This document shows positions 1 through 64,000 of a stretch of 64,000 nucleotides of DNA, one piece after another (the first letter of the stretch is position 1; each line of letters starts with the position of its first letter). Position numbers and translations under genes: made by a program. The notes under the pieces were generated by a model that saw only the letters and a list, made by a program, of their open reading frames with translations, had not been told where the DNA came from and made no database searches. The stretch is from positions 62,001-126,000 of the forward strand of contig JALSRK010000052.1 of assembly GCA_026984795.1 (NCBI GenBank), read 5' to 3'. This DNA comes from Solibacteraceae bacterium. Lineage in GTDB: Bacteria; Acidobacteriota; Terriglobia; Bryobacterales; Bryobacteraceae.

Positions 1-777
1 CGAGAGGATGATCGTCAGAACCGGGGCCAGGGCCGTCATCGGGGCCACGATCATCGCCTTGCCGAAACGCATGGCATAGACCAGCATCAGGGCCCCCATC
101 GAGTTCAGCACCTGGATCAGCGCCGCCAGATACGGCCCCCGGAAACCCCAATTGATCGGACGCGAGAAGTCCGTCATGCCCACCGCCAAAGGCACCAGTA
201 AAACGGACGAGAGGGCCATGTAAGCGAAGATGCTCTCGGCGCGCATCGTCCGGTGAGAGAACTTCATCACGAAGCCCTGGACCCCCCAAGCCAGGAACAC
301 CAGCGCCGCCAACAGCAGCCACAACTTCCCGGAAGCGGCGCCGCCGTTTCCCGGCTGGTAAGAAAGCATCGGCAGAGCCACCAGAGCGCATACGATTCCC
401 ACCCACGCCCGGCGGGACGCCCTCTCCTTGAGCAGCGTTACCGACAGGGCCACCGTCACCACCGGATACAAGGCGATGATCGGGAAGACAAGATATGCCG
501 GCCCCGACCGGAGGGCCTCGAACAATAGCAGTTGCCCGCCGGCCCCGAGAAAACCGACGGTGGAGCCGAGTAAGACCGAACGCTTATCCCTCTCCAGCCG
601 CCACCCGGCCACCTTCAGCGCCGCCAGCGCGCACGGGATCATCGTCAGCGCCCACACCGAATAACCGAGGGTGGCAGGAAACCCCGCCTTCTCCGGGATC
701 TCGATGAGCGCGCCCCAGACTCCCCAGAAGACTGTGGTGACAATGGCGAACAGCAGCCACAATCTGGATCTCGGCAT
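1..777 (-). CDS. DMT-superfamily (EamA) transporter, C-terminus cut by window edge
   Basis: The minus-strand frame is open from an ATG at 777 to the window edge (259 codons, no stop), so the C-terminus is missing. The translation begins MPRSRLWLLFAIVTTVFWG and consists of successive hydrophobic helices separated by short basic loops. This is the layout of EamA/RhaT-type 10-TM drug/metabolite transporters. Features typical of EamA are a first half ending in TLLKERASRRAWVGIVCAL (the EamA lysine-glutamate loop) and a second repeat beginning LWLLLAALVFLAWGVQGFV. It would export or import a small metabolite across the inner membrane; the substrate cannot be read. It is divergent from the DeoR regulator at 878, and its neighbours are sugar-catabolic genes, so a sugar or glycolytic intermediate is possible. 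Confidence 0.85.
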   Translation of the reverse strand, partial: MPRSRLWLLFAIVTTVFWGVWGALIEIPEKAGFPATLGYSVWALTMIPCALAALKVAGWRLERDKRSVLLGSTVGFLGAGGQLLLFEALRSGPAYLVFPIIALYPVVTVALSVTLLKERASRRAWVGIVCALVALPMLSYQPGNGGAASGKLWLLLAALVFLAWGVQGFVMKFSHRTMRAESIFAYMALSSVLLVPLAVGMTDFSRPINWGFRGPYLAALIQVLNSMGALMLVYAMRFGKAMIVAPMTALAPVLTIILS

Positions 778-877
778 GGGCAATCAACCGATGGTAACAG
801 AAACCGTCCCGGCGTCCGGCCGCAGGGGCGCCAGAGTCTTTCCTCAACCTCTAAATCGCTGATATAGTGGGAATCCG

Positions 878-1666
878 ATGTCGCCGAAGAGTCCGACCAA
901 GATGATGCGTGAGGAGCGCCGCCGCGCCATCCTTCAGATTCTCGAGCGGGAACAACGCGTCACCGTGCAAGATCTCGTCCGTCGGTTCGGAGTCACCGCA
1001 GTCACCATCCGGTCCGACCTTGACTCGCTGGCCCGGATGGGGGCCCTCGAGCGCTCCCACGGCGGAGCCGTCACCCGTTGGGACCGGCTGATGGACTTTC
1101 CGATCACCATCAAGGAAGGCCTCCACCACGCCGAGAAGGTCCGCATCGCCCGGGCCGCCCTCGATCTGATCCGCCCCGAGCAGACGATCTTGCTCGATTC
1201 GGGCACCACGACCGCGCAGATCGCCCGGCTGCTCAAGGGCCGCTACTCCAAGCTCACGGTGATCACCAACGCGCTGAACATCGCCTACGAGCTCGCCAGC
1301 GCCCAGGACATTACCGTCGTGATGCTCGGAGGCTTGCTGCGCCCGGCGTCCTTCTCGCTGGTCGGGCCGCAAGCCGAACACGCGCTCAGCGGACTCGCCG
1401 CAGACCACCTCTTCCTCGGCGTGGACGGCATCGACCCGCAAGCCGGGCTGTTCACCCCCGACATCCTCGAAGCGAAGCTCAATGCCATCATGGTGAAAGT
1501 GTCGCGGGAAGTGACGGTGGTCGCGGACTCGAGCAAGTTCGGCCGCCGGGGGCTCTCGTTGATCAGCAAGATCGAGACGATCGACCGGCTCATCACCGAC
1601 CGGGGCGCCCCCGAAGAATGTCTCGAACAGATGCGCGCCGCGGGCGTCGAAATCATCCTGGTCTGA
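878..1666 (+). CDS. DeoR/GlpR-family transcriptional regulator
   Basis: This 262-residue protein has an N-terminal DeoR-type winged helix-turn-helix at about residues 12-65 (RRAILQILEREQRVTVQDLV, then a recognition helix VTAVTIRSDLDSL). A C-terminal DeoRC sugar-phosphate sensor follows, with the characteristic DSGTTTAQIA motif near residue 108 and VDGID near 188. Length matches the family (about 250-260). Such proteins repress sugar catabolism operons and are released by a phosphorylated sugar. It ends 12 nt from the convergent agaS/PfkB operon, whose AgaS homologue belongs to pathways usually controlled by a DeoR member (AgaR), so it is the obvious candidate regulator. A TATAGT hexamer at 863-868 lies only 9 nt before the ATG, so the transcript may be nearly leaderless; the ATG at 902 is an alternative start. 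Confidence 0.93.
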   Translation: MSPKSPTKMMREERRRAILQILEREQRVTVQDLVRRFGVTAVTIRSDLDSLARMGALERSHGGAVTRWDRLMDFPITIKEGLHHAEKVRIARAALDLIRPEQTILLDSGTTTAQIARLLKGRYSKLTVITNALNIAYELASAQDITVVMLGGLLRPASFSLVGPQAEHALSGLAADHLFLGVDGIDPQAGLFTPDILEAKLNAIMVKVSREVTVVADSSKFGRRGLSLISKIETIDRLITDRGAPEECLEQMRAAGVEIILV

Positions 1667-1678
1667 GGACCCCGCCCG

Positions 1679-2146
1679 CTAGCCTTCGCCCCCTTCGCGC
1701 CTCTCGCCGATCACCTGCACCATCATCTTCCGGGCGAGCGGCCCGTCGAACTCGACGAAGTAGACGCGCTGCCGGCCGCCGCGAACGATCTTGCCGTCCG
1801 CGATGGGGAAGAAGCAGCTCACGCCGGCAAGGATGCTTTTCAAATGGTCCCCCGCGTTGAACCCCAGGCGGCCGTCGTAATCCAGGTACCGGTTGTGCCA
1901 ATAGCCATAGACGCCTTCGGGCGGCCGCTTGGGGGCCAGGCGCTCGAGATGGGCGAGCACGTCACGCTCCAGGCACTCGATGCCCTCGGTCACCAGCAAT
2001 CCGGACGAGGTATGGGCCGTCATCACGAAGACGATGCCGTCGGTGACGCCGCTCTCGGCCACCGCCTCTTCCACCAGGCCGGTGACGTCGATCATCTCCA
2101 TGTCCTTCCGGGAGCGGACTTCGTAATGCTTCAGCTTGATGATCAT
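1679..2146 (-). CDS. YjbQ/UPF0047 family protein (secondary thiamine-phosphate synthase type)
   Basis: This 155-residue protein matches the YjbQ/UPF0047 fold. It has HTSSGLLVTEG near residue 47, the NAGDHLKSIL segment near 103 and GGRQRVYFVEFDGP near 128, which carry the conserved His/Asp/Arg residues of the family. E. coli YjbQ has weak thiamine-phosphate synthase activity, but the physiological role of the family is unsettled. The start is the ATG at 2146, which overlaps the stop of the amidohydrolase upstream by the sequence ATGA, so translation is coupled. It is the last gene of the agaS-PfkB-amidohydrolase operon, which hints at a role in carbohydrate rather than thiamine metabolism. Confidence 0.85.
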   Translation of the reverse strand: MIIKLKHYEVRSRKDMEMIDVTGLVEEAVAESGVTDGIVFVMTAHTSSGLLVTEGIECLERDVLAHLERLAPKRPPEGVYGYWHNRYLDYDGRLGFNAGDHLKSILAGVSCFFPIADGKIVRGGRQRVYFVEFDGPLARKMMVQVIGERREGGEG

Positions 2147-2997
2147 GGCCGGCCTCCCAGCAACTCCTCGGCATTCGCCCGGAAGATCAATTCCAGGCAT
2201 TCGTCGGAGAATCCGAGGGCCCGTACCGCCCGGGCCATGTTCTTGATCTCCACGCGCGGGTAGTTCGAGCCGAAAACGATCTGGTGCCGCAGGCTGCGCT
2301 CGAAGACCGTCAGCGGGACCTGGTGGCGCATGGCGAACTTGAGGAAGTCCTCGGGATTGTCGAAGTAGAGCGCCGACGTGTCCAGGTAGAGGTTCGGGTA
2401 CTTCAGCGCCAGCGCCACCGCGTCGATGACCCACGGCCAGGCCAGATGCGCCAGCACGATCTTCAGTTTCGGGAACTCCGCCGCCACGTCCTCGAACCGC
2501 ATCGGATGCCCGTACTTGAGCCGCGAGCCCGGCTCCCAGCTCATACCGGCGTGAAACAGGATCGGGACGCCGAGCTCCTCGGCCTTCCGGTACAGCGCGG
2601 TGAGGTTGGGATCGTCGGGATAGAACTCCTGCATGGCCGGCGCCAGCTTCAGCCCCTGCAGCCCGAGCTCCCGGACCGCCTTCTCGAGAAGCTCGACCGC
2701 CGCCTCCCGCCGGGGATCCACGCTGGCGAAGCCGATGAGCCGGTCCGACATGCGGCAGAGTTCAGCGATCTGCTCGTTGGAGTAGACCATCGCCCCGCGA
2801 GTCCGGGCGGCGTCAATGGGCAGCACGACGGCGTGGTCCAGTCCGGAGATGTCCAACTCGCGCAGGAAGATCTCCAGCGGCTGGAAATTGTTCCCGATGT
2901 AAAAGGTTTTCCGGGCGGCCTGCTCCAGTTCCGGATGCCGCTCGATCATCTCCCGCACCAGCAGCGGATGGGTGTGAAAGTCGATTCCGCCCTTCAT
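2143..2997 (-). CDS. amidohydrolase family protein (amidohydrolase 2, TIM barrel)
   Basis: This 284-residue metal-dependent hydrolase of the COG2159/Amidohydro_2 type opens with the metal-binding DFHTHP motif at residues 6-11. It continues with LKLAPAMQEFYPDD (about 145), a metal-ligand FHAGMSW (about 178), VLAHLAWPW (about 214) and a C-terminal FGSNYPRVE. The family includes decarboxylases and lactonases. This is not a NagA/AgaA-type deacetylase by sequence features, so a sugar-lactonase or decarboxylase role is more likely, with substrate unknown. The ATG at 2997 overlaps the kinase stop (ATGA) and its own stop overlaps yjbQ, so it is translated in a coupled four-gene unit. Confidence 0.86.
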   Translation of the reverse strand: MKGGIDFHTHPLLVREMIERHPELEQAARKTFYIGNNFQPLEIFLRELDISGLDHAVVLPIDAARTRGAMVYSNEQIAELCRMSDRLIGFASVDPRREAAVELLEKAVRELGLQGLKLAPAMQEFYPDDPNLTALYRKAEELGVPILFHAGMSWEPGSRLKYGHPMRFEDVAAEFPKLKIVLAHLAWPWVIDAVALALKYPNLYLDTSALYFDNPEDFLKFAMRHQVPLTVFERSLRHQIVFGSNYPRVEIKNMARAVRALGFSDECLELIFRANAEELLGGRP

Positions 2998-3935
2998 GAA
3001 GCCCCCTCAGGCGCCCCGGCCTGCGACCGGATGAACTCGAGCGCCTCTTCCAGGGACGGCTGGGCCGTCGTTCCTCCCAGCGCCCGGGTTGAGAGCGCTC
3101 CGCAAGCCGCCCCCAGCCGCAACGCCGCCTCCAGCGGCTCCTTCCGGAGCCAGGCATGAAGGAAGCCCGCATTGAACGAGTCGCCGGCGCCCGTCGTGTC
3201 CACCGGGTCGATGGCGAAAGCCGGTGTCCGCACCAGCTTGTCTTCTGCCAGCGCCGCCGCCCCTTTCCGTCCGAGCTTGGCGACCACCAGCGTCCGGCCG
3301 TTCTGGAGTTTCCGCAGCGCCTCGACTGGATCCTTGATGCCGGTGATCCCCTCCAGCTCTACCTCGTTCGGGAGAAAAACGTCCACGTACTCGAGCGTCT
3401 CGATCAGGTCCTTCTCCCAGCGCTCGGAGGGATCGTAGCCGGGATCGAGCGACGTCGTCAAGCCGTTCTCTTTCGCCCTCCTCATCAGAGAGCGCACTCC
3501 CGGGCGCAGTCCCTTCTGCATGAAATAGGTAGCCATGTGCAGGTGGGCGTGGCCGGCGAAGATGCCGTCCGGGACGTGGTCTGCGGTCAAGGCCTCGATC
3601 GCGCCCAGGTGCGTGATCAGGGCCCGGTCTTCCGGACAGGTCAAGGAAACCGTGATCCCGGTTCTCACCGAACCGCTCCGGATGACCCGGCTCACGTCGA
3701 TCCCCTCTTTCTCCATGCGTTCGAGACAGAACTCGCCCCACGGGTCCTCGCCCACCATGCCGAAGAACGTCAGCCCGTTGCCAAGGCGCGAAAGTCCGAC
3801 GGCGCAGATCAGCGAGGCGCTGCCCAGCGTGAGGTGCATGTCGTCAAAGAGTACTTCCTTGCCGAGCTCGGGAAACGCGTGAAAGCCGTAAAAGATCAGA
3901 TCCGGGTTGATTTCCCCGATCACCAGGATCCTCAT
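2994..3935 (-). CDS. PfkB-family carbohydrate kinase
   Basis: This 313-residue ribokinase-like sugar kinase starts MRILVIGEINPDLIF. It has the PfkB signature-2 motif DTTGAGDSFNAGF near residue 245, where the Asp is the catalytic base and GAGD the anion hole. An N-terminal glycine-rich segment (LTLGSASLICAVGLSRLG) forms the substrate lid. The frame is open further upstream, but the ATG at 3935 overlaps the agaS stop as ATGA and fits the family length. Next to an AgaS homologue the plausible substrate is tagatose-6-phosphate or another hexose phosphate; this is inference from context, as the sequence fixes only the superfamily. It precedes and overlaps the amidohydrolase gene. Confidence 0.92.
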   Translation of the reverse strand: MRILVIGEINPDLIFYGFHAFPELGKEVLFDDMHLTLGSASLICAVGLSRLGNGLTFFGMVGEDPWGEFCLERMEKEGIDVSRVIRSGSVRTGITVSLTCPEDRALITHLGAIEALTADHVPDGIFAGHAHLHMATYFMQKGLRPGVRSLMRRAKENGLTTSLDPGYDPSERWEKDLIETLEYVDVFLPNEVELEGITGIKDPVEALRKLQNGRTLVVAKLGRKGAAALAEDKLVRTPAFAIDPVDTTGAGDSFNAGFLHAWLRKEPLEAALRLGAACGALSTRALGGTTAQPSLEEALEFIRSQAGAPEGAS

Positions 3936-5233
3936 GACTCGTCCTCCGCCGGAAACGGGTGGATCCGGAAGGTCTCCACGACGCGATTGATTACCCCGCC
4001 GGCCGACGGCGAATCCGGCTTCAGCCCCTCGGCGAGGCAACGGAAGAGACCGAGGAGCTGGCCGGCAAGCACGTAGATCACCGGCGTCCAATCGTCCCCC
4101 AGGCGGGCAAGGCCGGGACATTCAACGGCCACGTCTCCGGGGTGCAGCAACTCGCCGGGAATGTCCTCGCCGACCACCACCTTGAACGCGCCGAGCCGCT
4201 TCCGGTTCAGCTCGTCGATCAGATCCGCCTCGTAGGCGCGAAGCCGGGAGTCCGAAGCCAGAAAGCAGACCACCATCGTGTCCGGATGCACCGCCGCCAT
4301 GGGACCGTGACGCAAGCCCAGGTAGGTCTCGGGGAAGGCCCGCACCCGGCCGTCGGTCATCTCCAGCATCTTCAGCGCCGACTCCCGCGCCGCGCCGAAC
4401 ATGCCGCCGTCGCCGAGATAGACGGCGTTGTGAAAGTCCCGGCGCGCCCCTTCGGCCAGCGCGTCTACATGGTTCAGCAACACGTGCCGGGCGGCTTCGC
4501 TCAATGTGTTCACCTGCTTCACATAGCGCTCCGGCTCTCCAATGGAGCCCAGGAACAGGCCCGCCAGCGCCATGTTCGTGAAACTGCTGGTCATCACCAG
4601 GCTGCGGTCGCACGTGCGGTCTGCCAGCACAACGGCCTTGACCGTCTCACCGTCCGGGTACTCCCGCGCCAGTCTGCCGTTGCGGTTGCACGTGATGAGC
4701 AGGTGGCGGGCCTCCGGCATGAGCTGAAGCAGAACGTCAATGGCGCCCGAACTTTCAGGACTGTCGCCCGAGCGCGCGAACGAGACCACCAAAGGCGATC
4801 CCCTGGAAACGAGCGCTTCCGGCCCGAACAGGAGTATATCTGCTCCCGATACGGCCTGGGCAGGCACGGCCAACGCCCGCTCGAGGGACAAGCGGAGGCA
4901 TTCGCCCACGTAGAGAGAGCTGCCCGAGCCGGTGAGGATCACCGCATCCGCTTTCCAACCGCCGCTCTCGGTGACGAGCCATGGGCCGAGATCCTCCTTC
5001 GACTCGAGGACGATCTGCGCCGTCTCCGGCCAGGTCAATGGTTGCTGGCCGATTTCGCGCAGCGTGTGATAGTAACCACGTTTCCTTTGTTCGCTGGAGC
5101 CGCTGGCGAGCAGTTCGGCAAAGGCCGCCTGGCTTCGGCCCACTCGAGCTAACCAGCTTTCGAGGGCCCCCTCGCTGGTCCCCAACGATTCGGTCTCACA
5201 GGCGGGGGGAAGACCAGCACCGTTCGATGTCAT
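3932..5233 (-). CDS. agaS: AgaS-like SIS-domain sugar isomerase/deaminase
   Basis: This 433-residue protein has two SIS domains. Segments characteristic of E. coli AgaS (galactosamine-6-phosphate deaminase/isomerase) recur in order: LTGSGSSLYVGE (about 120), VSFARSGDSPES (about 165), HLLITCNRNG (about 190), MTSSFTNMALAG, AARESALKMLEMTDG, GLRHGPM, and the C-terminal SPSAGGVINRVVETFRIHPF. It should convert galactosamine-6-phosphate to tagatose-6-phosphate plus ammonia. The ATG at 5233 was chosen because GGAAAGG lies about 12 nt upstream; extending further upstream gives no family-like sequence. It leads a coupled operon with the PfkB kinase. A perfect TATAAT at 5299-5304 on the minus strand is a likely -10 element. 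Confidence 0.85.
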   Translation of the reverse strand: MTSNGAGLPPACETESLGTSEGALESWLARVGRSQAAFAELLASGSSEQRKRGYYHTLREIGQQPLTWPETAQIVLESKEDLGPWLVTESGGWKADAVILTGSGSSLYVGECLRLSLERALAVPAQAVSGADILLFGPEALVSRGSPLVVSFARSGDSPESSGAIDVLLQLMPEARHLLITCNRNGRLAREYPDGETVKAVVLADRTCDRSLVMTSSFTNMALAGLFLGSIGEPERYVKQVNTLSEAARHVLLNHVDALAEGARRDFHNAVYLGDGGMFGAARESALKMLEMTDGRVRAFPETYLGLRHGPMAAVHPDTMVVCFLASDSRLRAYEADLIDELNRKRLGAFKVVVGEDIPGELLHPGDVAVECPGLARLGDDWTPVIYVLAGQLLGLFRCLAEGLKPDSPSAGGVINRVVETFRIHPFPAEDES

Positions 5234-5298
5234 AGATCGATTGCCTTTCCAGTTTGCACGGCGGTACCGGGCAGCGGCGCCGCCACACGAAACCAAAA

Positions 5299-5304
5299 AT
5301 TATA
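5299..5304 (-). promoter_or_regulatory. candidate -10 element for the agaS operon
   Basis: The minus strand reads TATAAT exactly, 66 nt upstream of the agaS ATG, in an AT-rich patch inside otherwise GC-rich DNA (a T-run lies on each side). No good -35 hexamer is present at 17-18 nt, so an activator or a relaxed -35 is implied. This would give a leader of about 59 nt. Confidence 0.45.
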
Positions 5305-5343
5305 GCAACAAAAAGAAACTATTCGCCAGCGCGGCCCTTCGCG

Positions 5344-6636
5344 TCAACTGAAATCGATGCGCGGCGTCGTCTTCCACTTGCCGCGGGTAAAGTCGGGGAA
5401 CTCGATGGGACGGCTCTTCTCCGCCACCGAACGTTCCGTGAGCGGCGCGATGGCGCTCCAGGTCACCGCGTCGTAGACATTCTCATCCGGTGGTTCGCCT
5501 TTCATGAGCGCATCCACGAGGCGCTGCCACATCAGTGGCGTGGTCACGCCGCCGCCGTGGCCCCGGGCGCTGCGGAACTTCTTGGGATCCACGTTCCGCC
5601 AGATCGGGTGGTCGAACTCCTCGCGGTAGTTCTCGAGCGGCTCCCAGGCGTGCGGCTTCGGACTCCGGCCCTCGATGTAGACGCTGGCCAGTTCACCCGC
5701 GAAGTGCCCCTTGGTACCCTGAAGCCGCATCTCTGCGGTGTGCGGGTGCGGCGTGTTGGTGTCGAAATAGAGGGTCACGGTCTTACCGCCGGCGGTGTGC
5801 AGCAGCGTCGTGTTCACGTCGCCCTGAGCCATTCGCATAGTGGCGTAGGGCGACTTCTCGCCGTAGTAAAGCGCGGCGTATTCGTTCAGCGTCACCGCCT
5901 TGGTGCTCATCGAGACAAGATAGTCGAAACGGTCGCCCCGGTTGATGTCGAGCCACCAGGCGATCGGCCCGACCTGGTGGGTAGGATAGAGGCAGCCGTT
6001 CCGGTCGATCGACTCCTGCAGCCGCCACGGCTCCCGCTCCGGGTCGTATTTCACCAGCCGGAGATCGTGGACGTAGCCCCCGGCCGCATGCAACAGCTCG
6101 CCGAAGACGCCCTTCTGGGCCATGTTGAGCAACTGCATCCCCGGCCGGCTGTAGTTGGCCTGCTCGAGCATCACGCAATGCCTGGCCATCTTTTCCGACG
6201 TTTCCACCATCTCCCAGCACTCATCGATCGTCAGCGCCGCCGGCACTTCGGTGGCCGCATGTTTGCCGTTTTTCATGGCCGCGATGCAGACCGGCGCGTG
6301 CCACCTCCACGAGGTCGCGCACACGACCAGGTCGAGCTCCTCATGCTCGACCATCCGCAGAAAGTCGGTCGGGCCGCGGCCGTAAAGCTTCGGCGCCGGC
6401 TTGCCGGCCTCTTCGACCCAGCGTTTGGCCCGCTCCAGATACCACGGGTTGATGTCGCACAGCGCCGGCACCTCGACGCTGTCCATCCCCAGGCAGACGT
6501 CCATGTGGTAGGAGCCGCGGTCGCCGACGCCGACGAAACCTACACGCAGAGGCTTCACGTCGCCCGCCGCCCGGGCGGCGAATCCCACGCCGAACCCCTT
6601 CTTCAAGAAGCTTCTCCGGTCATGCATTTTGCTCAT
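5344..6636 (-). CDS. GH109-type Gfo/Idh/MocA protein with Tat leader (putative alpha-N-acetylgalactosaminidase)
   Basis: This 430-residue protein starts with a twin-arginine leader (DRRSFLKKGFGVGF). A Rossmann NAD site follows (VGFVGVGDRG, about residue 32), then the family-109 hallmarks TEVPAALTIDECWEMVETSE (about 130), CVMLEQANYSRPGMQ, and YPTHQVGPIAWWLDINRGDR (about 220). GH109 enzymes use bound NAD+ to hydrolyse terminal alpha-GalNAc. The YPTH and DINRGD segments carry conserved active-site residues of the family. It lies 18 nt downstream of a second GH109-like gene and just upstream of the agaS operon, which fits release and catabolism of GalNAc. The family is greatly expanded in acidobacteria, so substrate is uncertain. 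Confidence 0.82.
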   Translation of the reverse strand: MSKMHDRRSFLKKGFGVGFAARAAGDVKPLRVGFVGVGDRGSYHMDVCLGMDSVEVPALCDINPWYLERAKRWVEEAGKPAPKLYGRGPTDFLRMVEHEELDLVVCATSWRWHAPVCIAAMKNGKHAATEVPAALTIDECWEMVETSEKMARHCVMLEQANYSRPGMQLLNMAQKGVFGELLHAAGGYVHDLRLVKYDPEREPWRLQESIDRNGCLYPTHQVGPIAWWLDINRGDRFDYLVSMSTKAVTLNEYAALYYGEKSPYATMRMAQGDVNTTLLHTAGGKTVTLYFDTNTPHPHTAEMRLQGTKGHFAGELASVYIEGRSPKPHAWEPLENYREEFDHPIWRNVDPKKFRSARGHGGGVTTPLMWQRLVDALMKGEPPDENVYDAVTWSAIAPLTERSVAEKSRPIEFPDFTRGKWKTTPRIDFS

Positions 6637-6654
6637 GGCATCCTCCTTGGCGGG

Positions 6655-7968
6655 CTAGACGATCCTGTCCGGATCGACGGGCGGCCGGATCTTCCACTTG
6701 CCCCGAGTGAAGTCCGGGATGTCCACGGGTTTGCTGCGGCCGGCCACCGAGGCCTCCGTCAGCGGCACGATTACGCTCCAGGCGGCCGCGTCATAGACAT
6801 CGATGTCCGGCGGCTCGCCGTTCCGCAAGGTCTTCACCAGCCGGTACATCAGCAGATAGTCGATGCCGCCGTGGCCGGCGCCCCGGGCCTGCTCGCCGCG
6901 GGTCTTCCAGAGCTGGTGCTCGTACTGCTCGCGGTAACGGTCCAGCGGGAGCCAGTCCGGGTTGTGGCGCCGCTCGCCGTGGCCGTCGATGTAGATCTTC
7001 TCGAGCATCTGGTTGTAGACGCCCTTGGAGCCCTGGACGCGGATCAGGTGCTCCTTGACCCGCGGCGTGTTGGTATCGAAGTAGAGCAGGATCTGGTGTC
7101 CGTTCTCGGTACCGATCAAGGTGGTGTTGACGTCGCCGAGTTTGTAGTCCTGCCTGGCCCGCGGGTCGTCGGGGCCGAACTCCCGAATCGCGAACTCCTT
7201 CAGGCACCGCGCCTTGCTGCTCATCGAGACCAGGTAGGTGAACCGGTCGCCGCGGTTGATGTCCATCCACCAGGACATCGGACCGAGCGGGTGCGTCGGG
7301 TAAAGGTTCCCGTTGCGGTGGATCGCCGGCTCGAGTCGCCACGGTTCCCCATTCGGCACGGTGTTGAACTTGACCGCCCGGATGTCGTGCATGTAGCCGC
7401 CCTCGGCGTAGAGCACTTCGCCGAGCATCCCCGCCCGGATCAGGTTCAGCACGAATAGGGTGTACCAGTAATAACAATCGTTCTCGAGCAGAACGCAGTG
7501 CTTGCCGGTCTTCTCGGAGGTCTCGACCAGCTCCCAGCACTCCTCGACGGTCTGGGCCGCCGGAACCTCAGTGGCCGCGTGTTTGCCGGCCTTCATCGCC
7601 GCCACGCACACCGGAGTGTGCCACTTCCACGGGGTGGCGGTGATCACCAGGTCCAGATCGTCCCGCTCGCACAAGCGGCGGAAGTCGGTCTCGCCGCGCG
7701 AGTATCCTTCGGGTTTCGGCTTACCCGCGCCGGTGACCAGAGCCTGGGCCCGAGCCAGCCGCTCCTCGTCGATGTCGCACAGCGCCGGGATCTCCACGCT
7801 GTCGAGCTTCAGCAGCTCCCGGATCAGGGACGTTCCGCGGCCGCCGGTGCCCACCACGCCGATCCGCAGCGGCTCGCCCTTCGCCGCCAGGGTCGGCGCG
7901 GCAGCCGCAGCGGCCAGGCCGCCGGCGCCCAGGCGCAGCACGTCCCGCCGGTTGATCATTTCCGTCAT
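6655..7968 (-). CDS. second GH109-type Gfo/Idh/MocA protein with Tat leader
   Basis: This 437-residue paralogue of the downstream gene has leader INRRDVLRLGAGGLAAAAAA and NAD-binding VGVVGTGGRGTSL. It shares the GH109 segments TEVPAAQTVEECWELVETSE, CVLLENDCYYWYT, YPTHPLGPMSWWMDINRGDR and the C-terminal DIPDFTRGKWK shared with its neighbour (EFPDFTRGKWK). The frame is open further upstream, but the ATG at 7968 has a strong Shine-Dalgarno (AGGAAAGGAG) and begins at the Tat leader. It probably acts in the periplasm as an NAD-dependent glycosidase on alpha-linked N-acetylhexosamine. The two tandem genes probably arose by duplication and are likely co-transcribed with the lipoprotein amidohydrolase upstream. 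Confidence 0.82.
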   Translation of the reverse strand: MTEMINRRDVLRLGAGGLAAAAAAPTLAAKGEPLRIGVVGTGGRGTSLIRELLKLDSVEIPALCDIDEERLARAQALVTGAGKPKPEGYSRGETDFRRLCERDDLDLVITATPWKWHTPVCVAAMKAGKHAATEVPAAQTVEECWELVETSEKTGKHCVLLENDCYYWYTLFVLNLIRAGMLGEVLYAEGGYMHDIRAVKFNTVPNGEPWRLEPAIHRNGNLYPTHPLGPMSWWMDINRGDRFTYLVSMSSKARCLKEFAIREFGPDDPRARQDYKLGDVNTTLIGTENGHQILLYFDTNTPRVKEHLIRVQGSKGVYNQMLEKIYIDGHGERRHNPDWLPLDRYREQYEHQLWKTRGEQARGAGHGGIDYLLMYRLVKTLRNGEPPDIDVYDAAAWSVIVPLTEASVAGRSKPVDIPDFTRGKWKIRPPVDPDRIV

Positions 7969-7988
7969 TGCTCGCTCCTTTCCTCTCC

Positions 7989-9221
7989 TCATACCGCCTC
8001 CAGCCCGAGCAGCCTGGCGGCGTTGTTGTGGTAAACCTTCTTCAAGATGCCGTCCGGCAGACCTACGCCGTAGACCTTCCACCTTCCCTGGGGCGGGACG
8101 GGCGCCGGCGCATAGTCGAAATACTCGTCCAGCGTCTCCAGGAACCGGTAGTAGCAGTGGTACATCTCCGGGATCAGGATCTGCTGCGGCGTCTCCACCC
8201 CGTTCGGGCTGGCGTCGGTACCGAACATCACGCGGTCCTGGTATTCCTCGAAGAACTTCCGCGCCCGCCGCGGCTGCCGTCCAAGCTCGCCCAGCCGGGC
8301 GCCGATCTCACAGTGCATGTTGGGATACTTGTCGAGCCAGGCGGAAACCTCGTCCAGGTTTTCCGGATGATTGGCCACGTGCAAGCAGACGAATGTCGTC
8401 TTCGGATGACGCTCGATGACGCGGTTGCGCGCCGCCAGCAGCTCCGGTTTCGACGGATAGTCCTTGTCGTAAAACGACCAGTCCGGGTGGTTCGCCAGCT
8501 CTTCCCACCGCTCGTTGAACCGGTCGATGGGCAGGAAGAAAGCGTCGGGATCGGAAGTGTGGATGAAGACCGGCATGCCGAGTCCGCCGGCCTCTTCGAA
8601 CATCGGCGCAAAGCGCTCATCGTCGATCTTCACCAGCTTGCCATCTTCCCGCAGCCCCAGCCCGAAGCTCTTGTAGAGCTTGATGCCGACAGCGCCCTTC
8701 TCCTTGGCCCGCCGGATCTCTTCGGCCTGGCGTTTCGGGTAGTCCGGATCCTTCATGTTCTGGAAGGACGGTACCACGCAGGTCAGGAACCGGCCCGGGT
8801 GCGCCCCGACCATCTCTTTCAGGCAGCGGTCGAGCAGCTCGCCGGCGTCGCTGGTGTAGTTCACCATGAGCTTCATGTTCATCTCGTCCATCCACCGGAC
8901 GATCTGGGCGAACTGCTCGGCCGGCGTGCCGTGCAGCTTCGACTCCGGCGTCCCTGGGCGGCGGAATACCCCTCCCACGTGAGTGTGCACGTCGATGACG
9001 GGATACTTCGCCCGCGTGACCTGATGTTCCGGAACCTTGAGCATGCTCCGGGGCTGGAAGTCCAGCAGGGCCAGCCTCGGCTTCGTTGCCTTGCCTTTCG
9101 TCTCTTGCCCCGGACGGGCACACCCGGTCGCCGCCAGCGGAACGCCCGCGGCCGCCGCCAGGAAACCGCGACGGCTGGGTCCGGCGCGCCGATTTGTGCT
9201 TTGAATCCGCTTCTTGCTCAC
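7989..9221 (-). CDS. Tat-exported amidohydrolase family protein, probable lipoprotein
   Basis: This 410-residue protein has a leader GPSRRGFLAAAAGVPLAATGC that combines a twin-arginine motif with a lipobox-like end (ATG-C at residue 32), suggesting a folded, lipid-anchored periplasmic enzyme. The body is a COG2159 amidohydrolase TIM barrel: PVIDVHTHVGG (about 77), GIKLYKSFGL (about 185), VFIHTSDPDAF (about 220), FVCLHVANHPE (about 280) and FGTDASPNG (about 335). The start is a GTG at 9221 preceded by AAAGGAGG at ideal spacing; the longer frame to 9278 lacks this. It is followed within 21 nt by the GH109 pair, so it probably acts on products of the same substrate. The reaction is unknown. Confidence 0.85.
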   Translation of the reverse strand: MSKKRIQSTNRRAGPSRRGFLAAAAGVPLAATGCARPGQETKGKATKPRLALLDFQPRSMLKVPEHQVTRAKYPVIDVHTHVGGVFRRPGTPESKLHGTPAEQFAQIVRWMDEMNMKLMVNYTSDAGELLDRCLKEMVGAHPGRFLTCVVPSFQNMKDPDYPKRQAEEIRRAKEKGAVGIKLYKSFGLGLREDGKLVKIDDERFAPMFEEAGGLGMPVFIHTSDPDAFFLPIDRFNERWEELANHPDWSFYDKDYPSKPELLAARNRVIERHPKTTFVCLHVANHPENLDEVSAWLDKYPNMHCEIGARLGELGRQPRRARKFFEEYQDRVMFGTDASPNGVETPQQILIPEMYHCYYRFLETLDEYFDYAPAPVPPQGRWKVYGVGLPDGILKKVYHNNAARLLGLEAV

Positions 9222-9427
9222 TGGATCTTCCTCCTTTCTGTGGCGCAAGGGGCCGAACGGTCCAATCGATGCATACACTGAGCATATACGAAAAGAAACG
9301 CAAACCGGCGGTTCCTCCTCCGAGCCACCTGCCGATTCCGTTCAGCGTGCTAGACTGGAAGCGGTAAAGTCTCATCCTTTCATACAGATCCGGGCGTTAC
9401 CCCCTGGCGCCCGCTACCGCGACGGCT

Positions 9428-10525
9428 ATGGAACGCTACCAGGAGATCGAGCACTACCTCAAAGACGCCTTGGCTGCTTCCGGCGACAGAGCCGCCGTGG
9501 AGCGCCTCGTCGCCTGCGGACTCGACGCTCTGCCGGTCTTCCGCGACTACCTGAAGCGCGATACCGACATCGGCGCCGCCGAGGCCGTCGAAGCCTTGCT
9601 GAAGCGGGTGTTGAAGGAGCGCCTCTCCCTCCCCGTCTCGGGCGCCGACGCGCGCCGCATCGCCCGCTTCCAGCAGGAGCTGGGCTTCATCTTCAAGTAC
9701 AAGTCCTACGCCATCAAGGCCGCCGTCCCGCTGGGCTACTCGATCTTCCTGCAGAATCCCGGCGAGGGCTTCAGCTTCCAGCGGCACGTAACGCACAAGA
9801 CCGAGGTCTTCCACATCCTCGAAGCTCCTCCCGGCGGCTACGTCTTCCTCTGCGACGCCGAGGACTGGGAACGCCACTACGACAAGGAGACCTTCGACGC
9901 CTGGCTGGCCGGCGAATCCCACCCGTTCTTCGACCGCTGCCGCTTCGTCCCGCGGCCCGGCGACGTCTTCGTGATCTCGCGCCTCAACATCGTCCACACG
10001 GTGATCGGCTGCATCCTCGAGGAGTACGCCACCGTCTCCACCGACATGGTGGACCGGCTGCACGACCAGAACAAAGGCAAGCCCATTCCGGAGCGCTTCT
10101 GCCGCGCTTACGCCGAAGAACGCCTGAAGTCGCTCCGCCTGCCGGCCAAACACCGCAACGTGGACATGCTCTCCGGCGAAACGACGGTGGAGCCGATCCC
10201 GTATGAGGCCGTCGAAGGCGGCGAACGGGCGGTGCTCACCGACTCCTTCGTCACCGCCTCGAACTACCGGCTGAATCCTCTGGCCGCCGGCGCCTTGCAC
10301 CGCTTTCCGGACCGCGCGGCGCAGATCCGCATCTTCACCGGCGAGGGCCGCATCGCCATCGCCGGCGACGACGAGCTGGACCGTCTGGAGCAGATGGCGA
10401 TCCCCGTCAAGAGCGGCGACCTGCTCTTCGTTCCCCCCGGCGTCCACTACCGCATCTTCAACGACCGCGGCGAGGCGCTGGAATACTCCGAGCACCGGAT
10501 CGCGCCCGAGGTGGCGTTCATCTGA
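9428..10525 (+). CDS. double-cupin protein
   Basis: This 365-residue protein has a helical N-terminus (1-75) and a first cupin barrel at about 95-215 (SFQRHVTHKTEVFHIL; metal-type His/Glu, then RPGDVFVISRLNIVHTVIG). A second cupin follows at about 280-360 (LHRFPDRAAQIRIFTGEGR ... GDLLFVPPGVHYRIFNDRGE). The first barrel keeps the H-x-E-x(n)-H pattern of mannose-6-phosphate or lyxose isomerase-like cupins; the second is less complete. It could be a sugar isomerase or a sugar-binding regulator; I cannot choose. It is divergent from the amidohydrolase/GH109 operon. A Shine-Dalgarno before the ATG at 9428 is weak. Confidence 0.7.
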   Translation: MERYQEIEHYLKDALAASGDRAAVERLVACGLDALPVFRDYLKRDTDIGAAEAVEALLKRVLKERLSLPVSGADARRIARFQQELGFIFKYKSYAIKAAVPLGYSIFLQNPGEGFSFQRHVTHKTEVFHILEAPPGGYVFLCDAEDWERHYDKETFDAWLAGESHPFFDRCRFVPRPGDVFVISRLNIVHTVIGCILEEYATVSTDMVDRLHDQNKGKPIPERFCRAYAEERLKSLRLPAKHRNVDMLSGETTVEPIPYEAVEGGERAVLTDSFVTASNYRLNPLAAGALHRFPDRAAQIRIFTGEGRIAIAGDDELDRLEQMAIPVKSGDLLFVPPGVHYRIFNDRGEALEYSEHRIAPEVAFI

Positions 10526-10533
10526 CGAGACTG

Positions 10534-10562
10534 TCTGGTACCCCCTGGCGGGTCGTACCAGA
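10534..10562. repeat. 8-bp perfect inverted repeat (TCTGGTAC / GTACCAGA)
   Basis: TCTGGTAC at 10534-10541 and GTACCAGA at 10555-10562 are perfectly complementary across a 13-nt loop. The repeat sits 9 nt after the bicupin stop. On the plus strand it is followed by AAAAAT rather than a T-run, so it is not a classical intrinsic terminator. It could be an operator for the small HTH gene downstream or a weak rho-dependent end. Confidence 0.4.
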
Positions 10563-10699
10563 AAAATCGTAGCCGCGCCTTCCTTTTCCTTGCGATTCTA
10601 CGCCGCCGCCCGCCACTAGAGAAGTGAACTCTCCGGGAGCCGCGGCTTGCCGCTGGCGAAGGTGGAAACTTGCCGCTGCACCGGCTCACGAGGAAGCGG

Positions 10700-10969
10700 A
10701 TGTTCGACATGACGGTCAAACTCCCAAGTGCAATGGAACGCCACACCAGGATCGAGAGCTACACCCGGAGGCTGCGCCGGGCGCTCCGGGACTGCTCGAA
10801 CCGCGAGCTGGAGATCCTGATCCGCTATTACACCCGGGGACAGAACACGGCCCAGGTGGCCGGCGAAATGGGCTGCCGGGTAGAGGAAGTCGAGCACCTG
10901 TTGGGGCGGATGAGGCGGGCCGTCCGCGCCGAACGGCCGCTGGCCAAGGCAGCCGCAGGCTCACGGTAA
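10700..10969 (+). CDS. small sigma-70 region 4-like helix-turn-helix protein
   Basis: This 89-residue protein resembles an isolated sigma-70 region 4: a helical segment with RRLRRALRDCSNRELEILIRYY followed by a turn and recognition helix in AQVAGEMGCRVEEVEHLLGR. It lacks region 2, so it cannot be a complete sigma factor. It may be a DNA-binding regulator related to the C-terminus of ECF sigma factors. The ATG at 10700 is preceded by GAGGAAG; the ATG at 10709 would be equally placed. It is isolated, with the hopanoid operon ending convergently 29 nt downstream. Confidence 0.65.
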   Translation: MFDMTVKLPSAMERHTRIESYTRRLRRALRDCSNRELEILIRYYTRGQNTAQVAGEMGCRVEEVEHLLGRMRRAVRAERPLAKAAAGSR

Positions 10970-10998
10970 CCGGGCGCGGGAGCCGACGTCCGGGGCCT

Positions 10999-12132
10999 CT
11001 ACAAGGCCGGCCGTCCCGGCTGCTCCTCGATAGCGGTAATCCGCCCGTCCCGGCTCAGCCGCAAGCGGCGGTCCCGCCACTCGACGGTGCTTCCCGCCAG
11101 CCCGGCCGCCCATACCGCCAGCCCGAACAGGTCCCGCAGCGGCGTCAGCCACCACCAGCGGCGGGTCACCGGGCACCGCAGGATTCCCACGCCCGTGGCC
11201 AGCCCCGCCGCCAGCCGGGCCGCCATCGTCAGGCCGGTGGGGACCCACCACCCGGCGGCGGCCGCCAGCAGCGCCCAGAAAGTGGCCTGGGTGACGAGGA
11301 TGCCGAGATAGGCCGGCCCTTTGGAGACCCGGATCGTCCGGTGCCACCGCACCTGGTGCCGCCATACCTGGCGCCAACTCTCCGCCCCCAGAGTCGTCTC
11401 CACCACCAGGCTGGAAAGGTGCACCCGGAAGCCGGCTTCGGTGATGCGGCGGGCGAGCTGGTAGTCGTCGGCGATGTATTCCGAGATGGCCGCAAATCCA
11501 CCGATGCGCTCCAGGTCGCGGGCGCGCACCGCGAGCGTCGAGCCCAGGCCGAACTCCCGCACCCCGACCAGTTGGGCCACCAAGACACTGGGAGCGAAAT
11601 CGGTCGCCACGCCCAGCGCCTCCCACCGGCCCGGCGCCGAGTCTGCGCGTCCGCGGTACAGGCAAGTGACTACACCCGTGCCGGGATCCTGCAACGGGGC
11701 CACCACCCGCCTGAGGTAGTCCGGCTCCACCCGCACGTCGCTGTCGTTGATCACCAGGACGGGATGCTTCGCCTCGCGGGCCAGCTTCTCGAGCACCCCG
11801 GCTTTGCGGTTCGGCGCCTCGGTCGGACAGGCCACCAGCCGGAACGGCGCCTCGGGGCACGCACCCATCAGCCGCCGGATTGCGGCGGCGGCGGGGTCGT
11901 CTTCGCTCTCGACGCCGAAGAGAACTTCGTACTCAGGGTAGTCCAGCGCGGCGTGGGAGCGGATCGCTTCGTCGAAGTGCGGGTCCAGGCCACGGACGGG
12001 CTTCAGGATGGAGACCGGCGGCGAGTAGCCGGGCTGCGGATCCCCGCGGCGGCGGTGGCGCCAGGCGGCGGCCAGAGCAGCGAGCTGATAAACGAAGGCC
12101 GCGCCGCAAGCCGCCAACAGGAAATCGTCCAC
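10999..12132 (-). CDS. hpnI: HpnI-type hopanoid glycosyltransferase (ceramide glucosyltransferase-like)
   Basis: This 377-residue membrane GT2/GT21-type protein has an N-terminal TM anchor (1-22), PPVSILKPVRGLDPHFDEAI (about 38), the nucleotide-sugar/metal motif INDSDVRVEPDY (about 128) and a C-terminal acceptor motif WRHQVRWHRTIRVSKG (about 260) before two or three TM helices. These match HpnI, which adds N-acetylglucosamine to bacteriohopanetetrol. The GTG start at 12132 fits the TM anchor and has GAGGC upstream; the longer frame is arginine-rich junk. It is the last gene of the hpnJ operon, 13 nt after the second small EamA-like gene. The deacetylase HpnK expected to act next is not in the window. 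Confidence 0.85.
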   Translation of the reverse strand: MDDFLLAACGAAFVYQLAALAAAWRHRRRGDPQPGYSPPVSILKPVRGLDPHFDEAIRSHAALDYPEYEVLFGVESEDDPAAAAIRRLMGACPEAPFRLVACPTEAPNRKAGVLEKLAREAKHPVLVINDSDVRVEPDYLRRVVAPLQDPGTGVVTCLYRGRADSAPGRWEALGVATDFAPSVLVAQLVGVREFGLGSTLAVRARDLERIGGFAAISEYIADDYQLARRITEAGFRVHLSSLVVETTLGAESWRQVWRHQVRWHRTIRVSKGPAYLGILVTQATFWALLAAAAGWWVPTGLTMAARLAAGLATGVGILRCPVTRRWWWLTPLRDLFGLAVWAAGLAGSTVEWRDRRLRLSRDGRITAIEEQPGRPAL

Positions 12133-12145
12133 GCCTCGCCTCTCG

Positions 12146-12511
12146 CTACATGGAAACCAGCGCCACCCCGGCAATCACCAGCGCCGCCCCGGCCCAGCGC
12201 TTCCAGTTCAGGTGTTCCTTCAGGATCAAGCGCGCCAGCACCGTCTCGACCGCGTAGCTGGCCGCCGTGGCCGGAACGGCGAAGCTCAGGTCGGCGATCG
12301 AGAGCAGCACGAGGAAAGCGAAGAAGGAAACGGCCATGAAGAAGATCGACAGCATCAGCCACCGCCGCCGCAGCACGCGCGCCATGATGCGCCCCCAGCG
12401 GCCGGGGCGAAACTCGTCGATCTCGCCGTGGACTTTCATCTCCCGGCTCTGCAACAGATCGCTCGCCACCGTCGAAAGCACCACGATCGCCACCAGCAGC
12501 CAGGCGCTCAT
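12146..12511 (-). CDS. small EamA/SMR-like membrane protein B
   Basis: This 121-residue protein has four predicted TM segments (SAWLLVAIVVLSTVASDLL; LMLSIFFMAVSFFAFLVLLS; ADLSFAVPATAASYAVETVL; WAGAALVIAGVALVSM). The ILKEHLNWKRW loop is typical of the EamA half-repeat. It is the size of one half of a DMT transporter, like EmrE/SMR proteins, and it overlaps its partner gene by ATGA (12508-12511), so the two probably form a heterodimer. It has a longer cytoplasmic basic loop (about residues 25-50) than EmrE. Position between hpnJ and hpnI suggests a hopanoid or lipid-linked substrate, as with ArnE/ArnF-type flippases. Confidence 0.8.
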   Translation of the reverse strand: MSAWLLVAIVVLSTVASDLLQSREMKVHGEIDEFRPGRWGRIMARVLRRRWLMLSIFFMAVSFFAFLVLLSIADLSFAVPATAASYAVETVLARLILKEHLNWKRWAGAALVIAGVALVSM

Positions 12512-12924
12512 GCGGCCTTCTCCCTCTTGCCGGTGGTTTTCGGAGGGGTCGCCCCGACCAGCGACGTACCGGCGACGATGAGGATCGCCCCCGTCCAGCG
12601 CTGCCAGGAGACGTCTTCGTTCAGTACATACCGGCCCAGGGCGACAGTGAACACGTAGCCCGCGGCCGTCACCGGGAGCACGAAACTCAGGTCAGCCCAG
12701 CTCAGTAATGTGAGCCGGGTCAGGAGCCACAGAATCAGCAAGGCGATCCCGGCCAGTACCCACGGGGTGAAGACCGTCCGGAGCACGCCGAGAGGCGTCA
12801 GCCCGTAGGCGGAGTGCTTCATGCCCCAACTCAACGAGAAGTTGCCGAAAACGTTGGTCAGGACCACCACGACGGTGAGCAGCCATACTTTCAGCGCGAC
12901 GGCGCGCCCCGGCATCTGCATCAA
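12508..12924 (-). CDS. small EamA/SMR-like membrane protein A
   Basis: This 138-residue protein has four TM helices (VWLLTVVVVLTNVFGNFSL; WVLAGIALLILWLLTRLTLL; ADLSFVLPVTAAGYVFTVAL; WTGAILIVAGTSLVG) and the EamA-type YVLNEDVSWQRW loop. Its third helix begins ADLSF, as in the partner gene, so the two are diverged duplicates. The ATG at 12924 overlaps the hpnJ stop (ATGA); Met2 or Met4 are alternatives. It probably pairs with the downstream protein to make a two-component SMR-like transporter or flippase working with the hopanoid enzymes. Confidence 0.8.
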   Translation of the reverse strand: MMQMPGRAVALKVWLLTVVVVLTNVFGNFSLSWGMKHSAYGLTPLGVLRTVFTPWVLAGIALLILWLLTRLTLLSWADLSFVLPVTAAGYVFTVALGRYVLNEDVSWQRWTGAILIVAGTSLVGATPPKTTGKREKAA

Positions 12925-14384
12925 CCAGCTTGTTCCTCGGCCGGGCGCGCCGGGGTCGCAGCCTTCTGCTCAGCGATGAACCGCTTGCGCTTGGAGCGCA
13001 GATCCAGATACTCGCGCGCCTCTTTGAACAGGCGCTTGCGCTCGGTAGAATCGAGCAGCGCCCCCCGCACGATGCGCCAGACGGCCTTGGGCCGGAAGTA
13101 GTACTCGCTGTAGAACCGCTCGACCCATTCGAGCAGCTCGGCGCGGTCCAGGCCCGGGTAGGTGATGTTCGGCAACTGGTGGCCGCCCTCGTCGGTCATC
13201 GGCTCGATGGTGATCAGCCCGTTGCGCTCCACGTAGTCGTAGAATTCCGTCCCCGGGTACGGGTGGGCCACCGAAACCTGGATCGTTTCGGTGTCCAGCT
13301 CCTTGGCGAACTGGATCGTCCTCCGGATCGTCTCCCGGGTCTCGCCCGGCAGCCCGACGATGAAATCGCCGTGGATCTTGATCCCCACCTTCTTGCAGTT
13401 CCCGGTGAAGCGCCGCGCCATGTCCACGGTGGCGCCCTTCTTGATGTTCTTGAGGATCCGCGGGTCGCCGGACTCGTAGCCGACGATCATCAGCCGGCAG
13501 CCGGCCTCCTTCATGGCCTTCAGCGTCTCGTAATCGGTGGTGACCCGCGAGGTGCACGACCAGGTGATGCCCAGCCGTCCCAAGTGCTCGCAGATCTCCA
13601 GTGTGCGGCGCTTGTTGTAGTTGAAGGTGTCGTCGTCGAAGAAGATCTCCCGCAGCCCCTCGAAGTTCTCCCAGGCCCACTTGGCCTCGGCGGCCACGTC
13701 GGCGGCCGAGCGCAGGCGCCACCGGTGGCCGGAGTGCGTCTGGGGCCACAGGCAGAAGGTGCATTGCGCCGGGCAGCCCCGCGAGGAGTAGAAGGCCACG
13801 AAAGGATGCAGCAAAAACGGCACGTTGTAGCGCCGGAAGTCGAGGTCCCGCTTGTAAACCTTCGTTACCCAGGGCAGCGCATCGAGATCCTCGATAGGCG
13901 GCGCCTCGGGATTGTGGACGATCCCGCCGTTCTTGCGGAAGCTGGCGCCGGGGATCTCCTCGAGCGGCTTGCCGTTGGCGTAGTCGACGATCTGGTAGTC
14001 GAACTCCCGGCGGATGACGAAGTCGATCGCCTTCTCCTGCAAGCAGCGCTCCGGCTCCACCGTCACCGGGGGGCCCACGAAGCAGACCTTCAGCTTCGGG
14101 TTGGCGTCCTTCATCATCCCGGCGATCTTCACGTCGACGTGATAGCCGGGAGTGGAGGTGAACAGTACCAGCAGCTCGAAATCGCCCGCCATCCGGACCA
14201 CGTCGTCCACCGTGATCCCATGCGGGGGCGCGTCCACCACCTTGCTGTCAGGCAGCATCCCGGCCGGATAGCAGAGCCAGACCGGGTACCAGTAGGACTC
14301 GATCTCCCGGGTGGCGGGCCAACGGGAACTGGCGCCTCCATCGAACTTCTCGAACGAGGGCGGGTTCAGCAAGAGCGTGCGCAT
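12921..14384 (-). CDS. hpnJ: HpnJ hopanoid radical SAM protein
   Basis: This 487-residue B12-binding-type radical SAM enzyme opens RTLLLNPPSFEKFDGGASSR, closely resembling known HpnJ N-termini, with a cobalamin-like Rossmann region to about residue 150. The radical SAM cluster motif is SRGCPAQCTFC at about 202-212 (CxxxCxxC). HpnJ is needed to turn bacteriohopanetetrol glucosamine into the cyclitol ether in Burkholderia. It is the first gene of a coupled four-gene operon with the SMR-like pair and hpnI. The ATG at 14384 is the natural start. Confidence 0.92.
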   Translation of the reverse strand: MRTLLLNPPSFEKFDGGASSRWPATREIESYWYPVWLCYPAGMLPDSKVVDAPPHGITVDDVVRMAGDFELLVLFTSTPGYHVDVKIAGMMKDANPKLKVCFVGPPVTVEPERCLQEKAIDFVIRREFDYQIVDYANGKPLEEIPGASFRKNGGIVHNPEAPPIEDLDALPWVTKVYKRDLDFRRYNVPFLLHPFVAFYSSRGCPAQCTFCLWPQTHSGHRWRLRSAADVAAEAKWAWENFEGLREIFFDDDTFNYNKRRTLEICEHLGRLGITWSCTSRVTTDYETLKAMKEAGCRLMIVGYESGDPRILKNIKKGATVDMARRFTGNCKKVGIKIHGDFIVGLPGETRETIRRTIQFAKELDTETIQVSVAHPYPGTEFYDYVERNGLITIEPMTDEGGHQLPNITYPGLDRAELLEWVERFYSEYYFRPKAVWRIVRGALLDSTERKRLFKEAREYLDLRSKRKRFIAEQKAATPARPAEEQAG

Positions 14385-14470
14385 CGATCCAATACTTTAA
14401 AGCTTACGATCCGGAACGGAACGGGTCCACGCTGCCCCGCCGGCCGGCCGGAATCAAGGGCTGAACGGCG

Positions 14471-15226
14471 TCAATTGCCCGCCGCCTGCGGAGCCCCCGT
14501 CCACGACGCGATCTCCGGGCGTCTCCCGTTGAATTGGAAATCGTGGAATTTGATCCGGATCTCCGCCGGCCCGACCAACCTCGTGCGGATCTGGGTTTGG
14601 ATCACCGACGGCACCGCAACACCGTCGATCATGGCGTAGTCCCGCACGAAGTCCACCCGCTTGAGGAACACCGACGGGTTCTTCACCAGCCGGCCCGATT
14701 CCCTTACCGGCATTCCCGTGCCGGCGTGGATCCACAGCCATCCACGATACATTCCGAGCCTCTTCTTCTTCGGGATCACCTCGAACAGATACAGCGTCCA
14801 GTCGCCGGAGCCGTACTTGCCCCGGTAGCGGAACTTGTAGTTGGCCGGCGTGATGGCCAGCATCCGCCGGGTGCGCTGGTCCGAGGATTTGACTTCGGCT
14901 TGCAAGTAACGGGCGATCACATCCTTCTTGACCATGTTGTCCCCCTCGAAACCCAACACCTTGTAGGTGATCTTGCCGAGGCTGGAAACCTTCCGCAAGG
15001 CGTGCAACACACCCTTCTTCTTCAGCTCCGGCAGCTTGGCCTCGATGGAGACCTTCATGGTCACGTCGCGCAGGGCATCGCGCACCTGGCTGTAACTCGT
15101 TACATAGCGCTCGAGCGCGCGCTGGCCTTCGGGATCCGGCCGCCTGCCGGGGTCGGCCAAAGCCCCCGGTGCGAGGCAAACCATCAGCCCGAGTGCGGCA
15201 TAAGCCTGTAAGATCACTCGTTTCAT
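14471..15226 (-). CDS. LolA-like periplasmic protein (outer-membrane lipoprotein-sorting type)
   Basis: This 251-residue protein has a Sec signal peptide (MKRVILQAYAALGLMVCLAP, cleavage near ALA-DP). The remainder is beta-rich with pairs such as KFRYRGKYGSGDWTLYLFEV, RGWLWIHAGTGMPVRESGRL and the C-terminal IRIKFHDFQFNGRRPEI. The pattern and size fit the LolA/RseB-like half-barrel family often annotated as outer-membrane lipoprotein-sorting protein. It may carry a lipid or lipoprotein across the periplasm. It follows the hopanoid operon on the opposite side of a 97-nt gap, so a link to hopanoid transport is possible but unproven. Confidence 0.65.
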   Translation of the reverse strand: MKRVILQAYAALGLMVCLAPGALADPGRRPDPEGQRALERYVTSYSQVRDALRDVTMKVSIEAKLPELKKKGVLHALRKVSSLGKITYKVLGFEGDNMVKKDVIARYLQAEVKSSDQRTRRMLAITPANYKFRYRGKYGSGDWTLYLFEVIPKKKRLGMYRGWLWIHAGTGMPVRESGRLVKNPSVFLKRVDFVRDYAMIDGVAVPSVIQTQIRTRLVGPAEIRIKFHDFQFNGRRPEIASWTGAPQAAGN

Positions 15227-15409
15227 GCGATTAGAACACCCGTACGCGGGTACGGCCAGCCGTTACCATAACGACCTTACCAGATTTACAGATGCTGCCG
15301 CACCCTCAAACGTTTCTTCGCCGGTCTGCTTCAGATGGTGACGCGCCGCCGGGAACGACGCTGCCAGCGGGCTCCACCGATCCTTTGGCCCTCCCCTCGT
15401 TCGCTGGGA

Positions 15410-15415
15410 TACGAT
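15410..15415 (+). promoter_or_regulatory. candidate -10 (TACGAT) for a leaderless transcript
   Basis: TACGAT ends 7 nt before the ATG at 15423 and no Shine-Dalgarno separates them. If used, transcription would start at or next to the start codon. A similar arrangement occurs before the genes at 878 and 44925. Confidence 0.3.
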
Positions 15416-15422
15416 AAAGCCT

Positions 15423-15833
15423 ATGGCGCAGATCCCGATCGGGGCCCGGGCGCAGTTGCACCTGCTCGTCACCGGCGAATACGCCGTCGATTTTCTCGGC
15501 AACGACGCCGCCCGGGTGCTGGCCACCCCTTTTCTTATCGGCCATCTCGAGCTGGCTGCCCGGGACGCGGTGAAGCCCCACCTCGAAGAGGGCCTCGACA
15601 CGGTCGGCACGCACGTCGACCTTCGCCACCTGGCCGCCACTCCCCTGGGAATGAGCGTCGCTTGCCACGCCGAAGTCACCGGCGTCGAAGGCCGCCGCAT
15701 CCGCTTCCGGATCTGGGCCGAGGACGAGCAGGAAACCGTCGCCGAAGGCACGCACGAACGCTACGTCATCGACGTCGAACGCTTCGCCGAACGCGTTACG
15801 GCGAAGGCGCGCCGGGGCGGAGGCGGCAAGTGA
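15423..15833 (+). CDS. FlK-like hot-dog thioesterase
   Basis: This 136-residue hot-dog-fold protein resembles the fluoroacetyl-CoA thioesterase (FlK)/thioesterase-like family: LATPFLIGHLELAARDAVKP (the acid/Thr region), TVGTHVDLRHLAATPLGMSV and VEGRRIRFRIWAEDEQETVAEGTHERYVID. The Thr, Glu and His of the family triad have counterparts at about T38, E45 and H71. It would hydrolyse a small acyl-CoA. It lies 34 nt ahead of the L-rhamnose isomerase, so it may sit at the head of that operon. Confidence 0.8.
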   Translation: MAQIPIGARAQLHLLVTGEYAVDFLGNDAARVLATPFLIGHLELAARDAVKPHLEEGLDTVGTHVDLRHLAATPLGMSVACHAEVTGVEGRRIRFRIWAEDEQETVAEGTHERYVIDVERFAERVTAKARRGGGGK

Positions 15834-15867
15834 CACACACGTTCTATCGTCAGGAGCAGACCATCGT

Positions 15868-17058
15868 ATGAACACCAAACAAGAAGAGACCATCTGGAAA
15901 GCGCTGGATTCGTTCGAGATCGAGATCCCCTCCTGGGGCTTCGCCCAGACCGGCACCCGTTTCGGCAAGTTCATCCAGCCGGGAGCCGCCGTCACCATCG
16001 AGCACAAGATGGCCGACGCCGGCCAGGTGCACAAGTTCACCGGCTGCTGCCCCGCCGTGGCGGTCCACGTGCTCTGGGACTTCGCCGAGGGCAAGCAGAG
16101 CGCCCGGGAGGTCGCCGCGCTGGCTTCGAAATACGGCGTGCGGGTGGGCTCGATCAATCCGAACGTCTTCGAGTCCCAATGCTACAAGTACGGGTCGCTG
16201 GGCAACCCCGACCCCGAGATCCGGCGCGCCGCCCTCGAGCACATCTTCGACTCCATCGACATCGCCACCGCCGTGGGCAGCCGCGATATCAGCCTGTGGT
16301 TCGGCGACGGCTCCAACTATCCCGGCACGGCGAACATCCGCCGCCGGCGCCTGTGGTTCGAGGAAGGGCTGCGGGCCGCCCATGACCGCCTGGTCCAGGG
16401 CGAGCGCCTGCTGGTCGAGTACAAGCCCTTCGAGCCCGCCTTCTACCACACCGACATCGCCGACTGGGGCATGGCCCTGTTGCTCGCCCGGGCCGCCGGC
16501 CCCCAGGCCAAGGTGCTGGTGGACACCGGCCACCACTACCACGGCCAGAACATCGAACAGATCGTCGCCTGGCTGCTCGAGGACGAGATGCTCGGCGGCT
16601 TCCATTTCAACGACCGCCATTACGCCGACGACGACCTCACCATCGCCTCCATCCACCCCTACCAGGTCTTCCGCATCTTCCACGAGATCCACTACTACCA
16701 GTGGGAGACCGGCGCCAGCCCCCGGATCTCCTACATGATCGACCAGAGCCACAACCTCAAACCCAAGATCGAAGAGACCATCCAGACGGCCATGACGGCC
16801 CAGGAGCTCTACGCCAAGGCGGCCATCGTCGATCACGCCGCCCTGGCCGAACACCAGGAGCATTGCCGGTTGATCGACGCCGAGGAGTGTCTCAAAGCGG
16901 CCTTCGCCGAGGACGTCCGGCCGGTGATCGCCGCCTGGCGCCGCTCCAAAGGGCTGCCCGAGAATCCGCTCGCCGCCTATCGCGACAGCGGCTACCAGGA
17001 GAAGATCGACCAGGAGCGCGCCGAAGCCAACCGCGGCGCGGTCTCGAGCTATGCCTGA
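15868..17058 (+). CDS. rhaI: L-rhamnose isomerase
   Basis: This 396-residue TIM-barrel aldose-ketose isomerase converts L-rhamnose to L-rhamnulose in the cytoplasm. Candidate metal ligands are E184 (LLVEYKPFEP), D219 (VLVDTGHH), H246 (GGFHFNDRHY) and D292 (YMIDQSHN). Their spacings of 35, 27 and 46 residues are the same as in the Pseudomonas stutzeri enzyme (E219, D254, H281, D327), so this is the RhaI type and not E. coli RhaA. The C-terminus (to about 396) is shorter than in P. stutzeri. Its stop overlaps the start of the cupin gene by 8 nt. Rhamnulokinase and aldolase are not in the window. Confidence 0.93.
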   Translation: MNTKQEETIWKALDSFEIEIPSWGFAQTGTRFGKFIQPGAAVTIEHKMADAGQVHKFTGCCPAVAVHVLWDFAEGKQSAREVAALASKYGVRVGSINPNVFESQCYKYGSLGNPDPEIRRAALEHIFDSIDIATAVGSRDISLWFGDGSNYPGTANIRRRRLWFEEGLRAAHDRLVQGERLLVEYKPFEPAFYHTDIADWGMALLLARAAGPQAKVLVDTGHHYHGQNIEQIVAWLLEDEMLGGFHFNDRHYADDDLTIASIHPYQVFRIFHEIHYYQWETGASPRISYMIDQSHNLKPKIEETIQTAMTAQELYAKAAIVDHAALAEHQEHCRLIDAEECLKAAFAEDVRPVIAAWRRSKGLPENPLAAYRDSGYQEKIDQERAEANRGAVSSYA

Positions 17059-17446
17059 ACCGGAAGACAGTCCCCGGCGGCCCGTCCTCGTCCGCCACGA
17101 GGAGACGGCTCCCAAAGAACGCAGCACCTGCGGCTGGCGCCACCGCCTGATCAGCCGCGAAGACGCCGGGACGGGCGTCGCCGCCTGGGCCCACGCCGTG
17201 GACATCGACGGGGCCCGGCCCCACTATCACAAGCGCGGCACGGAACTCTATTACGTGCTCGAAGGCGAGGGCGCGGTCCTGCTGGACGGTGAACGGCACG
17301 CGGTCAAGAAAGGCTCTCTCGTCCACATCCCGCCCGGCGTCGTCCACGCCGCTGAGGGGCGGATGCGCGTTCTCGTCATCGGCATCCCGGACATCGCCGA
17401 GGAGGACCTGTTCTTCCCCGGCGAAGACGGGCGCGCAAGCCCATGA
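17051..17446 (+). CDS. single-domain cupin protein
   Basis: This 131-residue cupin shows motif 1 RPHYHKRGTELYYVLEGEG at about residues 57-75 (His, His, Glu ligands present) and motif 2 GSLVHIPPGVVHAAEG at about 91-106 with the last His. It is therefore metal-binding-competent. It overlaps the rhamnose isomerase stop by 8 nt and overlaps the phosphodiesterase start by ATGA, so it is translated with them. Possible roles are sugar epimerisation or sensing; sequence does not decide. Confidence 0.82.
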   Translation: MPEPEDSPRRPVLVRHEETAPKERSTCGWRHRLISREDAGTGVAAWAHAVDIDGARPHYHKRGTELYYVLEGEGAVLLDGERHAVKKGSLVHIPPGVVHAAEGRMRVLVIGIPDIAEEDLFFPGEDGRASP

Positions 17447-19248
17447 AAAAGCTGCTGAAGATCTGGGCCGCCGCCTCGCTGGTTCTCGCCGCCCTGCTGG
17501 CGGCGGTCCTGGCCGCCGCCAACCGCATCACCCGGCCCGCAGCCCTCGCCGAACTGTATGCCGTCCTGGTGTGGATGGCCTTGTGGATCAACGGAGCGTG
17601 GTCCATCATCCTCCTGGCCGCGTGGCTTCCCGCCCGGCGGCTGTTGCGTCTCTCGTCCCGGGATTGGGGCGCCTGGTTCGCCTCCGGCGTGGCGGCCGGG
17701 AACATCGCCTGGGCGCTCTTCTGCTTGCTGACGCCGGCCCAGTGGTGGTACCAGGGAGTGGGCGCGCTTACGGTCCCGGGCATCGTGGAAAGCGCCGCCA
17801 TCGCGGCCGTCGTCGTGCTCTTGATGACCGGCGCAACCCGCCTCCGGCGCCGGCCGGCAATCGGGGCCGCCCTGCTGGCCGCTTCCGCACTGACCGCCGC
17901 CGCTATCGTCGCCTGGGACGTCCACGTGATCTGCCGTCCGCCGAGATACTCGCTCGCCGAGTTGCGCGCCGCGGCAGCCCGGCGTGCGCCCGAAGCCTTA
18001 CCTCGGCCCAGCGCGCCCGAACCGGAGGGCCGTCCCGTCCCCGTCCTCCTGCTCGGCTTCGACGGCTTGAGCTGGGACGTCATGAAGCCGCTGCTCGAGG
18101 CCGGCCAACTGCCCAACTTCGCGCGCCTCATCCGCGGCGGGACCATCGGCTACCTCGACAACGGCGACTTCTCTTTCTCCCCGCCCATCTGGGCTACGAT
18201 CTACACGGGGCTCGAGCCGGCGGATCACCGGGTGTGGCACTTCCGCCGTCTCGTGCTGCCGCGTTCGGGAACGCCCGTGCCGAACCCGGTGCTCACCTCG
18301 CCGACAGCGCACAGCTTTTTCGGGTTCCGCTCGCTGATGGAAACCGTCCCGAACCCCGGGCTGTGGATGACTGAATCCAACGGGCCGCTCACCCGCCCGG
18401 TGAAGACCATTTGGGAGATCGCTTCCGATGAGGGACGCCGCGTCGTCGTGGTGAATCCGATGGCCGCCGTCCCGGCGCAGCCGGTGAACGGGTTGACGAT
18501 CATCCTCCGCGGCGAGCCGGATCCCGCCGCGGCCTACCCGCCGGAGCTCGCCGAAGAATGGGCCGAGTACCGCCGGCGCCATGGCATCTCCTACCTGCGC
18601 TGGCGCGAGGCCATCGCCCGCCCGATGAAACTCGTCCAAGAGTTCGCCAACGCCGAGGACTTCGCCGTCAGCCTCTTCGATCGCGCTCCCTTCGATTTGG
18701 GCGTCTTCTACACCCACCTGGCCGACGGCGCCTCGCACGCCGGCTGGAAGTTCTACGCTCCGGACGCGTGGTTCCTCCACCCCCTGCCGGACGATCTGGA
18801 CGACGCCGCCTGGGGGCGCCTCGTCAACGAACACCTCGGCGCCGCCGTCTTCGAAGCCTACCGCCGCCTCGACGGCGTCGTCGGCCGCCTCCAGGACTGC
18901 TGCCCCGGCAACTACATCATCGTCTCCGACCACGGCTGGCACTACTCCGGCTGGGAGCACAGCGGCTCGCCCGACGGCATCCTCATCCTCGCCGGCCCGG
19001 CCTTCCAATCGGGAGCCGATCTCGAGGATGCCCGCATCGTGGACATCGCGCCCACCGTGCTCGCCCTGCTCGGCCTGCCCCTTTCCCAACGGCTCCCCGG
19101 CAAGCCCCTGACAGGGGCCTTCCGCTTCCCCGTCGAGCTCACCTTCGTGGACGACTACGGCCCGCCCCATCCCGTGCGCCGGCTGCCCACGCAGAAGATG
19201 GACCGGGAACAGCTCGAACGCCTCAAAGCCCTCGGCTACATCCGCTGA
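17443..19248 (+). CDS. membrane-anchored alkaline-phosphatase-superfamily phosphodiesterase
   Basis: This 601-residue protein has an N-terminal region with about five TM helices (residues 5-165) and a type I phosphodiesterase/nucleotide pyrophosphatase domain (about 195-560). The metal and nucleophile region is LLLGFDGLSWDV (about 203); SPPIWATIYTG (about 245) supplies the Thr/Ser nucleophile region. VFYTHLADGASHAG (about 425) and IIVSDHGWHYSGWEHSG (about 490) supply further Asp/His ligands. It would hydrolyse phosphodiesters or transfer phospho-groups at the outer face of the inner membrane. It begins with an ATGA overlap with the cupin. Substrate unknown. Confidence 0.85.
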   Translation: MKKLLKIWAAASLVLAALLAAVLAAANRITRPAALAELYAVLVWMALWINGAWSIILLAAWLPARRLLRLSSRDWGAWFASGVAAGNIAWALFCLLTPAQWWYQGVGALTVPGIVESAAIAAVVVLLMTGATRLRRRPAIGAALLAASALTAAAIVAWDVHVICRPPRYSLAELRAAAARRAPEALPRPSAPEPEGRPVPVLLLGFDGLSWDVMKPLLEAGQLPNFARLIRGGTIGYLDNGDFSFSPPIWATIYTGLEPADHRVWHFRRLVLPRSGTPVPNPVLTSPTAHSFFGFRSLMETVPNPGLWMTESNGPLTRPVKTIWEIASDEGRRVVVVNPMAAVPAQPVNGLTIILRGEPDPAAAYPPELAEEWAEYRRRHGISYLRWREAIARPMKLVQEFANAEDFAVSLFDRAPFDLGVFYTHLADGASHAGWKFYAPDAWFLHPLPDDLDDAAWGRLVNEHLGAAVFEAYRRLDGVVGRLQDCCPGNYIIVSDHGWHYSGWEHSGSPDGILILAGPAFQSGADLEDARIVDIAPTVLALLGLPLSQRLPGKPLTGAFRFPVELTFVDDYGPPHPVRRLPTQKMDREQLERLKALGYIR

Positions 19249-19254
19249 CCGCCG

Positions 19255-20112
19255 CTAGCCCCGCCCGCCGATCTGCCCCCGCACCCAGGCCAGGCTCCGC
19301 TCGATCATCGGCCCGCCCTGGCCCTCGCACTCGAGCGACAAGACGCCGTCGTAGCCGCGCCGCCGGAGAATCTCCAGACACCGGCGGATGTTCTCCGCGT
19401 TGACGCCCTCGCCGATGGCGCAGTGCGATACCGCGATGCCCGTCAGATCGCCCCGTGCCGCCGCGGCCAGCGATTCGCTCACGTCCTTGATGTGCACATG
19501 GCTGACGCGGTCCTGGAACCGCTCGAGGAACGCGACCGGATCCTGCCCGGCGATGAAGGTGTTCCCCGTATCCATGTTCATGCGCAGGCAGGGCGAATCC
19601 ACGAAATCCAGCATCTCGGCCATGAACTCCGGCCTGGTCGTGTAGTAGCCGTGGGGCTCGATGTTGATCACGATGCCGTAGGCCTCGGCCACCCGCACGA
19701 TCTGCCGGTAGATCCGCCGCATGTGCTCCATCACCTCGCGGTCGGTGGCGCCTTCGGGCTTGTAGCGGTCGTCGGTGGTGTCCACGCACGGGCAGCCGGT
19801 GAGCCTCGCCCACCGGATCGTGTGGAGCACGTACTCGACCCCGAGCGTCGCCCCTTCGGGAAGCGACAGCGGAAAGGCGGCGTCGAGTTGGGAGAAGCGC
19901 ACGCCGTAGCCGTCCATCTTCTGGCGCAACAGCACCGGGTCCTCCCAGAGCGCCACGTGGGGCTGGTAGCCGAGCCCGTGGATCCAGCTCACGCCGTCGA
20001 TCGTGCCGCACTCGATCCAGCGCACCCCGTTCTTCTGCGCCCACTCGAGACACTGCTCGAAGCTCCAGTAGCTCGAATTGAAAGCGTCCGTGTGAAAACC
20101 GATCGAGAACAT
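19255..20112 (-). CDS. sugar phosphate isomerase/epimerase (xylose isomerase-like TIM barrel)
   Basis: This 285-residue protein matches the AP_endonuc_2/xylose isomerase-like fold. It has INIEPHGYYTT (about 148), MNMDTGNTFIAG (about 180), RVSHVHIKDVSESL (about 210) and a C-terminal GVLSLECEGQGG (about 262), supplying the E-D-H-E metal set. The longer frame reaches 20163, but the ATG at 20112 has GAGGGTGGG upstream and starts directly with the first barrel strand (FSIGFHTDAF). It likely isomerises or epimerises a sugar or inositol derivative. It is convergent with the phosphodiesterase (6 nt apart). Confidence 0.88.
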   Translation of the reverse strand: MFSIGFHTDAFNSSYWSFEQCLEWAQKNGVRWIECGTIDGVSWIHGLGYQPHVALWEDPVLLRQKMDGYGVRFSQLDAAFPLSLPEGATLGVEYVLHTIRWARLTGCPCVDTTDDRYKPEGATDREVMEHMRRIYRQIVRVAEAYGIVINIEPHGYYTTRPEFMAEMLDFVDSPCLRMNMDTGNTFIAGQDPVAFLERFQDRVSHVHIKDVSESLAAAARGDLTGIAVSHCAIGEGVNAENIRRCLEILRRRGYDGVLSLECEGQGGPMIERSLAWVRGQIGGRG

Positions 20113-20267
20113 AGCCCACCCTCGAGCTTGCATTGTACCCGCCGCGGCAGCGTCCGGCGGCAAGGTCCGGGCGCCCCGCGGGATCCGGCCAGGCTCGCGC
20201 CGGCCCCCGGTAGACCGCCGCGGGGGAACCGCAGCGGGCGGTTATGCCAAGCTATTGGGAAGCGGCC

Positions 20268-22886
20268 ATGCGCAAGTGGATTGTTCTCACTGTCTTGATC
20301 TCTGTGCTCGAAGCGGCCGAATACCGCGCCCCAGCCGGCGACCAGCCGCCGATCCCCCGCGTCGGAGCCGAGTCCGTGCTGCCCGGTGGGCGGATGATCG
20401 CTCCGGCCGGCCGGCAGTTCTCCACCGGGCCCGGCCCGTTCGGCGTGGCGGTGAGCCCCAAAGGCCGCCTGGTGGCCACCGCCGACACCGGCCCGCAGTG
20501 GGTTTCCATCACGGTGATCGAGCACGACGAGCGCGGCCGCTATCGCAAACACCTGCTCCGCGCCCCCCGCGAAGGCACCAAAGAGGCGAAACGGGACACC
20601 TGGCGGGGGGTCCAGATGGGGATCGCTTTCCGGAACGAGAACGAGATCTTCGTCAGCGAGGGCGAATACGGCGCCGTCCGCCTACTGAACATCCGGAAGG
20701 GCGAAACCGTGCAGTTGTTCGAGCTAAACCGGAGAGGCGCTGCCGACAGCTTTGCCGGCGATCTCGTCTACGACCGCCGGCGGAGGCTCATTTACGTGGC
20801 CGATCAGGCCAACTTCCGGGTCGTGATCTTTGACGAGCGCAAGAAGCGCGAGGTCGCTTCGGTCTCTGTCGGACGCTTCCCCTTCATGCTGGCCCTCTCC
20901 GACGACGGCCGCCGCCTCTACGTCACCCATGCCGGGCTGTTCGAATACCAGCCGCTGCCCGGCGCCGACCCCGCCGACGCCCGCCGCACCGGCCTCCCTT
21001 TTCCCGCGTTCGGGTGGCCCTCGGAAGCGGCCCGGCTCGGCGCCCGCCGCCGCACGGTGAGAGGCGAAGTAGCCGTGCCCGGCCTCGGCGCGCCGGACGT
21101 GCCTGAAGCCTGCGCCCTGGCGGTCATTGATACGGCCGATCCAGTCGAGCCTCGCCTCCTGCGTTACATCCACACCGGCAAGCCGCCGGGGAAAAGCTCT
21201 GCCGGATGCGCCGGCCCTGCCGGCGTCCTCGAAGCGGACGGGCGCGTCTACGTCAGCAACGCCAACCAGGACTCCATCACCGTCATCGACGCCAAGACGC
21301 TCCGCGTCACCGGCGAAATCGAACTCCGCATCCCGCGGCTCGAGCACCTTCGAGGCATCATGCCCGCCGGGCTGGCCTACCACGCCGGCTCCGGGTGGCT
21401 CTTCGTCGCCGAGGCCGGTATCAACGCCGTCGGGGTGATCGACACACGTACCAGCAAGGTGATCGGACACATTCCCACCGCCTGGTACCCGGTCCGCGTC
21501 ACCGCCTACGAAGACGATGTCTACGTGGCCAGCGCCATCGGCTATGGCGCCGGAGCCAACGCCAACAAGTTGATCGCCCTCAAGGAAGCCTGGCCCCGGA
21601 TCGGCGGCGGCCTGACCGTCTTCCCGGTCCCGGCGCCTCGGGAGCTGGGCCGCCTGACCCGGCGCACCATGGAGCTCAACGGCTTCCGGGCCCGGCGGAG
21701 GGCCCGGAAACCCGACTACCCGCGTGAAGTCCGCCATGTTGTGCTCATCCTCAAAGAGGGCCGGTCGTATGACGAGGTTCTCGGCGATATCGGCAAGGTC
21801 GGCCTGTCGGAAGCCGACGGCGCGCCGCTGCTGGCCCGGTACGGGCGCTTCGGGAGCGCCAAGGGAATCGGCGGCGGTTTCGCCTCCCGGTTCAGCCTGC
21901 GCAACGTGAACGTGACGCCGAACCACCACGCCATGGCCGTCCGCTGGGCGTTCAGCGACAACTTCTACTCCGACGCCTCCACCGGCACCGGAGGCCACCA
22001 CTGGGTCACCGGAACTCCTCCCAACCCTTGGGTGATGAGCTCTTTGCTCGCCGCCTACGCGGGCATGAAGTCTTTCGTCTTCGATAGTCCCGCCCCGGGA
22101 CGCCGCGGTTTCCCGGATACACGGACTTCGGTGCACCCGGAGGCCGTGCTCGAGACCGGGACCCTGTGGCACCACCTCGCCCGCCACGGCGTCTCCTTCT
22201 TCAACTTCGGCGAGGGCTTCGAGCTCGCCGGCGCCGAGATCGGCGAAGGCATGGAACCCACCGGCGTCCGCTTTCTCACCAATGTCCCGATGCTCGAGCC
22301 GCTCTATAGCCGCACCTCCCGCAACTACCCCGGCTACAACACCGACATTCCGGACCAGTACCGGGCTACCCGGTTCATCGGCGAAATCCGCAACCGCTTC
22401 CTGGCCGGTGACGAAGAGTTCCCCCGGTTCCTCTTCATCTACCTGCCGAACGATGAGACGGCCATGGCCCGGCCCCGCGACGGCTATCCTTTCCCCGCCT
22501 CTTTCATCGCCGACAACGACTACGCCCTCGGCCGCATCGTGGAATTCCTGAGCCAGATCCCGCAATGGAAGAACATGGTGATCTTCATCACCGAGGACGA
22601 CGCCACCGGAGGCGTCGATCACGTCAACGCCAACCGCGTCCCCTTCATCGCCGTCGGCCCGTGGATCCGCCGCGGCTATGTTTCCCACCGCAACGTCAGC
22701 TTCCCCGGTCTGCACAAAACGATCTTCCGGCTGCTCGGCATCCCGCCGCTCAATCTGTTCGACGCCGCCGCCACCGACCTCAGCGACCTGTTCACCACCG
22801 AGCCGGACTTCACGCCCTACGTGGTCCAAGAGACGCCGCACGAACTCTTCGACCCCGCCCGCGCGAGGCCCGCTCCACCCCGGTGA
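20268..22886 (+). CDS. YncE-type beta-propeller / alkaline-phosphatase-family fusion protein
   Basis: This 872-residue secreted protein has a signal peptide (MRKWIVLTVLISVLEAAE), a YncE-like seven-bladed propeller at about 50-440 (blade motifs GPFGVAVSPKGRLVATAD, DLVYDRRRRLIYVAD, RFPFMLALSDDGRRLYVTH, GLAYHAGSGWLFVAEAG) and a C-terminal phosphoesterase at about 485-860. The second domain has HVVLILKEGRSYDEVLG, the metal region DNFYSDASTGTGGHHW, IYLPNDETA and VIFITEDDATGGVDHV. This architecture is known as bifunctional YncE/alkaline phosphatase protein. The ATG at 20268 starts exactly at the signal peptide. It likely acts in the periplasm or outside the cell; substrate unknown. Confidence 0.88.
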   Translation: MRKWIVLTVLISVLEAAEYRAPAGDQPPIPRVGAESVLPGGRMIAPAGRQFSTGPGPFGVAVSPKGRLVATADTGPQWVSITVIEHDERGRYRKHLLRAPREGTKEAKRDTWRGVQMGIAFRNENEIFVSEGEYGAVRLLNIRKGETVQLFELNRRGAADSFAGDLVYDRRRRLIYVADQANFRVVIFDERKKREVASVSVGRFPFMLALSDDGRRLYVTHAGLFEYQPLPGADPADARRTGLPFPAFGWPSEAARLGARRRTVRGEVAVPGLGAPDVPEACALAVIDTADPVEPRLLRYIHTGKPPGKSSAGCAGPAGVLEADGRVYVSNANQDSITVIDAKTLRVTGEIELRIPRLEHLRGIMPAGLAYHAGSGWLFVAEAGINAVGVIDTRTSKVIGHIPTAWYPVRVTAYEDDVYVASAIGYGAGANANKLIALKEAWPRIGGGLTVFPVPAPRELGRLTRRTMELNGFRARRRARKPDYPREVRHVVLILKEGRSYDEVLGDIGKVGLSEADGAPLLARYGRFGSAKGIGGGFASRFSLRNVNVTPNHHAMAVRWAFSDNFYSDASTGTGGHHWVTGTPPNPWVMSSLLAAYAGMKSFVFDSPAPGRRGFPDTRTSVHPEAVLETGTLWHHLARHGVSFFNFGEGFELAGAEIGEGMEPTGVRFLTNVPMLEPLYSRTSRNYPGYNTDIPDQYRATRFIGEIRNRFLAGDEEFPRFLFIYLPNDETAMARPRDGYPFPASFIADNDYALGRIVEFLSQIPQWKNMVIFITEDDATGGVDHVNANRVPFIAVGPWIRRGYVSHRNVSFPGLHKTIFRLLGIPPLNLFDAAATDLSDLFTTEPDFTPYVVQETPHELFDPARARPAPPR

Positions 22887-22919
22887 GCCGGCGCGTTCCC
22901 GTCCGGCCCTGGCGCCCGG

Positions 22920-22948
22920 TTCACCCGGCCGCCCAACTCGTGTAGTTT
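22920..22948 (+). promoter_or_regulatory. candidate sigma-70 promoter for the IclR gene
   Basis: TTCACC (22920-22925) and TAGTTT (22943-22948) are separated by 17 nt, ending 20 nt before the IclR ATG. Match to consensus is moderate (4/6 at -35). Confidence 0.35.
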
Positions 22949-22968
22949 AGATAGTTGGTTCGAAGTTC

Positions 22969-23769
22969 ATGAAACGACGCCGGAAATGGCAGCCCGTCGG
23001 CGTCCTTTCCAAGACGCTACGCCTGCTGGAGATCATCAAGGACGCCCGCGTGCCGCCGAACCTGACAGAGCTCAGCCGCCGCGCCGGCCTCAACAAGAGC
23101 ACCGCCTTGCGCTTTCTGGCGCACCTCGAGGCCGAGGGATACCTTCGCCGGGACGAGCATGGCCGGTACCACCTCGGCCCGCGCCTGCTCGAGTTGAGCC
23201 AGGCTGCGGCCACCTCCCAGGCCCACTTGCGCGAAGTGGCCCGTCCCTTGCTCTGGGATCTATGGCGGGAGACGCAGGAAACCGTCAACCTGGGCGTCCT
23301 CGAAGGCTTCGAGATCGCCTACGTGGATTGTTTGGAAAGCCCGCACGACCTGCGGCTCGTCACCAACATCAGCATGCGGGCCGTCTACTACCGCACCGCC
23401 CTGGGCAAGGCCATCGCCGCTTTCCTGCCACAACACCAGCTTCGTGTGCTGCTCGAATCCGTCGAATTCCAGGCCTTTACGCCGCATACGCTGGCTTCGC
23501 CGGAAGCGTTGCTCCCCGAGCTCGAGCGCATCCGCCGCGACGGCTACGCCGTGGACAACGAAGAGAGCGTCCCGGGCATCCGCTGCGTGGCCGCCCCGGT
23601 GCTCGACGCCGAAAACCTGCCCGCCGCCGCGGTGAGCGTCTCCGGTCCGACGGTGCGCATCACCCCGGATGCGGTGGGCGGGCTGGCGCCCGCCGTCATT
23701 CGTGCCGCACAACGGATTTCCAGGCAGCTCCCGGTCGGCCGCGCTGTGAGCGAAATCCGCCCGCAATAG
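22969..23769 (+). CDS. IclR-family transcriptional regulator
   Basis: This 266-residue protein has an N-terminal winged HTH (VLSKTLRLLEIIKDARVPPN, LTELSRRAGLNKSTALRFLAHL, about residues 11-60) and a C-terminal IclR effector domain (about 85-255) with NLGVLEGFEIAYVDC, RTALGKAIAAFLP and GIRCVAAPVLD. Length is typical. It ends 25 nt from the convergent eight-gene operon at 23795-32981 and is the natural candidate to control it. IclR proteins usually bind small organic acids derived from the pathway they regulate. Confidence 0.94.
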   Translation: MKRRRKWQPVGVLSKTLRLLEIIKDARVPPNLTELSRRAGLNKSTALRFLAHLEAEGYLRRDEHGRYHLGPRLLELSQAAATSQAHLREVARPLLWDLWRETQETVNLGVLEGFEIAYVDCLESPHDLRLVTNISMRAVYYRTALGKAIAAFLPQHQLRVLLESVEFQAFTPHTLASPEALLPELERIRRDGYAVDNEESVPGIRCVAAPVLDAENLPAAAVSVSGPTVRITPDAVGGLAPAVIRAAQRISRQLPVGRAVSEIRPQ

Positions 23770-23794
23770 CCGGGAAGCCTGGGCCGGGCCGTCC

Positions 23795-25108
23795 TCACAC
23801 CTCTGCCGGCACCACGTACGGCGGCCGGTAGTTGCGCGTCAGCAGGGCGTTGGCCTCGTCGTCGTTGACGAAACGGCCAGTGGAGCGCGCCACCCTGAGC
23901 GCCCGCTTCACCCGGTACGAGATGTTGGCCAGGTGCGCGAACGATGCCGCCCGCACCCCGACGGCCACATCAGCGTTGAGCAGCTTCGGATCCCGCGCCC
24001 GCACCGCCTGGAAGAAGTTCAGGATGTGCGCCGTCGGCGCCCAGATGTCACCCTCGGCCTTCCTTTCCTTCACCACCTTCGGCGGGTCCCCCTTGTAGAG
24101 GCGGTATCCGGACCAGTCCGTCACCAGGTGGCCCTCCGTGCCCAGGAAGATGTTGCCGATGTAGTTGCTGCCCTGGGCCGGGATCTCGGGCGCCGGGCAA
24201 GTGGGCAGGTTCCGCACGTCGAAGGTGATCTCCGCCTTGCCGAAATCGTAGACGGCCTGCTGGGTGTTCGGCGTCTCCTGGTCGTCCTGCCAGACGTACT
24301 TGCCGCCCGTCGAAACCACCCGTTTCGGCCAGCCGCCCCGGCCCAGGCCCCAGAGGCAGATATCGATCTCATGGACGCCCTGGTTGCCGATGTCGCCGTT
24401 TCCGGTGTCCCAGAACCAGTGCCAGTTGTAGGCGAACTTGTTCTTGCTGTATGGCTTCCACTGCGCCGGACCGAGGAACAGGTCCCAGTCCAGCCCGGGC
24501 GGCGGCGGCTCGTCGGGGGTGTGGCCGATCGACTTGCGCAGCTTGAAGCCGAAGCCCCGGGCCATGTAGATCGGCCCGATCTCGCCCTGCCGCAGCAGCT
24601 CCATGGCCTCCCGCCGGTGCTCCATGCTGCGGCACTGCGAGCCCACCTGCACGATGCGCCGGTACTCGCGGGCGGCCTTCACCATCTGCCGGCCTTCCCA
24701 GATGTTGTGGCACGCCGGCTTTTCGCAGTAGACGTCCTTGCCCGCCTGGCACGCCCAGATGGTCGCCAGTGCGTGCCAGTGGTTCGGCGTAGCGATGAAG
24801 ACGGCGTCCACGTCGGCGCCGTCGAACATCTCCCGCATGTCGCGGAACTCCTTGGGCCGGCGGCCGGTCAGCTTCTCCACCTGGGCCACGGCGCGCTCGC
24901 GCGCCGCCTGGTTGACGTCGCAAACCGCCCGGATCGCACACTGGTCCTTCAGCTCGGAAAGATACTTCACGTGAGCGCGGCCGCGCCCGCCCATGCCGAC
25001 GATGCCGATCCGGAGCCGATCATTGGCTCCGAGGATCGGCAGCCCGGCGGTCGCCACCGCGGCCGCAGCCCCTTTGAGGAACGTCCGCCTGTCATGGTTC
25101 GTGTTCAT
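23795..25108 (-). CDS. Tat-exported Gfo/Idh/MocA oxidoreductase
   Basis: This 437-residue protein has a Tat leader NHDRRTFLKGAAAAVATAGL and the Rossmann motif GIVGMGGRGRAHV (about 34). EKPACHNIWEGRQMV (about 129) carries the catalytic-type Lys, and TGNGDIGNQGVHEIDICLWG (about 232) the His of the family. It would oxidise or epimerise a sugar with tightly bound NAD(P) in the periplasm, so cofactor is probably inserted before export. It is the last gene of the eight-gene operon. A second, cytoplasmic Gfo member lies just upstream. Confidence 0.9.
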   Translation of the reverse strand: MNTNHDRRTFLKGAAAAVATAGLPILGANDRLRIGIVGMGGRGRAHVKYLSELKDQCAIRAVCDVNQAARERAVAQVEKLTGRRPKEFRDMREMFDGADVDAVFIATPNHWHALATIWACQAGKDVYCEKPACHNIWEGRQMVKAAREYRRIVQVGSQCRSMEHRREAMELLRQGEIGPIYMARGFGFKLRKSIGHTPDEPPPPGLDWDLFLGPAQWKPYSKNKFAYNWHWFWDTGNGDIGNQGVHEIDICLWGLGRGGWPKRVVSTGGKYVWQDDQETPNTQQAVYDFGKAEITFDVRNLPTCPAPEIPAQGSNYIGNIFLGTEGHLVTDWSGYRLYKGDPPKVVKERKAEGDIWAPTAHILNFFQAVRARDPKLLNADVAVGVRAASFAHLANISYRVKRALRVARSTGRFVNDDEANALLTRNYRPPYVVPAEV

Positions 25109-25153
25109 TTCAAATCACTCCTTTCGCCAACCGCGCTCCGGTGCGGGCCTCCC

Positions 25154-26221
25154 TCACCAGACGTCTTCTTCCGCCCCCAGGGGCAGCTCCACCGGAGCCT
25201 CTTGCTTCGCAGACTTGTACATCGCCAGCGCCCACTCCAGCGTCAACCGCGCGCTCTCCAGGGTGATCATCGGCTGGCGGTCTTCCTTGATGGCCGCCAC
25301 CAGGTCTTCGATCACCCTCTGATGATCTTGGAAATCCAGATCCGCCGCGCCTCCCGCGCCGGTGCCGACGGCGGCCCGGCCGATCTGCCGGATCTCTTCG
25401 TCCTCAGGCCGCTCGTCGCGGAACTTCCAGGTCTCGATCCGCTCGCCTACCATGATCGCCGTGCCGTTCTCGCCGTTGATCTCGATGCGGATGTCGGTAC
25501 CCGGCCACAGCGCCGTCGAGGCCTGCACCACGCCCTGGGCGCCGTTCTCGAACTCCACGAAGGCGAGCGTCGTGTCCTCGACCTCGATCTCCGGGTGCGC
25601 CAGGTTCGTCATCCGGGCCTGGACCCGCTTCGGCGGCCCGGCCAGGTACTGCAGCAGGTCGATGTAGTGGAACAACTGCTGGATGGTGACGCCGGCGCCC
25701 CAGCGCCGCGACATCCGCCAGGCGTCCATCCGGTAGTAGTCGGTGGCCCGGAACCACTTCATGTACGTATCGGCGTGCAGGATGCGGCCGAAGCGGCCCT
25801 GCTCGATCGCCTGCCGCATCGCCTGGATCGCCTTCCGCGTGCGGCACTGCAACACCACCTCGACCTTCAGCCCCTTCTGGCGCGCCTTCGCGGCCATCTC
25901 GTCCACTTCTTTGAGCGACATGGCCGGCGGCTTCTCCACCAGCACGTGCTTGCCCGCCTCGAGCGCCCTCATCACCGCCTCGTAGTGCAGGTGGTTGGGC
26001 GTCAGCACGCTCACCACGCCCACCTCGGGGTCCGCCAGCATCTCCTCGAGCGTGGCGTAGCCCTTGCAGCCGTACTCGGCGGTGAACTTGGCCAGCCGCT
26101 CGGCGTTCATGTCGGCGGCGGCCGCCAGCTCCGCCTCGGCGGCGGCGTTCAGCGCCCGCGCGTGGAACGGGGCGATCAGGCCCGTCCCGAGAAGTCCGAA
26201 TCCGATCCGGGAATCCTTCAT
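25154..26221 (-). CDS. Gfo/Idh/MocA oxidoreductase, cytoplasmic
   Basis: This 355-residue protein has no export signal. The nucleotide-binding segment is GLLGTGLIAPFHARAL at residues 8-23, the catalytic lysine region is LVEKPPAMSLKEVDEMA (about 94) and the acid/base region is WGAGVTIQQLFHYIDLLQYL (about 175). The typical substrate is a sugar or inositol C-H-OH. It lies 12 nt downstream of the Zn-alcohol dehydrogenase stop/start boundary and is co-oriented with it, so the two redox steps probably act in one pathway. Confidence 0.9.
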   Translation of the reverse strand: MKDSRIGFGLLGTGLIAPFHARALNAAAEAELAAAADMNAERLAKFTAEYGCKGYATLEEMLADPEVGVVSVLTPNHLHYEAVMRALEAGKHVLVEKPPAMSLKEVDEMAAKARQKGLKVEVVLQCRTRKAIQAMRQAIEQGRFGRILHADTYMKWFRATDYYRMDAWRMSRRWGAGVTIQQLFHYIDLLQYLAGPPKRVQARMTNLAHPEIEVEDTTLAFVEFENGAQGVVQASTALWPGTDIRIEINGENGTAIMVGERIETWKFRDERPEDEEIRQIGRAAVGTGAGGAADLDFQDHQRVIEDLVAAIKEDRQPMITLESARLTLEWALAMYKSAKQEAPVELPLGAEEDVW

Positions 26222-26233
26222 CTGCTCTCTCCT

Positions 26234-27271
26234 CTACTCCGGCCTCAAGATTACTTTCAAAGCCCGCTGCGCCTCCAGTTCATCGAACCCCCGCCGCCAC
26301 TCGGCGAGCGGCAGCCGGTGGGTGATCAGCTCGCCCGCGGGCAGGCGCCCGGTGGCGATCAGGTGGATGGTGCGGTCCCAGCTCGTGTAGCTGGTCGAGA
26401 GGTTGAAGATCACGTCGCAGACCTTGAAGGCCGCCTTGTCCCAGGGGAACGGGATCGCGTCTTTGCCCGTCAGCCCGATCACGCAGATGCGGCCTTTCTT
26501 GCGGATCAGATCGACGGTGGAAGCGATGGCCGCCGGCGCGCCGCTGCATTCGACGGCCAGGTCGGCCCCGACGCCCCCGGTCAGCTCGAGGACCACCTCC
26601 ACCGGATCGCTCTCGGCCACGTTCAGCACCGTCTCGAAGCCCAGCTCCCGCGCCTTCTTCAACCGGACCTCTTCATCGGCGGGCGTCCCCACGATCACCA
26701 CGTGCCGCGCCCCGGCGGCCCTCGCCGTCAGCCCGGCGAGCAGCCCGATGGGGCCCGGACCGAGCACCACCACGAAATCGCCCGCCTGAATCCCGGCGCG
26801 CTCCACCACGTCGTGGACGGTGTTGGCCGTCGGCTCCACCAGCGCCGCCGCGTCGTAGTCCATCCCGTCCGGGATGCGGTGCAGGAGCCGCTCCGGCATC
26901 TTGATGTACTTCGTCGCCGCGCCGTCGATGCCCCAGCCCGGCGACCGCTTCATCGGGCAGATCTGGATGTTGCCCGTCCGGCAAAGATAGCAGTGGCCGC
27001 AAGCCCTCGTGTGCGGCTCGCCCACCACGCGGTCGCCTACCTTGAACAGGCCCGTCTCGGGGCCCGCCTCGACCACCACGCCCGAGAACTCGTGCCCCAG
27101 AATCACCGGCGGCCAGTACGGGAACTTGTCGTGCAGCACGTGCACGTCGGTACCGCAGATGCCGCAGGCCTTCACCTCGATCAACACCTCGCCCGGCCCT
27201 GGCGACGGCGGGTCCACCTCCCGCAGCTCCAGGTGCCCCACTCCCTTCTGCGTCTTCACCAGCGCCAGCAT
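26234..27271 (-). CDS. zinc-dependent medium-chain alcohol/polyol dehydrogenase
   Basis: This 345-residue MDR-family enzyme has catalytic zinc residues in KACGICGTDVHVLHD (about 33) and ILGHEFSG (about 58). The four-cysteine structural zinc loop is CGHCYLCRTGNIQICP (about 90-105), and the NAD motif is VVLGPGPIGLLAG (about 165). It resembles threonine 3-dehydrogenase and sorbitol/galactitol dehydrogenases. It sits between the M20 hydrolase and the Gfo/Idh/MocA gene in the operon. Confidence 0.92.
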   Translation of the reverse strand: MLALVKTQKGVGHLELREVDPPSPGPGEVLIEVKACGICGTDVHVLHDKFPYWPPVILGHEFSGVVVEAGPETGLFKVGDRVVGEPHTRACGHCYLCRTGNIQICPMKRSPGWGIDGAATKYIKMPERLLHRIPDGMDYDAAALVEPTANTVHDVVERAGIQAGDFVVVLGPGPIGLLAGLTARAAGARHVVIVGTPADEEVRLKKARELGFETVLNVAESDPVEVVLELTGGVGADLAVECSGAPAAIASTVDLIRKKGRICVIGLTGKDAIPFPWDKAAFKVCDVIFNLSTSYTSWDRTIHLIATGRLPAGELITHRLPLAEWRRGFDELEAQRALKVILRPE

Positions 27272-27289
27272 CGCATCCTCCTTCCCCTC

Positions 27290-28543
27290 TTACTGCGTCC
27301 CGGCGCCGCACCAACGCCCGATCATCCGCACCAGGATCGCCGCGGCCTGGGTGATGTCTTCCACCGCGATCCGCTCCTCGTTCGAATGCGCCACCCCGAG
27401 CGAGCCGGCCCCGAAGACGAGCGTCGGGATGCCGAGCTGGTTGTTGTAGAACCAGGAGTCGCACGAGGCCGTCATGGCCGAGACCTCGCCCGGCGCGCCG
27501 AACTCCCGGCAGCAGCTCTCGAGCTCCTTCACCAGCGGATGGTCCGCCGGGAGCACGTGGGCGTCGTGGCGGTACATGAACTCCAGCTCGAAATGCTCCC
27601 GCAGCCACTCGTCGCCGCCGTCCAGGATCGCCTGGCGCATCTCGTCCATCACCTGGTAGCGGGTCTTGTTCGGCAGCAGCCCCAGGACGCCTTCCACCAC
27701 GGCCCGGGCCGGGGCCGTCGCCGGCCAGTCGCCCGCCGCCAGCTTGCCGAAGGTGATCGGCATTGGGTTCTCGAAGGCGTCGAACAGCTCGATGCCGCGG
27801 GAAGCCGCCAGCAGCCGGGCGTGATAATCCTCCAGGATCTCGATCACCCGGATGGCCATCTTCAGCGCGCTGACGGTGTCGCCGGCCCGTCCGCTGTGGC
27901 CGGGCCTGCCGGTCAACTTCACCCGGAACCAAACGGCGCCGCGGACCGAAGGCAGGATCTTCAACCCCGTCGGCTCCATCACGATGCAGCCGCCGGCTTG
28001 CTCGCCCCGGCGCACCATCGCCAGCGTCCCGTTGCCGCCGACCTCTTCTTCCACCACCAGGTGCGCCAGCACGTCGCCGGGCAGCTTCACCCCCAGCCGC
28101 TCCAGGGCCCGGAAGGCGGCGTAGATCACCGCGATCTGGCCCTTGGCGTCGCAGGCGCCGCGGCCCCAGATCTCGCCGCCGATCAGGCGCGGATCGAACG
28201 GCCGCTCATGGTCTTCGGAAGCCGGCACCACGTCCATGTGCGTGTTGAGCAGCAGGCTCCGGCCGCCGCCCGTCCCCGGCCGCCGCAGCCGCAAGTTGAA
28301 CCGGCCTTCATAGTGGAGGTCCGGCACCGGGTCCGAGTAGTCCTCGTCCTCGCGCAAGGAGTCGTCGAGCGCCACGTGCTCCACCTCGGCCAGCCCGGCG
28401 AAGCGCGCCGCGGCGCACTCCATCGCCCCCTTTTCATGGCCGGGTACCGAGGGATAGCGGATCAGGTCGCAGAGAAACTGTTCCGTCTCGCGCCGGCCGG
28501 CCTCGACGGCGGCGCGGATTTCGTCGGCGGTGATCTGGTTCAT
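27290..28543 (-). CDS. M20-family metallo-amidohydrolase (ArgE/DapE type)
   Basis: This 417-residue zinc hydrolase has LLLNTHMDVVPASED (about 95; first zinc His and bridging Asp), IWGRGACDAKGQIAVIYAA (about 122), and VVEEEVGGNGT (about 157; catalytic Glu pair). A dimerisation domain follows at about 195-310, with a C-terminal FGAGSLGVAHSNEERI supplying the last His. It should cleave an N-acyl amide. The open frame continues into the neighbour, but the ATG at 28543 overlaps the aminotransferase stop (ATGA) and gives the family length. It could deacylate the substrate or product of the adjacent transaminase. Confidence 0.9.
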   Translation of the reverse strand: MNQITADEIRAAVEAGRRETEQFLCDLIRYPSVPGHEKGAMECAAARFAGLAEVEHVALDDSLREDEDYSDPVPDLHYEGRFNLRLRRPGTGGGRSLLLNTHMDVVPASEDHERPFDPRLIGGEIWGRGACDAKGQIAVIYAAFRALERLGVKLPGDVLAHLVVEEEVGGNGTLAMVRRGEQAGGCIVMEPTGLKILPSVRGAVWFRVKLTGRPGHSGRAGDTVSALKMAIRVIEILEDYHARLLAASRGIELFDAFENPMPITFGKLAAGDWPATAPARAVVEGVLGLLPNKTRYQVMDEMRQAILDGGDEWLREHFELEFMYRHDAHVLPADHPLVKELESCCREFGAPGEVSAMTASCDSWFYNNQLGIPTLVFGAGSLGVAHSNEERIAVEDITQAAAILVRMIGRWCGAGTQ

Positions 28544-29868
28544 AGCTTGGATAGTGCGGTCTCGAAGATGTCCAGGCTCTCGTGGGCCTCGGCCTCGGTG
28601 ATCACCAGCGGCGGGGCCACCCGGATCACGTTGCCGAAGATGCCCACCGAGCCGATGAGCAGTCCGTGCCCGGCGGCCAGGTCGATCAGCTTCTTCGTCA
28701 GCTCCGGCGCCGGCTCCTTGCTGGCCTTGTCTTTCACCAGCTCGACGCCCATCACCAGGCCCTTGCCGCGGACGTCGCCCACGTAAGGGCACTTCTCCTT
28801 CATCTCGTCGAGCCGGGCCTTCATGATCTTGCCGATGCGCAGCGCGTTGTCGGCCAGCTTCTCGCGCTGCATGATGTCGATCACCGCGCTGACGGCGGCG
28901 CTGGCCACCGGGTTGCCGCCCATCGTCGAGCTCATCTCGCCCCGGCCCAGCACCCCGATCACCTCGCTGCGCGCCCCCACGGCCGAGGCCGGCACGCCGC
29001 TGCCGATCCCCTTGCCGATGCAGACCAGGTCCGGCTCGAGGCCTTCCCACTCCATGGCGAAGAACTTGCCCGTGCGGCCGAACGAGGACTGCACCTCGTC
29101 GAGGGTGAACAGCAGCCCCTTGTCCCGGAGCCACTGCTCGAGCTTCGGCATCCAGCCCTCGGGAGGGAAGATGAAGCCCGCCGCGCCGAGATAGGCCTCG
29201 ATGAGCACGCCGGCCAAGCTGCCGGTGGAGTTGGCCCGGACGGCGTCGTCCAGAAACTCGAGACACAGGTGCCCGCACGTCTCCGGCTTCGCTTTGAACG
29301 GGCAGCGGTAGCAGTAGGGATAGGGCACGCGGATCGTCTCCGGCACCGTGGGACCGTAACCCTTCTTCGGCCCGGCGAGCCCGCCGGCGCTGAGCGCCGC
29401 GTAGGTCCGCCCGTGGAAGCCCCCGTAGAAGCTGATGATCTCGAAGTTGCCCGTGGCGCGCTTCATGATGCGCACCGCGGCCTCGACGGTCTCGCTGCCG
29501 GTGGTGAGGAAGAAACAGCGATCCAGGTGATCCGGCATCACCGAGACCAGCTTCTCGGCGGCCACCACGCGGGCCTCGGTGAGGCATTCGTAGTTATTCA
29601 GCAGCTTCGCGGTGGCCTCTTGCGCCGCCTTCACCAGATCCGGATGGCAGTGGCCGACGTTGGTCACCAGCACGCCCGAGGTCCAGTCGAGATAGGTGTT
29701 GCCGTCTACGTCGGTGACCACCACGCCCGAAGCGTGGTCCCAGACCACCCGCGCCTGGTAGCCGGTGCACTGGGCCTCGACCTTCTCCCAGCGCTCGAAC
29801 AGCTCCCGCGACTTGGGGCCCGGCAGCGGCCCTTTCACGTTGGCGATCTTGCCGGCAGCCGTGCTCAT
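28540..29868 (-). CDS. class III PLP-dependent aminotransferase
   Basis: This 442-residue protein resembles 4-aminobutyrate/ornithine-type aminotransferases. It has TGSETVEAAVRIMKRAT (about 120; PLP phosphate site), FYGGFHGRTYAAL (about 148), LFTLDEVQSSFGRTG (about 255, with the Asp that binds the PLP nitrogen) and the Schiff-base lysine in CIGKGIGSGVPAS (about 288). A cysteine-rich segment PYCYRCPFKAKPETCGHLC (about 187-205) is present, as in related GABA-aminotransferase-like proteins where such cysteines bind metal or Fe-S. The ATG at 29868 overlaps the upstream dehydrogenase stop by ATGA. Confidence 0.9.
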   Translation of the reverse strand: MSTAAGKIANVKGPLPGPKSRELFERWEKVEAQCTGYQARVVWDHASGVVVTDVDGNTYLDWTSGVLVTNVGHCHPDLVKAAQEATAKLLNNYECLTEARVVAAEKLVSVMPDHLDRCFFLTTGSETVEAAVRIMKRATGNFEIISFYGGFHGRTYAALSAGGLAGPKKGYGPTVPETIRVPYPYCYRCPFKAKPETCGHLCLEFLDDAVRANSTGSLAGVLIEAYLGAAGFIFPPEGWMPKLEQWLRDKGLLFTLDEVQSSFGRTGKFFAMEWEGLEPDLVCIGKGIGSGVPASAVGARSEVIGVLGRGEMSSTMGGNPVASAAVSAVIDIMQREKLADNALRIGKIMKARLDEMKEKCPYVGDVRGKGLVMGVELVKDKASKEPAPELTKKLIDLAAGHGLLIGSVGIFGNVIRVAPPLVITEAEAHESLDIFETALSKL

Positions 29869-30854
29869 GACTTCGCCACCTCCACGTCCCGCTTCGCCAC
29901 GTAGCGCGGCGGCTTGCCTTCGAGGAACCGCTGGATCTCGAGCAGGATCAGCTCGCGGATGCGCCACGCGGCGTCTTCGGAGTACCAGGCCAGGTGCGGC
30001 GTGAGGATCACGTTCGGCGCGCTGAACAGCGGATGGTCCGGCGGCGGCGGCTCGCGCTCGTAGACGTCGATGCCCGCCCCGGCGATGACGCCCTTGCGCA
30101 ACGCTTCGGCCAGCGCTTCGGAATCGACCATCGGCCCGCGGGCGGTGTTGATCACGTAGGCCGTCGGCTTCATCAGCGCCAGGGTGTCCTTGTTGACGAT
30201 GTGCCGCGTCTCGTGCGTCAGCGGCGTGTGGATCGTCAGGAAGTCCGACTCCTTGAACAGCGTCTCGTGGTCCACCCGCTCCACGCCCAGCTCCCGCACC
30301 CGCTCCTCGCTCAGGTACGGATCGCAGATCAGGAACCGGAAGCCGAACGACTTCAGCTTCAGATAGACCAGGCTCCCGATGCGCCCGCAGCCCAGAATGC
30401 CCACCGTGCGGCCGGCCATGCGGTAGATCGGGATCACGTCCTGGAAGTCCCACTGGCCCCGGGCCGAAGAATCGTCCAGCACCTTCCGGCTGGTGATCAG
30501 CCGCCGCGCGCAGGCCAGGATCAGCATGATGGCCTGCTCGGCGACCTCCTCGGTGCAGTAGTCGGGAATGTAGCAGAGCGGAATGCCGGCCTCTTCCAGC
30601 GCCTCCAGATCCACGTTGTCGTAGCCGACGCCGTGGCGGATCACCAGCTTGCACCTCTCCCAGCCGGCGACCAGGTCCCTGGTCACCTTCACCATGTTGA
30701 CGATCACCACGTCGGCGTCCCGCGTGGCCTCGATCACCTTCTCCACCGGCTGGAACTTGAGCTGGTGGTATTCGAACTCGACCCCGAGTTCCGCCAGCCG
30801 CTCTTCTTCCCACTTCAGGTCCGGCTCGATATAGTCGGTTACGACGACCTTCAT
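29865..30854 (-). CDS. D-2-hydroxyacid dehydrogenase (NAD-dependent)
   Basis: This 329-residue protein has the family's NAD site TVGILGCGRIGSLVY (about 148) and the catalytic triad region: Arg in NTARGPMVDSEAL (about 232), Glu in GIDVYEREPPP (about 262) and His in LTPHLAWYSEDAAWR (about 285). Phosphoglycerate, glyoxylate or C-terminal-binding-protein-like dehydrogenases all share this layout, so the substrate is open. The ATG at 30854 follows GGGGGAGAAGC, a good ribosome site. It ends with an ATGA overlap into the aminotransferase. Confidence 0.9.
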   Translation of the reverse strand: MKVVVTDYIEPDLKWEEERLAELGVEFEYHQLKFQPVEKVIEATRDADVVIVNMVKVTRDLVAGWERCKLVIRHGVGYDNVDLEALEEAGIPLCYIPDYCTEEVAEQAIMLILACARRLITSRKVLDDSSARGQWDFQDVIPIYRMAGRTVGILGCGRIGSLVYLKLKSFGFRFLICDPYLSEERVRELGVERVDHETLFKESDFLTIHTPLTHETRHIVNKDTLALMKPTAYVINTARGPMVDSEALAEALRKGVIAGAGIDVYEREPPPPDHPLFSAPNVILTPHLAWYSEDAAWRIRELILLEIQRFLEGKPPRYVAKRDVEVAKS

Positions 30855-30882
30855 GCTTCTCCCCCTTGTCCGGTTCACTCCG

Positions 30883-31962
30883 TCAGGCTGACTCCAGCCG
30901 CACCGTCCGGCCGCTCTCGGCGGACCGGTAGATCGCTTCCACCACTTCCAGCGCCCGCAATCCATCCTCGCCGGTGATCGCCGCCGGGGCTCCGGCATGG
31001 ATCGCCTGCGCCAGCTCACGCAAGTACTGCACGCCCATTACGCCCGCGTAGCCGGGCACGGGCTCCAACTCGAACTGAATCTTCTGCCGGGGCGAGAGGC
31101 CGAACTCGCCGGCGTCGCTGCAGACAAACAGCTCCTCCCGCACGCCCTCGAACGACGGGCTCCAGGAGAGCACGCCGCCGGTGCCCCGCAGGCCGAGGAA
31201 CAGGTCGCGGCCGTGGGGATACGCCTCCGGCACCGTGTAGCTGATGTCGAGGCTCACCACCGCGCCGCGGGAGAAGGTGAGCAGAGCGAAGGAGTTGTCC
31301 TCGATGTCGAACTCCTCGTTCACCTTCACGTTCTTGCCGCTCACCTCGACGACTTCATCGTCGAGCAACCAGCGGAACAGATCGATCCAGTGCACGCCCA
31401 GGTTGTACATCGGGCCGCCGCCGCTCTCGGCCTTGCGCAGCATCCAGCCGGCGTTGCCCTCGATGTAGCGGTGCACCCGGCCCGCCGCGCACCGGCCCTC
31501 GCAGCCCACCACGCGCCCGAGGATCCCCGCGGCGACGTACTCCTTCATCCGGCGCGCCACCGGATGGCACCGCCAGACGTAGGGCGTCGTCAGGATCACC
31601 CCCGCCCTGCGCGCCGCCTCGATGGCGCCTCTGAGCGAGGCCGCCGAAGCCGCCATCGGCTTCTCCACCATCACGTGAACGCCGGCCTCGGCGCAGGCCG
31701 CCGCCGTCTCGGGGCAATCGGCATGCGGCAGAAAGATCGCCGCCAGATCGGGCTTCTGCCGCTCGAGCATCTCCCGCCAGTCGCGGTACGGCTTCACCGG
31801 GAAATCGGCGCAGAACTTCTCCAGCACCGCCGCGTCGGACTCGGCCGCCGCCACGACGCGATAGCCGCCCGCCGCGGCGAAACTCTGCATGTAGGCCCGC
31901 GGGTGCAGGTGCCGCAGTCCGATCAGGCCTACGGTCAGCTCACGTTCCGGATTCGCAGTCAT
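30883..31962 (-). CDS. Gfo/Idh/MocA oxidoreductase
   Basis: This 359-residue cytoplasmic protein has a Rossmann segment VGLIGLRHLHPRAYMQSF (about 11), atypical in having LRHLHP instead of a GxGxxG loop. The lysine region is VMVEKPMAASAASLRG (about 97) and the His region is GGGPMYNLGVHWIDLFRWLL (about 180). The altered glycine loop may change cofactor preference. The stop of the upstream epimerase and this start share one base (TGATG), so they are coupled. Confidence 0.88.
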   Translation of the reverse strand: MTANPERELTVGLIGLRHLHPRAYMQSFAAAGGYRVVAAAESDAAVLEKFCADFPVKPYRDWREMLERQKPDLAAIFLPHADCPETAAACAEAGVHVMVEKPMAASAASLRGAIEAARRAGVILTTPYVWRCHPVARRMKEYVAAGILGRVVGCEGRCAAGRVHRYIEGNAGWMLRKAESGGGPMYNLGVHWIDLFRWLLDDEVVEVSGKNVKVNEEFDIEDNSFALLTFSRGAVVSLDISYTVPEAYPHGRDLFLGLRGTGGVLSWSPSFEGVREELFVCSDAGEFGLSPRQKIQFELEPVPGYAGVMGVQYLRELAQAIHAGAPAAITGEDGLRALEVVEAIYRSAESGRTVRLESA

Positions 31963-32981
31963 CAGAACTTTCCGTCCCTGGTTTCGAAGTGCGTCGGCTT
32001 GCCTAGCGTCGGCCCGCCGGCCTGGATCCAGGCGGCGATCCACTCGATCATCTCCCGCGGCGTCACCGACGGGTAGCCGAAGAGTTGGTGGCAGCGCCCG
32101 GCGTTGTTCAGCAGCGCCGTCTCCGCCTCCGTCCCCTCGAAGACCGGCTCGACGCCGAAGATCTCCCCGAAGCGGTGGGCGATCCACCGCACCGAGAGCG
32201 TCTCCGGACCGGTGAGGTTCAGGATCAACGGAGGCGACTCGCAGACGGCGAAGCTCCGCAGGCAGACCGAGTTCGCATCCCCCTGCCAGATCACGTTCAC
32301 CGCCGCCATGCCCAGCTCTACCGGCCGCCGCTCGTAGACCTTCTGGCCGATGTCGAGCAGCACCCCGTAGCGCAGGTCGATGGCGTAGTTCAGCCGCAGC
32401 AGACAGCAGGGCGTGCCGTATTTCCCCGAAAAATACTGAAACAGCCGCTCGCGGGCCAGAACCGACTGCGCGTATTCGCCCACCGGATCCGGCGGGTCCG
32501 CCTCGGTGGCCCCGCCCGAGGTCACCGGCACCAGCGGGTAGACGTTGCCGCTCGAAAACGCGACGATCTTCGCCGACCGGTAGCGCTCGGCCACCAGCGC
32601 CGGCACGTAGGCGTTCATCGCCCAGGTGAGCCACTCGGCCCCCGTCGAGCCGAACTTCCGCCCGGCCATGAAGATCACATGCTCGGCGTCCGGCAGCGCG
32701 TTCACGTGGCCGCGGTCCAGCAGGTCCGCCTTCAGCGTCTCGACGCCCGCCTCCTGCAGCCTCTTCTCCACCGAGCTGTCGGAAAAGCGCGAGACGGCGA
32801 TCACCTTCACCTTCGCCCCCGCCTTCTCGGCCGCCCGCCGGGCCCGGATCGCCAGCGTCGGCCCCATCTTGCCGCCGGCTCCGAGCACCATGAGGTTGCC
32901 CGACATCGCGCCCACGGCTTCGACATCGCGCTCGTTCGGGGCGCTGAGGAGATCTTCGAGTTCCGCTTCGGTCCGAATCAT
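31962..32981 (-). CDS. NAD-dependent epimerase/dehydratase-like (extended SDR) protein
   Basis: This 339-residue protein has MVLGAGGKMGPTLAIRA at about residue 31 as a TGxxGxxG-type cofactor loop. It lacks the standard YxxxK motif in the usual form, having YAQSVLARERLF at about 170, where Tyr-x(3)-Lys is not preserved. Activity as a classical epimerase is therefore doubtful, and it may be a reductase or a binding protein. It is the first gene of the eight-gene operon and has a recognisable promoter upstream. Confidence 0.82.
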   Translation of the reverse strand: MIRTEAELEDLLSAPNERDVEAVGAMSGNLMVLGAGGKMGPTLAIRARRAAEKAGAKVKVIAVSRFSDSSVEKRLQEAGVETLKADLLDRGHVNALPDAEHVIFMAGRKFGSTGAEWLTWAMNAYVPALVAERYRSAKIVAFSSGNVYPLVPVTSGGATEADPPDPVGEYAQSVLARERLFQYFSGKYGTPCCLLRLNYAIDLRYGVLLDIGQKVYERRPVELGMAAVNVIWQGDANSVCLRSFAVCESPPLILNLTGPETLSVRWIAHRFGEIFGVEPVFEGTEAETALLNNAGRCHQLFGYPSVTPREMIEWIAAWIQAGGPTLGKPTHFETRDGKF

Positions 32982-32999
32982 GGCGCAGCCTTCAGAAGC

Positions 33000-33029
33000 A
33001 GTCTAGGTAGGCTCAGAGAGCCGTGTCAA
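33000..33029 (-). promoter_or_regulatory. sigma-70 promoter of the eight-gene operon
   Basis: On the minus strand TTGACA (33024-33029, exact consensus) and TAGACT (33000-33005) are separated by 18 nt. The predicted start lies about 12 nt before the ATG at 32981. A second -10-like TATACT lies farther upstream at 33042-33047. Confidence 0.6.
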
Positions 33030-33108
33030 CCGGAAGTGCCAGTATACAATCCCTCTGTTTCACTATTCGCAACAATTGGCTTCGATTCGCCAAAACGCTT
33101 TCCGCCCG

Positions 33109-35163
33109 TCACCGGCCCGGCGGCCACTCGCGCCAGCGGGGCAGCGAAACCGTAGTCCGGTAGTTCGAGTCGTTGTACTCCGGGTTCCGGACGGGCGCAT
33201 AAATGCGGCGGCCCTCGAACGGCCGGTCCTGGGTGTAGATCCAGACCTCCTGTTGGTCCCAGAGGATGATCTCGTCCCGGGGGTCGCCGGTGACGTCCAG
33301 CACCGTGAACGTATAGTCGGGGTGGCCGTCGTCGGGGAACATCACGACGCGGCGGAGATGCCCGTCGATCATGCCCCCTTCCTTCGGGTTGCCCGAGAGC
33401 ATGGCGAACTCGACGCCGTCGCCCCGCCAGTTGACCGGCAGCACCGGGCTGCCGGTATGGATCGGCTCGGCCTGGGCCACGATCTCGCCCTCGTAATTAA
33501 ATAATGTTACGATTCCAGGATTTTTCCAGAAATTGATAGTCATTAACTCGAGCCCCGGCACGTCCGGCCGGTAATTGGCGATCGAAGGCGTCTGAGCGTG
33601 GCCGATGCGCACGTGCTTCAGCAGCTTCCCGTCGATGCTGAACATCAGAAACCCTTCGTCCGAGCCGCAGGCGTAGACCCGCACCGGGCCGTCCTCGCGG
33701 CCCGAGAAGTTGCCCATCACAATGCCGTCGGCGTGGTCGCGCAGCTCGCGGTCGTGGCTCCAGAGCTGCCGGCCGTCGCCGTCCCAGAGGGCGTAGCCGA
33801 TCGCCATCTCGTCCTTGCCGTCGCCGTCGATGTCGGCCGGGTAGGGGTAGTGGCCGAGCTGTCCCTGGCCCTTCCAGAGCAGCTTCAAAGCCTTATCGAA
33901 GATCCAGAAGTTGCGGTAGCGGTCCTTGATGAGGATCTCCCGCCGGTGGGGGTCCCCGCTGAAGTTGAAGAAGGCGATCGAGTCGCCGACCTCCATCTCG
34001 TAGGGCCGCATGCGGTTGTCCATAGGCGCTTCCGGCATCCAGGCCCAGGCTTCGAGCTTGCCGGTGGCGCCGTCGCGGATCTGGATCTTGAAGTCCTTGA
34101 CGAGGATCACCTCGTTCGCCCCGTCGCCGTCGATGTCGTGGATCTGGAACGGCGTGTCGTGGGCGATGACGTCGTTGTAGGGATCGGGGCGGCCCAGCGA
34201 CCAAAGCAGCTTCCCGTCGAAGGTGAAGGCGGCCAGCGAGGAGATGCTGGCGAAGGAGTTGCGGTAGACCTTGCGGACGTTCTGGGCGATGAGCATGTCG
34301 ATCCGCCCGTCGCCGTCGAGGTCGCCGAAACGCGCGTTGCGCCCGGCGCCCCAGGGCGCGATGCGGAACTTCTTCCAGAGTTTCGGCTTCGGGTTTTCGG
34401 CCCGCAGCCGCGCGAGCTCCGCCTCCCGCGCCTCGATGCGCCGCCGGATTTCGCGCTCGTTCGCATCGCTCGTCGTAACCACGAAGTCCATGAACCGCGC
34501 CGGGACGTTCGCCGTGACGCCGGCCTTGCCTTTGAGAATCTCGCCGTCGTCGGCCTCGATGAGCAGCTTGCCGTCGATGTAGGCCCGGATGCGCGAACCC
34601 TGGTTCTCCACCCGCAGGGTGTAGTAGCGCTTCACGCCGTAGGGGAAGTCCGCCTCGCCCAGGTCTTTCCATTCGGCGACGCGGAAGCGCTTCTCGAGCG
34701 GCAGCCGCAGGCGCAGGAAGGCTCTGTCGCCGCCGGTGATGCCGAACAGGTAGTAGTGGCGGTTCGTGCGGTAGCGGAAGACCACGCCGGCCATGTCTTT
34801 CTTCAGCAGCGGCCGGACCTTGACCTCCACCGTGTAGTCCGACCACTCCGGATCCCCGACCACCATCGTCGGGTTCCACAGCTCCGGGTCGTCGTGCAGC
34901 GTGTGCTGCTCTAGATACGGCTTGCCGTCTTCGTCGCCGGCCAGCCAGGCGTCGTCGTGGCAGATGACCTTTTCCCAGGGATCCGTCGGGACGCCGCGGT
35001 GCGGCAGGTAGTGGTACTCCTGGATGGCGTTGGTCAGCCCCTTGATGGGAGCCGAGAATATGCGGGGCGGGAGCTTCGAGAAATCGTCGCGGAACAGCTC
35101 CGCCGCCGGGGCGGATGCCGCCGCGAGCCACAAGCAAGCGAAGACGATTCCGGTTGCGCGCAT
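33109..35163 (-). CDS. secreted FG-GAP/VCBS protein with an N-terminal concanavalin-like domain
   Basis: This 684-residue protein has a signal peptide (MRATGIVFACLWLAAASAPAA). A jelly-roll region of the LamG/DUF1080 sort follows at about 75-230 (WSDYTVEVKVRPL, AGVVFRYRTNRHYYLFGI, RIRAYIDGKLLIEADDG), and then an FG-GAP propeller with calcium motifs GDLDGDGRIDMLIA (about 282), HDIDGDGANEVILV (about 333) and ADIDGDGKDEMAIG (about 442). The C-terminus ends in SNYRTTVSLPRWREW. The architecture suggests a carbohydrate-binding or polysaccharide-degrading extracellular protein; no catalytic site is recognisable. Confidence 0.8.
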   Translation of the reverse strand: MRATGIVFACLWLAAASAPAAELFRDDFSKLPPRIFSAPIKGLTNAIQEYHYLPHRGVPTDPWEKVICHDDAWLAGDEDGKPYLEQHTLHDDPELWNPTMVVGDPEWSDYTVEVKVRPLLKKDMAGVVFRYRTNRHYYLFGITGGDRAFLRLRLPLEKRFRVAEWKDLGEADFPYGVKRYYTLRVENQGSRIRAYIDGKLLIEADDGEILKGKAGVTANVPARFMDFVVTTSDANEREIRRRIEAREAELARLRAENPKPKLWKKFRIAPWGAGRNARFGDLDGDGRIDMLIAQNVRKVYRNSFASISSLAAFTFDGKLLWSLGRPDPYNDVIAHDTPFQIHDIDGDGANEVILVKDFKIQIRDGATGKLEAWAWMPEAPMDNRMRPYEMEVGDSIAFFNFSGDPHRREILIKDRYRNFWIFDKALKLLWKGQGQLGHYPYPADIDGDGKDEMAIGYALWDGDGRQLWSHDRELRDHADGIVMGNFSGREDGPVRVYACGSDEGFLMFSIDGKLLKHVRIGHAQTPSIANYRPDVPGLELMTINFWKNPGIVTLFNYEGEIVAQAEPIHTGSPVLPVNWRGDGVEFAMLSGNPKEGGMIDGHLRRVVMFPDDGHPDYTFTVLDVTGDPRDEIILWDQQEVWIYTQDRPFEGRRIYAPVRNPEYNDSNYRTTVSLPRWREWPPGR

Positions 35164-35265
35164 ACCGCCCTGATTCTATACCCGCCGCCGTGGCGGGGAG
35201 CGCAGGCGTCCTGCCCCCTGCCGCCGGGCCGGATTGCTACACTTGCCTCGAATACAGGAGGTCTC

Positions 35266-36861
35266 ATGAGCAGCAAACTCTCGCGCCGGGATCTGATCCG
35301 TGGTTGCGCCGCCGCCCCCGCCGCGGGGCTGGCCACCGGGGCGCAGGCGGCCGAACGGGCGCAGACCGAATACCGCACGTACTTCGGTGATCTGCACAAC
35401 CACAACCAGGTCGGCTACGCCCGGGGCACGCTGGAGCGCACCTTCGAGATCGCCCGCAACCATCTCGACTTCTTCGCCTTCACTCCCCACGCCTACTGGC
35501 CCGACATCGGCTCCTACGACGGCCGGATCGAATACAAGTGGAAGAACGGCTTCATCGTCGCCAAGGGCCGCTGGCCGGACGTCGTCGAGCTGGCGCGCCG
35601 CTACGACGAGCCGGGCAAGTTCGTCACCATCCTCGGCTACGAGCGCCACGGCGCCGCCGAGGGCGACTATCACATCCTCTACCCGGATCTCGAGGGCGAC
35701 TACGAGCTCATCGAAGACCTCGGCGAGCTGCAGCGCTTCGCCCGCAAGCGGGGCTGCATCCTGGTGCCGCACCATCCGGCCAACCGCCTCGGCCACCGCG
35801 GCATCGACGCGAGCAAAGTGGACCCCGCCGTCTCGCCCGTGCTCGAGATCTACTCGGAATGGGGCTGCGCCGAGCACGACCGCGCCCCCCAGCCCTACAA
35901 GCGCCACACCGAAGGCGGCCGCTGGACGCGCCATACCTTGCAGCACTACCTCTCCCAGGGCCTGCGCTTCGGCGTCGTCGCCAGCACCGACGACCACCTC
36001 GGCTACCCGGGGGCCTACCGCGAGGGACTGGCGGCGGTGAAGGTCCGCGAGCTGACCCGCGAGGCGATCTTCGACGCCCTCCGCAGCCGCCGCTGCTATG
36101 CCGTGACCGGCGACCGCATCGAGCTGGACTTCTTCCTCAACGGCCGCATCATGGGCCAGGAGACGGCCTTCTCTTCAAAGCGCCGCCTCGAGGCCGCCGT
36201 GCGGGGCTGGGACGCCATCGACCGCGTCGAGGTGCTCAAGAACGGCCGGGTGATCCACCGCGACTTCCCCATCGACCGCGTCCCCGGCCGCGCGAGCTGG
36301 AACCGGCCTGTCGTCGTGCGCTTCGAGTACGGCTGGGGGCCGTGGCCGGCCCTCGGCTGGAGCCGCACCGCCGACTGGGACTTCACCATCTCGGTGGCCG
36401 GCGGCAGGATCGAAGCCCTGCAGCCCTGCTTCGCCACCGGTCCGCTGGACGAGTTCCGCCGCGACAAGATCCTCCAGCGCAGCGAGCGGCACGTCCGCGT
36501 CCAGTCCTTCACCGCCCTGAAGCAGCAGGTGGACGACTACTCGCAGAAGGCCGTCGCACTGCGGATTTCCGGCTCGCCGGAGACGAAGATCACCGTCCAG
36601 TGCAAGAAGCCCCGGCCCTGCTCCCTGACGCAGACCTTCGCCCAACTGGCCGAGTCGAACGAGATGCTCTTCACCGCCCCGTTCCCCTGGGAGTCGGCCA
36701 TGCTCCACCGGCTGGTCTTCTCCGAGCACTACGAGACCCGGTTCGAGCTCGAGGACGAAGGCGCGGGCGAGGCCGTGGACTGGTACTACGTCCGGGTCTT
36801 CCAGACCAACGAACAGATGGCCTGGTCGAGCCCGATCTGGGTGGAGAAGCGCGGGGCCTGA
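35266..36861 (+). CDS. Tat-exported PHP-type metallohydrolase (DUF3604/CehA-McbA-like)
   Basis: This 531-residue protein has a Tat leader LSRRDLIRGCAAAPAAGLAT and the PHP-type metal motif FGDLHNHNQVGYARG (about 42), with DFFAFTPHAYWP (about 70), LVPHHPANRLGHRG (about 166) and VASTDDHLGYPG (about 240) supplying the other His/Asp ligands. The C-terminal half (about 290-525) is beta-rich. Related enzymes hydrolyse esters or phosphoesters. The open frame extends far upstream, but the ATG at 35266 has AGGAGGT just before it and begins at the leader. It is divergent from the FG-GAP gene. Confidence 0.82.
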   Translation: MSSKLSRRDLIRGCAAAPAAGLATGAQAAERAQTEYRTYFGDLHNHNQVGYARGTLERTFEIARNHLDFFAFTPHAYWPDIGSYDGRIEYKWKNGFIVAKGRWPDVVELARRYDEPGKFVTILGYERHGAAEGDYHILYPDLEGDYELIEDLGELQRFARKRGCILVPHHPANRLGHRGIDASKVDPAVSPVLEIYSEWGCAEHDRAPQPYKRHTEGGRWTRHTLQHYLSQGLRFGVVASTDDHLGYPGAYREGLAAVKVRELTREAIFDALRSRRCYAVTGDRIELDFFLNGRIMGQETAFSSKRRLEAAVRGWDAIDRVEVLKNGRVIHRDFPIDRVPGRASWNRPVVVRFEYGWGPWPALGWSRTADWDFTISVAGGRIEALQPCFATGPLDEFRRDKILQRSERHVRVQSFTALKQQVDDYSQKAVALRISGSPETKITVQCKKPRPCSLTQTFAQLAESNEMLFTAPFPWESAMLHRLVFSEHYETRFELEDEGAGEAVDWYYVRVFQTNEQMAWSSPIWVEKRGA

Positions 36862-36868
36862 GAGCCGG

Positions 36869-38596
36869 CTACCGGAGCGCCGCGGCGACGGCGTCCCGCA
36901 ACCGCCTCAGCCCGGCCGCCACGTCGCGGCCGAGATGCGCCCGCAGCGCCCGGCGGCCCCTATCCACCAGCACCTGGAAGTCGCCCCGGGCCTGGGCCGC
37001 CTTCACCACGCCGAAGGAATATTTGCGCCCCGGGATGCCGACGTAGACCGGATCGTCGCAGGTGATCTGCAGAAACACTCCGGTGTTGGGCCCCGCCTTG
37101 TAGGCCTGCCCGGTCGAGTGCAGGAACCGCGGTCCGAAGCCCAGGCAGGTAGCCGCGCCCTTCTTGTCCCGGACCAGGCGCCGGATGCCGGTGAGGATCT
37201 CCTCGTGCTCGGCGTTCCTCTCGACGTAGGCGAGCAGCGCGAAGTAGTCGCGGTAGCCGAGGCGGCCCAGGTGCGCCCGCAGCAGCCCTTCCAGCGTGCG
37301 GTCGCCCCCGGCCACGGCTTCGATGGTGCCCCGGTTGTAGACGTCGGCGTAGAGGGCGATCTCGCCGTCCCAGTAGAACGGTGATTCTTCGGGGAACCGC
37401 CCCTCGCGCTCGTAGGCGTCGGTCAGCTTCCTGGTCTCGGTCTTGGAGAACTGCACGTCCGGCTGGTCGAACGGGTTCACGCCCATGACGGCCCCGGCCA
37501 CCGCGGTGGCGATCTCCCAACGGAAGAACTCCTGGCCGAGGTCGTAGACGTCGTTCACCGCGATGCGCACCACCGGCTGGCCGGCTTCTTCGAGCCGTTT
37601 CACCGCCGCGTCCTGCCGGGCGCTGGGCTTGGACTCGAGCCGCAGGTAGACGAACAGCCGGTCGTCGCCGTAGAGCCGCGGCGCGCCCAGCGGCTCGCGG
37701 TCCACCGGGATGATCGCTTTGCCGCGCTTGCCGGTCGATTCGGCGATCAACTGCTCGAGCCAGGCGCCGAGATCGAAGATGCCCGGCGAGGCGATCAGCG
37801 TCAGTTTGTTCCGGCCCTGGCCGGCCAGCGCGCCGAGGATCACGCCGAGCGTCACACCCGGGTTCCGCGCCGGCGCCGGGTTGCGGCAGGCATCCACCAT
37901 CCGCTGGGCGCTCTTCAGCAACCGCGCCGTGTCGATGCCCATCGTGGCCGCCGGCACCATGCCGAAGTTCGACAGCGCCGAGAAGCGCCCGCCGATCTCC
38001 GGCACGCCGTAGTAGATGGCCCGGAACTCGGCCTCCTCGGCTTCGGCCTCGAGTTCGGAGCCCGGATCGGTGATGGCCACGAAGTGGTCGCCGGCGACCA
38101 TCGCTCCGACCTCCTGCTTCACCCGGTCGTAGAAGTACTCCTTGAAGACCGTCGGCTCGAGGGTCGTCCCGGACTTGCTGGCCACCAGGAACAGCGTGCT
38201 CTCCAAGTTGACTTTCGCTTCGACGGCTTTCACCTGGGCCGGATCGGTCGAGTCGAGGATATGCAGATCCGGGTAGCCCGGGGCGCTGCCGAAAGTGAGA
38301 GAGAGCACCTCCGGACAGAGGCTCGAGCCGCCCATACCGAGCAGCACGGCGTGGGTGAAGCCGGCCTCGCGGGCGTCCGAGGCGGCGTGCTCGAGATGTT
38401 CGGCCCCCGAGAGCTGGTCGCCGACGATCCGGAGCCAGCCGAGCCAGTTGTGCTCGTCGCGGCCGGTCCACAGCGTGGCGTCGCGCTCCCAGAGCCTTCC
38501 CGTGCCCCGGGCGGCGTCCCAGGCGCGCAGTTGCTCACGCACCAGGGAAGCCAGCGGGCGGGGAAGAGTGTAAGACTGCGGGTTCAATGCGCTCAT
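36869..38596 (-). CDS. pgi: glucose-6-phosphate isomerase
   Basis: This 575-residue protein is built of two SIS domains: LLGMGGSSLCPEVLSL (about 85), VASKSGTTLEPTVFKE (about 138), EIGGRFSALSNFGMVPA (about 200) and a catalytic-region LHSTGQAYKAGPN (about 500). It interconverts glucose-6-phosphate and fructose-6-phosphate. It belongs to the long form that is often fused to or adjacent to transaldolase; no transaldolase is fused here. It is 86 nt downstream of the multiheme cytochrome gene on the same strand and convergent with the PHP gene (7 nt gap). Confidence 0.93.
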   Translation of the reverse strand: MSALNPQSYTLPRPLASLVREQLRAWDAARGTGRLWERDATLWTGRDEHNWLGWLRIVGDQLSGAEHLEHAASDAREAGFTHAVLLGMGGSSLCPEVLSLTFGSAPGYPDLHILDSTDPAQVKAVEAKVNLESTLFLVASKSGTTLEPTVFKEYFYDRVKQEVGAMVAGDHFVAITDPGSELEAEAEEAEFRAIYYGVPEIGGRFSALSNFGMVPAATMGIDTARLLKSAQRMVDACRNPAPARNPGVTLGVILGALAGQGRNKLTLIASPGIFDLGAWLEQLIAESTGKRGKAIIPVDREPLGAPRLYGDDRLFVYLRLESKPSARQDAAVKRLEEAGQPVVRIAVNDVYDLGQEFFRWEIATAVAGAVMGVNPFDQPDVQFSKTETRKLTDAYEREGRFPEESPFYWDGEIALYADVYNRGTIEAVAGGDRTLEGLLRAHLGRLGYRDYFALLAYVERNAEHEEILTGIRRLVRDKKGAATCLGFGPRFLHSTGQAYKAGPNTGVFLQITCDDPVYVGIPGRKYSFGVVKAAQARGDFQVLVDRGRRALRAHLGRDVAAGLRRLRDAVAAALR

Positions 38597-38682
38597 CGAA
38601 TAGACTCCAATCCTTCAGGGTAGCGCTCTGCGAGGCTGTGGCACCCGCCTGGCCGCCGCGCCGGCGCCGGCTTCCCCCGGCT

Positions 38683-41481
38683 TCACCGGTACGCGAACAG
38701 CATCGAGTACATGATCAGGCAGACCATCGTCAGCCCGATGAACAGCGCCAAGAACCCGAACCGCCGCCACAGCTTGGCGGTAATGTCGGGGGGCGGGGGC
38801 ATGAGGCACTCGTCGAGCTTGCCGCTTTCGACGAGCTGCCTGTACTCCCGCGGCCGGTCCTTCTTGAACTCTTCCAGCGGGACGCCGGTGAGGAATACCA
38901 CCGTGTCCATCGGGAACTTCTCCGGCCGGAAGTGTGTGTTGAAGAAATGCACGGTGAAAATGAAGCCGGTAGCCAGCAGCGCCTCGTCGCTGTGGACGAT
39001 GGTGGCGACGTTGATCATCCAGCCCGGCAACACCCGCGTGAACAGCTCGGGGAACCACAGGATGAGGCCGGTGGTGCCGATCACCGCCACACCCCAGAAG
39101 ACGGCGAAGTAGTCGAACTTCTCCCAATAAGTCCAGCGGCCGTACTCGGGCCGCGGCCCCTTGCCGACGAACCACTTCAGCGAGGCGACAAACTCGCGCC
39201 AGTCGCGGCGGTTGAACACCATGCTCTCCTCGTTGAAGATGAACTCCCGCCAGCTCTCCCCGCCGGCCCGCTTCTTGCGGACGAGGTCGACCAGGTGCAG
39301 GCCGAAATAAGTGAACGTGACCATGGCGCAGAACCGGTGGATCCACCCGGTGGACTCGAAGCCGCCCAGCAGCCCGGATAGGAACTGCGCCCAGCCCGTA
39401 TAGGAGAACTTCAGGATCATTCCGGTAAGCGCCAGGCCGAGGAAGCTGAAGATCACCATCAGGTGCAGATTCCGCTCGTGCCGGGAGAAGCGCCGCACGT
39501 ACACCCGGCCGTGCCCGTCGCCGCTCTCGGCCTGCACCGCCTTGCGGAACTCGAGCGACCGCGGCAGCCACAACAGCGTGTGGACCCAGGAGACCGCGAA
39601 CGTCCCGAGCAGCAAAGCGGTCATGCCCCAAAAGGCGAAGAACAGATAGGGATACTTCTCCGGGTCGTGGTGCGTGGCGTGCGTGAGGTAGCCGGCGAAG
39701 CGGCGGTGCGACTGCGGGTGGCACCGGCCGCAGGTCTTGACGATGTTCTCGCGGCTCAGGTGCGAGCGCGGGTCGCTCACCGGCAGAATGTCGTGGGAGC
39801 CGTGGCAGTCGTAGCACTTCGCCGCCCGCTCGAAACCCAGCCGCGACGTCTTGCCATGGAAGGTCTCGAAATAGCTCTCGGTGATCCGCTTGTGGCAGCG
39901 GCCGCACTGGTCCATGATGTGGAACCGGAAGTCGGTCCGGTCGGTGCGTTCGATGTCGTGGGCCGAATGGCACTGCTCGCAAGTGGGCAGTTCTTCCGGC
40001 GGCCGGTTGGATACCTTCGTCGAGTGGATGCTTTGCTCGAACAGCTCCATGATGCCGTGATGGCACCGGCCGCACGTCGATGCGATATTCGCCCGATTCA
40101 CCGACGAGCGCGGATCAGCGGCCGGCAGTTCGCGGTGGGCCGTGTGGCAGTCGGCGCAGTTCGCGGTTACCGTCAGGCCGCTCTCGAGCAGCCCTTTCGC
40201 GTGGATGCTGTCCAGGTAGTGCTCCACCGGAGAATCGGTCTGCTCGTGGCGCCGCACGGCGGCTTTTTGGCCGGCGCGGTGGCACTGGGCGCACAAGGCG
40301 GGCACGTTACGGGAAAAGGTGGGTGACTTCGGCTGGCTCTTGCTCAAGATGCCGTGGGTCCCATGACAATCGGTGCAATACGGGGCGTCTGGGCTGCCCT
40401 TGGCATAGAGCTGACCGTGGATGCTCTCCTCATACTGGCTGACGATCTCGGCGTGGCAGATGGAGCAGTCCACCTTTTCGGCCACCGTGTCGCAGGGCCG
40501 GGCGTGGGTCGGCGTGGCCCCGGTGTGGCATTGCACGCAGGCGGTGCGGGAATGGCGCGAGCGGACAAGCTGGTCCTCGTGGACGAACAGGGAGATCGTC
40601 CGGCCGCCCCGGGTCACCGACAGATTCGGGTCGCCGTGGCAGCGCATGCAGTCGCGGTTCGCTACGCCCTCCTCGTAATAGACCTTGCGTATCTTGTGCG
40701 GCTCGTGGCAGTCCACGCAGGCCGGCACCACGTGGGGCTGCTTCTCCCAGAGCTCGCCCCGGATCACCTTCTGGTGCACGGCTTCGATATTGGCGTGGCA
40801 CTGCTCGCAGGTCTGGGCGATGCGCTCCTTGCTGATCGAAGATCTCGGATCGGTGTGGGGCAGGACGAAATGGGCGGTATGGCAGCTCGTGCAGACGGCG
40901 GTGACCGTGAGCCCCTTGCGGAACAACCCCTCGCCATGGATCGAGTCCATGTAGTTGGTGAGGATGTTCGTCTGCGGGATCCGGCGGGTTTCCGAAACCG
41001 GCGTTCCCTCGCGGTGACATTGCCCGCAAAGCCGGGGAATCTCCATGACCGAGATCGGGGACTTAGGATCGGACTTCGGCCGGACGTCGTGCGTCCCGTG
41101 GCAGGTCTTGCAGCTCGGGGCCAGCCGATCGCCTCTCGCCGCCGCCCGTCCGTGCAGGCTCTGGGCGAACTGCTCCTGGATGTCGGAGTGGCACATGCCG
41201 CAGTCCACCTTCTGGAGCTTTTCGGGGTGGGGGAACTCCACATCCATCAAGTCCATGTGGCAGCTCGTGCACTCCAGCTCGGCGTGAGGCGAGGCGCGCA
41301 GCGCAGCCTCGTTGTACGGCGGCGGTACCCCGGGCTCGCGCTTTCCCGTCCGCCGGCCCGGCTCGTGGCACATGGCGCATTGCTCGGATCCCGGCAGCGG
41401 CTCCTGTCGCTGGGCAAGCCCGGTGACTACGAACACCAGCGCTGTCAGCCCCAACAGTTCCGCCCTTCGCATCATCAGCAT
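38683..41481 (-). CDS. 19-heme c-type cytochrome fused to a cytochrome b domain (CbcL-like)
   Basis: This 932-residue protein has a signal anchor (residues 7-24) followed by 19 CxxCH heme sites, at Cys 35, 71, 94, 124, 152, 197, 225, 255, 278, 315, 339, 369, 397, 442, 470, 501, 526, 556 and 584. The C-terminal part (about 610-932) has five or six TM helices with His in SRHERNLH (about 668), WIHRFCAM (about 715), TIVHSDE (about 830) and FTVHFFNTH (about 844-850). This is typical of the HydC/FdnI diheme cytochrome b. Geobacter CbcL has the same order with far fewer hemes, so a quinol oxidase passing electrons to a periplasmic multiheme chain is expected. Heme spacing 94-225 repeats exactly at 339-470. 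Confidence 0.92.
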   Translation of the reverse strand: MLMMRRAELLGLTALVFVVTGLAQRQEPLPGSEQCAMCHEPGRRTGKREPGVPPPYNEAALRASPHAELECTSCHMDLMDVEFPHPEKLQKVDCGMCHSDIQEQFAQSLHGRAAARGDRLAPSCKTCHGTHDVRPKSDPKSPISVMEIPRLCGQCHREGTPVSETRRIPQTNILTNYMDSIHGEGLFRKGLTVTAVCTSCHTAHFVLPHTDPRSSISKERIAQTCEQCHANIEAVHQKVIRGELWEKQPHVVPACVDCHEPHKIRKVYYEEGVANRDCMRCHGDPNLSVTRGGRTISLFVHEDQLVRSRHSRTACVQCHTGATPTHARPCDTVAEKVDCSICHAEIVSQYEESIHGQLYAKGSPDAPYCTDCHGTHGILSKSQPKSPTFSRNVPALCAQCHRAGQKAAVRRHEQTDSPVEHYLDSIHAKGLLESGLTVTANCADCHTAHRELPAADPRSSVNRANIASTCGRCHHGIMELFEQSIHSTKVSNRPPEELPTCEQCHSAHDIERTDRTDFRFHIMDQCGRCHKRITESYFETFHGKTSRLGFERAAKCYDCHGSHDILPVSDPRSHLSRENIVKTCGRCHPQSHRRFAGYLTHATHHDPEKYPYLFFAFWGMTALLLGTFAVSWVHTLLWLPRSLEFRKAVQAESGDGHGRVYVRRFSRHERNLHLMVIFSFLGLALTGMILKFSYTGWAQFLSGLLGGFESTGWIHRFCAMVTFTYFGLHLVDLVRKKRAGGESWREFIFNEESMVFNRRDWREFVASLKWFVGKGPRPEYGRWTYWEKFDYFAVFWGVAVIGTTGLILWFPELFTRVLPGWMINVATIVHSDEALLATGFIFTVHFFNTHFRPEKFPMDTVVFLTGVPLEEFKKDRPREYRQLVESGKLDECLMPPPPDITAKLWRRFGFLALFIGLTMVCLIMYSMLFAYR

Positions 41482-41564
41482 CGCCGTCGCCTCGCGTGTT
41501 CGGTGCTCACCCGGACCGTGGCGTCTACGAAACGGCCAAACCAGGATATCCAGATGTCATTGTC

Positions 41565-41600
41565 ATTATATATGGCGCTGATCACATTAGTGACATCAGC
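41565..41600 (-). promoter_or_regulatory. candidate promoter and operator of the multiheme cytochrome gene
   Basis: The minus strand has an exact TATAAT (41565-41570), and no good -35. Where the -35 should be lies an imperfect palindrome, GCTGATCAC (41577-41585) versus GTGACATCAGC (41590-41600). That layout suits a regulator acting at the -35 position. The leader would be about 77 nt. Confidence 0.4.
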
Positions 41601-41689
41601 GTCCGCCCGAGGCCCCGGCATTGGGCGTGGACGGCGTGCCCGCGGCGGGAGGCCACGGGCGCGGGGTGAGCAGCATCGGGCGGGGAACG

Positions 41690-41970
41690 TCAGAAGACAT
41701 AGCTGATTCCTCCGTGAACTCCCGCCGTCCGCCGGTTTCGAACAGCCACGGGCGCCGGTGCAGATAATTGGCGTGGTAGCCCACGACGGAGGCCACCCCG
41801 TTCGGGGCGAGCTCCCAATTGAAGCCGTACGTCTGCTGCGTCCGCCCGATGCTCAAAGCCGACTACCGCCCGATCTCGCTGATGTCGCGTTAGTTGAATC
41901 CGGGCGGCGTCCCCAAGGCGTCGGTGGGATCGAGCTCCAGGTTCCCCGGCGATCCCCCGCCGTCGTTGAT
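41690..41970 (-). pseudogene. decayed 3' fragment of an outer-membrane protein gene
   Basis: One minus-strand frame reads a sensible beta-barrel-like sequence (LELDPTDALGTPPGFN, then RDISEIGR, then SALSIGRTQQTYGFNW and PNGVASVVGYHANYL). It is interrupted by TAA at 41890-41892 and TAG at 41863-41865, each one C-to-T change from a Gln codon. A shift to another frame near 41720 gives the ending GGISYVF-stop, with the terminal Phe typical of outer-membrane barrels. The upstream part of the gene is absent, replaced by the start region of the divergent reductase gene. The family cannot be named; a TonB-type or porin C-terminus is plausible. Confidence 0.45.
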
Positions 41971-41984
41971 CAGCCGGGGGCGGG

Positions 41985-42013
41985 TTGCGCAATCTCCCAA
42001 ATTCCGATATAGT
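41985..42013 (+). promoter_or_regulatory. sigma-70-like promoter of the nitrite/sulfite reductase gene
   Basis: TTGCGC (41985-41990) and TATAGT (42008-42013) are separated by exactly 17 nt. A direct repeat GATATAG (42006-42012 and 42018-42024, 12-nt period) overlaps the -10 and start site and may bind a regulator. Confidence 0.5.
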
Positions 42014-42052
42014 TTAGGATATAGGACATGGAGGGGCAGGGGAACTCGTACC

Positions 42053-44320
42053 ATGAAGTACAGTAACCAGCTATGGAAACAGCGGCTCGCCGGCAGGCTC
42101 CCGGCACACCTGGCCGAGGAGATCGACGTATTCGAAGACGAGATCGAACTGCGCCGGCAGGGCAAGATCGACGAGCGGGTCTTCGCCGAGACCCGCCTGA
42201 GGCGGGGCGTCTACGGGCAGCGGTACGACAACGGCCAGCGGCATGACGGGATCACGACGCGGAAGCTGCCCTACCCGGAGGACAAGCCGACAAAGGGTCC
42301 CAATACCGTCTGGGACGCGCCGGGCATGCAGCGCATCAAGATCCCCTTCGGCGGCCTGAACGCCACCCAGCTCGAAGTGCTCGCCGAACTCGCCGAGGAG
42401 TACTCCGACGGGGTGGCCCACATCACCACGCGCCAGGACGTTCAGCTCCACTTCATTCATCTCGACGACACGCCGGCGATCATGCGGCGGCTGGCGGCGG
42501 TGGGGATCACGACGCGGGAGGCCTGCGGCAACACGATCCGCAACGTCACCGCCTGCCCTTATGCCGGCGTCTGCCGCGACCAGGTCTTCGACGTCACGCC
42601 CTACGCCAAGATGACGGCCTATTACTTGCTCGGACACCCCGAATGCCAGGACTTCGGCCGCAAGTTCAAGATCGCCTTTTCGGGCTGCAGCCGGAACCCG
42701 TGCGCCCTGGTCCGGATGCACGACTTCGGCGTGATCGCCAAGACCCGGGAAAACAACGGGCGCCTCGAGCGGGGCTTCGAGGCCTACGTGGGTGGCGGGC
42801 TCGGCGCGGTGCCCTATCAAGCGAAGCTCTACTCGGAGTTCCTGCCGGAAACTGAGCTGCTGCCGACGCTGGTGGCCATCGCCCGCCTCTTCACGCGACT
42901 TGGTGAAAAGCGCAACCGGAACCGGGCCCGCATCAAATTCCTGGTGGACAAGCTCGGTATAGAAGAATTCAAACGGCTGGTCGAGCAGGAGCGGGCGCAG
43001 CTTCCCGAGGACCCGCGCTGGAAGGAGGCGCTCGAGGAGATCCCGCGCTACCGGGAGGAACCGAGGCGGCCCGCCGCGCTGGTCGAGATCGAGCCCGCGG
43101 GCTCGGCGGAGTTCCGCGAATGGTTGCGCCGGAACGTCTACCGCCAGCGGCAGGAAGGCTATGCCGCCGTAACGATCGCCTTGCCGCTCGGCGACATCAC
43201 GGCTGCCCAGCTCCGGCGGCTGGCCGACATCACGCGCAACTATACCAACGAGACGATCCGGACCACGGTGGAGCAGAACTTCCTGCTCCGCTGGGTAAGC
43301 GAGGCCGACCTGCCGGCGATCTACGAGGACCTCAAGGCGGCCCATCTGGCCGAGCCGGTGGCGAACACGATCGCCGACATCACCGCTTGCCCCGGAACCG
43401 ATACGTGCCGGCTCGGCATCGCCTCCTCGCGGGGCCTGGCGGCGGAACTCCGCACCCGGCTGCTGGAGCGCCGCGAACCGCTCGATGAATCCGTGCGCGG
43501 CTTGCGCATCAAGATCAGCGGCTGCTTCAACTCCTGCGGCCAGCATCATCTGGCCGATGTCGGCTTCTACGGGGTGAAGCGGAACAAGGGCCGCTACGCG
43601 GTGCCGCATTTCCAGGTGCTGCTCGGGGGCCAATGGGGCGAGAATGCGGCGGCCTACGGCCTGGCTATCGGCGTCGTGCCGTCCAAGCGGGTGCCGGAGG
43701 CGCTCGAGCGGATCCTCGGCCGGTATCTGGCCGGCCGGCAGGACGGGGAGTCCTTCCAGGCCTTCATCCAGCGGATCGGGCGGGCCGAGTGCCTGAAGAT
43801 GATCGAGGATCTCCGGGAGATCCCCACCCACCAGGCCGATCCTTCTTATTACGTGGACTGGGGCGACGCCCGCGAGTTCACCATCGGCGATCTCGGCGTC
43901 GGCGAGTGCGCCGGCGAACTGGTCTCGCCCACTGAGTTCCAGCTTGCCGCGGCCGAGCGCGAGGCCTTCGAAGCCCAGCTCCATCTCGAGAAGGGCGAAG
44001 CCGGCGAAGCGGCCCGGCGGGCCTACGAAGCCATGAAACGCGCCGCCCAGGCGCTGATCGCGCACCGGCTGGGCCGGGCGCCGCAAGATCCCGAGCAGGT
44101 GGTGGAGACCTTCCGCAAGCATTTCTACGACACGGAGCTGTTCTTCGACGCTTTCGCCCGGGGCAAGTTCGCCCAGTACTATTTCAACGCCCACAAGCGC
44201 AACGGCGGGCCGTGGGACGAAGACGCCGCTCGGAAGCAGATCGAGGAGGCGCAGTTGTTCCTCGAAGCCGCTCACGCCTGTTATCAGCGTCTGCTCGAAC
44301 AGGAGCAGCCGGTGATTTGA
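42053..44320 (+). CDS. siroheme [4Fe-4S] nitrite/sulfite reductase with helical C-terminal extension
   Basis: This 755-residue two-repeat NIR/SIR protein has cluster cysteines in TACPGTDTC (about 445-451) and ISGCFNSCGQHH (about 490), the canonical Cx5C...Cx3C set. The N-terminal repeat also carries cysteines, in TACPYAGVC (about 167) and FSGCSRNPC (about 210), a known subgroup feature but unlike plant-type enzymes. A helical domain at about 640-755 (KRAAQALIAHRLG, FRKHFYDTELFFDAFA) resembles HEPN-like helices. It carries out six-electron reduction of sulfite or nitrite. The ATG at 42053 has GGGGCAGGGG upstream. The next gene begins 20 nt downstream. Confidence 0.92.
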   Translation: MKYSNQLWKQRLAGRLPAHLAEEIDVFEDEIELRRQGKIDERVFAETRLRRGVYGQRYDNGQRHDGITTRKLPYPEDKPTKGPNTVWDAPGMQRIKIPFGGLNATQLEVLAELAEEYSDGVAHITTRQDVQLHFIHLDDTPAIMRRLAAVGITTREACGNTIRNVTACPYAGVCRDQVFDVTPYAKMTAYYLLGHPECQDFGRKFKIAFSGCSRNPCALVRMHDFGVIAKTRENNGRLERGFEAYVGGGLGAVPYQAKLYSEFLPETELLPTLVAIARLFTRLGEKRNRNRARIKFLVDKLGIEEFKRLVEQERAQLPEDPRWKEALEEIPRYREEPRRPAALVEIEPAGSAEFREWLRRNVYRQRQEGYAAVTIALPLGDITAAQLRRLADITRNYTNETIRTTVEQNFLLRWVSEADLPAIYEDLKAAHLAEPVANTIADITACPGTDTCRLGIASSRGLAAELRTRLLERREPLDESVRGLRIKISGCFNSCGQHHLADVGFYGVKRNKGRYAVPHFQVLLGGQWGENAAAYGLAIGVVPSKRVPEALERILGRYLAGRQDGESFQAFIQRIGRAECLKMIEDLREIPTHQADPSYYVDWGDAREFTIGDLGVGECAGELVSPTEFQLAAAEREAFEAQLHLEKGEAGEAARRAYEAMKRAAQALIAHRLGRAPQDPEQVVETFRKHFYDTELFFDAFARGKFAQYYFNAHKRNGGPWDEDAARKQIEEAQLFLEAAHACYQRLLEQEQPVI

Positions 44321-44340
44321 AAGCCACGAGGAACCCGGCC

Positions 44341-44898
44341 ATGGAAGTGCAGCACATCAACATCAAGATCTTTGCGCGGGAGCCCGCCCCGGCGGACCTT
44401 GCGGGCGCCATCCCGGTCTTTCACCGCTGGATCCAGCAGGACGCCACCGGCGAGTTGTTGATCGACGTGGCCGACTACCGCCACGTCCCCGAAGGCCCAG
44501 GCGTAATGCTCATCGCCCACGAGGCCCACTATTCGTTGGGGCCGACCGGCGGCCGCTTGGGGCTTCTTTACAACCGGCGCACGCCGGCAACCGGATCCAC
44601 GCGGGAGAAACTGGAGCAAGCTTACTCGGCGGCGCTAGCGGCGTGCCGGCGCCTGGAGCAGGAACCGGAATTCCGCGGCTCGCTCGCCTTCGACGAGGGC
44701 GATGTCGAGGTGATCTTCAACGACCGGGCCCTGACGCCAAACACGGACGAAACTTTCGAAGCGCTGCGTGGCGAGCTGGAGGCCTTCTTCGCCTCCCGCT
44801 GGGGGCAAGGCACGTTCGTGTTGGAGAAAACGGGCGAGCCGCGGGAGCGCTTGACGGTGCGCGTGCGGCGGTCTCCGGAAACCGCGCTCAGGGCCTGA
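44341..44898 (+). CDS. conserved hypothetical protein next to sulfite reductase
   Basis: This 185-residue cytoplasmic protein has no recognised motif. It begins MEVQHINIKIFAREPAPADL and contains LLIDVADYRHVPEGPGVMLI, AHEAHYSLGPTGGRLGLLYN and VEVIFNDRALTPNTDETFEA. The start is the ATG at 44341, 20 nt after the reductase stop. It is co-oriented and close, so it may be an accessory factor for the reductase. Seven cytochrome- or Fe-S-type cysteines would be expected for an electron donor; only one Cys is present, so it is not a ferredoxin. Confidence 0.75.
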   Translation: MEVQHINIKIFAREPAPADLAGAIPVFHRWIQQDATGELLIDVADYRHVPEGPGVMLIAHEAHYSLGPTGGRLGLLYNRRTPATGSTREKLEQAYSAALAACRRLEQEPEFRGSLAFDEGDVEVIFNDRALTPNTDETFEALRGELEAFFASRWGQGTFVLEKTGEPRERLTVRVRRSPETALRA

Positions 44899-44912
44899 CG
44901 ACAGTCGGGCGC

Positions 44913-44918
44913 TATAAT
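44913..44918 (+). promoter_or_regulatory. TATAAT element 6 nt before the acetyltransferase ATG (leaderless candidate)
   Basis: An exact TATAAT ends 6 nt before the ATG at 44925, and no Shine-Dalgarno can fit between. Transcription from it would begin at the start codon. No -35 is evident. Confidence 0.35.
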
Positions 44919-44924
44919 CCGCAT

Positions 44925-45896
44925 ATGGCCGCCTTGAGCGACGCCGGTGCGCCCTCGCTGATGGAACTGCGCCAGGTGCGCTGGACCGAACTCGAACCGC
45001 TTCTGGCCGAAGAGACGGCGCGGTGGCGGCGGCAGCTCGACTGGGATTTCACCCCCTCGGCCAGCCTCGTCCGGAGGTTCGTTTTTCTCCAGGCCCTCAG
45101 CGGCTATGCGTTGAAGATCGGCGAAGAGGTGGCCGGCTACACCTATTACGTCGCCGAGGAATCCAAGGGGTTGATCGGCGATCTCTACGTCGCCGAGCGG
45201 TTCCGCACCCGGGAGTTGGAAGACCGGCTGTTCGAGGCCGTTGTGGATTCCATGATCTCCTCGCCGGGCATCCGGCGGATCGAGGCGCAACTCATGCTGC
45301 TGCCGGAGACCCTCACCCGGGCGCTGCCCTATCCGGGCTACGTGAAGCGGTACCAGCGCGACTTCATGCTGATCCAGGCCGAAGGCGTACGGCGCCTGGA
45401 GCCGGCGTCGCCGCCCGCCCGCTACCGGATTCTGCCGTGGTCGCCGCGATTCCAGGAAGAGGCGGCGCAAGTGATCGCGGCGGCCTATCGGGGACACGTG
45501 GACGCGGAAATCAACGACCAGTACCAGTCGGTTTCCGGGGCCCGGCGGTTCCTTCTGAACATCGTGCAGTATCCCGGCTGCGGCTCCTTTTTTCAGCCCG
45601 GCTCGTTCGTCGCCGTGGACGAGCACCGGCGCGCCGTGGCCGGCCTGTGTCTGGCCAGTCTCGTCTCGGAGGAAGCCGGCCACATCACCCAGATCTGCCT
45701 GCTGCCGGAGGTCCGGGGCACGGGCCTCGGCTACGAGCTGCTGCGCCGGTCGCTCGAGGGCATCATCGCCCACGGCTGCCGCGAGGTGAGCCTCACGGTG
45801 ACCGCTGCGAACACCGGCGCCATCGCGCTCTACGAGCGGGTGGGCTTCGTGACGCGGCACAGTTTCGCCGCGCTGGTCTGGGAGGGGTTTCAGTAG
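44925..45896 (+). CDS. GNAT-family N-acetyltransferase, two tandem GNAT-like halves
   Basis: This 323-residue protein has a degenerate N-terminal half (about 30-150) and an active-looking C-terminal GNAT domain (about 170-320), with ICLLPEVRGTGLGYELL (the acetyl-CoA pyrophosphate loop, Q/RxxGxG/A type) and VTAANTGAIALYERVGF. The open frame runs further upstream, but the ATG at 44925 begins a coherent protein. Substrate is unknown. It is separated from the reductase pair by only 26 nt yet may have its own promoter. Confidence 0.85.
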   Translation: MAALSDAGAPSLMELRQVRWTELEPLLAEETARWRRQLDWDFTPSASLVRRFVFLQALSGYALKIGEEVAGYTYYVAEESKGLIGDLYVAERFRTRELEDRLFEAVVDSMISSPGIRRIEAQLMLLPETLTRALPYPGYVKRYQRDFMLIQAEGVRRLEPASPPARYRILPWSPRFQEEAAQVIAAAYRGHVDAEINDQYQSVSGARRFLLNIVQYPGCGSFFQPGSFVAVDEHRRAVAGLCLASLVSEEAGHITQICLLPEVRGTGLGYELLRRSLEGIIAHGCREVSLTVTAANTGAIALYERVGFVTRHSFAALVWEGFQ

Positions 45897-45910
45897 CCGG
45901 CGAGCGCCGG

Positions 45911-46609
45911 TCAGGAAGCGCCGGCCCGGGCCTCGGCGATCTCCTCGAGAATGCGCCGGGCCTCGGCGGCGGGATCGGCGGTGCGGGTGATCTGGCGGCC
46001 GATGACGAGGTAGTCGGCTCCGTTGCGGATCGCCTCGGCGGGCGTGGCGACGCGCTTCTGATCGCCCCGGGCGGCGCCGGGGCTGCGGACGCCCGGCGTG
46101 ACGAGGGTCATCCCGGGGCCGGCGATCTCCCGGACGCGGCGGACCTCGAGCGGCGAGCAGACGACGCCGTCCATGTCCGCCTCCTTGGCTTTCCTGACGC
46201 GCAGCTCGACCAGCTCTTGCACCTCGCACGGGTAGCCGAGATCGGCTAGGTCTTCACGGTCGAAGCTGGTAAGCACGGTGACCGCCAGCAGCTCGAGCCG
46301 GGCGCTTCCCTTCCCCTCGACGGCGGCGCGCATCACCGGGCCGCTGCCGTGGACCGTCAGGAAACGCACGCCCGCGGCGGCGACCTGGCGGACCGCCCGT
46401 TTCACCGTCTCCGGGATGTCGTAGAACTTCATGTCGAGGAAGACGTCCCGGCCGGCGCCGACGAGTTCGCGGACGAAGTCCATTCCGGCGGCGGCGTAGA
46501 GTTCCATGCCGACCTTGTAGGCGGCGGCGTGGCCGCCCACGGCATCGACGATCCGGCGGGCTTCCTCCGCCCCGGGCACGTCGAGAGCCACGATGATCGG
46601 ATTCTTCAT
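45911..46609 (-). CDS. pyrF: orotidine 5'-phosphate decarboxylase
   Basis: This 232-residue TIM barrel has IIVALDVPGAEEARRI (about 5), the catalytic DxKxxD region FLDMKFYDIPETVKRAV (about 58), VHGSGPVMRAA (about 88) and VTPGVRSPGAARGDQKRVATP (about 172, substrate phosphate loop). It makes UMP from OMP. The ATG at 46609 overlaps the selD stop by ATGA. A pyrimidine gene coupled to selD is an unusual pairing. Confidence 0.95.
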   Translation of the reverse strand: MKNPIIVALDVPGAEEARRIVDAVGGHAAAYKVGMELYAAAGMDFVRELVGAGRDVFLDMKFYDIPETVKRAVRQVAAAGVRFLTVHGSGPVMRAAVEGKGSARLELLAVTVLTSFDREDLADLGYPCEVQELVELRVRKAKEADMDGVVCSPLEVRRVREIAGPGMTLVTPGVRSPGAARGDQKRVATPAEAIRNGADYLVIGRQITRTADPAAEARRILEEIAEARAGAS

Positions 46610-47631
46610 GTCAGGTAGATCGACTTCTCCCGGCGCTCGACGACCCGCCCGATGCGGTAGGCGCCCGGATGCTTCTTCACCACCTCGGCGGCGCCGGCCT
46701 CCGGCAGAGCGGCCAGCAAGCCGCCGGAGGTCTGGGGATCGTAGAGGAGATTGAGGATTTCCTCGGCCAGCGACCCGGCCCCGGCCACGTCGCATTCGAA
46801 GAAGGAGCGGTTGTTCTTCAGGCCGCCGGGAATGGCCCCTTGCCGGGCGTACTCTATGGCCCCGGGCAGGAACCGGACGGCGGCGGCCTCGATCTCGCAG
46901 GAGACGCCGCTCGCCAGCGCGAGTTCGCGCAGATGGCCCAGCAGGCCGAAACCGGTGACGTCGGTGCAGGCGTGGACCTCGAGGCCGGCCAGGGCTTCGG
47001 CGGCGGCGCGGTTCAGCGTCTGCATGGAGGCGATCGAGGCTTCGACGTGGTCCGGGTGCGCGACGCCGCGCTTCAGAGCCGTCTGAACGATGCCGGTGCC
47101 GAGCTTCTTGGTGAAGACCAGCGCGTCGCCCGGCCGCGCACCGGCGTTGGTCCAGATGCGGTCCGGGTGGACGATGCCGCTCACCGAGAAGCCGAACTTG
47201 ATCTCCGGGTCGTTCACCGAGTGGCCGCCGACGATGGGGCAGCCGGCCTCGCGCATCTTCTCGGCGCCGCCGGTGAGGATCTGCTGCAGCGTCTCGATGC
47301 CCAGCTTGGCCGGGTAAGCGACGATGGAGAGGGCCGAGACGGGCCGGGCGCCCATGGCGTAGATGTCGCTCAAGGCGTTGGCCGCGGCGATGGCCCCGAA
47401 GGTGCGCGGATCATCGACGATGGGGGTGAAGAAGTCCACCGTCTGCACCAGGGCGCACTCCGGCGACAGCTTGTAGACACCGGCGTCGTCGGCGGTGTCG
47501 AAGCCCACCAGCACGTTCTCGTCTGTCACCCGCGGCACGCCGCAGAGCACCTGGTCCAAGACCCTTGGACTCAACTTGGACGCTCAACCGGCGGCGCTGA
47601 CGTGGGCGGTCAGCTTCTTCGCATCGCTCAT
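46606..47631 (-). CDS. selD: selenide, water dikinase SelD containing selenocysteine
   Basis: The full gene starts at the ATG at 47631 and reads MSDAKKLTAHVSAAG, then an in-frame TGA (47584-47586) as residue 16, then ASKLSPRVLDQVL and the rest. Residue 16 corresponds to the catalytic Cys/Sec of SelD, with the essential Lys three residues later (U-x-x-K). Further motifs are FDTADDAGVYKL (about 44), NALSDIYAMGARP and VGGHSVNDPE. Length 341 with the Sec, typical of SelD. A conventional caller would start it at the TTG at 47574 and lose the active-site residue. It makes selenophosphate. A hairpin fitting a bacterial SECIS follows the TGA. Confidence 0.95.
47554..47570 (-). promoter_or_regulatory. 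candidate bacterial SECIS hairpin of selD
   Basis: On the mRNA, GUCCAAG and CUUGGAC form a perfect 7-bp stem with a GGU loop, starting 14 nt after the UGA codon and with its loop at +21 to +23. That is the distance and loop type (G and U exposed) required by SelB-dependent bSECIS elements. Confidence 0.65.
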
Positions 47632-47719
47632 CAGATTCCAGTGTAGCGGCCGGAGACGGTCGAGCGCGCCAGCACAGGCCGGGCGCCGGGGAAACAGGGG
47701 ATCGCGAATCGAGCCTGGC

Positions 47720-49048
47720 TTAGACCCGCTTCTTGTAACGGGAGCCGGGCGGGTTCTCCCCGGTACCCTCGTAAGCGGGACGGGGCGCCGGTTTGTCGGT
47801 CAACTTCTCGGCCCTGGCGTCCCAGCACATGACCTTGCCCTGGCGGTAGGAATCGACGCCGAGCTTGATGGCGGTCATGATCTGGTAGCCGAAGTCAGGG
47901 CCGAGGCGGGGCGTCTTGCGGTCGCGCATCCGGGCCACCCAATCGGAGATGTGGTCGGCGACGATGTCGCGGCGGCCGACGGGGATCTCCTTGACGCCGC
48001 CGGCGGGGTCTTCCTTCACCGGGTAGAAGACGGGCTCGCGGTAGAGCTTCACCTTGGGGCCGTCGAAGACGATGGTGCCTTTGTGGCCGTAGATGACGGC
48101 GGGGAAGAACTTCGTAGCCGCGGCGTTGGCCATCGAGGCCGAAAGATTGATGTAGAAGTCCGGGTACTCGATGACGGTGGCGTAGGTGTCGGGCACCTCG
48201 CGGTCCTTGAAGACGTAGATGCCGCCGGAGCCGGTGACGCGGGTGGGGAACTGGGGGCCCATGGCGTAGAGCAGCGGGCCGAGGCGGTGGTAGAAGAGGT
48301 CGGTGGCGATGCCGCCGGAGTAGTCCCAGTACTTGCGCCAGCGGAAGAAGCGCTCGGCGCTGAAGGGGCGCTTGGGAGCCGGGCCGAGCCAGCGGGGCCA
48401 GTCGATGGTCTGCTCGTTGGCCTCCTCATCGACGTAGTAGTTCCACTCGCCGACCTTGGAGTTGCGCGAGTAGGTACCCTGGGCCCAGAGCAGGTCGCCG
48501 ATCTCGCCGGCTTCGATCAGCTCCTTGGCGACGTGGTAGCGCAGGTCCGAAAGATGCTGGCTGCCGACCTGGAGGACGCGGCCGTACTTGTGCGCCGCGC
48601 GGGCCACGTCGCGGGCCTCTTCGACGGTGAGGGTCATGGGCTTCTGCAGGTAGACGTCCTTGCCCGCCTTCATGGCGTCGATGGCCATCTTCGCGTGCCA
48701 GTGGTCCGGGGTGGCGATGAGCACGGCGTCGATGTCGTCGCGGGCGAGCAGCTCCTGGTAGTCGATGTAGATGCTCTTCTCGGGCAGCCCGGCGTAGCGG
48801 TTCGCCCGTTCGCGGTAGCGCGAGTAGACGTCGCAGATGGCGGCGGCCTCGACGTCGCCCAGTTCCTGGCCCCGGCGGACAATCCTCCTCAGCATGCCGG
48901 TGCCGTTGCCGCCGGTGCCGATGTGGCCGATGCGGACGCGGTCATTGGCGCCGATGACGCCCTTCGCCGGATTGCCCATCACCGGGGCCGCGGCGCCGGC
49001 CAGCGCCGCCGCTCCAAGAAAAGCCCGCCTGCTCTTGTCCGTCTTCAT
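47720..49048 (-). CDS. Tat-exported Gfo/Idh/MocA oxidoreductase
   Basis: This 442-residue protein has a Tat leader KSRRAFLGAAALAGAAAPVM and the cofactor loop IGHIGTGGNGTGMLRRI (about 40). The catalytic Lys is in LQKPMTLTVEEARDVARAA (about 135) and the family His region is YWDYSGGIATDLFYHRLGPL (about 235). It is probably a periplasmic sugar oxidoreductase. The ATG at 49048 has GAAGGAGA upstream at good spacing and begins with the leader. It is divergent from the symporter at 49161. Confidence 0.9.
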   Translation of the reverse strand: MKTDKSRRAFLGAAALAGAAAPVMGNPAKGVIGANDRVRIGHIGTGGNGTGMLRRIVRRGQELGDVEAAAICDVYSRYRERANRYAGLPEKSIYIDYQELLARDDIDAVLIATPDHWHAKMAIDAMKAGKDVYLQKPMTLTVEEARDVARAAHKYGRVLQVGSQHLSDLRYHVAKELIEAGEIGDLLWAQGTYSRNSKVGEWNYYVDEEANEQTIDWPRWLGPAPKRPFSAERFFRWRKYWDYSGGIATDLFYHRLGPLLYAMGPQFPTRVTGSGGIYVFKDREVPDTYATVIEYPDFYINLSASMANAAATKFFPAVIYGHKGTIVFDGPKVKLYREPVFYPVKEDPAGGVKEIPVGRRDIVADHISDWVARMRDRKTPRLGPDFGYQIMTAIKLGVDSYRQGKVMCWDARAEKLTDKPAPRPAYEGTGENPPGSRYKKRV

Positions 49049-49160
49049 GCTGGTCTCTCCTTCTCTGCGGTTGGAAATCCAAGGTGAGTATCTCGCCGCG
49101 GCGCGCGGCCTGTCAAACCGCGGGAGCAACGGGTACGATGGGAGTTCGCCCGCTGAATCC

Positions 49161-50576
49161 ATGACCGAAGCGGTACAGGCGCTGAGCGACTTCATCTACG
49201 GCCGCATCCTGATCGTCGTGCTGCTGGGGGCGGGCGTCTACTTCACCTTCCGGCTGCGGTTCCTCCAGCTCCGGCACTTCGGGGTGATGTTCCGGGTGCT
49301 GGCGGGGAGCCGGAAAGCGGGCCGGGAGCACATCTCCTCGTTCCAGGCGCTGGCGACGAGCCTGGCGGCACGGGTCGGTACGGGGAACCTGGCGGGGGTA
49401 GCGATCGCGATTACGATGGGAGGGCCGGGAGCGGTCTTCTGGATGTGGATGGTGGCCCTGGTGGGCATGGCGACGACGTTCATCGAGTCCACCCTGGCCC
49501 AGCTCTACAAGGTGCGGGGACCGAAGAGGGAGTACCGCGGCGGGCCGGCCTACTACATGGAACTGGGGCTGGGCCGCCGGTGGATGGGCGTGGGGTTCGC
49601 GCTGGCGCTGATGACCGCCTTCGGGCTGTTCTTCAACAGCGTCCAGGCCAACACGATCGCCGCCGCGTTCCGGGAGTCGTTCTCGGCGCCGGCGGCCTGG
49701 ACCGGCGTGGGGCTGGCGCTGCTGGCCGGGGCAGTGATCTTCGGCGGGCTGAAGGCGGTGGCGCGGTTCGCCGAAGTGGTGGTGCCCATCATGGCGGCAG
49801 GCTACCTGGTACTGGCCCTCTACGTGGTCTTCACGCACCTCGACCGAGTGCCAGGCGTGCTGCTGCTGATCCTCGAGAGCGCCTTCGGGCTGCGGGAAGC
49901 GGCGGCGGGGGCGGTGGGCTACTCCATCCAGCAGGCGATGATCAACGGTGTCCGGCGGGGGCTGTTCTCCAACGAGGCGGGCATGGGCAGCGCCCCGAAC
50001 GCCGCCGCCTCGGCCGACCCGCAGCCGCCCCACCCGGCCTCGCAGGGCTATGTTCAGATGCTGGGGGTCTTCGTGGACACCCTGGTGATCTGCACCTGCA
50101 CGGCGTCGATCATCCTGCTTTCCGGGGTCTACGATCCGGCGTCGGGGACGACGGGGATCGAACTGACGCAGCAGGCGCTCTCGGCCGAGGTCGGCCAGTG
50201 GGGCGGGCTGTTCGTGGCCGCGGCGGTCTTCCTGTTCGCTTTTACGTCGATCGTGGCCAACTACTCGTATGCCGAATCGAACCTGCTGTTTCTGAGCCGC
50301 AATCCGAAGCTGCTGCAGGGCTTCGGGACGGCGGTGCTGGGGCTGGTGCTGTTCGGCGCGCTGGCCGAGCTGCCGCTGGTGTGGGCGCTGGCCGACGTGG
50401 CGATGAGCCTGATGGCGCTGCTGAACCTGGCGGCGATCCTGGGCCTCTCCCGGATCGCGCTGGCGGCGGCCCGGGACTTCGAGCGTCAATGGGGCCGGGG
50501 ACTCAAGCCGCAGTTCCGGGCCGAGGGACGGTTCGCGGGCCTGCCGCCGGGAATCTGGAACGCCGAAGGGGGTTGA
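49161..50576 (+). CDS. AGCS-family sodium:alanine/glycine symporter
   Basis: This 471-residue polytopic protein contains the AGCS signature SLAARVGTGNLAGVAIAITM, GGPGAVFWMWMVALVGMATT (about 82-110), the GGPAYYMELGLGRRWMG loop (about 130), and RRGLFSNEAGMGSAPNAAAS (about 265). It imports a small neutral amino acid with Na+. The ATG at 49161 gives the usual N-terminus; the longer frame is not family-like. The glycosyltransferase follows 10 nt downstream. Confidence 0.93.
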   Translation: MTEAVQALSDFIYGRILIVVLLGAGVYFTFRLRFLQLRHFGVMFRVLAGSRKAGREHISSFQALATSLAARVGTGNLAGVAIAITMGGPGAVFWMWMVALVGMATTFIESTLAQLYKVRGPKREYRGGPAYYMELGLGRRWMGVGFALALMTAFGLFFNSVQANTIAAAFRESFSAPAAWTGVGLALLAGAVIFGGLKAVARFAEVVVPIMAAGYLVLALYVVFTHLDRVPGVLLLILESAFGLREAAAGAVGYSIQQAMINGVRRGLFSNEAGMGSAPNAAASADPQPPHPASQGYVQMLGVFVDTLVICTCTASIILLSGVYDPASGTTGIELTQQALSAEVGQWGGLFVAAAVFLFAFTSIVANYSYAESNLLFLSRNPKLLQGFGTAVLGLVLFGALAELPLVWALADVAMSLMALLNLAAILGLSRIALAAARDFERQWGRGLKPQFRAEGRFAGLPPGIWNAEGG

Positions 50577-50586
50577 ATCCGGAGGG

Positions 50587-51504
50587 ATGGTGGACTCGAC
50601 TCCCAAGGTCACCGTGCTCATGACGGCCTACAACGAGGAAGCCTACATCGAGGGGGCGCTCCGCTCGGCGTTGAACCAGACCTTCGGCGATTTCGAGATC
50701 GTCGCCGTCGATGACGGCTCGACGGACGGCGCGTGGGAGCGGCTGGTGAGGGCCGGCAGCCCGCAGATCCGGGCGTTCCGGCAGCCGCACCGGGGCCGGG
50801 CCGAGGCGGTGAACCGGGCGGCGGCCGAGGCCCGGGGCCGTTTCTTCGCCTTCCTGGACGCCGACGACGCCTGGCACCCAGAGAAGCTCGCCCGGCAGAT
50901 GGGCGTTTGGGAAAGCCACCCGGAGATCGACCTCGTCTTCACCCAGTCGGAATGGATCGGGGCGGACGGGAAGGGACTCGGCATCACGACGCGCCCCTGG
51001 GACGGGCCGATGAGCGCCCGGGAACTCTTCTGCGACAACGTGACGGGGAACGCTTCGAGCGTGATGGTGCGCCGGGAGGCGTTCGAGGCGGCCGGGGGGT
51101 TCGACCCGAAAATGCCCGCCTGCATCGACCTCGATTGCTGGGTCCGGATCGGGCTCTTGCGCGAGGGGAACCTATGGGGGATCCCTGAACCGCTGACGCT
51201 ACACCGGCGCCACGACAACCAGATCACCGCTGACTGGCGGCGGATGCAAGCGGGGTGGAACCGGCTCCTCGAGAAGCTGGAAGGGCGATCGCCGGAACTG
51301 CTGCGCCATCGCCGAATCGCCACGGCGAACATGCGGCGGTTCTGGTTCGCCCTCGCCTGGCAAAGGAAGGAACGTCTTGCCGCCGCGAGCCATCTCGCCT
51401 GCGCCTTGCGCGGGGCCCCGTGGGCGATGTTTACCGACAGTCGCAACTGGAAGCTGACTCTCTGGCTGCTGCGTGGGCAGCTCCGGCCGCGGCGCACGGA
51501 TTGA
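50587..51504 (+). CDS. family 2 glycosyltransferase
   Basis: This 305-residue GT-A enzyme has VTVLMTAYNEEAYIEGALRS (about 8), the UDP-sugar region IVAVDDGSTDGAWERL (about 38), the DxD motif FAFLDADDAWHPEK (about 88) and FDPKMPACIDLDCWVRIGL (about 172). It would add a sugar to a surface polysaccharide or lipid. It has no TM segment. It is probably co-transcribed with the symporter, though no functional link is evident. Confidence 0.9.
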   Translation: MVDSTPKVTVLMTAYNEEAYIEGALRSALNQTFGDFEIVAVDDGSTDGAWERLVRAGSPQIRAFRQPHRGRAEAVNRAAAEARGRFFAFLDADDAWHPEKLARQMGVWESHPEIDLVFTQSEWIGADGKGLGITTRPWDGPMSARELFCDNVTGNASSVMVRREAFEAAGGFDPKMPACIDLDCWVRIGLLREGNLWGIPEPLTLHRRHDNQITADWRRMQAGWNRLLEKLEGRSPELLRHRRIATANMRRFWFALAWQRKERLAAASHLACALRGAPWAMFTDSRNWKLTLWLLRGQLRPRRTD

Positions 51505-51510
51505 GACAGC

Positions 51511-53322
51511 TTATACATTGTGAACGCTCGCGAACCGCCGTACGCCGCCGGCATACTCGATCTCGACCAGGACTTCCGGGCGGACGGGACGGCCCCGCAC
51601 CTCGCCAAGCACCGCCGTAGCCTCGATGAGCAGCAGGACTCCGAGGTGCGACAGGCCGGTGGCACCCAGCAGGCGGCGGAAGCGCGCCCGGAAGCGCTTC
51701 TCCACTTCGGAGGCAGCCTTCCAGAGGAACCGGGGCGGCCGGCCCGGGCGCTCTTCGAGTTCGGAGACGATGCGCCGGCAGTGGTTGCCGAGGGCGACGA
51801 GGGACTCCAAGGCGGTGCGGTCGGCCTCGAGTAGATGGAGGAAGTCCCGGTTGCCCCGGGCGACAGAAGCGGCGAGCCTTTGAGGCGTCCGGCGAAGCCA
51901 GCACTCGACGGTTTGGCCGGCGGCATCCAAGGCGCGGGCGAACGCGTCCCGAAGGCCGGGCAAACTGGAACGGGCCGAACGGCAGGCCTGCTGGACGCTG
52001 GCCGGATTCATCGGATCGTAGACCGGCTCAGATCGCTTGCCGCGGGGAGCCGGGCGCCCGGCGGCGTAGACGGCGAGAGCAGCGACGCGATCGCGATCTT
52101 CGAAGAGCCGAGGATCCTGAAGGATCAAATAGGGGAGCCAGCGCCGCAAGCGCTCTTGGACGCGGGTAGCGACCAGGGCGAAGAGAGACTCGTGCGACTT
52201 CGTGCGCTCCCTGGGAACCTCGCGCCAGAGCGCCGCGGCATCGGCGGGAATCGACACCGACCAGCGGGCGGCGACCGGCGCCAGCGGGAGTTCGTCCAGG
52301 GTCTCGGCCGAGAGTCCATACGCCTCGAGCAGCCGCGGCAAGGCCACGAGGCGCTGGGGGGCAGAAAGCCGGCGGCGGTCGGAGAAGACGATTCGGGACG
52401 CTTTCGCGGGGCTAGCACACACGCCGGCGGCGGCTCCGAGTACATGGAAAGCAGCATCGAGCAGCGGGGGCGGTGAATCCCCCGCGGGCTGGAGGCGCAG
52501 CAGGCCGGGAGCGGCAACGGTGACGCGAGACCGTTCCAGAACCCGCGACCGGTCCACCCAGCGCTTCTTGTCGAGGACAGGCAAGCGGAGCGCTACATCG
52601 ATCTCCCCAGAAAACAGAGACCCACAGGTGGTCGCGAGGGGGCGGCGGAGCGTAACGGCCCCGGAAGAGATCTGGAAGGATTCCGCTGCGCCTTCGAACA
52701 GGATGCTGCCGGCGGCCGTGGCCATGTGCCGTGCAAGCTTCGCTGCATAGGCCCCGGCGACAGCTTCGGGGAGGGCGGAGCCGATCTCACGGGTCATCCG
52801 GTCGAAACAGGCGTGGGCGGCGGCGTGATCTTCCCGAGACGAGATGCGGCCGAGGTCGTTTTCCAGGGCGGCGCGCCGGGGTTCGGGAAGGGCGGAAAAG
52901 ACCTGCCAGTCCCCCAGAGCCGCCGCCGATTCTTCCAGCGGACCGTCGAGGCCGAGCAGGAGCGCCCCCAGGCGGCCCGGCGCACCGGGGTGCAGGCTAA
53001 CGCGATCCACTTTCAGACGGTGGACGGTGACCGGCCCGGCATCGGCCTTCAGAATCCGGAATCGGTCCCCGGGGGTGGCGGGATCGCGCTCGAGAAGGAA
53101 CCCGCCGCCGATCTCGACCGAGACATCGGCGTCGGCGACGGGTCCGAGCCGGAAAGCAGAAACAGCGGCGCGGTTGCCGGACTCCTCGTGCAGCCAGCAG
53201 GTCTCCAGCGCGACCGTCAAGCGGGCAGACCAGGCGAGCCGGCAGAGGCGGGTGGGCGCAAGCGGCGCCGCGTGCCCGGCGCCGGGGAGGCCGGCAGAGG
53301 AGGGCGAAACGATTTGCTGCAT
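51511..53322 (-). CDS. unrecognised 603-residue protein
   Basis: I do not recognise this family. The ATG at 53322 has GGAG 8 nt upstream and opens a coherent frame without signal peptide or TM segments. It is alanine/arginine-rich with several helical stretches, for example CFDRMTREIGSALPEAVAGA, RVQERLRRWLPYLIL, and VEKRFRARFRRLLGATGLSH. Cysteines are scattered (five or more) with no metal pattern. The end, GLSHLGVLLLIEATAVLGEV, is a hydrophobic segment. It faces the glycosyltransferase convergently and lies 121 nt downstream of a 90-residue gene on the same strand. Confidence 0.6.
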   Translation of the reverse strand: MQQIVSPSSAGLPGAGHAAPLAPTRLCRLAWSARLTVALETCWLHEESGNRAAVSAFRLGPVADADVSVEIGGGFLLERDPATPGDRFRILKADAGPVTVHRLKVDRVSLHPGAPGRLGALLLGLDGPLEESAAALGDWQVFSALPEPRRAALENDLGRISSREDHAAAHACFDRMTREIGSALPEAVAGAYAAKLARHMATAAGSILFEGAAESFQISSGAVTLRRPLATTCGSLFSGEIDVALRLPVLDKKRWVDRSRVLERSRVTVAAPGLLRLQPAGDSPPPLLDAAFHVLGAAAGVCASPAKASRIVFSDRRRLSAPQRLVALPRLLEAYGLSAETLDELPLAPVAARWSVSIPADAAALWREVPRERTKSHESLFALVATRVQERLRRWLPYLILQDPRLFEDRDRVAALAVYAAGRPAPRGKRSEPVYDPMNPASVQQACRSARSSLPGLRDAFARALDAAGQTVECWLRRTPQRLAASVARGNRDFLHLLEADRTALESLVALGNHCRRIVSELEERPGRPPRFLWKAASEVEKRFRARFRRLLGATGLSHLGVLLLIEATAVLGEVRGRPVRPEVLVEIEYAGGVRRFASVHNV

Positions 53323-53443
53323 GGATTCGCTCCAAGGGGCGCGGCCGCGGGATCGGGCCGTCCGGAAAGGTTCCGTCTGATTATACGGGCGGCGGGAGGC
53401 GAATTCGGCTTCCACGGCAGCGGAGCGGATCGCTGCGAAGACG

Positions 53444-53716
53444 CTAAGTAATTGATTCCAGGCGCCTGGAAGCCTGGTCGAGATTTTTCCCTCCGGCATG
53501 TGACCGGCGCCGGACCAGGTAGCGGTTGACCTCCTCGAGCGAGGCGAACAGGCCGGCGAAAGCGGCGCCGTCACGCCGGCGGAGCGGGGCCCCGGGACGG
53601 AAGTCGCGGAGCCGGAACTGGTCGGTGACGGCGACGACCGCCTCGCCCATGGGCCGGTACTCGTGCGTTCCTTGAGCGCGGGCCACGTCGCCGTCGATCC
53701 AGAGGGCGAATCCCAT
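53444..53716 (-). CDS. small hypothetical protein
   Basis: This 90-residue protein starts MGFALWIDGDVARAQGTHEY and contains AVVAVTDQFRLRDFRPGAPL and FAGLFASLEEVNRYLVRRR. The pattern of alternating hydrophobic residues looks like a small alpha/beta domain. The ATG at 53716 is preferred over the TTG farther upstream. It may be co-transcribed with the 603-residue protein. No function can be assigned. Confidence 0.5.
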   Translation of the reverse strand: MGFALWIDGDVARAQGTHEYRPMGEAVVAVTDQFRLRDFRPGAPLRRRDGAAFAGLFASLEEVNRYLVRRRSHAGGKNLDQASRRLESIT

Positions 53717-53734
53717 CGGCGTATCTCGTTCCAA

Positions 53735-54063
53735 CGTACCGCATCCGAGCGGCGCGGCGCGGTGACGGCAAAGCGGCGGGAGCGGCGCAAATCGAGAAAA
53801 CGGAGAACCGCTTTCGTGTCAATCGGTTGGCGGCGTCGGTGACGCGTCCCGCCGGACTGCCGTCACGCCGTACCGGCCCTCGAGAGGGCCCGGACTCTCC
53901 AGGCAGAAACGGCCGGTGGGTCCCACCGTCAGGATACCGCGCCGCCGGAGGAGGCCGCGTCCCGATGCCCGGCAAGGACTAGCGGCCGGTTGCGCTTGGC
54001 GATCGCGGAATGCTTGTGACTGGGAGATTCCGTTCGTGCGGGAGGTCTTGCCACCTCCGCCCC
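53735..54063. other. gene-poor stretch, no supported gene
   Basis: No frame here gives a recognisable protein. The minus strand near 53819-53930 encodes a plausible tail (ILTVGPTGRFCLESPGPLEG) without a credible start, so it could be another gene remnant. No tRNA, repeat or terminator was found. Confidence 0.4.
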
Positions 54064-54147
54064 CCGGAGCCCTCGAGCTTCGCGCTGGCCGGTCTGGGCC
54101 TGCTGGCGCTCGGGCTGTGGAGCCGGCGGCGGAAGCGAGCCAGGTAG
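54064..54147 (+). pseudogene. orphan PEP-CTERM sorting tail (gene remnant)
   Basis: The plus strand reads PEPSSFALAGLGLLALGLWS then RRRKRAR and a stop, a complete PEP-CTERM domain (PEP motif, hydrophobic helix, basic end). Only a short out-of-context frame (ATG at 54010) precedes it, so the body of the protein is missing. The 84 nt differ at about six positions from the tail of the intact gene at 55091-55174. It is probably the leftover of a duplicated gene. Confidence 0.7.
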
Positions 54148-54411
54148 GCGGCCCATCCGAAGCCAAGCGCCGTCGATCCGGGGGGACACGGGCTGGGTCC
54201 TGCCGCGGCAGTTCACCGTCACCGGCGGCGCAAGGCGCCCGCCGCCGCTCCGCTGGAGGGACCGGCCTCTCAATTGCGGTTCCGGGGACAGGACGCCGGC
54301 CGCCGTCCACTGGGGACGCGAACGTACTAGTACCGCCTTGATCAGGTGACGCTAGTCCCCCTGCGTTCACCGCTGATATACTGTCTTACCTTGTACGACA
54401 GGACATTCAGA
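54148..54411. other. intergenic region between PEP-CTERM remnant and leader
   Basis: No gene is evident. It holds a perfect 10-bp palindrome GTACTAGTAC (54324-54333) and a TATACT hexamer (54377-54382) that could be the -10 of the downstream gene, although no -35 accompanies it. Confidence 0.35.
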
Positions 54412-54510
54412 CCTCTTGTCACCGAAAGGCGCGCGCTGCAAGGTGGGCAGACCCGCCCTGTGGAGGAGACGAGCGAAGGAGTCCTGTAGTCGGCAGACTC
54501 GAAGAGGAGG
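54412..54510 (+). promoter_or_regulatory. structured 5' leader of the PEP-CTERM gene
   Basis: CCTCTT (54412-54417) can pair with AAGAGG (54502-54507), closing a domain that contains hairpins GGGC/GCCC (54445-54458) and GAGTC/GACTC (54479-54500). AAGAGG overlaps the Shine-Dalgarno AGGAGG (54505-54510), so closing the domain would mask ribosome binding. This looks switch-like, but no known riboswitch consensus was recognised. Confidence 0.35.
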
Positions 54511-54520
54511 AGATGTCATC

Positions 54521-55174
54521 ATGCGCTTCTATTCGGCAGCCGCAATTGCTTTCCTGCTGTTGATGGCGGGCGGTGGCGCAGCAGACGCGGCTTCCATCCT
54601 CACATTCGATGCCACCGGCCGCGGGTGGATCAACTCACGAGGACGCGACAACGGCACCTCGATGTACAACAATTACATCGCCGGAGGCTGCTGCCCGGGG
54701 CACGAGTTCCGCAACTTCTTCTTCTTCCAGCCGACGTTTACCGGCACGGTGACGGCGGCGCGGCTGCTGCTGGACGCGGCCGTGTACGAAAGTCCGGATC
54801 CGACAGAAACCTATCAGGTGACCTCGCTTGGGGCGAGTTTCGGGTTCAGTGACCTGGGTACCGGGACCCTCTACGGCAGCCTGGTCCTCGGCCCAGGGGA
54901 TCCATTCCGAACCGTGGGCATCCCTCTGAACACGGCAGCGATCGCAGCGATCGTCTCCGGGCAGACGTTCCGCGTCGGAGGCAGACTGACGACGTACTCG
55001 GGACAAACCAGCCAAGACGAGGCAGTCTTTTGGGGTTCGGGGTTCCGAGAGCAGACGCGTTTGGAGTTGACCCTCAGCGACACGGCGATTCCCGAGCCCT
55101 CGAGCTTCGCGCTGGCCGGTCTGGGCCTGCTGGGCCTCGGGCTGTGGAGCCGGCGGCGGATGCGAGCGCGGTAG
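54521..55174 (+). CDS. PEP-CTERM sorting domain protein
   Basis: This 217-residue exported protein has a signal peptide (MRFYSAAAIAFLLLMAGGGA, cleavage near ADA-AS), a beta-rich body of about 170 residues (ILTFDATGRGWINSRGRDNG, TGTVTAARLLLDAAVY) and a C-terminal PEP-CTERM tail (IPEPSSFALAGLGLLGLGLW, RRRMRAR). Such tails are recognised by an exosortase and removed in the membrane. A CCPGHEF motif is present near residue 60. The ATG at 54521 has AGGAGG 10 nt upstream. The body resembles no family I know; it is likely a surface or matrix protein. Confidence 0.88.
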   Translation: MRFYSAAAIAFLLLMAGGGAADAASILTFDATGRGWINSRGRDNGTSMYNNYIAGGCCPGHEFRNFFFFQPTFTGTVTAARLLLDAAVYESPDPTETYQVTSLGASFGFSDLGTGTLYGSLVLGPGDPFRTVGIPLNTAAIAAIVSGQTFRVGGRLTTYSGQTSQDEAVFWGSGFREQTRLELTLSDTAIPEPSSFALAGLGLLGLGLWSRRRMRAR

Positions 55175-55235
55175 CGGCGGCAGGCGGCCCGCCGTCCGGC
55201 AGGCAGAGAAACCCGGACAACCAACAAGAAGCAAT

Positions 55236-56882
55236 CTACCGGTCCGCGGCCGCGGGTTCCTCCACCCGGAGCACTCGATCCGCGCGGACCGAGCGCAGGC
55301 GCTGCAGCCGGCCCGAGGGCCAGCGGATCTCGACGAGATCGGCGGTCTCGGCCGGTCCCAGGCCGAAATGCAGCGGACCAGCGCTGGCCGAGCCGTAGCC
55401 CATGCTGGTGGCGACGTGGTTGTACTGCGTCCCTGCCGAGGTAACTACCTTGACCACGGCGCCGACCGCGTCGCGGTTGCTCTTCGTCCCGACGAGATCG
55501 AGTTCGAGCCAGTGATCGCCGCCCGGACTGTCATTGATCCAGACTTCGGCGGGGGCCTTCAGAGCGGAGACGACGACGTCGATCAAGCCGTCGCCGTTGA
55601 AGTCGCCGAAGCCGGCGCCGCGGTGGCGCTTGGGCGGTTCGGCGGTGAAACCCGCCTCGCCGGTGAGGGCTTGAAACCGGCCATTGGCGCGGTTGCGGAA
55701 GACGGTGTTGTGCTGCTCGATGGTCCACTGGCCGCGCATGTCGGGGCTCTGGACGTGGCCCCGGGAGACGAAGAGGTCCTTCCATCCGTCATTGTCGAAG
55801 TCGAACAGGCCCGGGCCGTAGCCGGCCATGGAGTTGGACTGGAAGGCGAGGCCGCTGCGGTTGGTGAGTTCCTCGAAAGAACCGCCGCCGGCGTTGCGGA
55901 ACAGGGGGAAGGTCTCGCCGTCGAGGGCGACGAAGACGATGTCGGGGCGGCCGTCGTTGTCGAAGTCGCGGAAGTCGGCCCCCATGCCGGAGATTTCCAT
56001 GGCGTGCTCGGGCAGGGCGACGCCGGCCTCGAAGGCGACTTCGCGGAAGCGCAGGCGGCCGAGGTTCTCGAAGAGGAAGTTGAACATCTTGTCGTTGGTG
56101 ACGAAGACGTCCACGTCGCCGTCGCCGTCGTAGTCGGCGGCGGCCCCGCCCATGCCCTTGCCGGGGTGGGCGCGGATGCCGGAAGCCTCTGAGACGTCGG
56201 TGAACGTGCCGTCCCGGTTGTTGTGGTAGAGGCGGTTGGGCGTGGCCGGGTAGTACTTGGGATGGCAGTAGCCGGGGCAAGGCTTTTCGAGCTCGGGCGC
56301 CCAGCGCAGGTAGTTGACGACGAAGAGATCGAGCCAGCCGTCGTTGTCGAAGTCGGCCCAGACGCCGCCGATGGCCCAGAGGGGGCCGAACTCGGGATCC
56401 TCGGCGCTCAAACCCGCCTCACGGGTGATGCCGGTGAAGGTGCCGTCGCCGTTGTTCCGGTACAAGGTATAGCAGTGAACGCCGCCGACGAAGAGGTCCT
56501 TGTCGCCGTCGTTGTCATAGTCAGCGACGGCGGCGGCGGTGTCGTAGCAGGAGCCGTGGAGGCCGGCCTGTTCGGTGACGTCGGTGAAGCGGCCGCGGCC
56601 GTCGTTGGCGAACAGGCGGTCCCAGTGCTCCGGCGAGGTCTTACGCAGGCCGGGAAGCGGAGCGCCGTTGGTGAAAAAGATATCGAGGTCGCCGTCGTTG
56701 TCGTAGTCGAAGACGGCCAGGCCGCCGGCCATGGTCTCGGGGATGAAGGTCTTGCCCTGCTCGCCGTTCTCGAGGGTGAACGGGATCGGCGCGTAACGGA
56801 AGTGGATCGGGCCTGGCTGCGCAAAGAGGGTGGGCGCGGCCAAGGCGGCGGCGAGGCAGATCAGGACAAGTGCAGGCCTCAT
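55236..56882 (-). CDS. CRTAC1-type protein with FG-GAP repeats and C-terminal ASPIC/UnbV domain
   Basis: This 548-residue secreted protein has a signal peptide (MRPALVLICLAAALAAPTLF) and seven calcium-type VCBS/FG-GAP repeats (for example DYDNDGDLDIFFTNG, DYDNDGDKDLFVGG, DFDNDGWLDLFVVN, DYDGDGDVDVFVTN, DFNGDGLIDVVVSA). The C-terminal UnbV_ASPIC domain contains SNRDAVGAVVKVVTSAG and VEIRWPSGRLQRLRSVRAD. It is a beta-propeller, probably at the cell surface. The ATG overlaps the VWA gene stop by ATGA. It is the last gene of the TPR-VWA-CRTAC operon. Confidence 0.92.
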   Translation of the reverse strand: MRPALVLICLAAALAAPTLFAQPGPIHFRYAPIPFTLENGEQGKTFIPETMAGGLAVFDYDNDGDLDIFFTNGAPLPGLRKTSPEHWDRLFANDGRGRFTDVTEQAGLHGSCYDTAAAVADYDNDGDKDLFVGGVHCYTLYRNNGDGTFTGITREAGLSAEDPEFGPLWAIGGVWADFDNDGWLDLFVVNYLRWAPELEKPCPGYCHPKYYPATPNRLYHNNRDGTFTDVSEASGIRAHPGKGMGGAAADYDGDGDVDVFVTNDKMFNFLFENLGRLRFREVAFEAGVALPEHAMEISGMGADFRDFDNDGRPDIVFVALDGETFPLFRNAGGGSFEELTNRSGLAFQSNSMAGYGPGLFDFDNDGWKDLFVSRGHVQSPDMRGQWTIEQHNTVFRNRANGRFQALTGEAGFTAEPPKRHRGAGFGDFNGDGLIDVVVSALKAPAEVWINDSPGGDHWLELDLVGTKSNRDAVGAVVKVVTSAGTQYNHVATSMGYGSASAGPLHFGLGPAETADLVEIRWPSGRLQRLRSVRADRVLRVEEPAAADR

Positions 56883-59008
56883 CGAACAGTGAAGGCGAAA
56901 CGTTTCTCAGCGGTCGCGGCGCCCTGACGGATGGCGACCGTGACGTCGTACGCCCCGGGGGTGAAGCTCGCCAAGGGCATCGAGGCGATATAAGGGATCC
57001 GGCCGAACTGATCGGGCTCAGGAAGCGGAGGCCGGGCGCGGCCGGCGAGCGCCCCCTGGCGGAAGAGCTGGATGGTGAGCTCGGGTTTCGCCGCCGAGGA
57101 GGGGTCCGGATAGATGACGAAATAGAAGGACAACTGCCCCTGGCCGCCGGCGGAGACGACGCGGTCGAGGCTGGGGATCACTTTGCCGTTGTGGAACCGG
57201 AGCGGGTCGTGGTCCGCTGAGGACGGCGTGGCGTGCAGGGGCGGGTCGACCCGGCGGATGAGGACGATGTCGCTGAGGCCGACGCCCGGCGGCGGGCTGG
57301 GCAATTCCATTGATGAAATCGTGACCCCTAGCTTGGAACTGCGGGCGTCGCCGGCGGCGGCCTCCATCGTGTAGCGCCCGGGGGGGAGGGTGACGTGGCC
57401 CGTATAGATGAAGTTGCCGGCCCGGAAAGCCTCGAGCTTCTCCGCGGGGAGATCGAAAGGCACCTCGCGGGTGAACTTGCGCAGGAGTCTACCGGCGGCG
57501 TCGCGAAAGACGATGACCAGCCGGACGCCGCCGCGGTAGCGTTTCGTGGATGGGTCCTGGGCAAGGGCGAGATTCTGCAGCGGCACCTCGGTCTCGAAGG
57601 CGCAGCGGACGGCTTCCCCGGCGCCACCAAAACGGAACCAGGCGCTGCGGAGCGCGAGCTCGGTCGGCGGCGGGTCGGCGGACAGGGCCTTCAACAGAGG
57701 AACTTCGTAGGGGAACACAGCCTCGGCCAACTCGGGCGGCATGGCGAAATAGCCGGAGCGGCTCTGGACGGTGACCTTGGGACGGGCGATCTTCACCTCG
57801 AGCCGGCGGAAGCGGCCGTCGAAGCGCGGGTTGGAGGGGCGGTAGGTCAGCTCGTAGTAGGAATAGACGTCCTCGATGAACCTCCGCACCGGCTTGCGGA
57901 GATCGTTCGAGTTGGCCATCAGGAAACCGCCGGTGGAGACGGCCAAGGTTTCCAGGTTTCCCTGAGTGTTGCTGTGGACCGAGTCGAGGACGGTGTCGGT
58001 CGAGACCATATCCCCGCGGTTCAAGATCCCGGTGCGGTTCCAGCCGGCGCGACGGCCGGCCTTGGCGGCTTCGGCGAGGGCGTCGGCGTTGCCGCTGAGC
58101 AAGGAGGAGGTGATCAGCCCCCGGGCATCGACGGCGTAGAAGGCGACGTTGGCGCGGTTCGCCTGGCCGACCAGGGCCTCGAACTGCTGCATCACGTCGT
58201 GAGGAAGCTGGAGACCTTCGGAGAAATAAAGCACGCTCTTGCGCCCCGGCAGCGACTGCTGGCCCTTGACCAAAGCGAGCAGCGCGGTGAGGGAGCTGTT
58301 ACCTTGCTGCTGACGCGAGAAGCTCTGCGAGAGCTGGATCATGGCCTGGACAGTGCGGTTGACGGCGGCGGCGGTGGCGGCGGCGCCGATGGCGCTGGCG
58401 TCGGAAGGTCCGCTGGCTTCGGTGGGTGCGCCGGCCGTGGATGCGGCTTCGGCGGCGCTCATGCGGCCGAGGCGCTCCAGCGAGAGATCGCTGGTATCGA
58501 ACTGAGGCGCGGCGCCACCGGTGGCGCGTTCGACGGCGGCCCGCAGCTTCTTGCGGTCGCGGGTGAACGGCTGGAGGATCCCCAGGCTGTGGTCGATGCG
58601 CATGACGGCGTAGAAGGTACCGGCGCCGGACTGCTGCCGGAGCAGATCAAGAGCGGCCTGCCGGGCCAGCCGGCGGCTCTGTTGGCCCAGGCGATCAAAG
58701 ACCAGCGACACGAGGCGGATCTGGCGCAGGGGGTCGAGGCGGACGGTCTGTCCCTGGACCATAGCTTCGCGGCCCTGGATGAGGCGAAACGAGGTAATCT
58801 TTTGGGGCTCGCCGTCCTCGAAGACTTGGATCTCCTCAGGCCGGAGGTCGCGCACGAAGCGTCCTTTCTTGTCGCGGACGATGAGGTCCACGAGGATTTC
58901 CTCGGCGGTGGCGCGGATGGTGACGTCCGGCGGCGCCGGGGTTTGCGGCCACGCCGGGGGCGGCACGGCCAGGAAGGCGGGGATGACGACTGCCATGAAG
59001 CCTTTCAT
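56879..59008 (-). CDS. acidobacterial VWFA-type secreted protein
   Basis: This 709-residue protein has a signal peptide (MKGFMAVVIPAFLAVPPPAW), an N-terminal segment VDLIVRDKKGRFVRDLRPEE common in acidobacterial VWFA-related proteins, and a VWA-like domain at about 80-400 (LRQIRLVSLVFDRLGQQSRR, KSVLYFSEGLQLPHDVM). The MIDAS serine motif is imperfect (FDRLGQQS). The C-terminal third (about 430-705) is beta-rich (PPGRYTMEAAAGDARSSKL). The ATG at 59008 with GGAGGA just upstream is preferred to the TTG at 59026. It lies 14 nt downstream of the TPR gene. Confidence 0.9.
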   Translation of the reverse strand: MKGFMAVVIPAFLAVPPPAWPQTPAPPDVTIRATAEEILVDLIVRDKKGRFVRDLRPEEIQVFEDGEPQKITSFRLIQGREAMVQGQTVRLDPLRQIRLVSLVFDRLGQQSRRLARQAALDLLRQQSGAGTFYAVMRIDHSLGILQPFTRDRKKLRAAVERATGGAAPQFDTSDLSLERLGRMSAAEAASTAGAPTEASGPSDASAIGAAATAAAVNRTVQAMIQLSQSFSRQQQGNSSLTALLALVKGQQSLPGRKSVLYFSEGLQLPHDVMQQFEALVGQANRANVAFYAVDARGLITSSLLSGNADALAEAAKAGRRAGWNRTGILNRGDMVSTDTVLDSVHSNTQGNLETLAVSTGGFLMANSNDLRKPVRRFIEDVYSYYELTYRPSNPRFDGRFRRLEVKIARPKVTVQSRSGYFAMPPELAEAVFPYEVPLLKALSADPPPTELALRSAWFRFGGAGEAVRCAFETEVPLQNLALAQDPSTKRYRGGVRLVIVFRDAAGRLLRKFTREVPFDLPAEKLEAFRAGNFIYTGHVTLPPGRYTMEAAAGDARSSKLGVTISSMELPSPPPGVGLSDIVLIRRVDPPLHATPSSADHDPLRFHNGKVIPSLDRVVSAGGQGQLSFYFVIYPDPSSAAKPELTIQLFRQGALAGRARPPLPEPDQFGRIPYIASMPLASFTPGAYDVTVAIRQGAATAEKRFAFTVR

Positions 59009-59022
59009 CGGATTCCTCCGAG

Positions 59023-60147
59023 TCAATGAGCCGCCTTCTGTTCGCGCTGCTGCGCTTCCAACTCCCGCTTTCGCTTCTCAGCGGTGAGTTTCATGATCAG
59101 ATCCCGTTCGCGCTTGCCGTCCTCTTTGCGTCCCAGCCGGTAGTAGACGGTGGCGAGCTGGGCGTGGGCCTCGATGAAGCCGGGCGCATCCTTGACGACC
59201 GACTCGAGGCGTTCGCGGGCCTGCTCGAAGTTGCCGAAGGCGACATCCAAGCTGGCCATCTGGTAACGGGCGGTGACGGAGGCGGGCCGGAGTTGAAGGG
59301 CGCGGCGGATGTAGACGGCGGCTTCGTCGAGTTTGTGGTCGACACGCAGCAGCGCGCCCAGGCTGAGGTTGGCGTCGAAGTCGTTCGGGTCGAGAGCGAG
59401 CTGGCGGCGGAAAGCCTTCTTGGCGGCTTCGGCGTCGTCGTTCTCCATCTTGGCCCGGCCGTAGAGGGACCAGACGCCGGGAAGCTTCGGGTTGAGCTCT
59501 GCGGCCTTCTTGAGCGTCAGCTCCGCGGCCTGGTAGTCGCCGGCCTCGAGCTGCGCGGCGCCGATGAGCATGTTCAGCTCGGCGGTGTCGCCCTGGCGCA
59601 TAAAACGCTCGATGATCCGCTGTCCGGCCTCGACACGGCCGTCACGGATCAAAGCGGTGCCGAGCAAGTAGGCGACGGTGCGATCCTCGGGATCCTTGGC
59701 CGCGGCGGGCTGCAGGAGGCCAATCACCTTACTGTTTTCGCCGAGGCGGAGGTAGGTATCGGCGAGCAGGTAGAGGGCCTGCTTGTTGGCGGGATCCCGG
59801 GAGTGGACTTCGGCGAGCTCGCGGGCGGCGCTCTGAAGGTCCATTCGCTTGTAGTAGGCCAGCGCGAGGTTGAGGCGGACGGCGGTATTGCCGGGAGCCA
59901 GGTCCAGCGCCTTACGGTACTGCTGAATCCCCTCGTCGAAACGTCCGAGTCTGACGAGGGCCGCTCCCAAGTTCGAGCGTGCGGGGACGAAGTCCGGCCG
60001 GAGATCGAGAAACTCTTTGTACTTCTGAACAGCGGCCTCCAGCCGGCCTTCTTTGTGAAGACGGATGGCTTCGGCATAGATCGGGGCGGGATTTGGGAGT
60101 TGGCCCAGGAGGCCGGCGAGACCCACGACCGCAACAGCGGGCAGCAT
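59023..60147 (-). CDS. secreted tetratricopeptide repeat protein
   Basis: This 374-residue protein has a signal peptide (MLPAVAVVGLAGLLGQLP) and about nine TPR units between residues 20 and 350 (for example YAEAIRLHKEGRLEAAVQKY, AALVRLGRFDEGIQQYRKAL, SLGALLRVDHKLDEAAVYI). The basic C-terminal coil is KRKRELEAQQREQKAAH. It likely acts as a periplasmic scaffold. It is the first gene of the operon that continues with the VWFA-type and CRTAC proteins, a combination seen in other acidobacteria. Confidence 0.92.
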   Translation of the reverse strand: MLPAVAVVGLAGLLGQLPNPAPIYAEAIRLHKEGRLEAAVQKYKEFLDLRPDFVPARSNLGAALVRLGRFDEGIQQYRKALDLAPGNTAVRLNLALAYYKRMDLQSAARELAEVHSRDPANKQALYLLADTYLRLGENSKVIGLLQPAAAKDPEDRTVAYLLGTALIRDGRVEAGQRIIERFMRQGDTAELNMLIGAAQLEAGDYQAAELTLKKAAELNPKLPGVWSLYGRAKMENDDAEAAKKAFRRQLALDPNDFDANLSLGALLRVDHKLDEAAVYIRRALQLRPASVTARYQMASLDVAFGNFEQARERLESVVKDAPGFIEAHAQLATVYYRLGRKEDGKRERDLIMKLTAEKRKRELEAQQREQKAAH

Positions 60148-60308
60148 CCTTTTCCAGCATACTACAGCGCCGGGCGAGAGGCCCTCGGGCGGAGGTCTAT
60201 ACCCATCAGATACTCCTATAAGAGATTGACTGCAAGAAGCTTAATCACCTGAATACCCCAGAGCCCTTTTCTCAGGCGGCGGGGCGTGTTAACCTGAACT
60301 TCAGTCCG

Positions 60309-62447
60309 ATGGACGCGGCGAAATCAGTTCGAGTGGTTCGGTTCGGAGTGTTCGAGGTGGATTTCGGCAGCCGGGAACTGCGCAAGGGCGGAATTCGGAT
60401 CCGGCTGCAGGACCAGCCCTTCGAGGTGCTCGAGGCGCTACTGGAGAAGCCGGGTGAAGTGGTAACGCGCGAGGAGTTGATCGGGCGGATCTGGGGCGCG
60501 GAGCCTCCGGCGGACGTGAACGCGAGCTTGAACAAAGCAGTCAATAAGCTCCGAAACGCGCTGGGAGATTCGACCGACAGCCCTCGGTTTGTCGAGACTC
60601 TGGTGAAACGGGGATACCGTTTCCTGGCGCCGGTGGAGGTGGTTGAGACCTCGCCGCGGATCCCGGAGCCGGCGCCGGCGGTAGAGAAGGAAGCACCTTT
60701 AGCGATTGAAGAAGCTCGCCGGAGACCGAAGCGGCGACAATGGATGGTTGTGGCGGCAGTGCTGGCGGCGACGGCGGTCGCGCTGTCCGGCTGGTGGGTG
60801 ATGCGGCCCTCGGCGCCATCGGTGCTGCGGTATCGCCAGTTGACCTCGGACGGGCTCGAAAAAGCCGGCCGGGTGGTCTGCCGGGGGGACCGGGTTTACT
60901 TCTCGGAGTTCTACGGCGGCCGGCTGACCATTGCCTGGGCACCGGTGGAAGGGGGGCGGACACGGCATGTGGCGTCCGACTCACACCCCCCGGAAAACGT
61001 ATTTTTGCTGGACGTCTCGACGGACGGCGGCCGTGTGCTGGCCAAGACCACGGCGGGGCCGGGGGCGGAGCTTGCCAGCGGGCCATTGTGGGTGATCACG
61101 GTCGCCGGCGGCCCCCCGAGGCGGCTCGGGGAAGCGATGGTTACGGACGCGCGGTGGTCGCCGGACGGCCGGCGGCTGGCCTTGCTGACAGGGGATGGGC
61201 TCTATGTTGCGGACAGTGACGGGGGCAACGCACGGCGGGTGGTGACCAAGCCGGGACTGAATTACGGGTTGGCCTGGTCGCCCGACGGCGCCCGGTTGCG
61301 GTTTGTCTCCCAACTCTCCCGAGTGGGTCATCCCACCCTGTGGGAGACCACTGCTGAAGGAGCCAAGCTGCACCCGGTGCTTCCTGAGTGGGGGCGGGAG
61401 CAAGGAGAAGGGAGCTGGACGCCCGATGGACGCTATTTCATCTTCCAGTCCCCCCCGGACTCCACCTTGTGGGCGCTGCGGGAAGAAAGCGGTGCCTTCG
61501 GCGCGAACACCGCAGAACCGCGTCCGCTGACGACGGGCGCTATCCGCTTCAACGCTCCGACGGCGGATCCGGCGGGCAAGGTGCTGTGTGCGATTGGAGG
61601 GGTGCGGCGGGGCGAACTGTATCGCTGGAATCTCCAGACGAAGCGATTCGAGAGATTCCTGCCGGGGCTTTCGGCGGACCAATTGGACTTCAGCCGGGAC
61701 GGCAAGCGCATCACCTACGTGACTTATCCCGAGGGAGATCTTTGGTGCAGCCGGGTTGACGGAATGGAGCGGCTCCAGCTCACCTTCAGTCCGATGCAAA
61801 CCTACCTGCCACGTTTCTCGCCCGACGGAGAACAGATCGCGTTCATGGGGCGGACACCGGGCCAGAAGTGGAAGATTTACATCGTGGCTTCGACGGGAGG
61901 CACTCCGGTGGAACTGCTGCCGGGCAAAGGCCCGGAAGCGGATCCGAACTGGTCGCCGGACGGCACTCGGATCGTGTACGCCCCGTTCCCGTGGGACGTA
62001 CCGGCCGAGGAAACCGGCATTCGGATCTTTGATTTCGCAACGCAACGGTCGACGCTGTTGCCGGATTCCGAGGGGCTCTTCTCTCCGCGCTGGTCGCCCA
62101 ACGGCCGGTACATTGCGGCGCTCCGCTCGCCAGCGCCGGGACTCATGCTTTACGACATACGCCGACGGTCGTGGCGCAAGCTGAGCGACTGGATGGTGGG
62201 GTTTCCGGCCTGGTCGAGCGACGGGACGTCCTTGTTTGTATACTCCGGCACGCAGCAGGTGCCCGTGGGCATCTACCGCGTGCCGATCAGTGGCGGGCCG
62301 CCGGAGGTGGTGGCGCCGCTGGCGGGGATCCCAGTGCTGGGGATCGGGGGGCCTTACGGGTTCTCGCTGGGGCCTGGCGATGAACCGATCGTGCTCCGGG
62401 ACGCCGGTCTCCACGAGGTCTACGGGCTTCAAGTGAAGCTGCCCTAG
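60309..62447 (+). CDS. winged-helix (OmpR/CadC-type) regulator with TM segment and PD40/TolB propeller
   Basis: This 712-residue one-component regulator has an N-terminal OmpR/PhoB winged helix (about 8-112: LRKGGIRIRLQDQPFEVLEA, VVTREELIGRIWG, FVETLVKRGYRFLAPV). A TM helix lies at about 142-166 (WMVVAAVLAATAVALSGWWV). A periplasmic six-bladed PD40/TolB propeller follows at about 180-700 (SPDGRRLALLTGDGLYVADS, FSRDGKRITYVTYPEGDLW, FSPDGEQIAFMGRTPGQKW). Acidobacterial genomes carry many such proteins. It is upstream of the Oar-like gene and may regulate it. Confidence 0.93.
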   Translation: MDAAKSVRVVRFGVFEVDFGSRELRKGGIRIRLQDQPFEVLEALLEKPGEVVTREELIGRIWGAEPPADVNASLNKAVNKLRNALGDSTDSPRFVETLVKRGYRFLAPVEVVETSPRIPEPAPAVEKEAPLAIEEARRRPKRRQWMVVAAVLAATAVALSGWWVMRPSAPSVLRYRQLTSDGLEKAGRVVCRGDRVYFSEFYGGRLTIAWAPVEGGRTRHVASDSHPPENVFLLDVSTDGGRVLAKTTAGPGAELASGPLWVITVAGGPPRRLGEAMVTDARWSPDGRRLALLTGDGLYVADSDGGNARRVVTKPGLNYGLAWSPDGARLRFVSQLSRVGHPTLWETTAEGAKLHPVLPEWGREQGEGSWTPDGRYFIFQSPPDSTLWALREESGAFGANTAEPRPLTTGAIRFNAPTADPAGKVLCAIGGVRRGELYRWNLQTKRFERFLPGLSADQLDFSRDGKRITYVTYPEGDLWCSRVDGMERLQLTFSPMQTYLPRFSPDGEQIAFMGRTPGQKWKIYIVASTGGTPVELLPGKGPEADPNWSPDGTRIVYAPFPWDVPAEETGIRIFDFATQRSTLLPDSEGLFSPRWSPNGRYIAALRSPAPGLMLYDIRRRSWRKLSDWMVGFPAWSSDGTSLFVYSGTQQVPVGIYRVPISGGPPEVVAPLAGIPVLGIGGPYGFSLGPGDEPIVLRDAGLHEVYGLQVKLP

Positions 62448-62495
62448 ATCTTCCGGCCGGGTAGAAAGATTCCCGAGACATACTCTCTTAACACA

Positions 62496-62517
62496 TTGAT
62501 AATAAAGATCTTATCAA
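62496..62517. repeat. 7-bp inverted repeat upstream of the Oar-like gene promoter
   Basis: TTGATAA (62496-62502) and TTATCAA (62511-62517) are perfectly complementary across an 8-nt spacer in an AT-rich patch. The site lies about 30 nt upstream of the -35 element and could be an operator or activator site. Confidence 0.4.
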
Positions 62518-62546
62518 GAAACATATCCAGGGGCTGAAATTTCCTA

Positions 62547-62576
62547 TTGACAGCCCAGGCGTTTCGGCCCTAGAAT
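62547..62576 (+). promoter_or_regulatory. sigma-70 promoter of the Oar-like gene
   Basis: TTGACA (62547-62552, exact) and TAGAAT (62571-62576) are separated by 18 nt. The predicted leader is about 45 nt and contains the AAGGGG ribosome site. Confidence 0.7.
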
Positions 62577-62627
62577 AAATCGTCGTTCTCGGTGCGTTCG
62601 ATCTGACACGAGAAGGGGTAACAAGTT

Positions 62628-64000
62628 ATGAGCATAGTACTCAGGTATCGTTGGGGGACCCTGATGCTTGCGGGGCTCCTCATGATTTTCTGCCTGGCGC
62701 CGGCGGCGGCACAGCAAATCACCGGTTCGTTAACGGGTGTAGTAGCCGACTCGACCGGAGCTGTCATTCCCGGCGCCTCAGTGGTAATGACCAACGAACT
62801 TTCCGGGGACACCCGGAGAACCGAAACGAACTCTGACGGCTATTTCTCGATCACCGGCGTGATGCCGGGCACGTACACAGTCACGATCGAGGCGCAAGGT
62901 TTCACGACGTACAAGGTGGAGGGCCTGGAGTTCACCTCGGGAGACAAACGGACGCTGGGGCAGGTGACTCTCGATGTCGCACCAGCGACCGAGCAAGTGA
63001 CGGTGACGGCGGCGGTTGAGGAGCTGACGCCGGTGGACTCGGGCGAGAAGTCGATCGTACTGACCACCCAGCAGTTCGAGGACGTGGCGATCGTCGGCCG
63101 GAGCGCCGCGGAGTACATCAAGATTCTTCCCGGGATGGTGCCGATTTCCTCGGGCATCGAGAACCGCCCGGGCTTCAACGGCGAGAACATCGGCATCAAC
63201 GGCAACGGCGACGGTGGCAAGCAGAGCGCCATTGGGAACTTCTCGGCCAACGGGACCCGGGAGAACGCTCTGGACATCACCGCCGACGGAGCGCAGGTCT
63301 CGGACCCGGGATGCAACTGCGCGAACCCGGTGAATCCGAACCCGGAGATGATCTCCGAGCTGAAGGTCCTGCAGTCGAACTATTCGGCCGAGTACGCGAA
63401 AGGGCCGGTAGTGATCAATACGATCACCAAAGCCGGAGGCAAGGACTTCCACGGGGCGGCGTATTTTTACGCCCGTCACTTTGCGTTGAACTCGAACGAC
63501 GCGCTGAACAACGCCAACGCACAAAAGCGCCCCAGGAACAAGTACTTCTTCCCGGGCGGCAACCTGGGCGGACCGGTGCTGTTGCCGGGGACGAACTTCA
63601 ACCGCAACCGGGACAAGATGTTCTTCTTTGCCGGGTATGAGTATTTCCGTCAGCGGATTGACACGGGCCTGTTGCGCTCGGTGGTGCCGACGGCGGCAAT
63701 GAAGCGGGGCGACTTCAGCGACGTGGGCTATCTGGCGTCTCTGGCCGCGGCGGCCCCCGGGGCATCGAATCCGATCGACGGCATGTTCCCCGGCGGCATC
63801 ATTCCTCCGAGCCAGATCGATCCAGGCATGGAAGCAATCCTGAAGCTGGTGCCGGAGCCGAACGTGGATCCGGCCGGAATCGGCGCCGGCTTCAACTGGG
63901 TGAAGGTGTTGGAGCTGGACCAGAACATGCACCAGTTCGTGACGCGGGTGGACTACTCGATCTCGGACTACACGAAGCTATTCGTGCGCTACAACCTGCA
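62628..64000 (+). CDS. Oar-like TonB-dependent outer-membrane protein, N-terminal part
   Basis: The frame is open from the ATG at 62628 to the window end (457 codons plus two bases). It begins with a signal peptide (MSIVLRYRWGTLMLAGLLMI), then a carboxypeptidase regulatory-like domain at about 28-125 (ITGSLTGVVADSTGAVIPGA, GYFSITGVMPGTYTVTIEA). The TonB plug region follows at about 130-260 (VTAAVEELTPVDSGEKSIVL, NALDITADGAQVSDPG) and then the start of the barrel (YFYARHFALNSNDALNN, GGNLGGPVLLPG, MFFFAGYEYFRQ). Such proteins usually reach about 1,000-1,200 residues, so more than half is missing. The substrate is unknown. AAGGGG lies 9 nt upstream of the ATG. Confidence 0.93.
   Translation, partial: MSIVLRYRWGTLMLAGLLMIFCLAPAAAQQITGSLTGVVADSTGAVIPGASVVMTNELSGDTRRTETNSDGYFSITGVMPGTYTVTIEAQGFTTYKVEGLEFTSGDKRTLGQVTLDVAPATEQVTVTAAVEELTPVDSGEKSIVLTTQQFEDVAIVGRSAAEYIKILPGMVPISSGIENRPGFNGENIGINGNGDGGKQSAIGNFSANGTRENALDITADGAQVSDPGCNCANPVNPNPEMISELKVLQSNYSAEYAKGPVVINTITKAGGKDFHGAAYFYARHFALNSNDALNNANAQKRPRNKYFFPGGNLGGPVLLPGTNFNRNRDKMFFFAGYEYFRQRIDTGLLRSVVPTAAMKRGDFSDVGYLASLAAAAPGASNPIDGMFPGGIIPPSQIDPGMEAILKLVPEPNVDPAGIGAGFNWVKVLELDQNMHQFVTRVDYSISDYTKLFVRYNL

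Follow-up and report, generated by a model that had tools for sequence, protein, structure and literature searches.

The window, a stretch of 64,000 nucleotides from a Solibacteraceae bacterium, carries on its minus strand a selD gene (selenide water dikinase, i.e., selenophosphate synthetase; 46606..47631) that has an in-frame UGA at codon 16 (47584..47586). When this TGA is read as U, the translation (MSDAKKLTAHVSAAG-U-ASKLSPRVLDQ...) extends over 341 residues to a stop codon at 46606-46608, with Sec predicted at residue 16. The next gene on the same strand (45911..46609), which we take to be that for orotidine-5'-phosphate decarboxylase (pyrF), begins with an ATG that, from a reading of the sequence, overlaps the selD stop (ATGA; 46606-46609); this overlap suggests translational coupling of selD and pyrF. 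An Rfam scan of the window gave zero matches at the gathering thresholds, and a search with PF00266, a general aminotransferase family, was uninformative on Sec.

With C placed at the TGA, the SelD model TIGR00476 matched over profile positions 1-309 of 311 with 378.6 bits (cut-off, 125). The frame that the original prediction had drawn through codon 16 was confirmed. The window SelD also scored 323.7 bits against NF002098 (cut-off, 299). Among solved chains, the best match (E = 1.3e-73) was to the selenide water dikinase PDB 3u0o, in which AGCGCKISP aligns with AGUASKLSP of the window SelD, the U lying opposite Cys of AGCGCKIS. U16 and K19 (codon 19; 47575..47577), both in the active-site loop, are aligned with Cys and Lys of both 3u0o and 2yye. 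On the basis of the 3u0o alignment, the UGA occupies the active-site Cys position with Lys at +3, as had been proposed. We presume that this Lys is essential in SelD, and the roles of both loop residues are likewise presumed here.

If the UGA is taken as a stop, the first ORF under the standard code starts at a TTG (47572..47574) and encodes 322 aa (46606-47574) without the active-site loop, i.e., the outcome that the original prediction expected of a standard gene caller. A pseudogene, or a truncated SelD translated from this TTG, would coincide precisely with that ORF. However, the TTG lies immediately 3' of the conserved Lys codon, within the active-site loop, and relatives conserve the frame 5' of the UGA (KLTAHV-AAG type). 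The remaining frame is unbroken as well and aligns with the family model along almost its entire length. We therefore consider truncation or decay of the gene extremely improbable, and favor a full-length SelD with Sec at codon 16.

A perfect 7-bp stem capped by a GGU loop (GUCCAAG/GGU/CUUGGAC; 47554..47570, minus strand) was located 14-30 nt downstream of the UGA, where it had been predicted, and its loop begins after a 20-nt spacer. A bacterial SECIS model, as given in the available portion of its source (PMC13188914), has a loop of 3-9 nt with G within the first two positions, a stem of 4-16 bp, a UGA-loop spacing of 16-37 nt, and an MFE limit of -7.5. The window hairpin (3-nt loop, 7 bp, 20 nt) lies within all of these limits, although the bare 17-nt element is barely under the energy limit given there (-7.6 versus -7.5 kcal/mol; PMC13188914). 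An MFE of -7.6 kcal/mol was equalled by 4 of 200 shuffles. We also drew synonymous codons at random according to the usage of five window genes, with the protein fixed. The exact 7-bp stem arose in 0.01% of 20,000 such draws, any stem with bacterial-SECIS geometry and 7 bp or more arose in 4.7% of them, and a 40-nt fold of equal stability arose in 2.6% of 5000 draws. Since chance stems reach 4.7% and the 44-nt fold is unremarkable by shuffling (z = -1.00), the single hairpin is weak evidence; the hairpin evidence is firm because the element is conserved across relatives. A loose test of bacterial-SECIS geometry was passed by 60 of 60 Sec and 7 of 10 Cys selD genes, and is not counted as evidence because it fails to separate the two forms.

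We searched 101 genomes (i.e., the window's own, G000, and 100 relatives) for SelD at E = 1e-30 and found a match in 88. The site comparison covers 70 genomes, the window's own included, with 18 same-order genomes set aside from the 88 (16 of family f3 with fusion-type frames and two of family f2 with fragments). Codon 16 was TGA in 60 of the 70 and TGC or TGT in the other 10. Among the best 80 of more than 572 loci in a collection of named genomes, TGA occupied the site in 69 and a Cys codon in 11 (seven of the 80 repeat the first set, all with TGA). Of the 69 UGA loci, 56 had the loop of their best stem at 19-20 nt. The titles among the matches listed include Acidobacteria, Deltaproteobacteria, Chloroflexi, Neomarinimicrobiota, Calditrichaceae, and Bacillota; the closest SelD sequences among these matches come from acidobacterial and Bryobacterales MAGs, and by SelD alone the window would most probably belong to Bryobacteraceae (Acidobacteriota).

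Compensatory changes, together with rare codons, maintain the hairpin across these genes. Of the 420 pair cells in the 60 Sec genes, 381 were paired (mean of 2000 shuffles, 358.2; maximum, 367), and 20 cells had changed on both sides (shuffle mean, 4.4; maximum, 10; 2000 shuffles), the double changes falling in four of the seven stem pairs. Sliding the 3' arm by 1-3 bases left only 66-254 pairs and 1-11 double changes. Sec genes formed a mean of 6.35 of 7 pairs, compared with 3.07 expected for the same proteins under the codon usage of the window, while Cys genes formed 3.8 pairs (2.87 expected on the same basis). The Pro codon CCA, which in five window genes makes up 1.9% of all Pro codons, was present in 53 of the 60 Sec genes and in none of the 10 Cys genes; for the Leu codon TTG (9.7% in the same five genes), the counts were 49 of 60 and 0 of 10. 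The window selD carries both of these hairpin-building codons. Fisher tests of Sec versus Cys genes gave p values of 5e-8 (CCA) and 9e-7 (TTG), which overstate the case because the rows are related by descent.

These data bear on whether an error in sequencing or assembly has turned the TGC of an ordinary Cys-form SelD into TGA. The two codons are a single base apart, and Cys forms (TGC/TGT) do occur among the relatives (10 of 70 genomes). However, TGA recurs in the large majority of both collections, and the rare codons that build the hairpin are found in TGA genes, including that of the window, and are absent from the 10 Cys genes. We thus attach hardly any probability to an error, an outcome that would have counted against the original prediction, and retain the UGA as a predicted Sec codon.

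Fewer than six pairs at the main position were found in five of the 60 Sec genes. In two of them (G086 and G094) the loop of a 10-bp stem lies at 33 nt, and in two others (G084 and G099) that of a 7-bp stem lies at 17 nt, while a convincing stem elsewhere was sought in the selD of G078 and none was found. The loop of the best hairpin lies at 33 rather than 20 nt in eight loci (L099 and L100, which belong to G086 and G094, and L153, L157, L160, L174, L176, and L178), and the SECIS seems to have moved within selD in these genes. A protein tree of 67 rows (short or cut sequences of G012, G046, and G056 omitted) requires seven Sec/Cys changes, of which three are forced by well-supported branches. 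Across these three independent contrasts, the hairpin followed in the same direction in 1.8 on average and never in the opposite one; with so few contrasts, a sign test was not significant (median p = 0.5).

The genome to which the window belongs (5,229,826 bases, i.e., 5.23 Mb, in 77 contigs; completeness, 96.81) contains the genes that decoding of Sec involves. The tRNA-Sec search gave 12 matches, three of them over the cut-off; eight were put through ARAGORN, and the best was called tRNA-Sec (C15:216009-216099; 79.1 bits; anticodon tca). The other two matches over the cut-off were called tRNA-Ser by ARAGORN and were rejected. SelA was found on contig C17 (420.2 bits) and SelB on C24 (profile positions 1-578 of 581; 373 bits; cut-off, 242.25). 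The machinery that the original prediction required elsewhere in the genome was thus recovered.

A further alternative is that a near-cognate tRNA reads through the UGA and inserts a residue other than Sec. In the part of PMC4561486 at hand, an SPS UGA of Hymenoptera is proposed to be read through in this way, with a residue other than Sec. The presence of selA, selB, and selC in the window's genome argues against it here, and so does the identity of the replacing codon, which is always Cys where it is not UGA (10 of 10 genomes and 11 of 11 loci among the best 80 of more than 572 named ones). We regard this kind of read-through as most unlikely. On the combined basis of sequence, homology, the machinery genes, and the comparative hairpin signature, we predict with great confidence that the gene encodes a selenocysteine-containing selenophosphate synthetase with Sec at UGA codon 16.

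What is established about the bacterial Sec pathway indicates how the gene would be expressed and how its product would act. SelB, with GTP and Sec-tRNA-Sec, would bind the GGU-capped hairpin just 3' of codon 16, and this delivery would place Sec at the UGA. The Sec of SelD, together with the Lys three residues on, would then form selenophosphate from selenide and ATP. This product would feed SelA in the synthesis of Sec-tRNA, which is needed for SelD and also for the other selenoproteins predicted in the genome, at least five in number. A search of the genome turned up no selenouridine synthase (SelU/YbbB), and selenophosphate may therefore be used for Sec alone.

The original prediction had named formate dehydrogenase as an example of other Sec proteins to look for. 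None of the six PF00384 matches in the genome contains a stop (the genome is 96.8% complete, and assembly gaps are possible), and the further UGA-containing genes are instead of the thiol-redox type. Five of these were found, all of published kinds and, from their sequences, predicted to encode selenoproteins. Among 21 AhpC-TSA matches, four carry one TGA, the fourth match being weak (E = 5.4e-4); one of three CMD matches contains a TGA, and nine PF13905 matches contain zero stops. In three AhpC-TSA genes, the peroxidatic or UxxC position is encoded by an in-frame TGA (L185, G000:C76:40904-41299; L187, G000:C52:193396-193770; L190, G000:C27:52738-53133). They correspond to a peroxiredoxin with DFTFVUSTEL (L185), which is over the cut-off of the NCBIfam PrxU model NF040737 (399.6 versus 270), a second peroxiredoxin with the motif FTGGU, and a Prx-like protein with the motif UPYC. 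A further gene of the five is AhpD-like (HCVFU; L207, G000:C34:40975-41178; TIGR01926, 119.8 versus 81.8) and has a GC-rich hairpin after its UGA.

The fifth predicted selenoprotein (L203, G000:C24:131153-131545) has the motif GCLTUPPF and C-terminal EF hands (Pfam), i.e., it is of a deiodinase-like/EF-hand type. Its similarity to the model NF038285 (deiodinase_rel) is weak (E = 1.2e-9; 38.1 bits; cut-off, 250), and the best solved structure is a thioredoxin-family protein (E = 3.1e-6), with a type III deiodinase at E = 0.073. At E = 1e-15 this type was found in 12 of the 101 genomes, the window's own included (L203 and L245-L257), and wherever the site was covered in these 12, the codon was TGA. 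Its distribution by family (the window's genome as the sole f1 member, one f2, and ten f3) is suggestive of transfer or loss between families. A fusion selenoprotein of deiodinase-like/EF-hand type has already been published, as seen in the accessible text of PMC9402790, and so this kind is known too. Hairpins of SECIS geometry can be drawn downstream of the UGA in each of the five genes, with loops at 17 nt (first peroxiredoxin), 23 nt (second), 17 nt (AhpD-like gene), and 29 nt (EF-hand gene). For the gene with UPYC, a GUG hairpin of 6 bp forms when folded by itself, but the local MFE fold favors a different stem. Because this geometry is not specific, the hairpins after these five UGAs are supporting evidence only.

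Among the relatives, tRNA-Sec was searched for at a threshold of E = 1e-11 with stricter filters. It was found in all ten genomes with a Cys-form SelD (G002, G008, G014, G020, G030, G034, G040, G050, G090, and G098), and other selenoproteins are therefore expected there. It was not found at this threshold in 10 of the 60 UGA-SelD genomes (G006, G010, G017, G025, G038, G045, G046, G053, G057, and G092), which may be due to assembly gaps or to the strictness of the threshold and filters; G099, which shares a family with G092, passed narrowly at 8.8e-12. Six genomes have tRNA-Sec and gave no SelD match at E = 1e-30 (G003, G009, G011, G021, G082, and G093), with gaps or a diverged SelD as possible reasons, and seven showed neither a SelD match nor tRNA-Sec at these thresholds.

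According to a 2006 statement, every Sec-decoding bacterium without FdhA has a Sec SelD (PMC1794560, as excerpted). The tRNA-Sec of all ten Cys-SelD genomes, together with the lack of a UGA in the six FdhA-type matches of the window's genome, provides a candidate exception. Some relatives might keep the whole Sec system while having neither a Sec SelD nor a Sec FdhA, using Sec peroxiredoxins and similar proteins alone; we put this forward tentatively, as a possibility that falls somewhat short of being probable. If true, such relatives would be an exception to the rule as worded in that excerpt (PMC1794560). The relatives also represent a natural experiment, in which selD differs repeatedly between Sec and Cys in genomes that still have tRNA-Sec, and the hairpin is mostly present (Sec) or eroded (Cys) accordingly.

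The annotation of this gene, which is wrong under a standard-code caller, is now corrected, and the lineage decodes Sec; six selenoproteins are predicted in the window's genome, in which the search for a Sec formate dehydrogenase found none. In the sections of the literature available to us, FdhA and SelD are described as the most widespread bacterial selenoproteins (PMC1794560), Acidobacteria were credited in 2006 with three selenoprotein families and four selenoproteins, without selenouridine (PMC1794560), and Occallatibacter riparius (Acidobacteriota) is listed with three known selenoprotein genes (PMC12013277). Conversions of SelD from Sec to Cys, with remnant SECIS-like structures in some of the converted genes, were likewise reported in 2006 (PMC1794560, same excerpt). 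NADH dehydrogenase-like/SelD fusions have also been published (PMC4561486, in part). In 16 same-order relatives (family f3), SelD lies within a frame of 749-832 aa with no in-frame stop, as expected for such fusions, judging by frame length and the absent stop. One of these genomes (G079) also contains a separate SelD piece (C100:8-610; residues 7-203) with an in-frame TGA, perhaps a second, Sec form or contamination. Unlike the published fusions (PMC4561486, in the part available), the window SelD is a stand-alone Sec form. It resembles the Sec-containing bacterial SelD (SPS2/SEPHS2 type) in having, within the N-terminal loop, a UGA at the catalytic Cys position, and also in the hairpin downstream within the coding region and the Sec machinery in the same genome, and it differs from that type in nothing of substance. 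Thus, the gene is an ordinary further case of a well-known kind and not a new kind of system.
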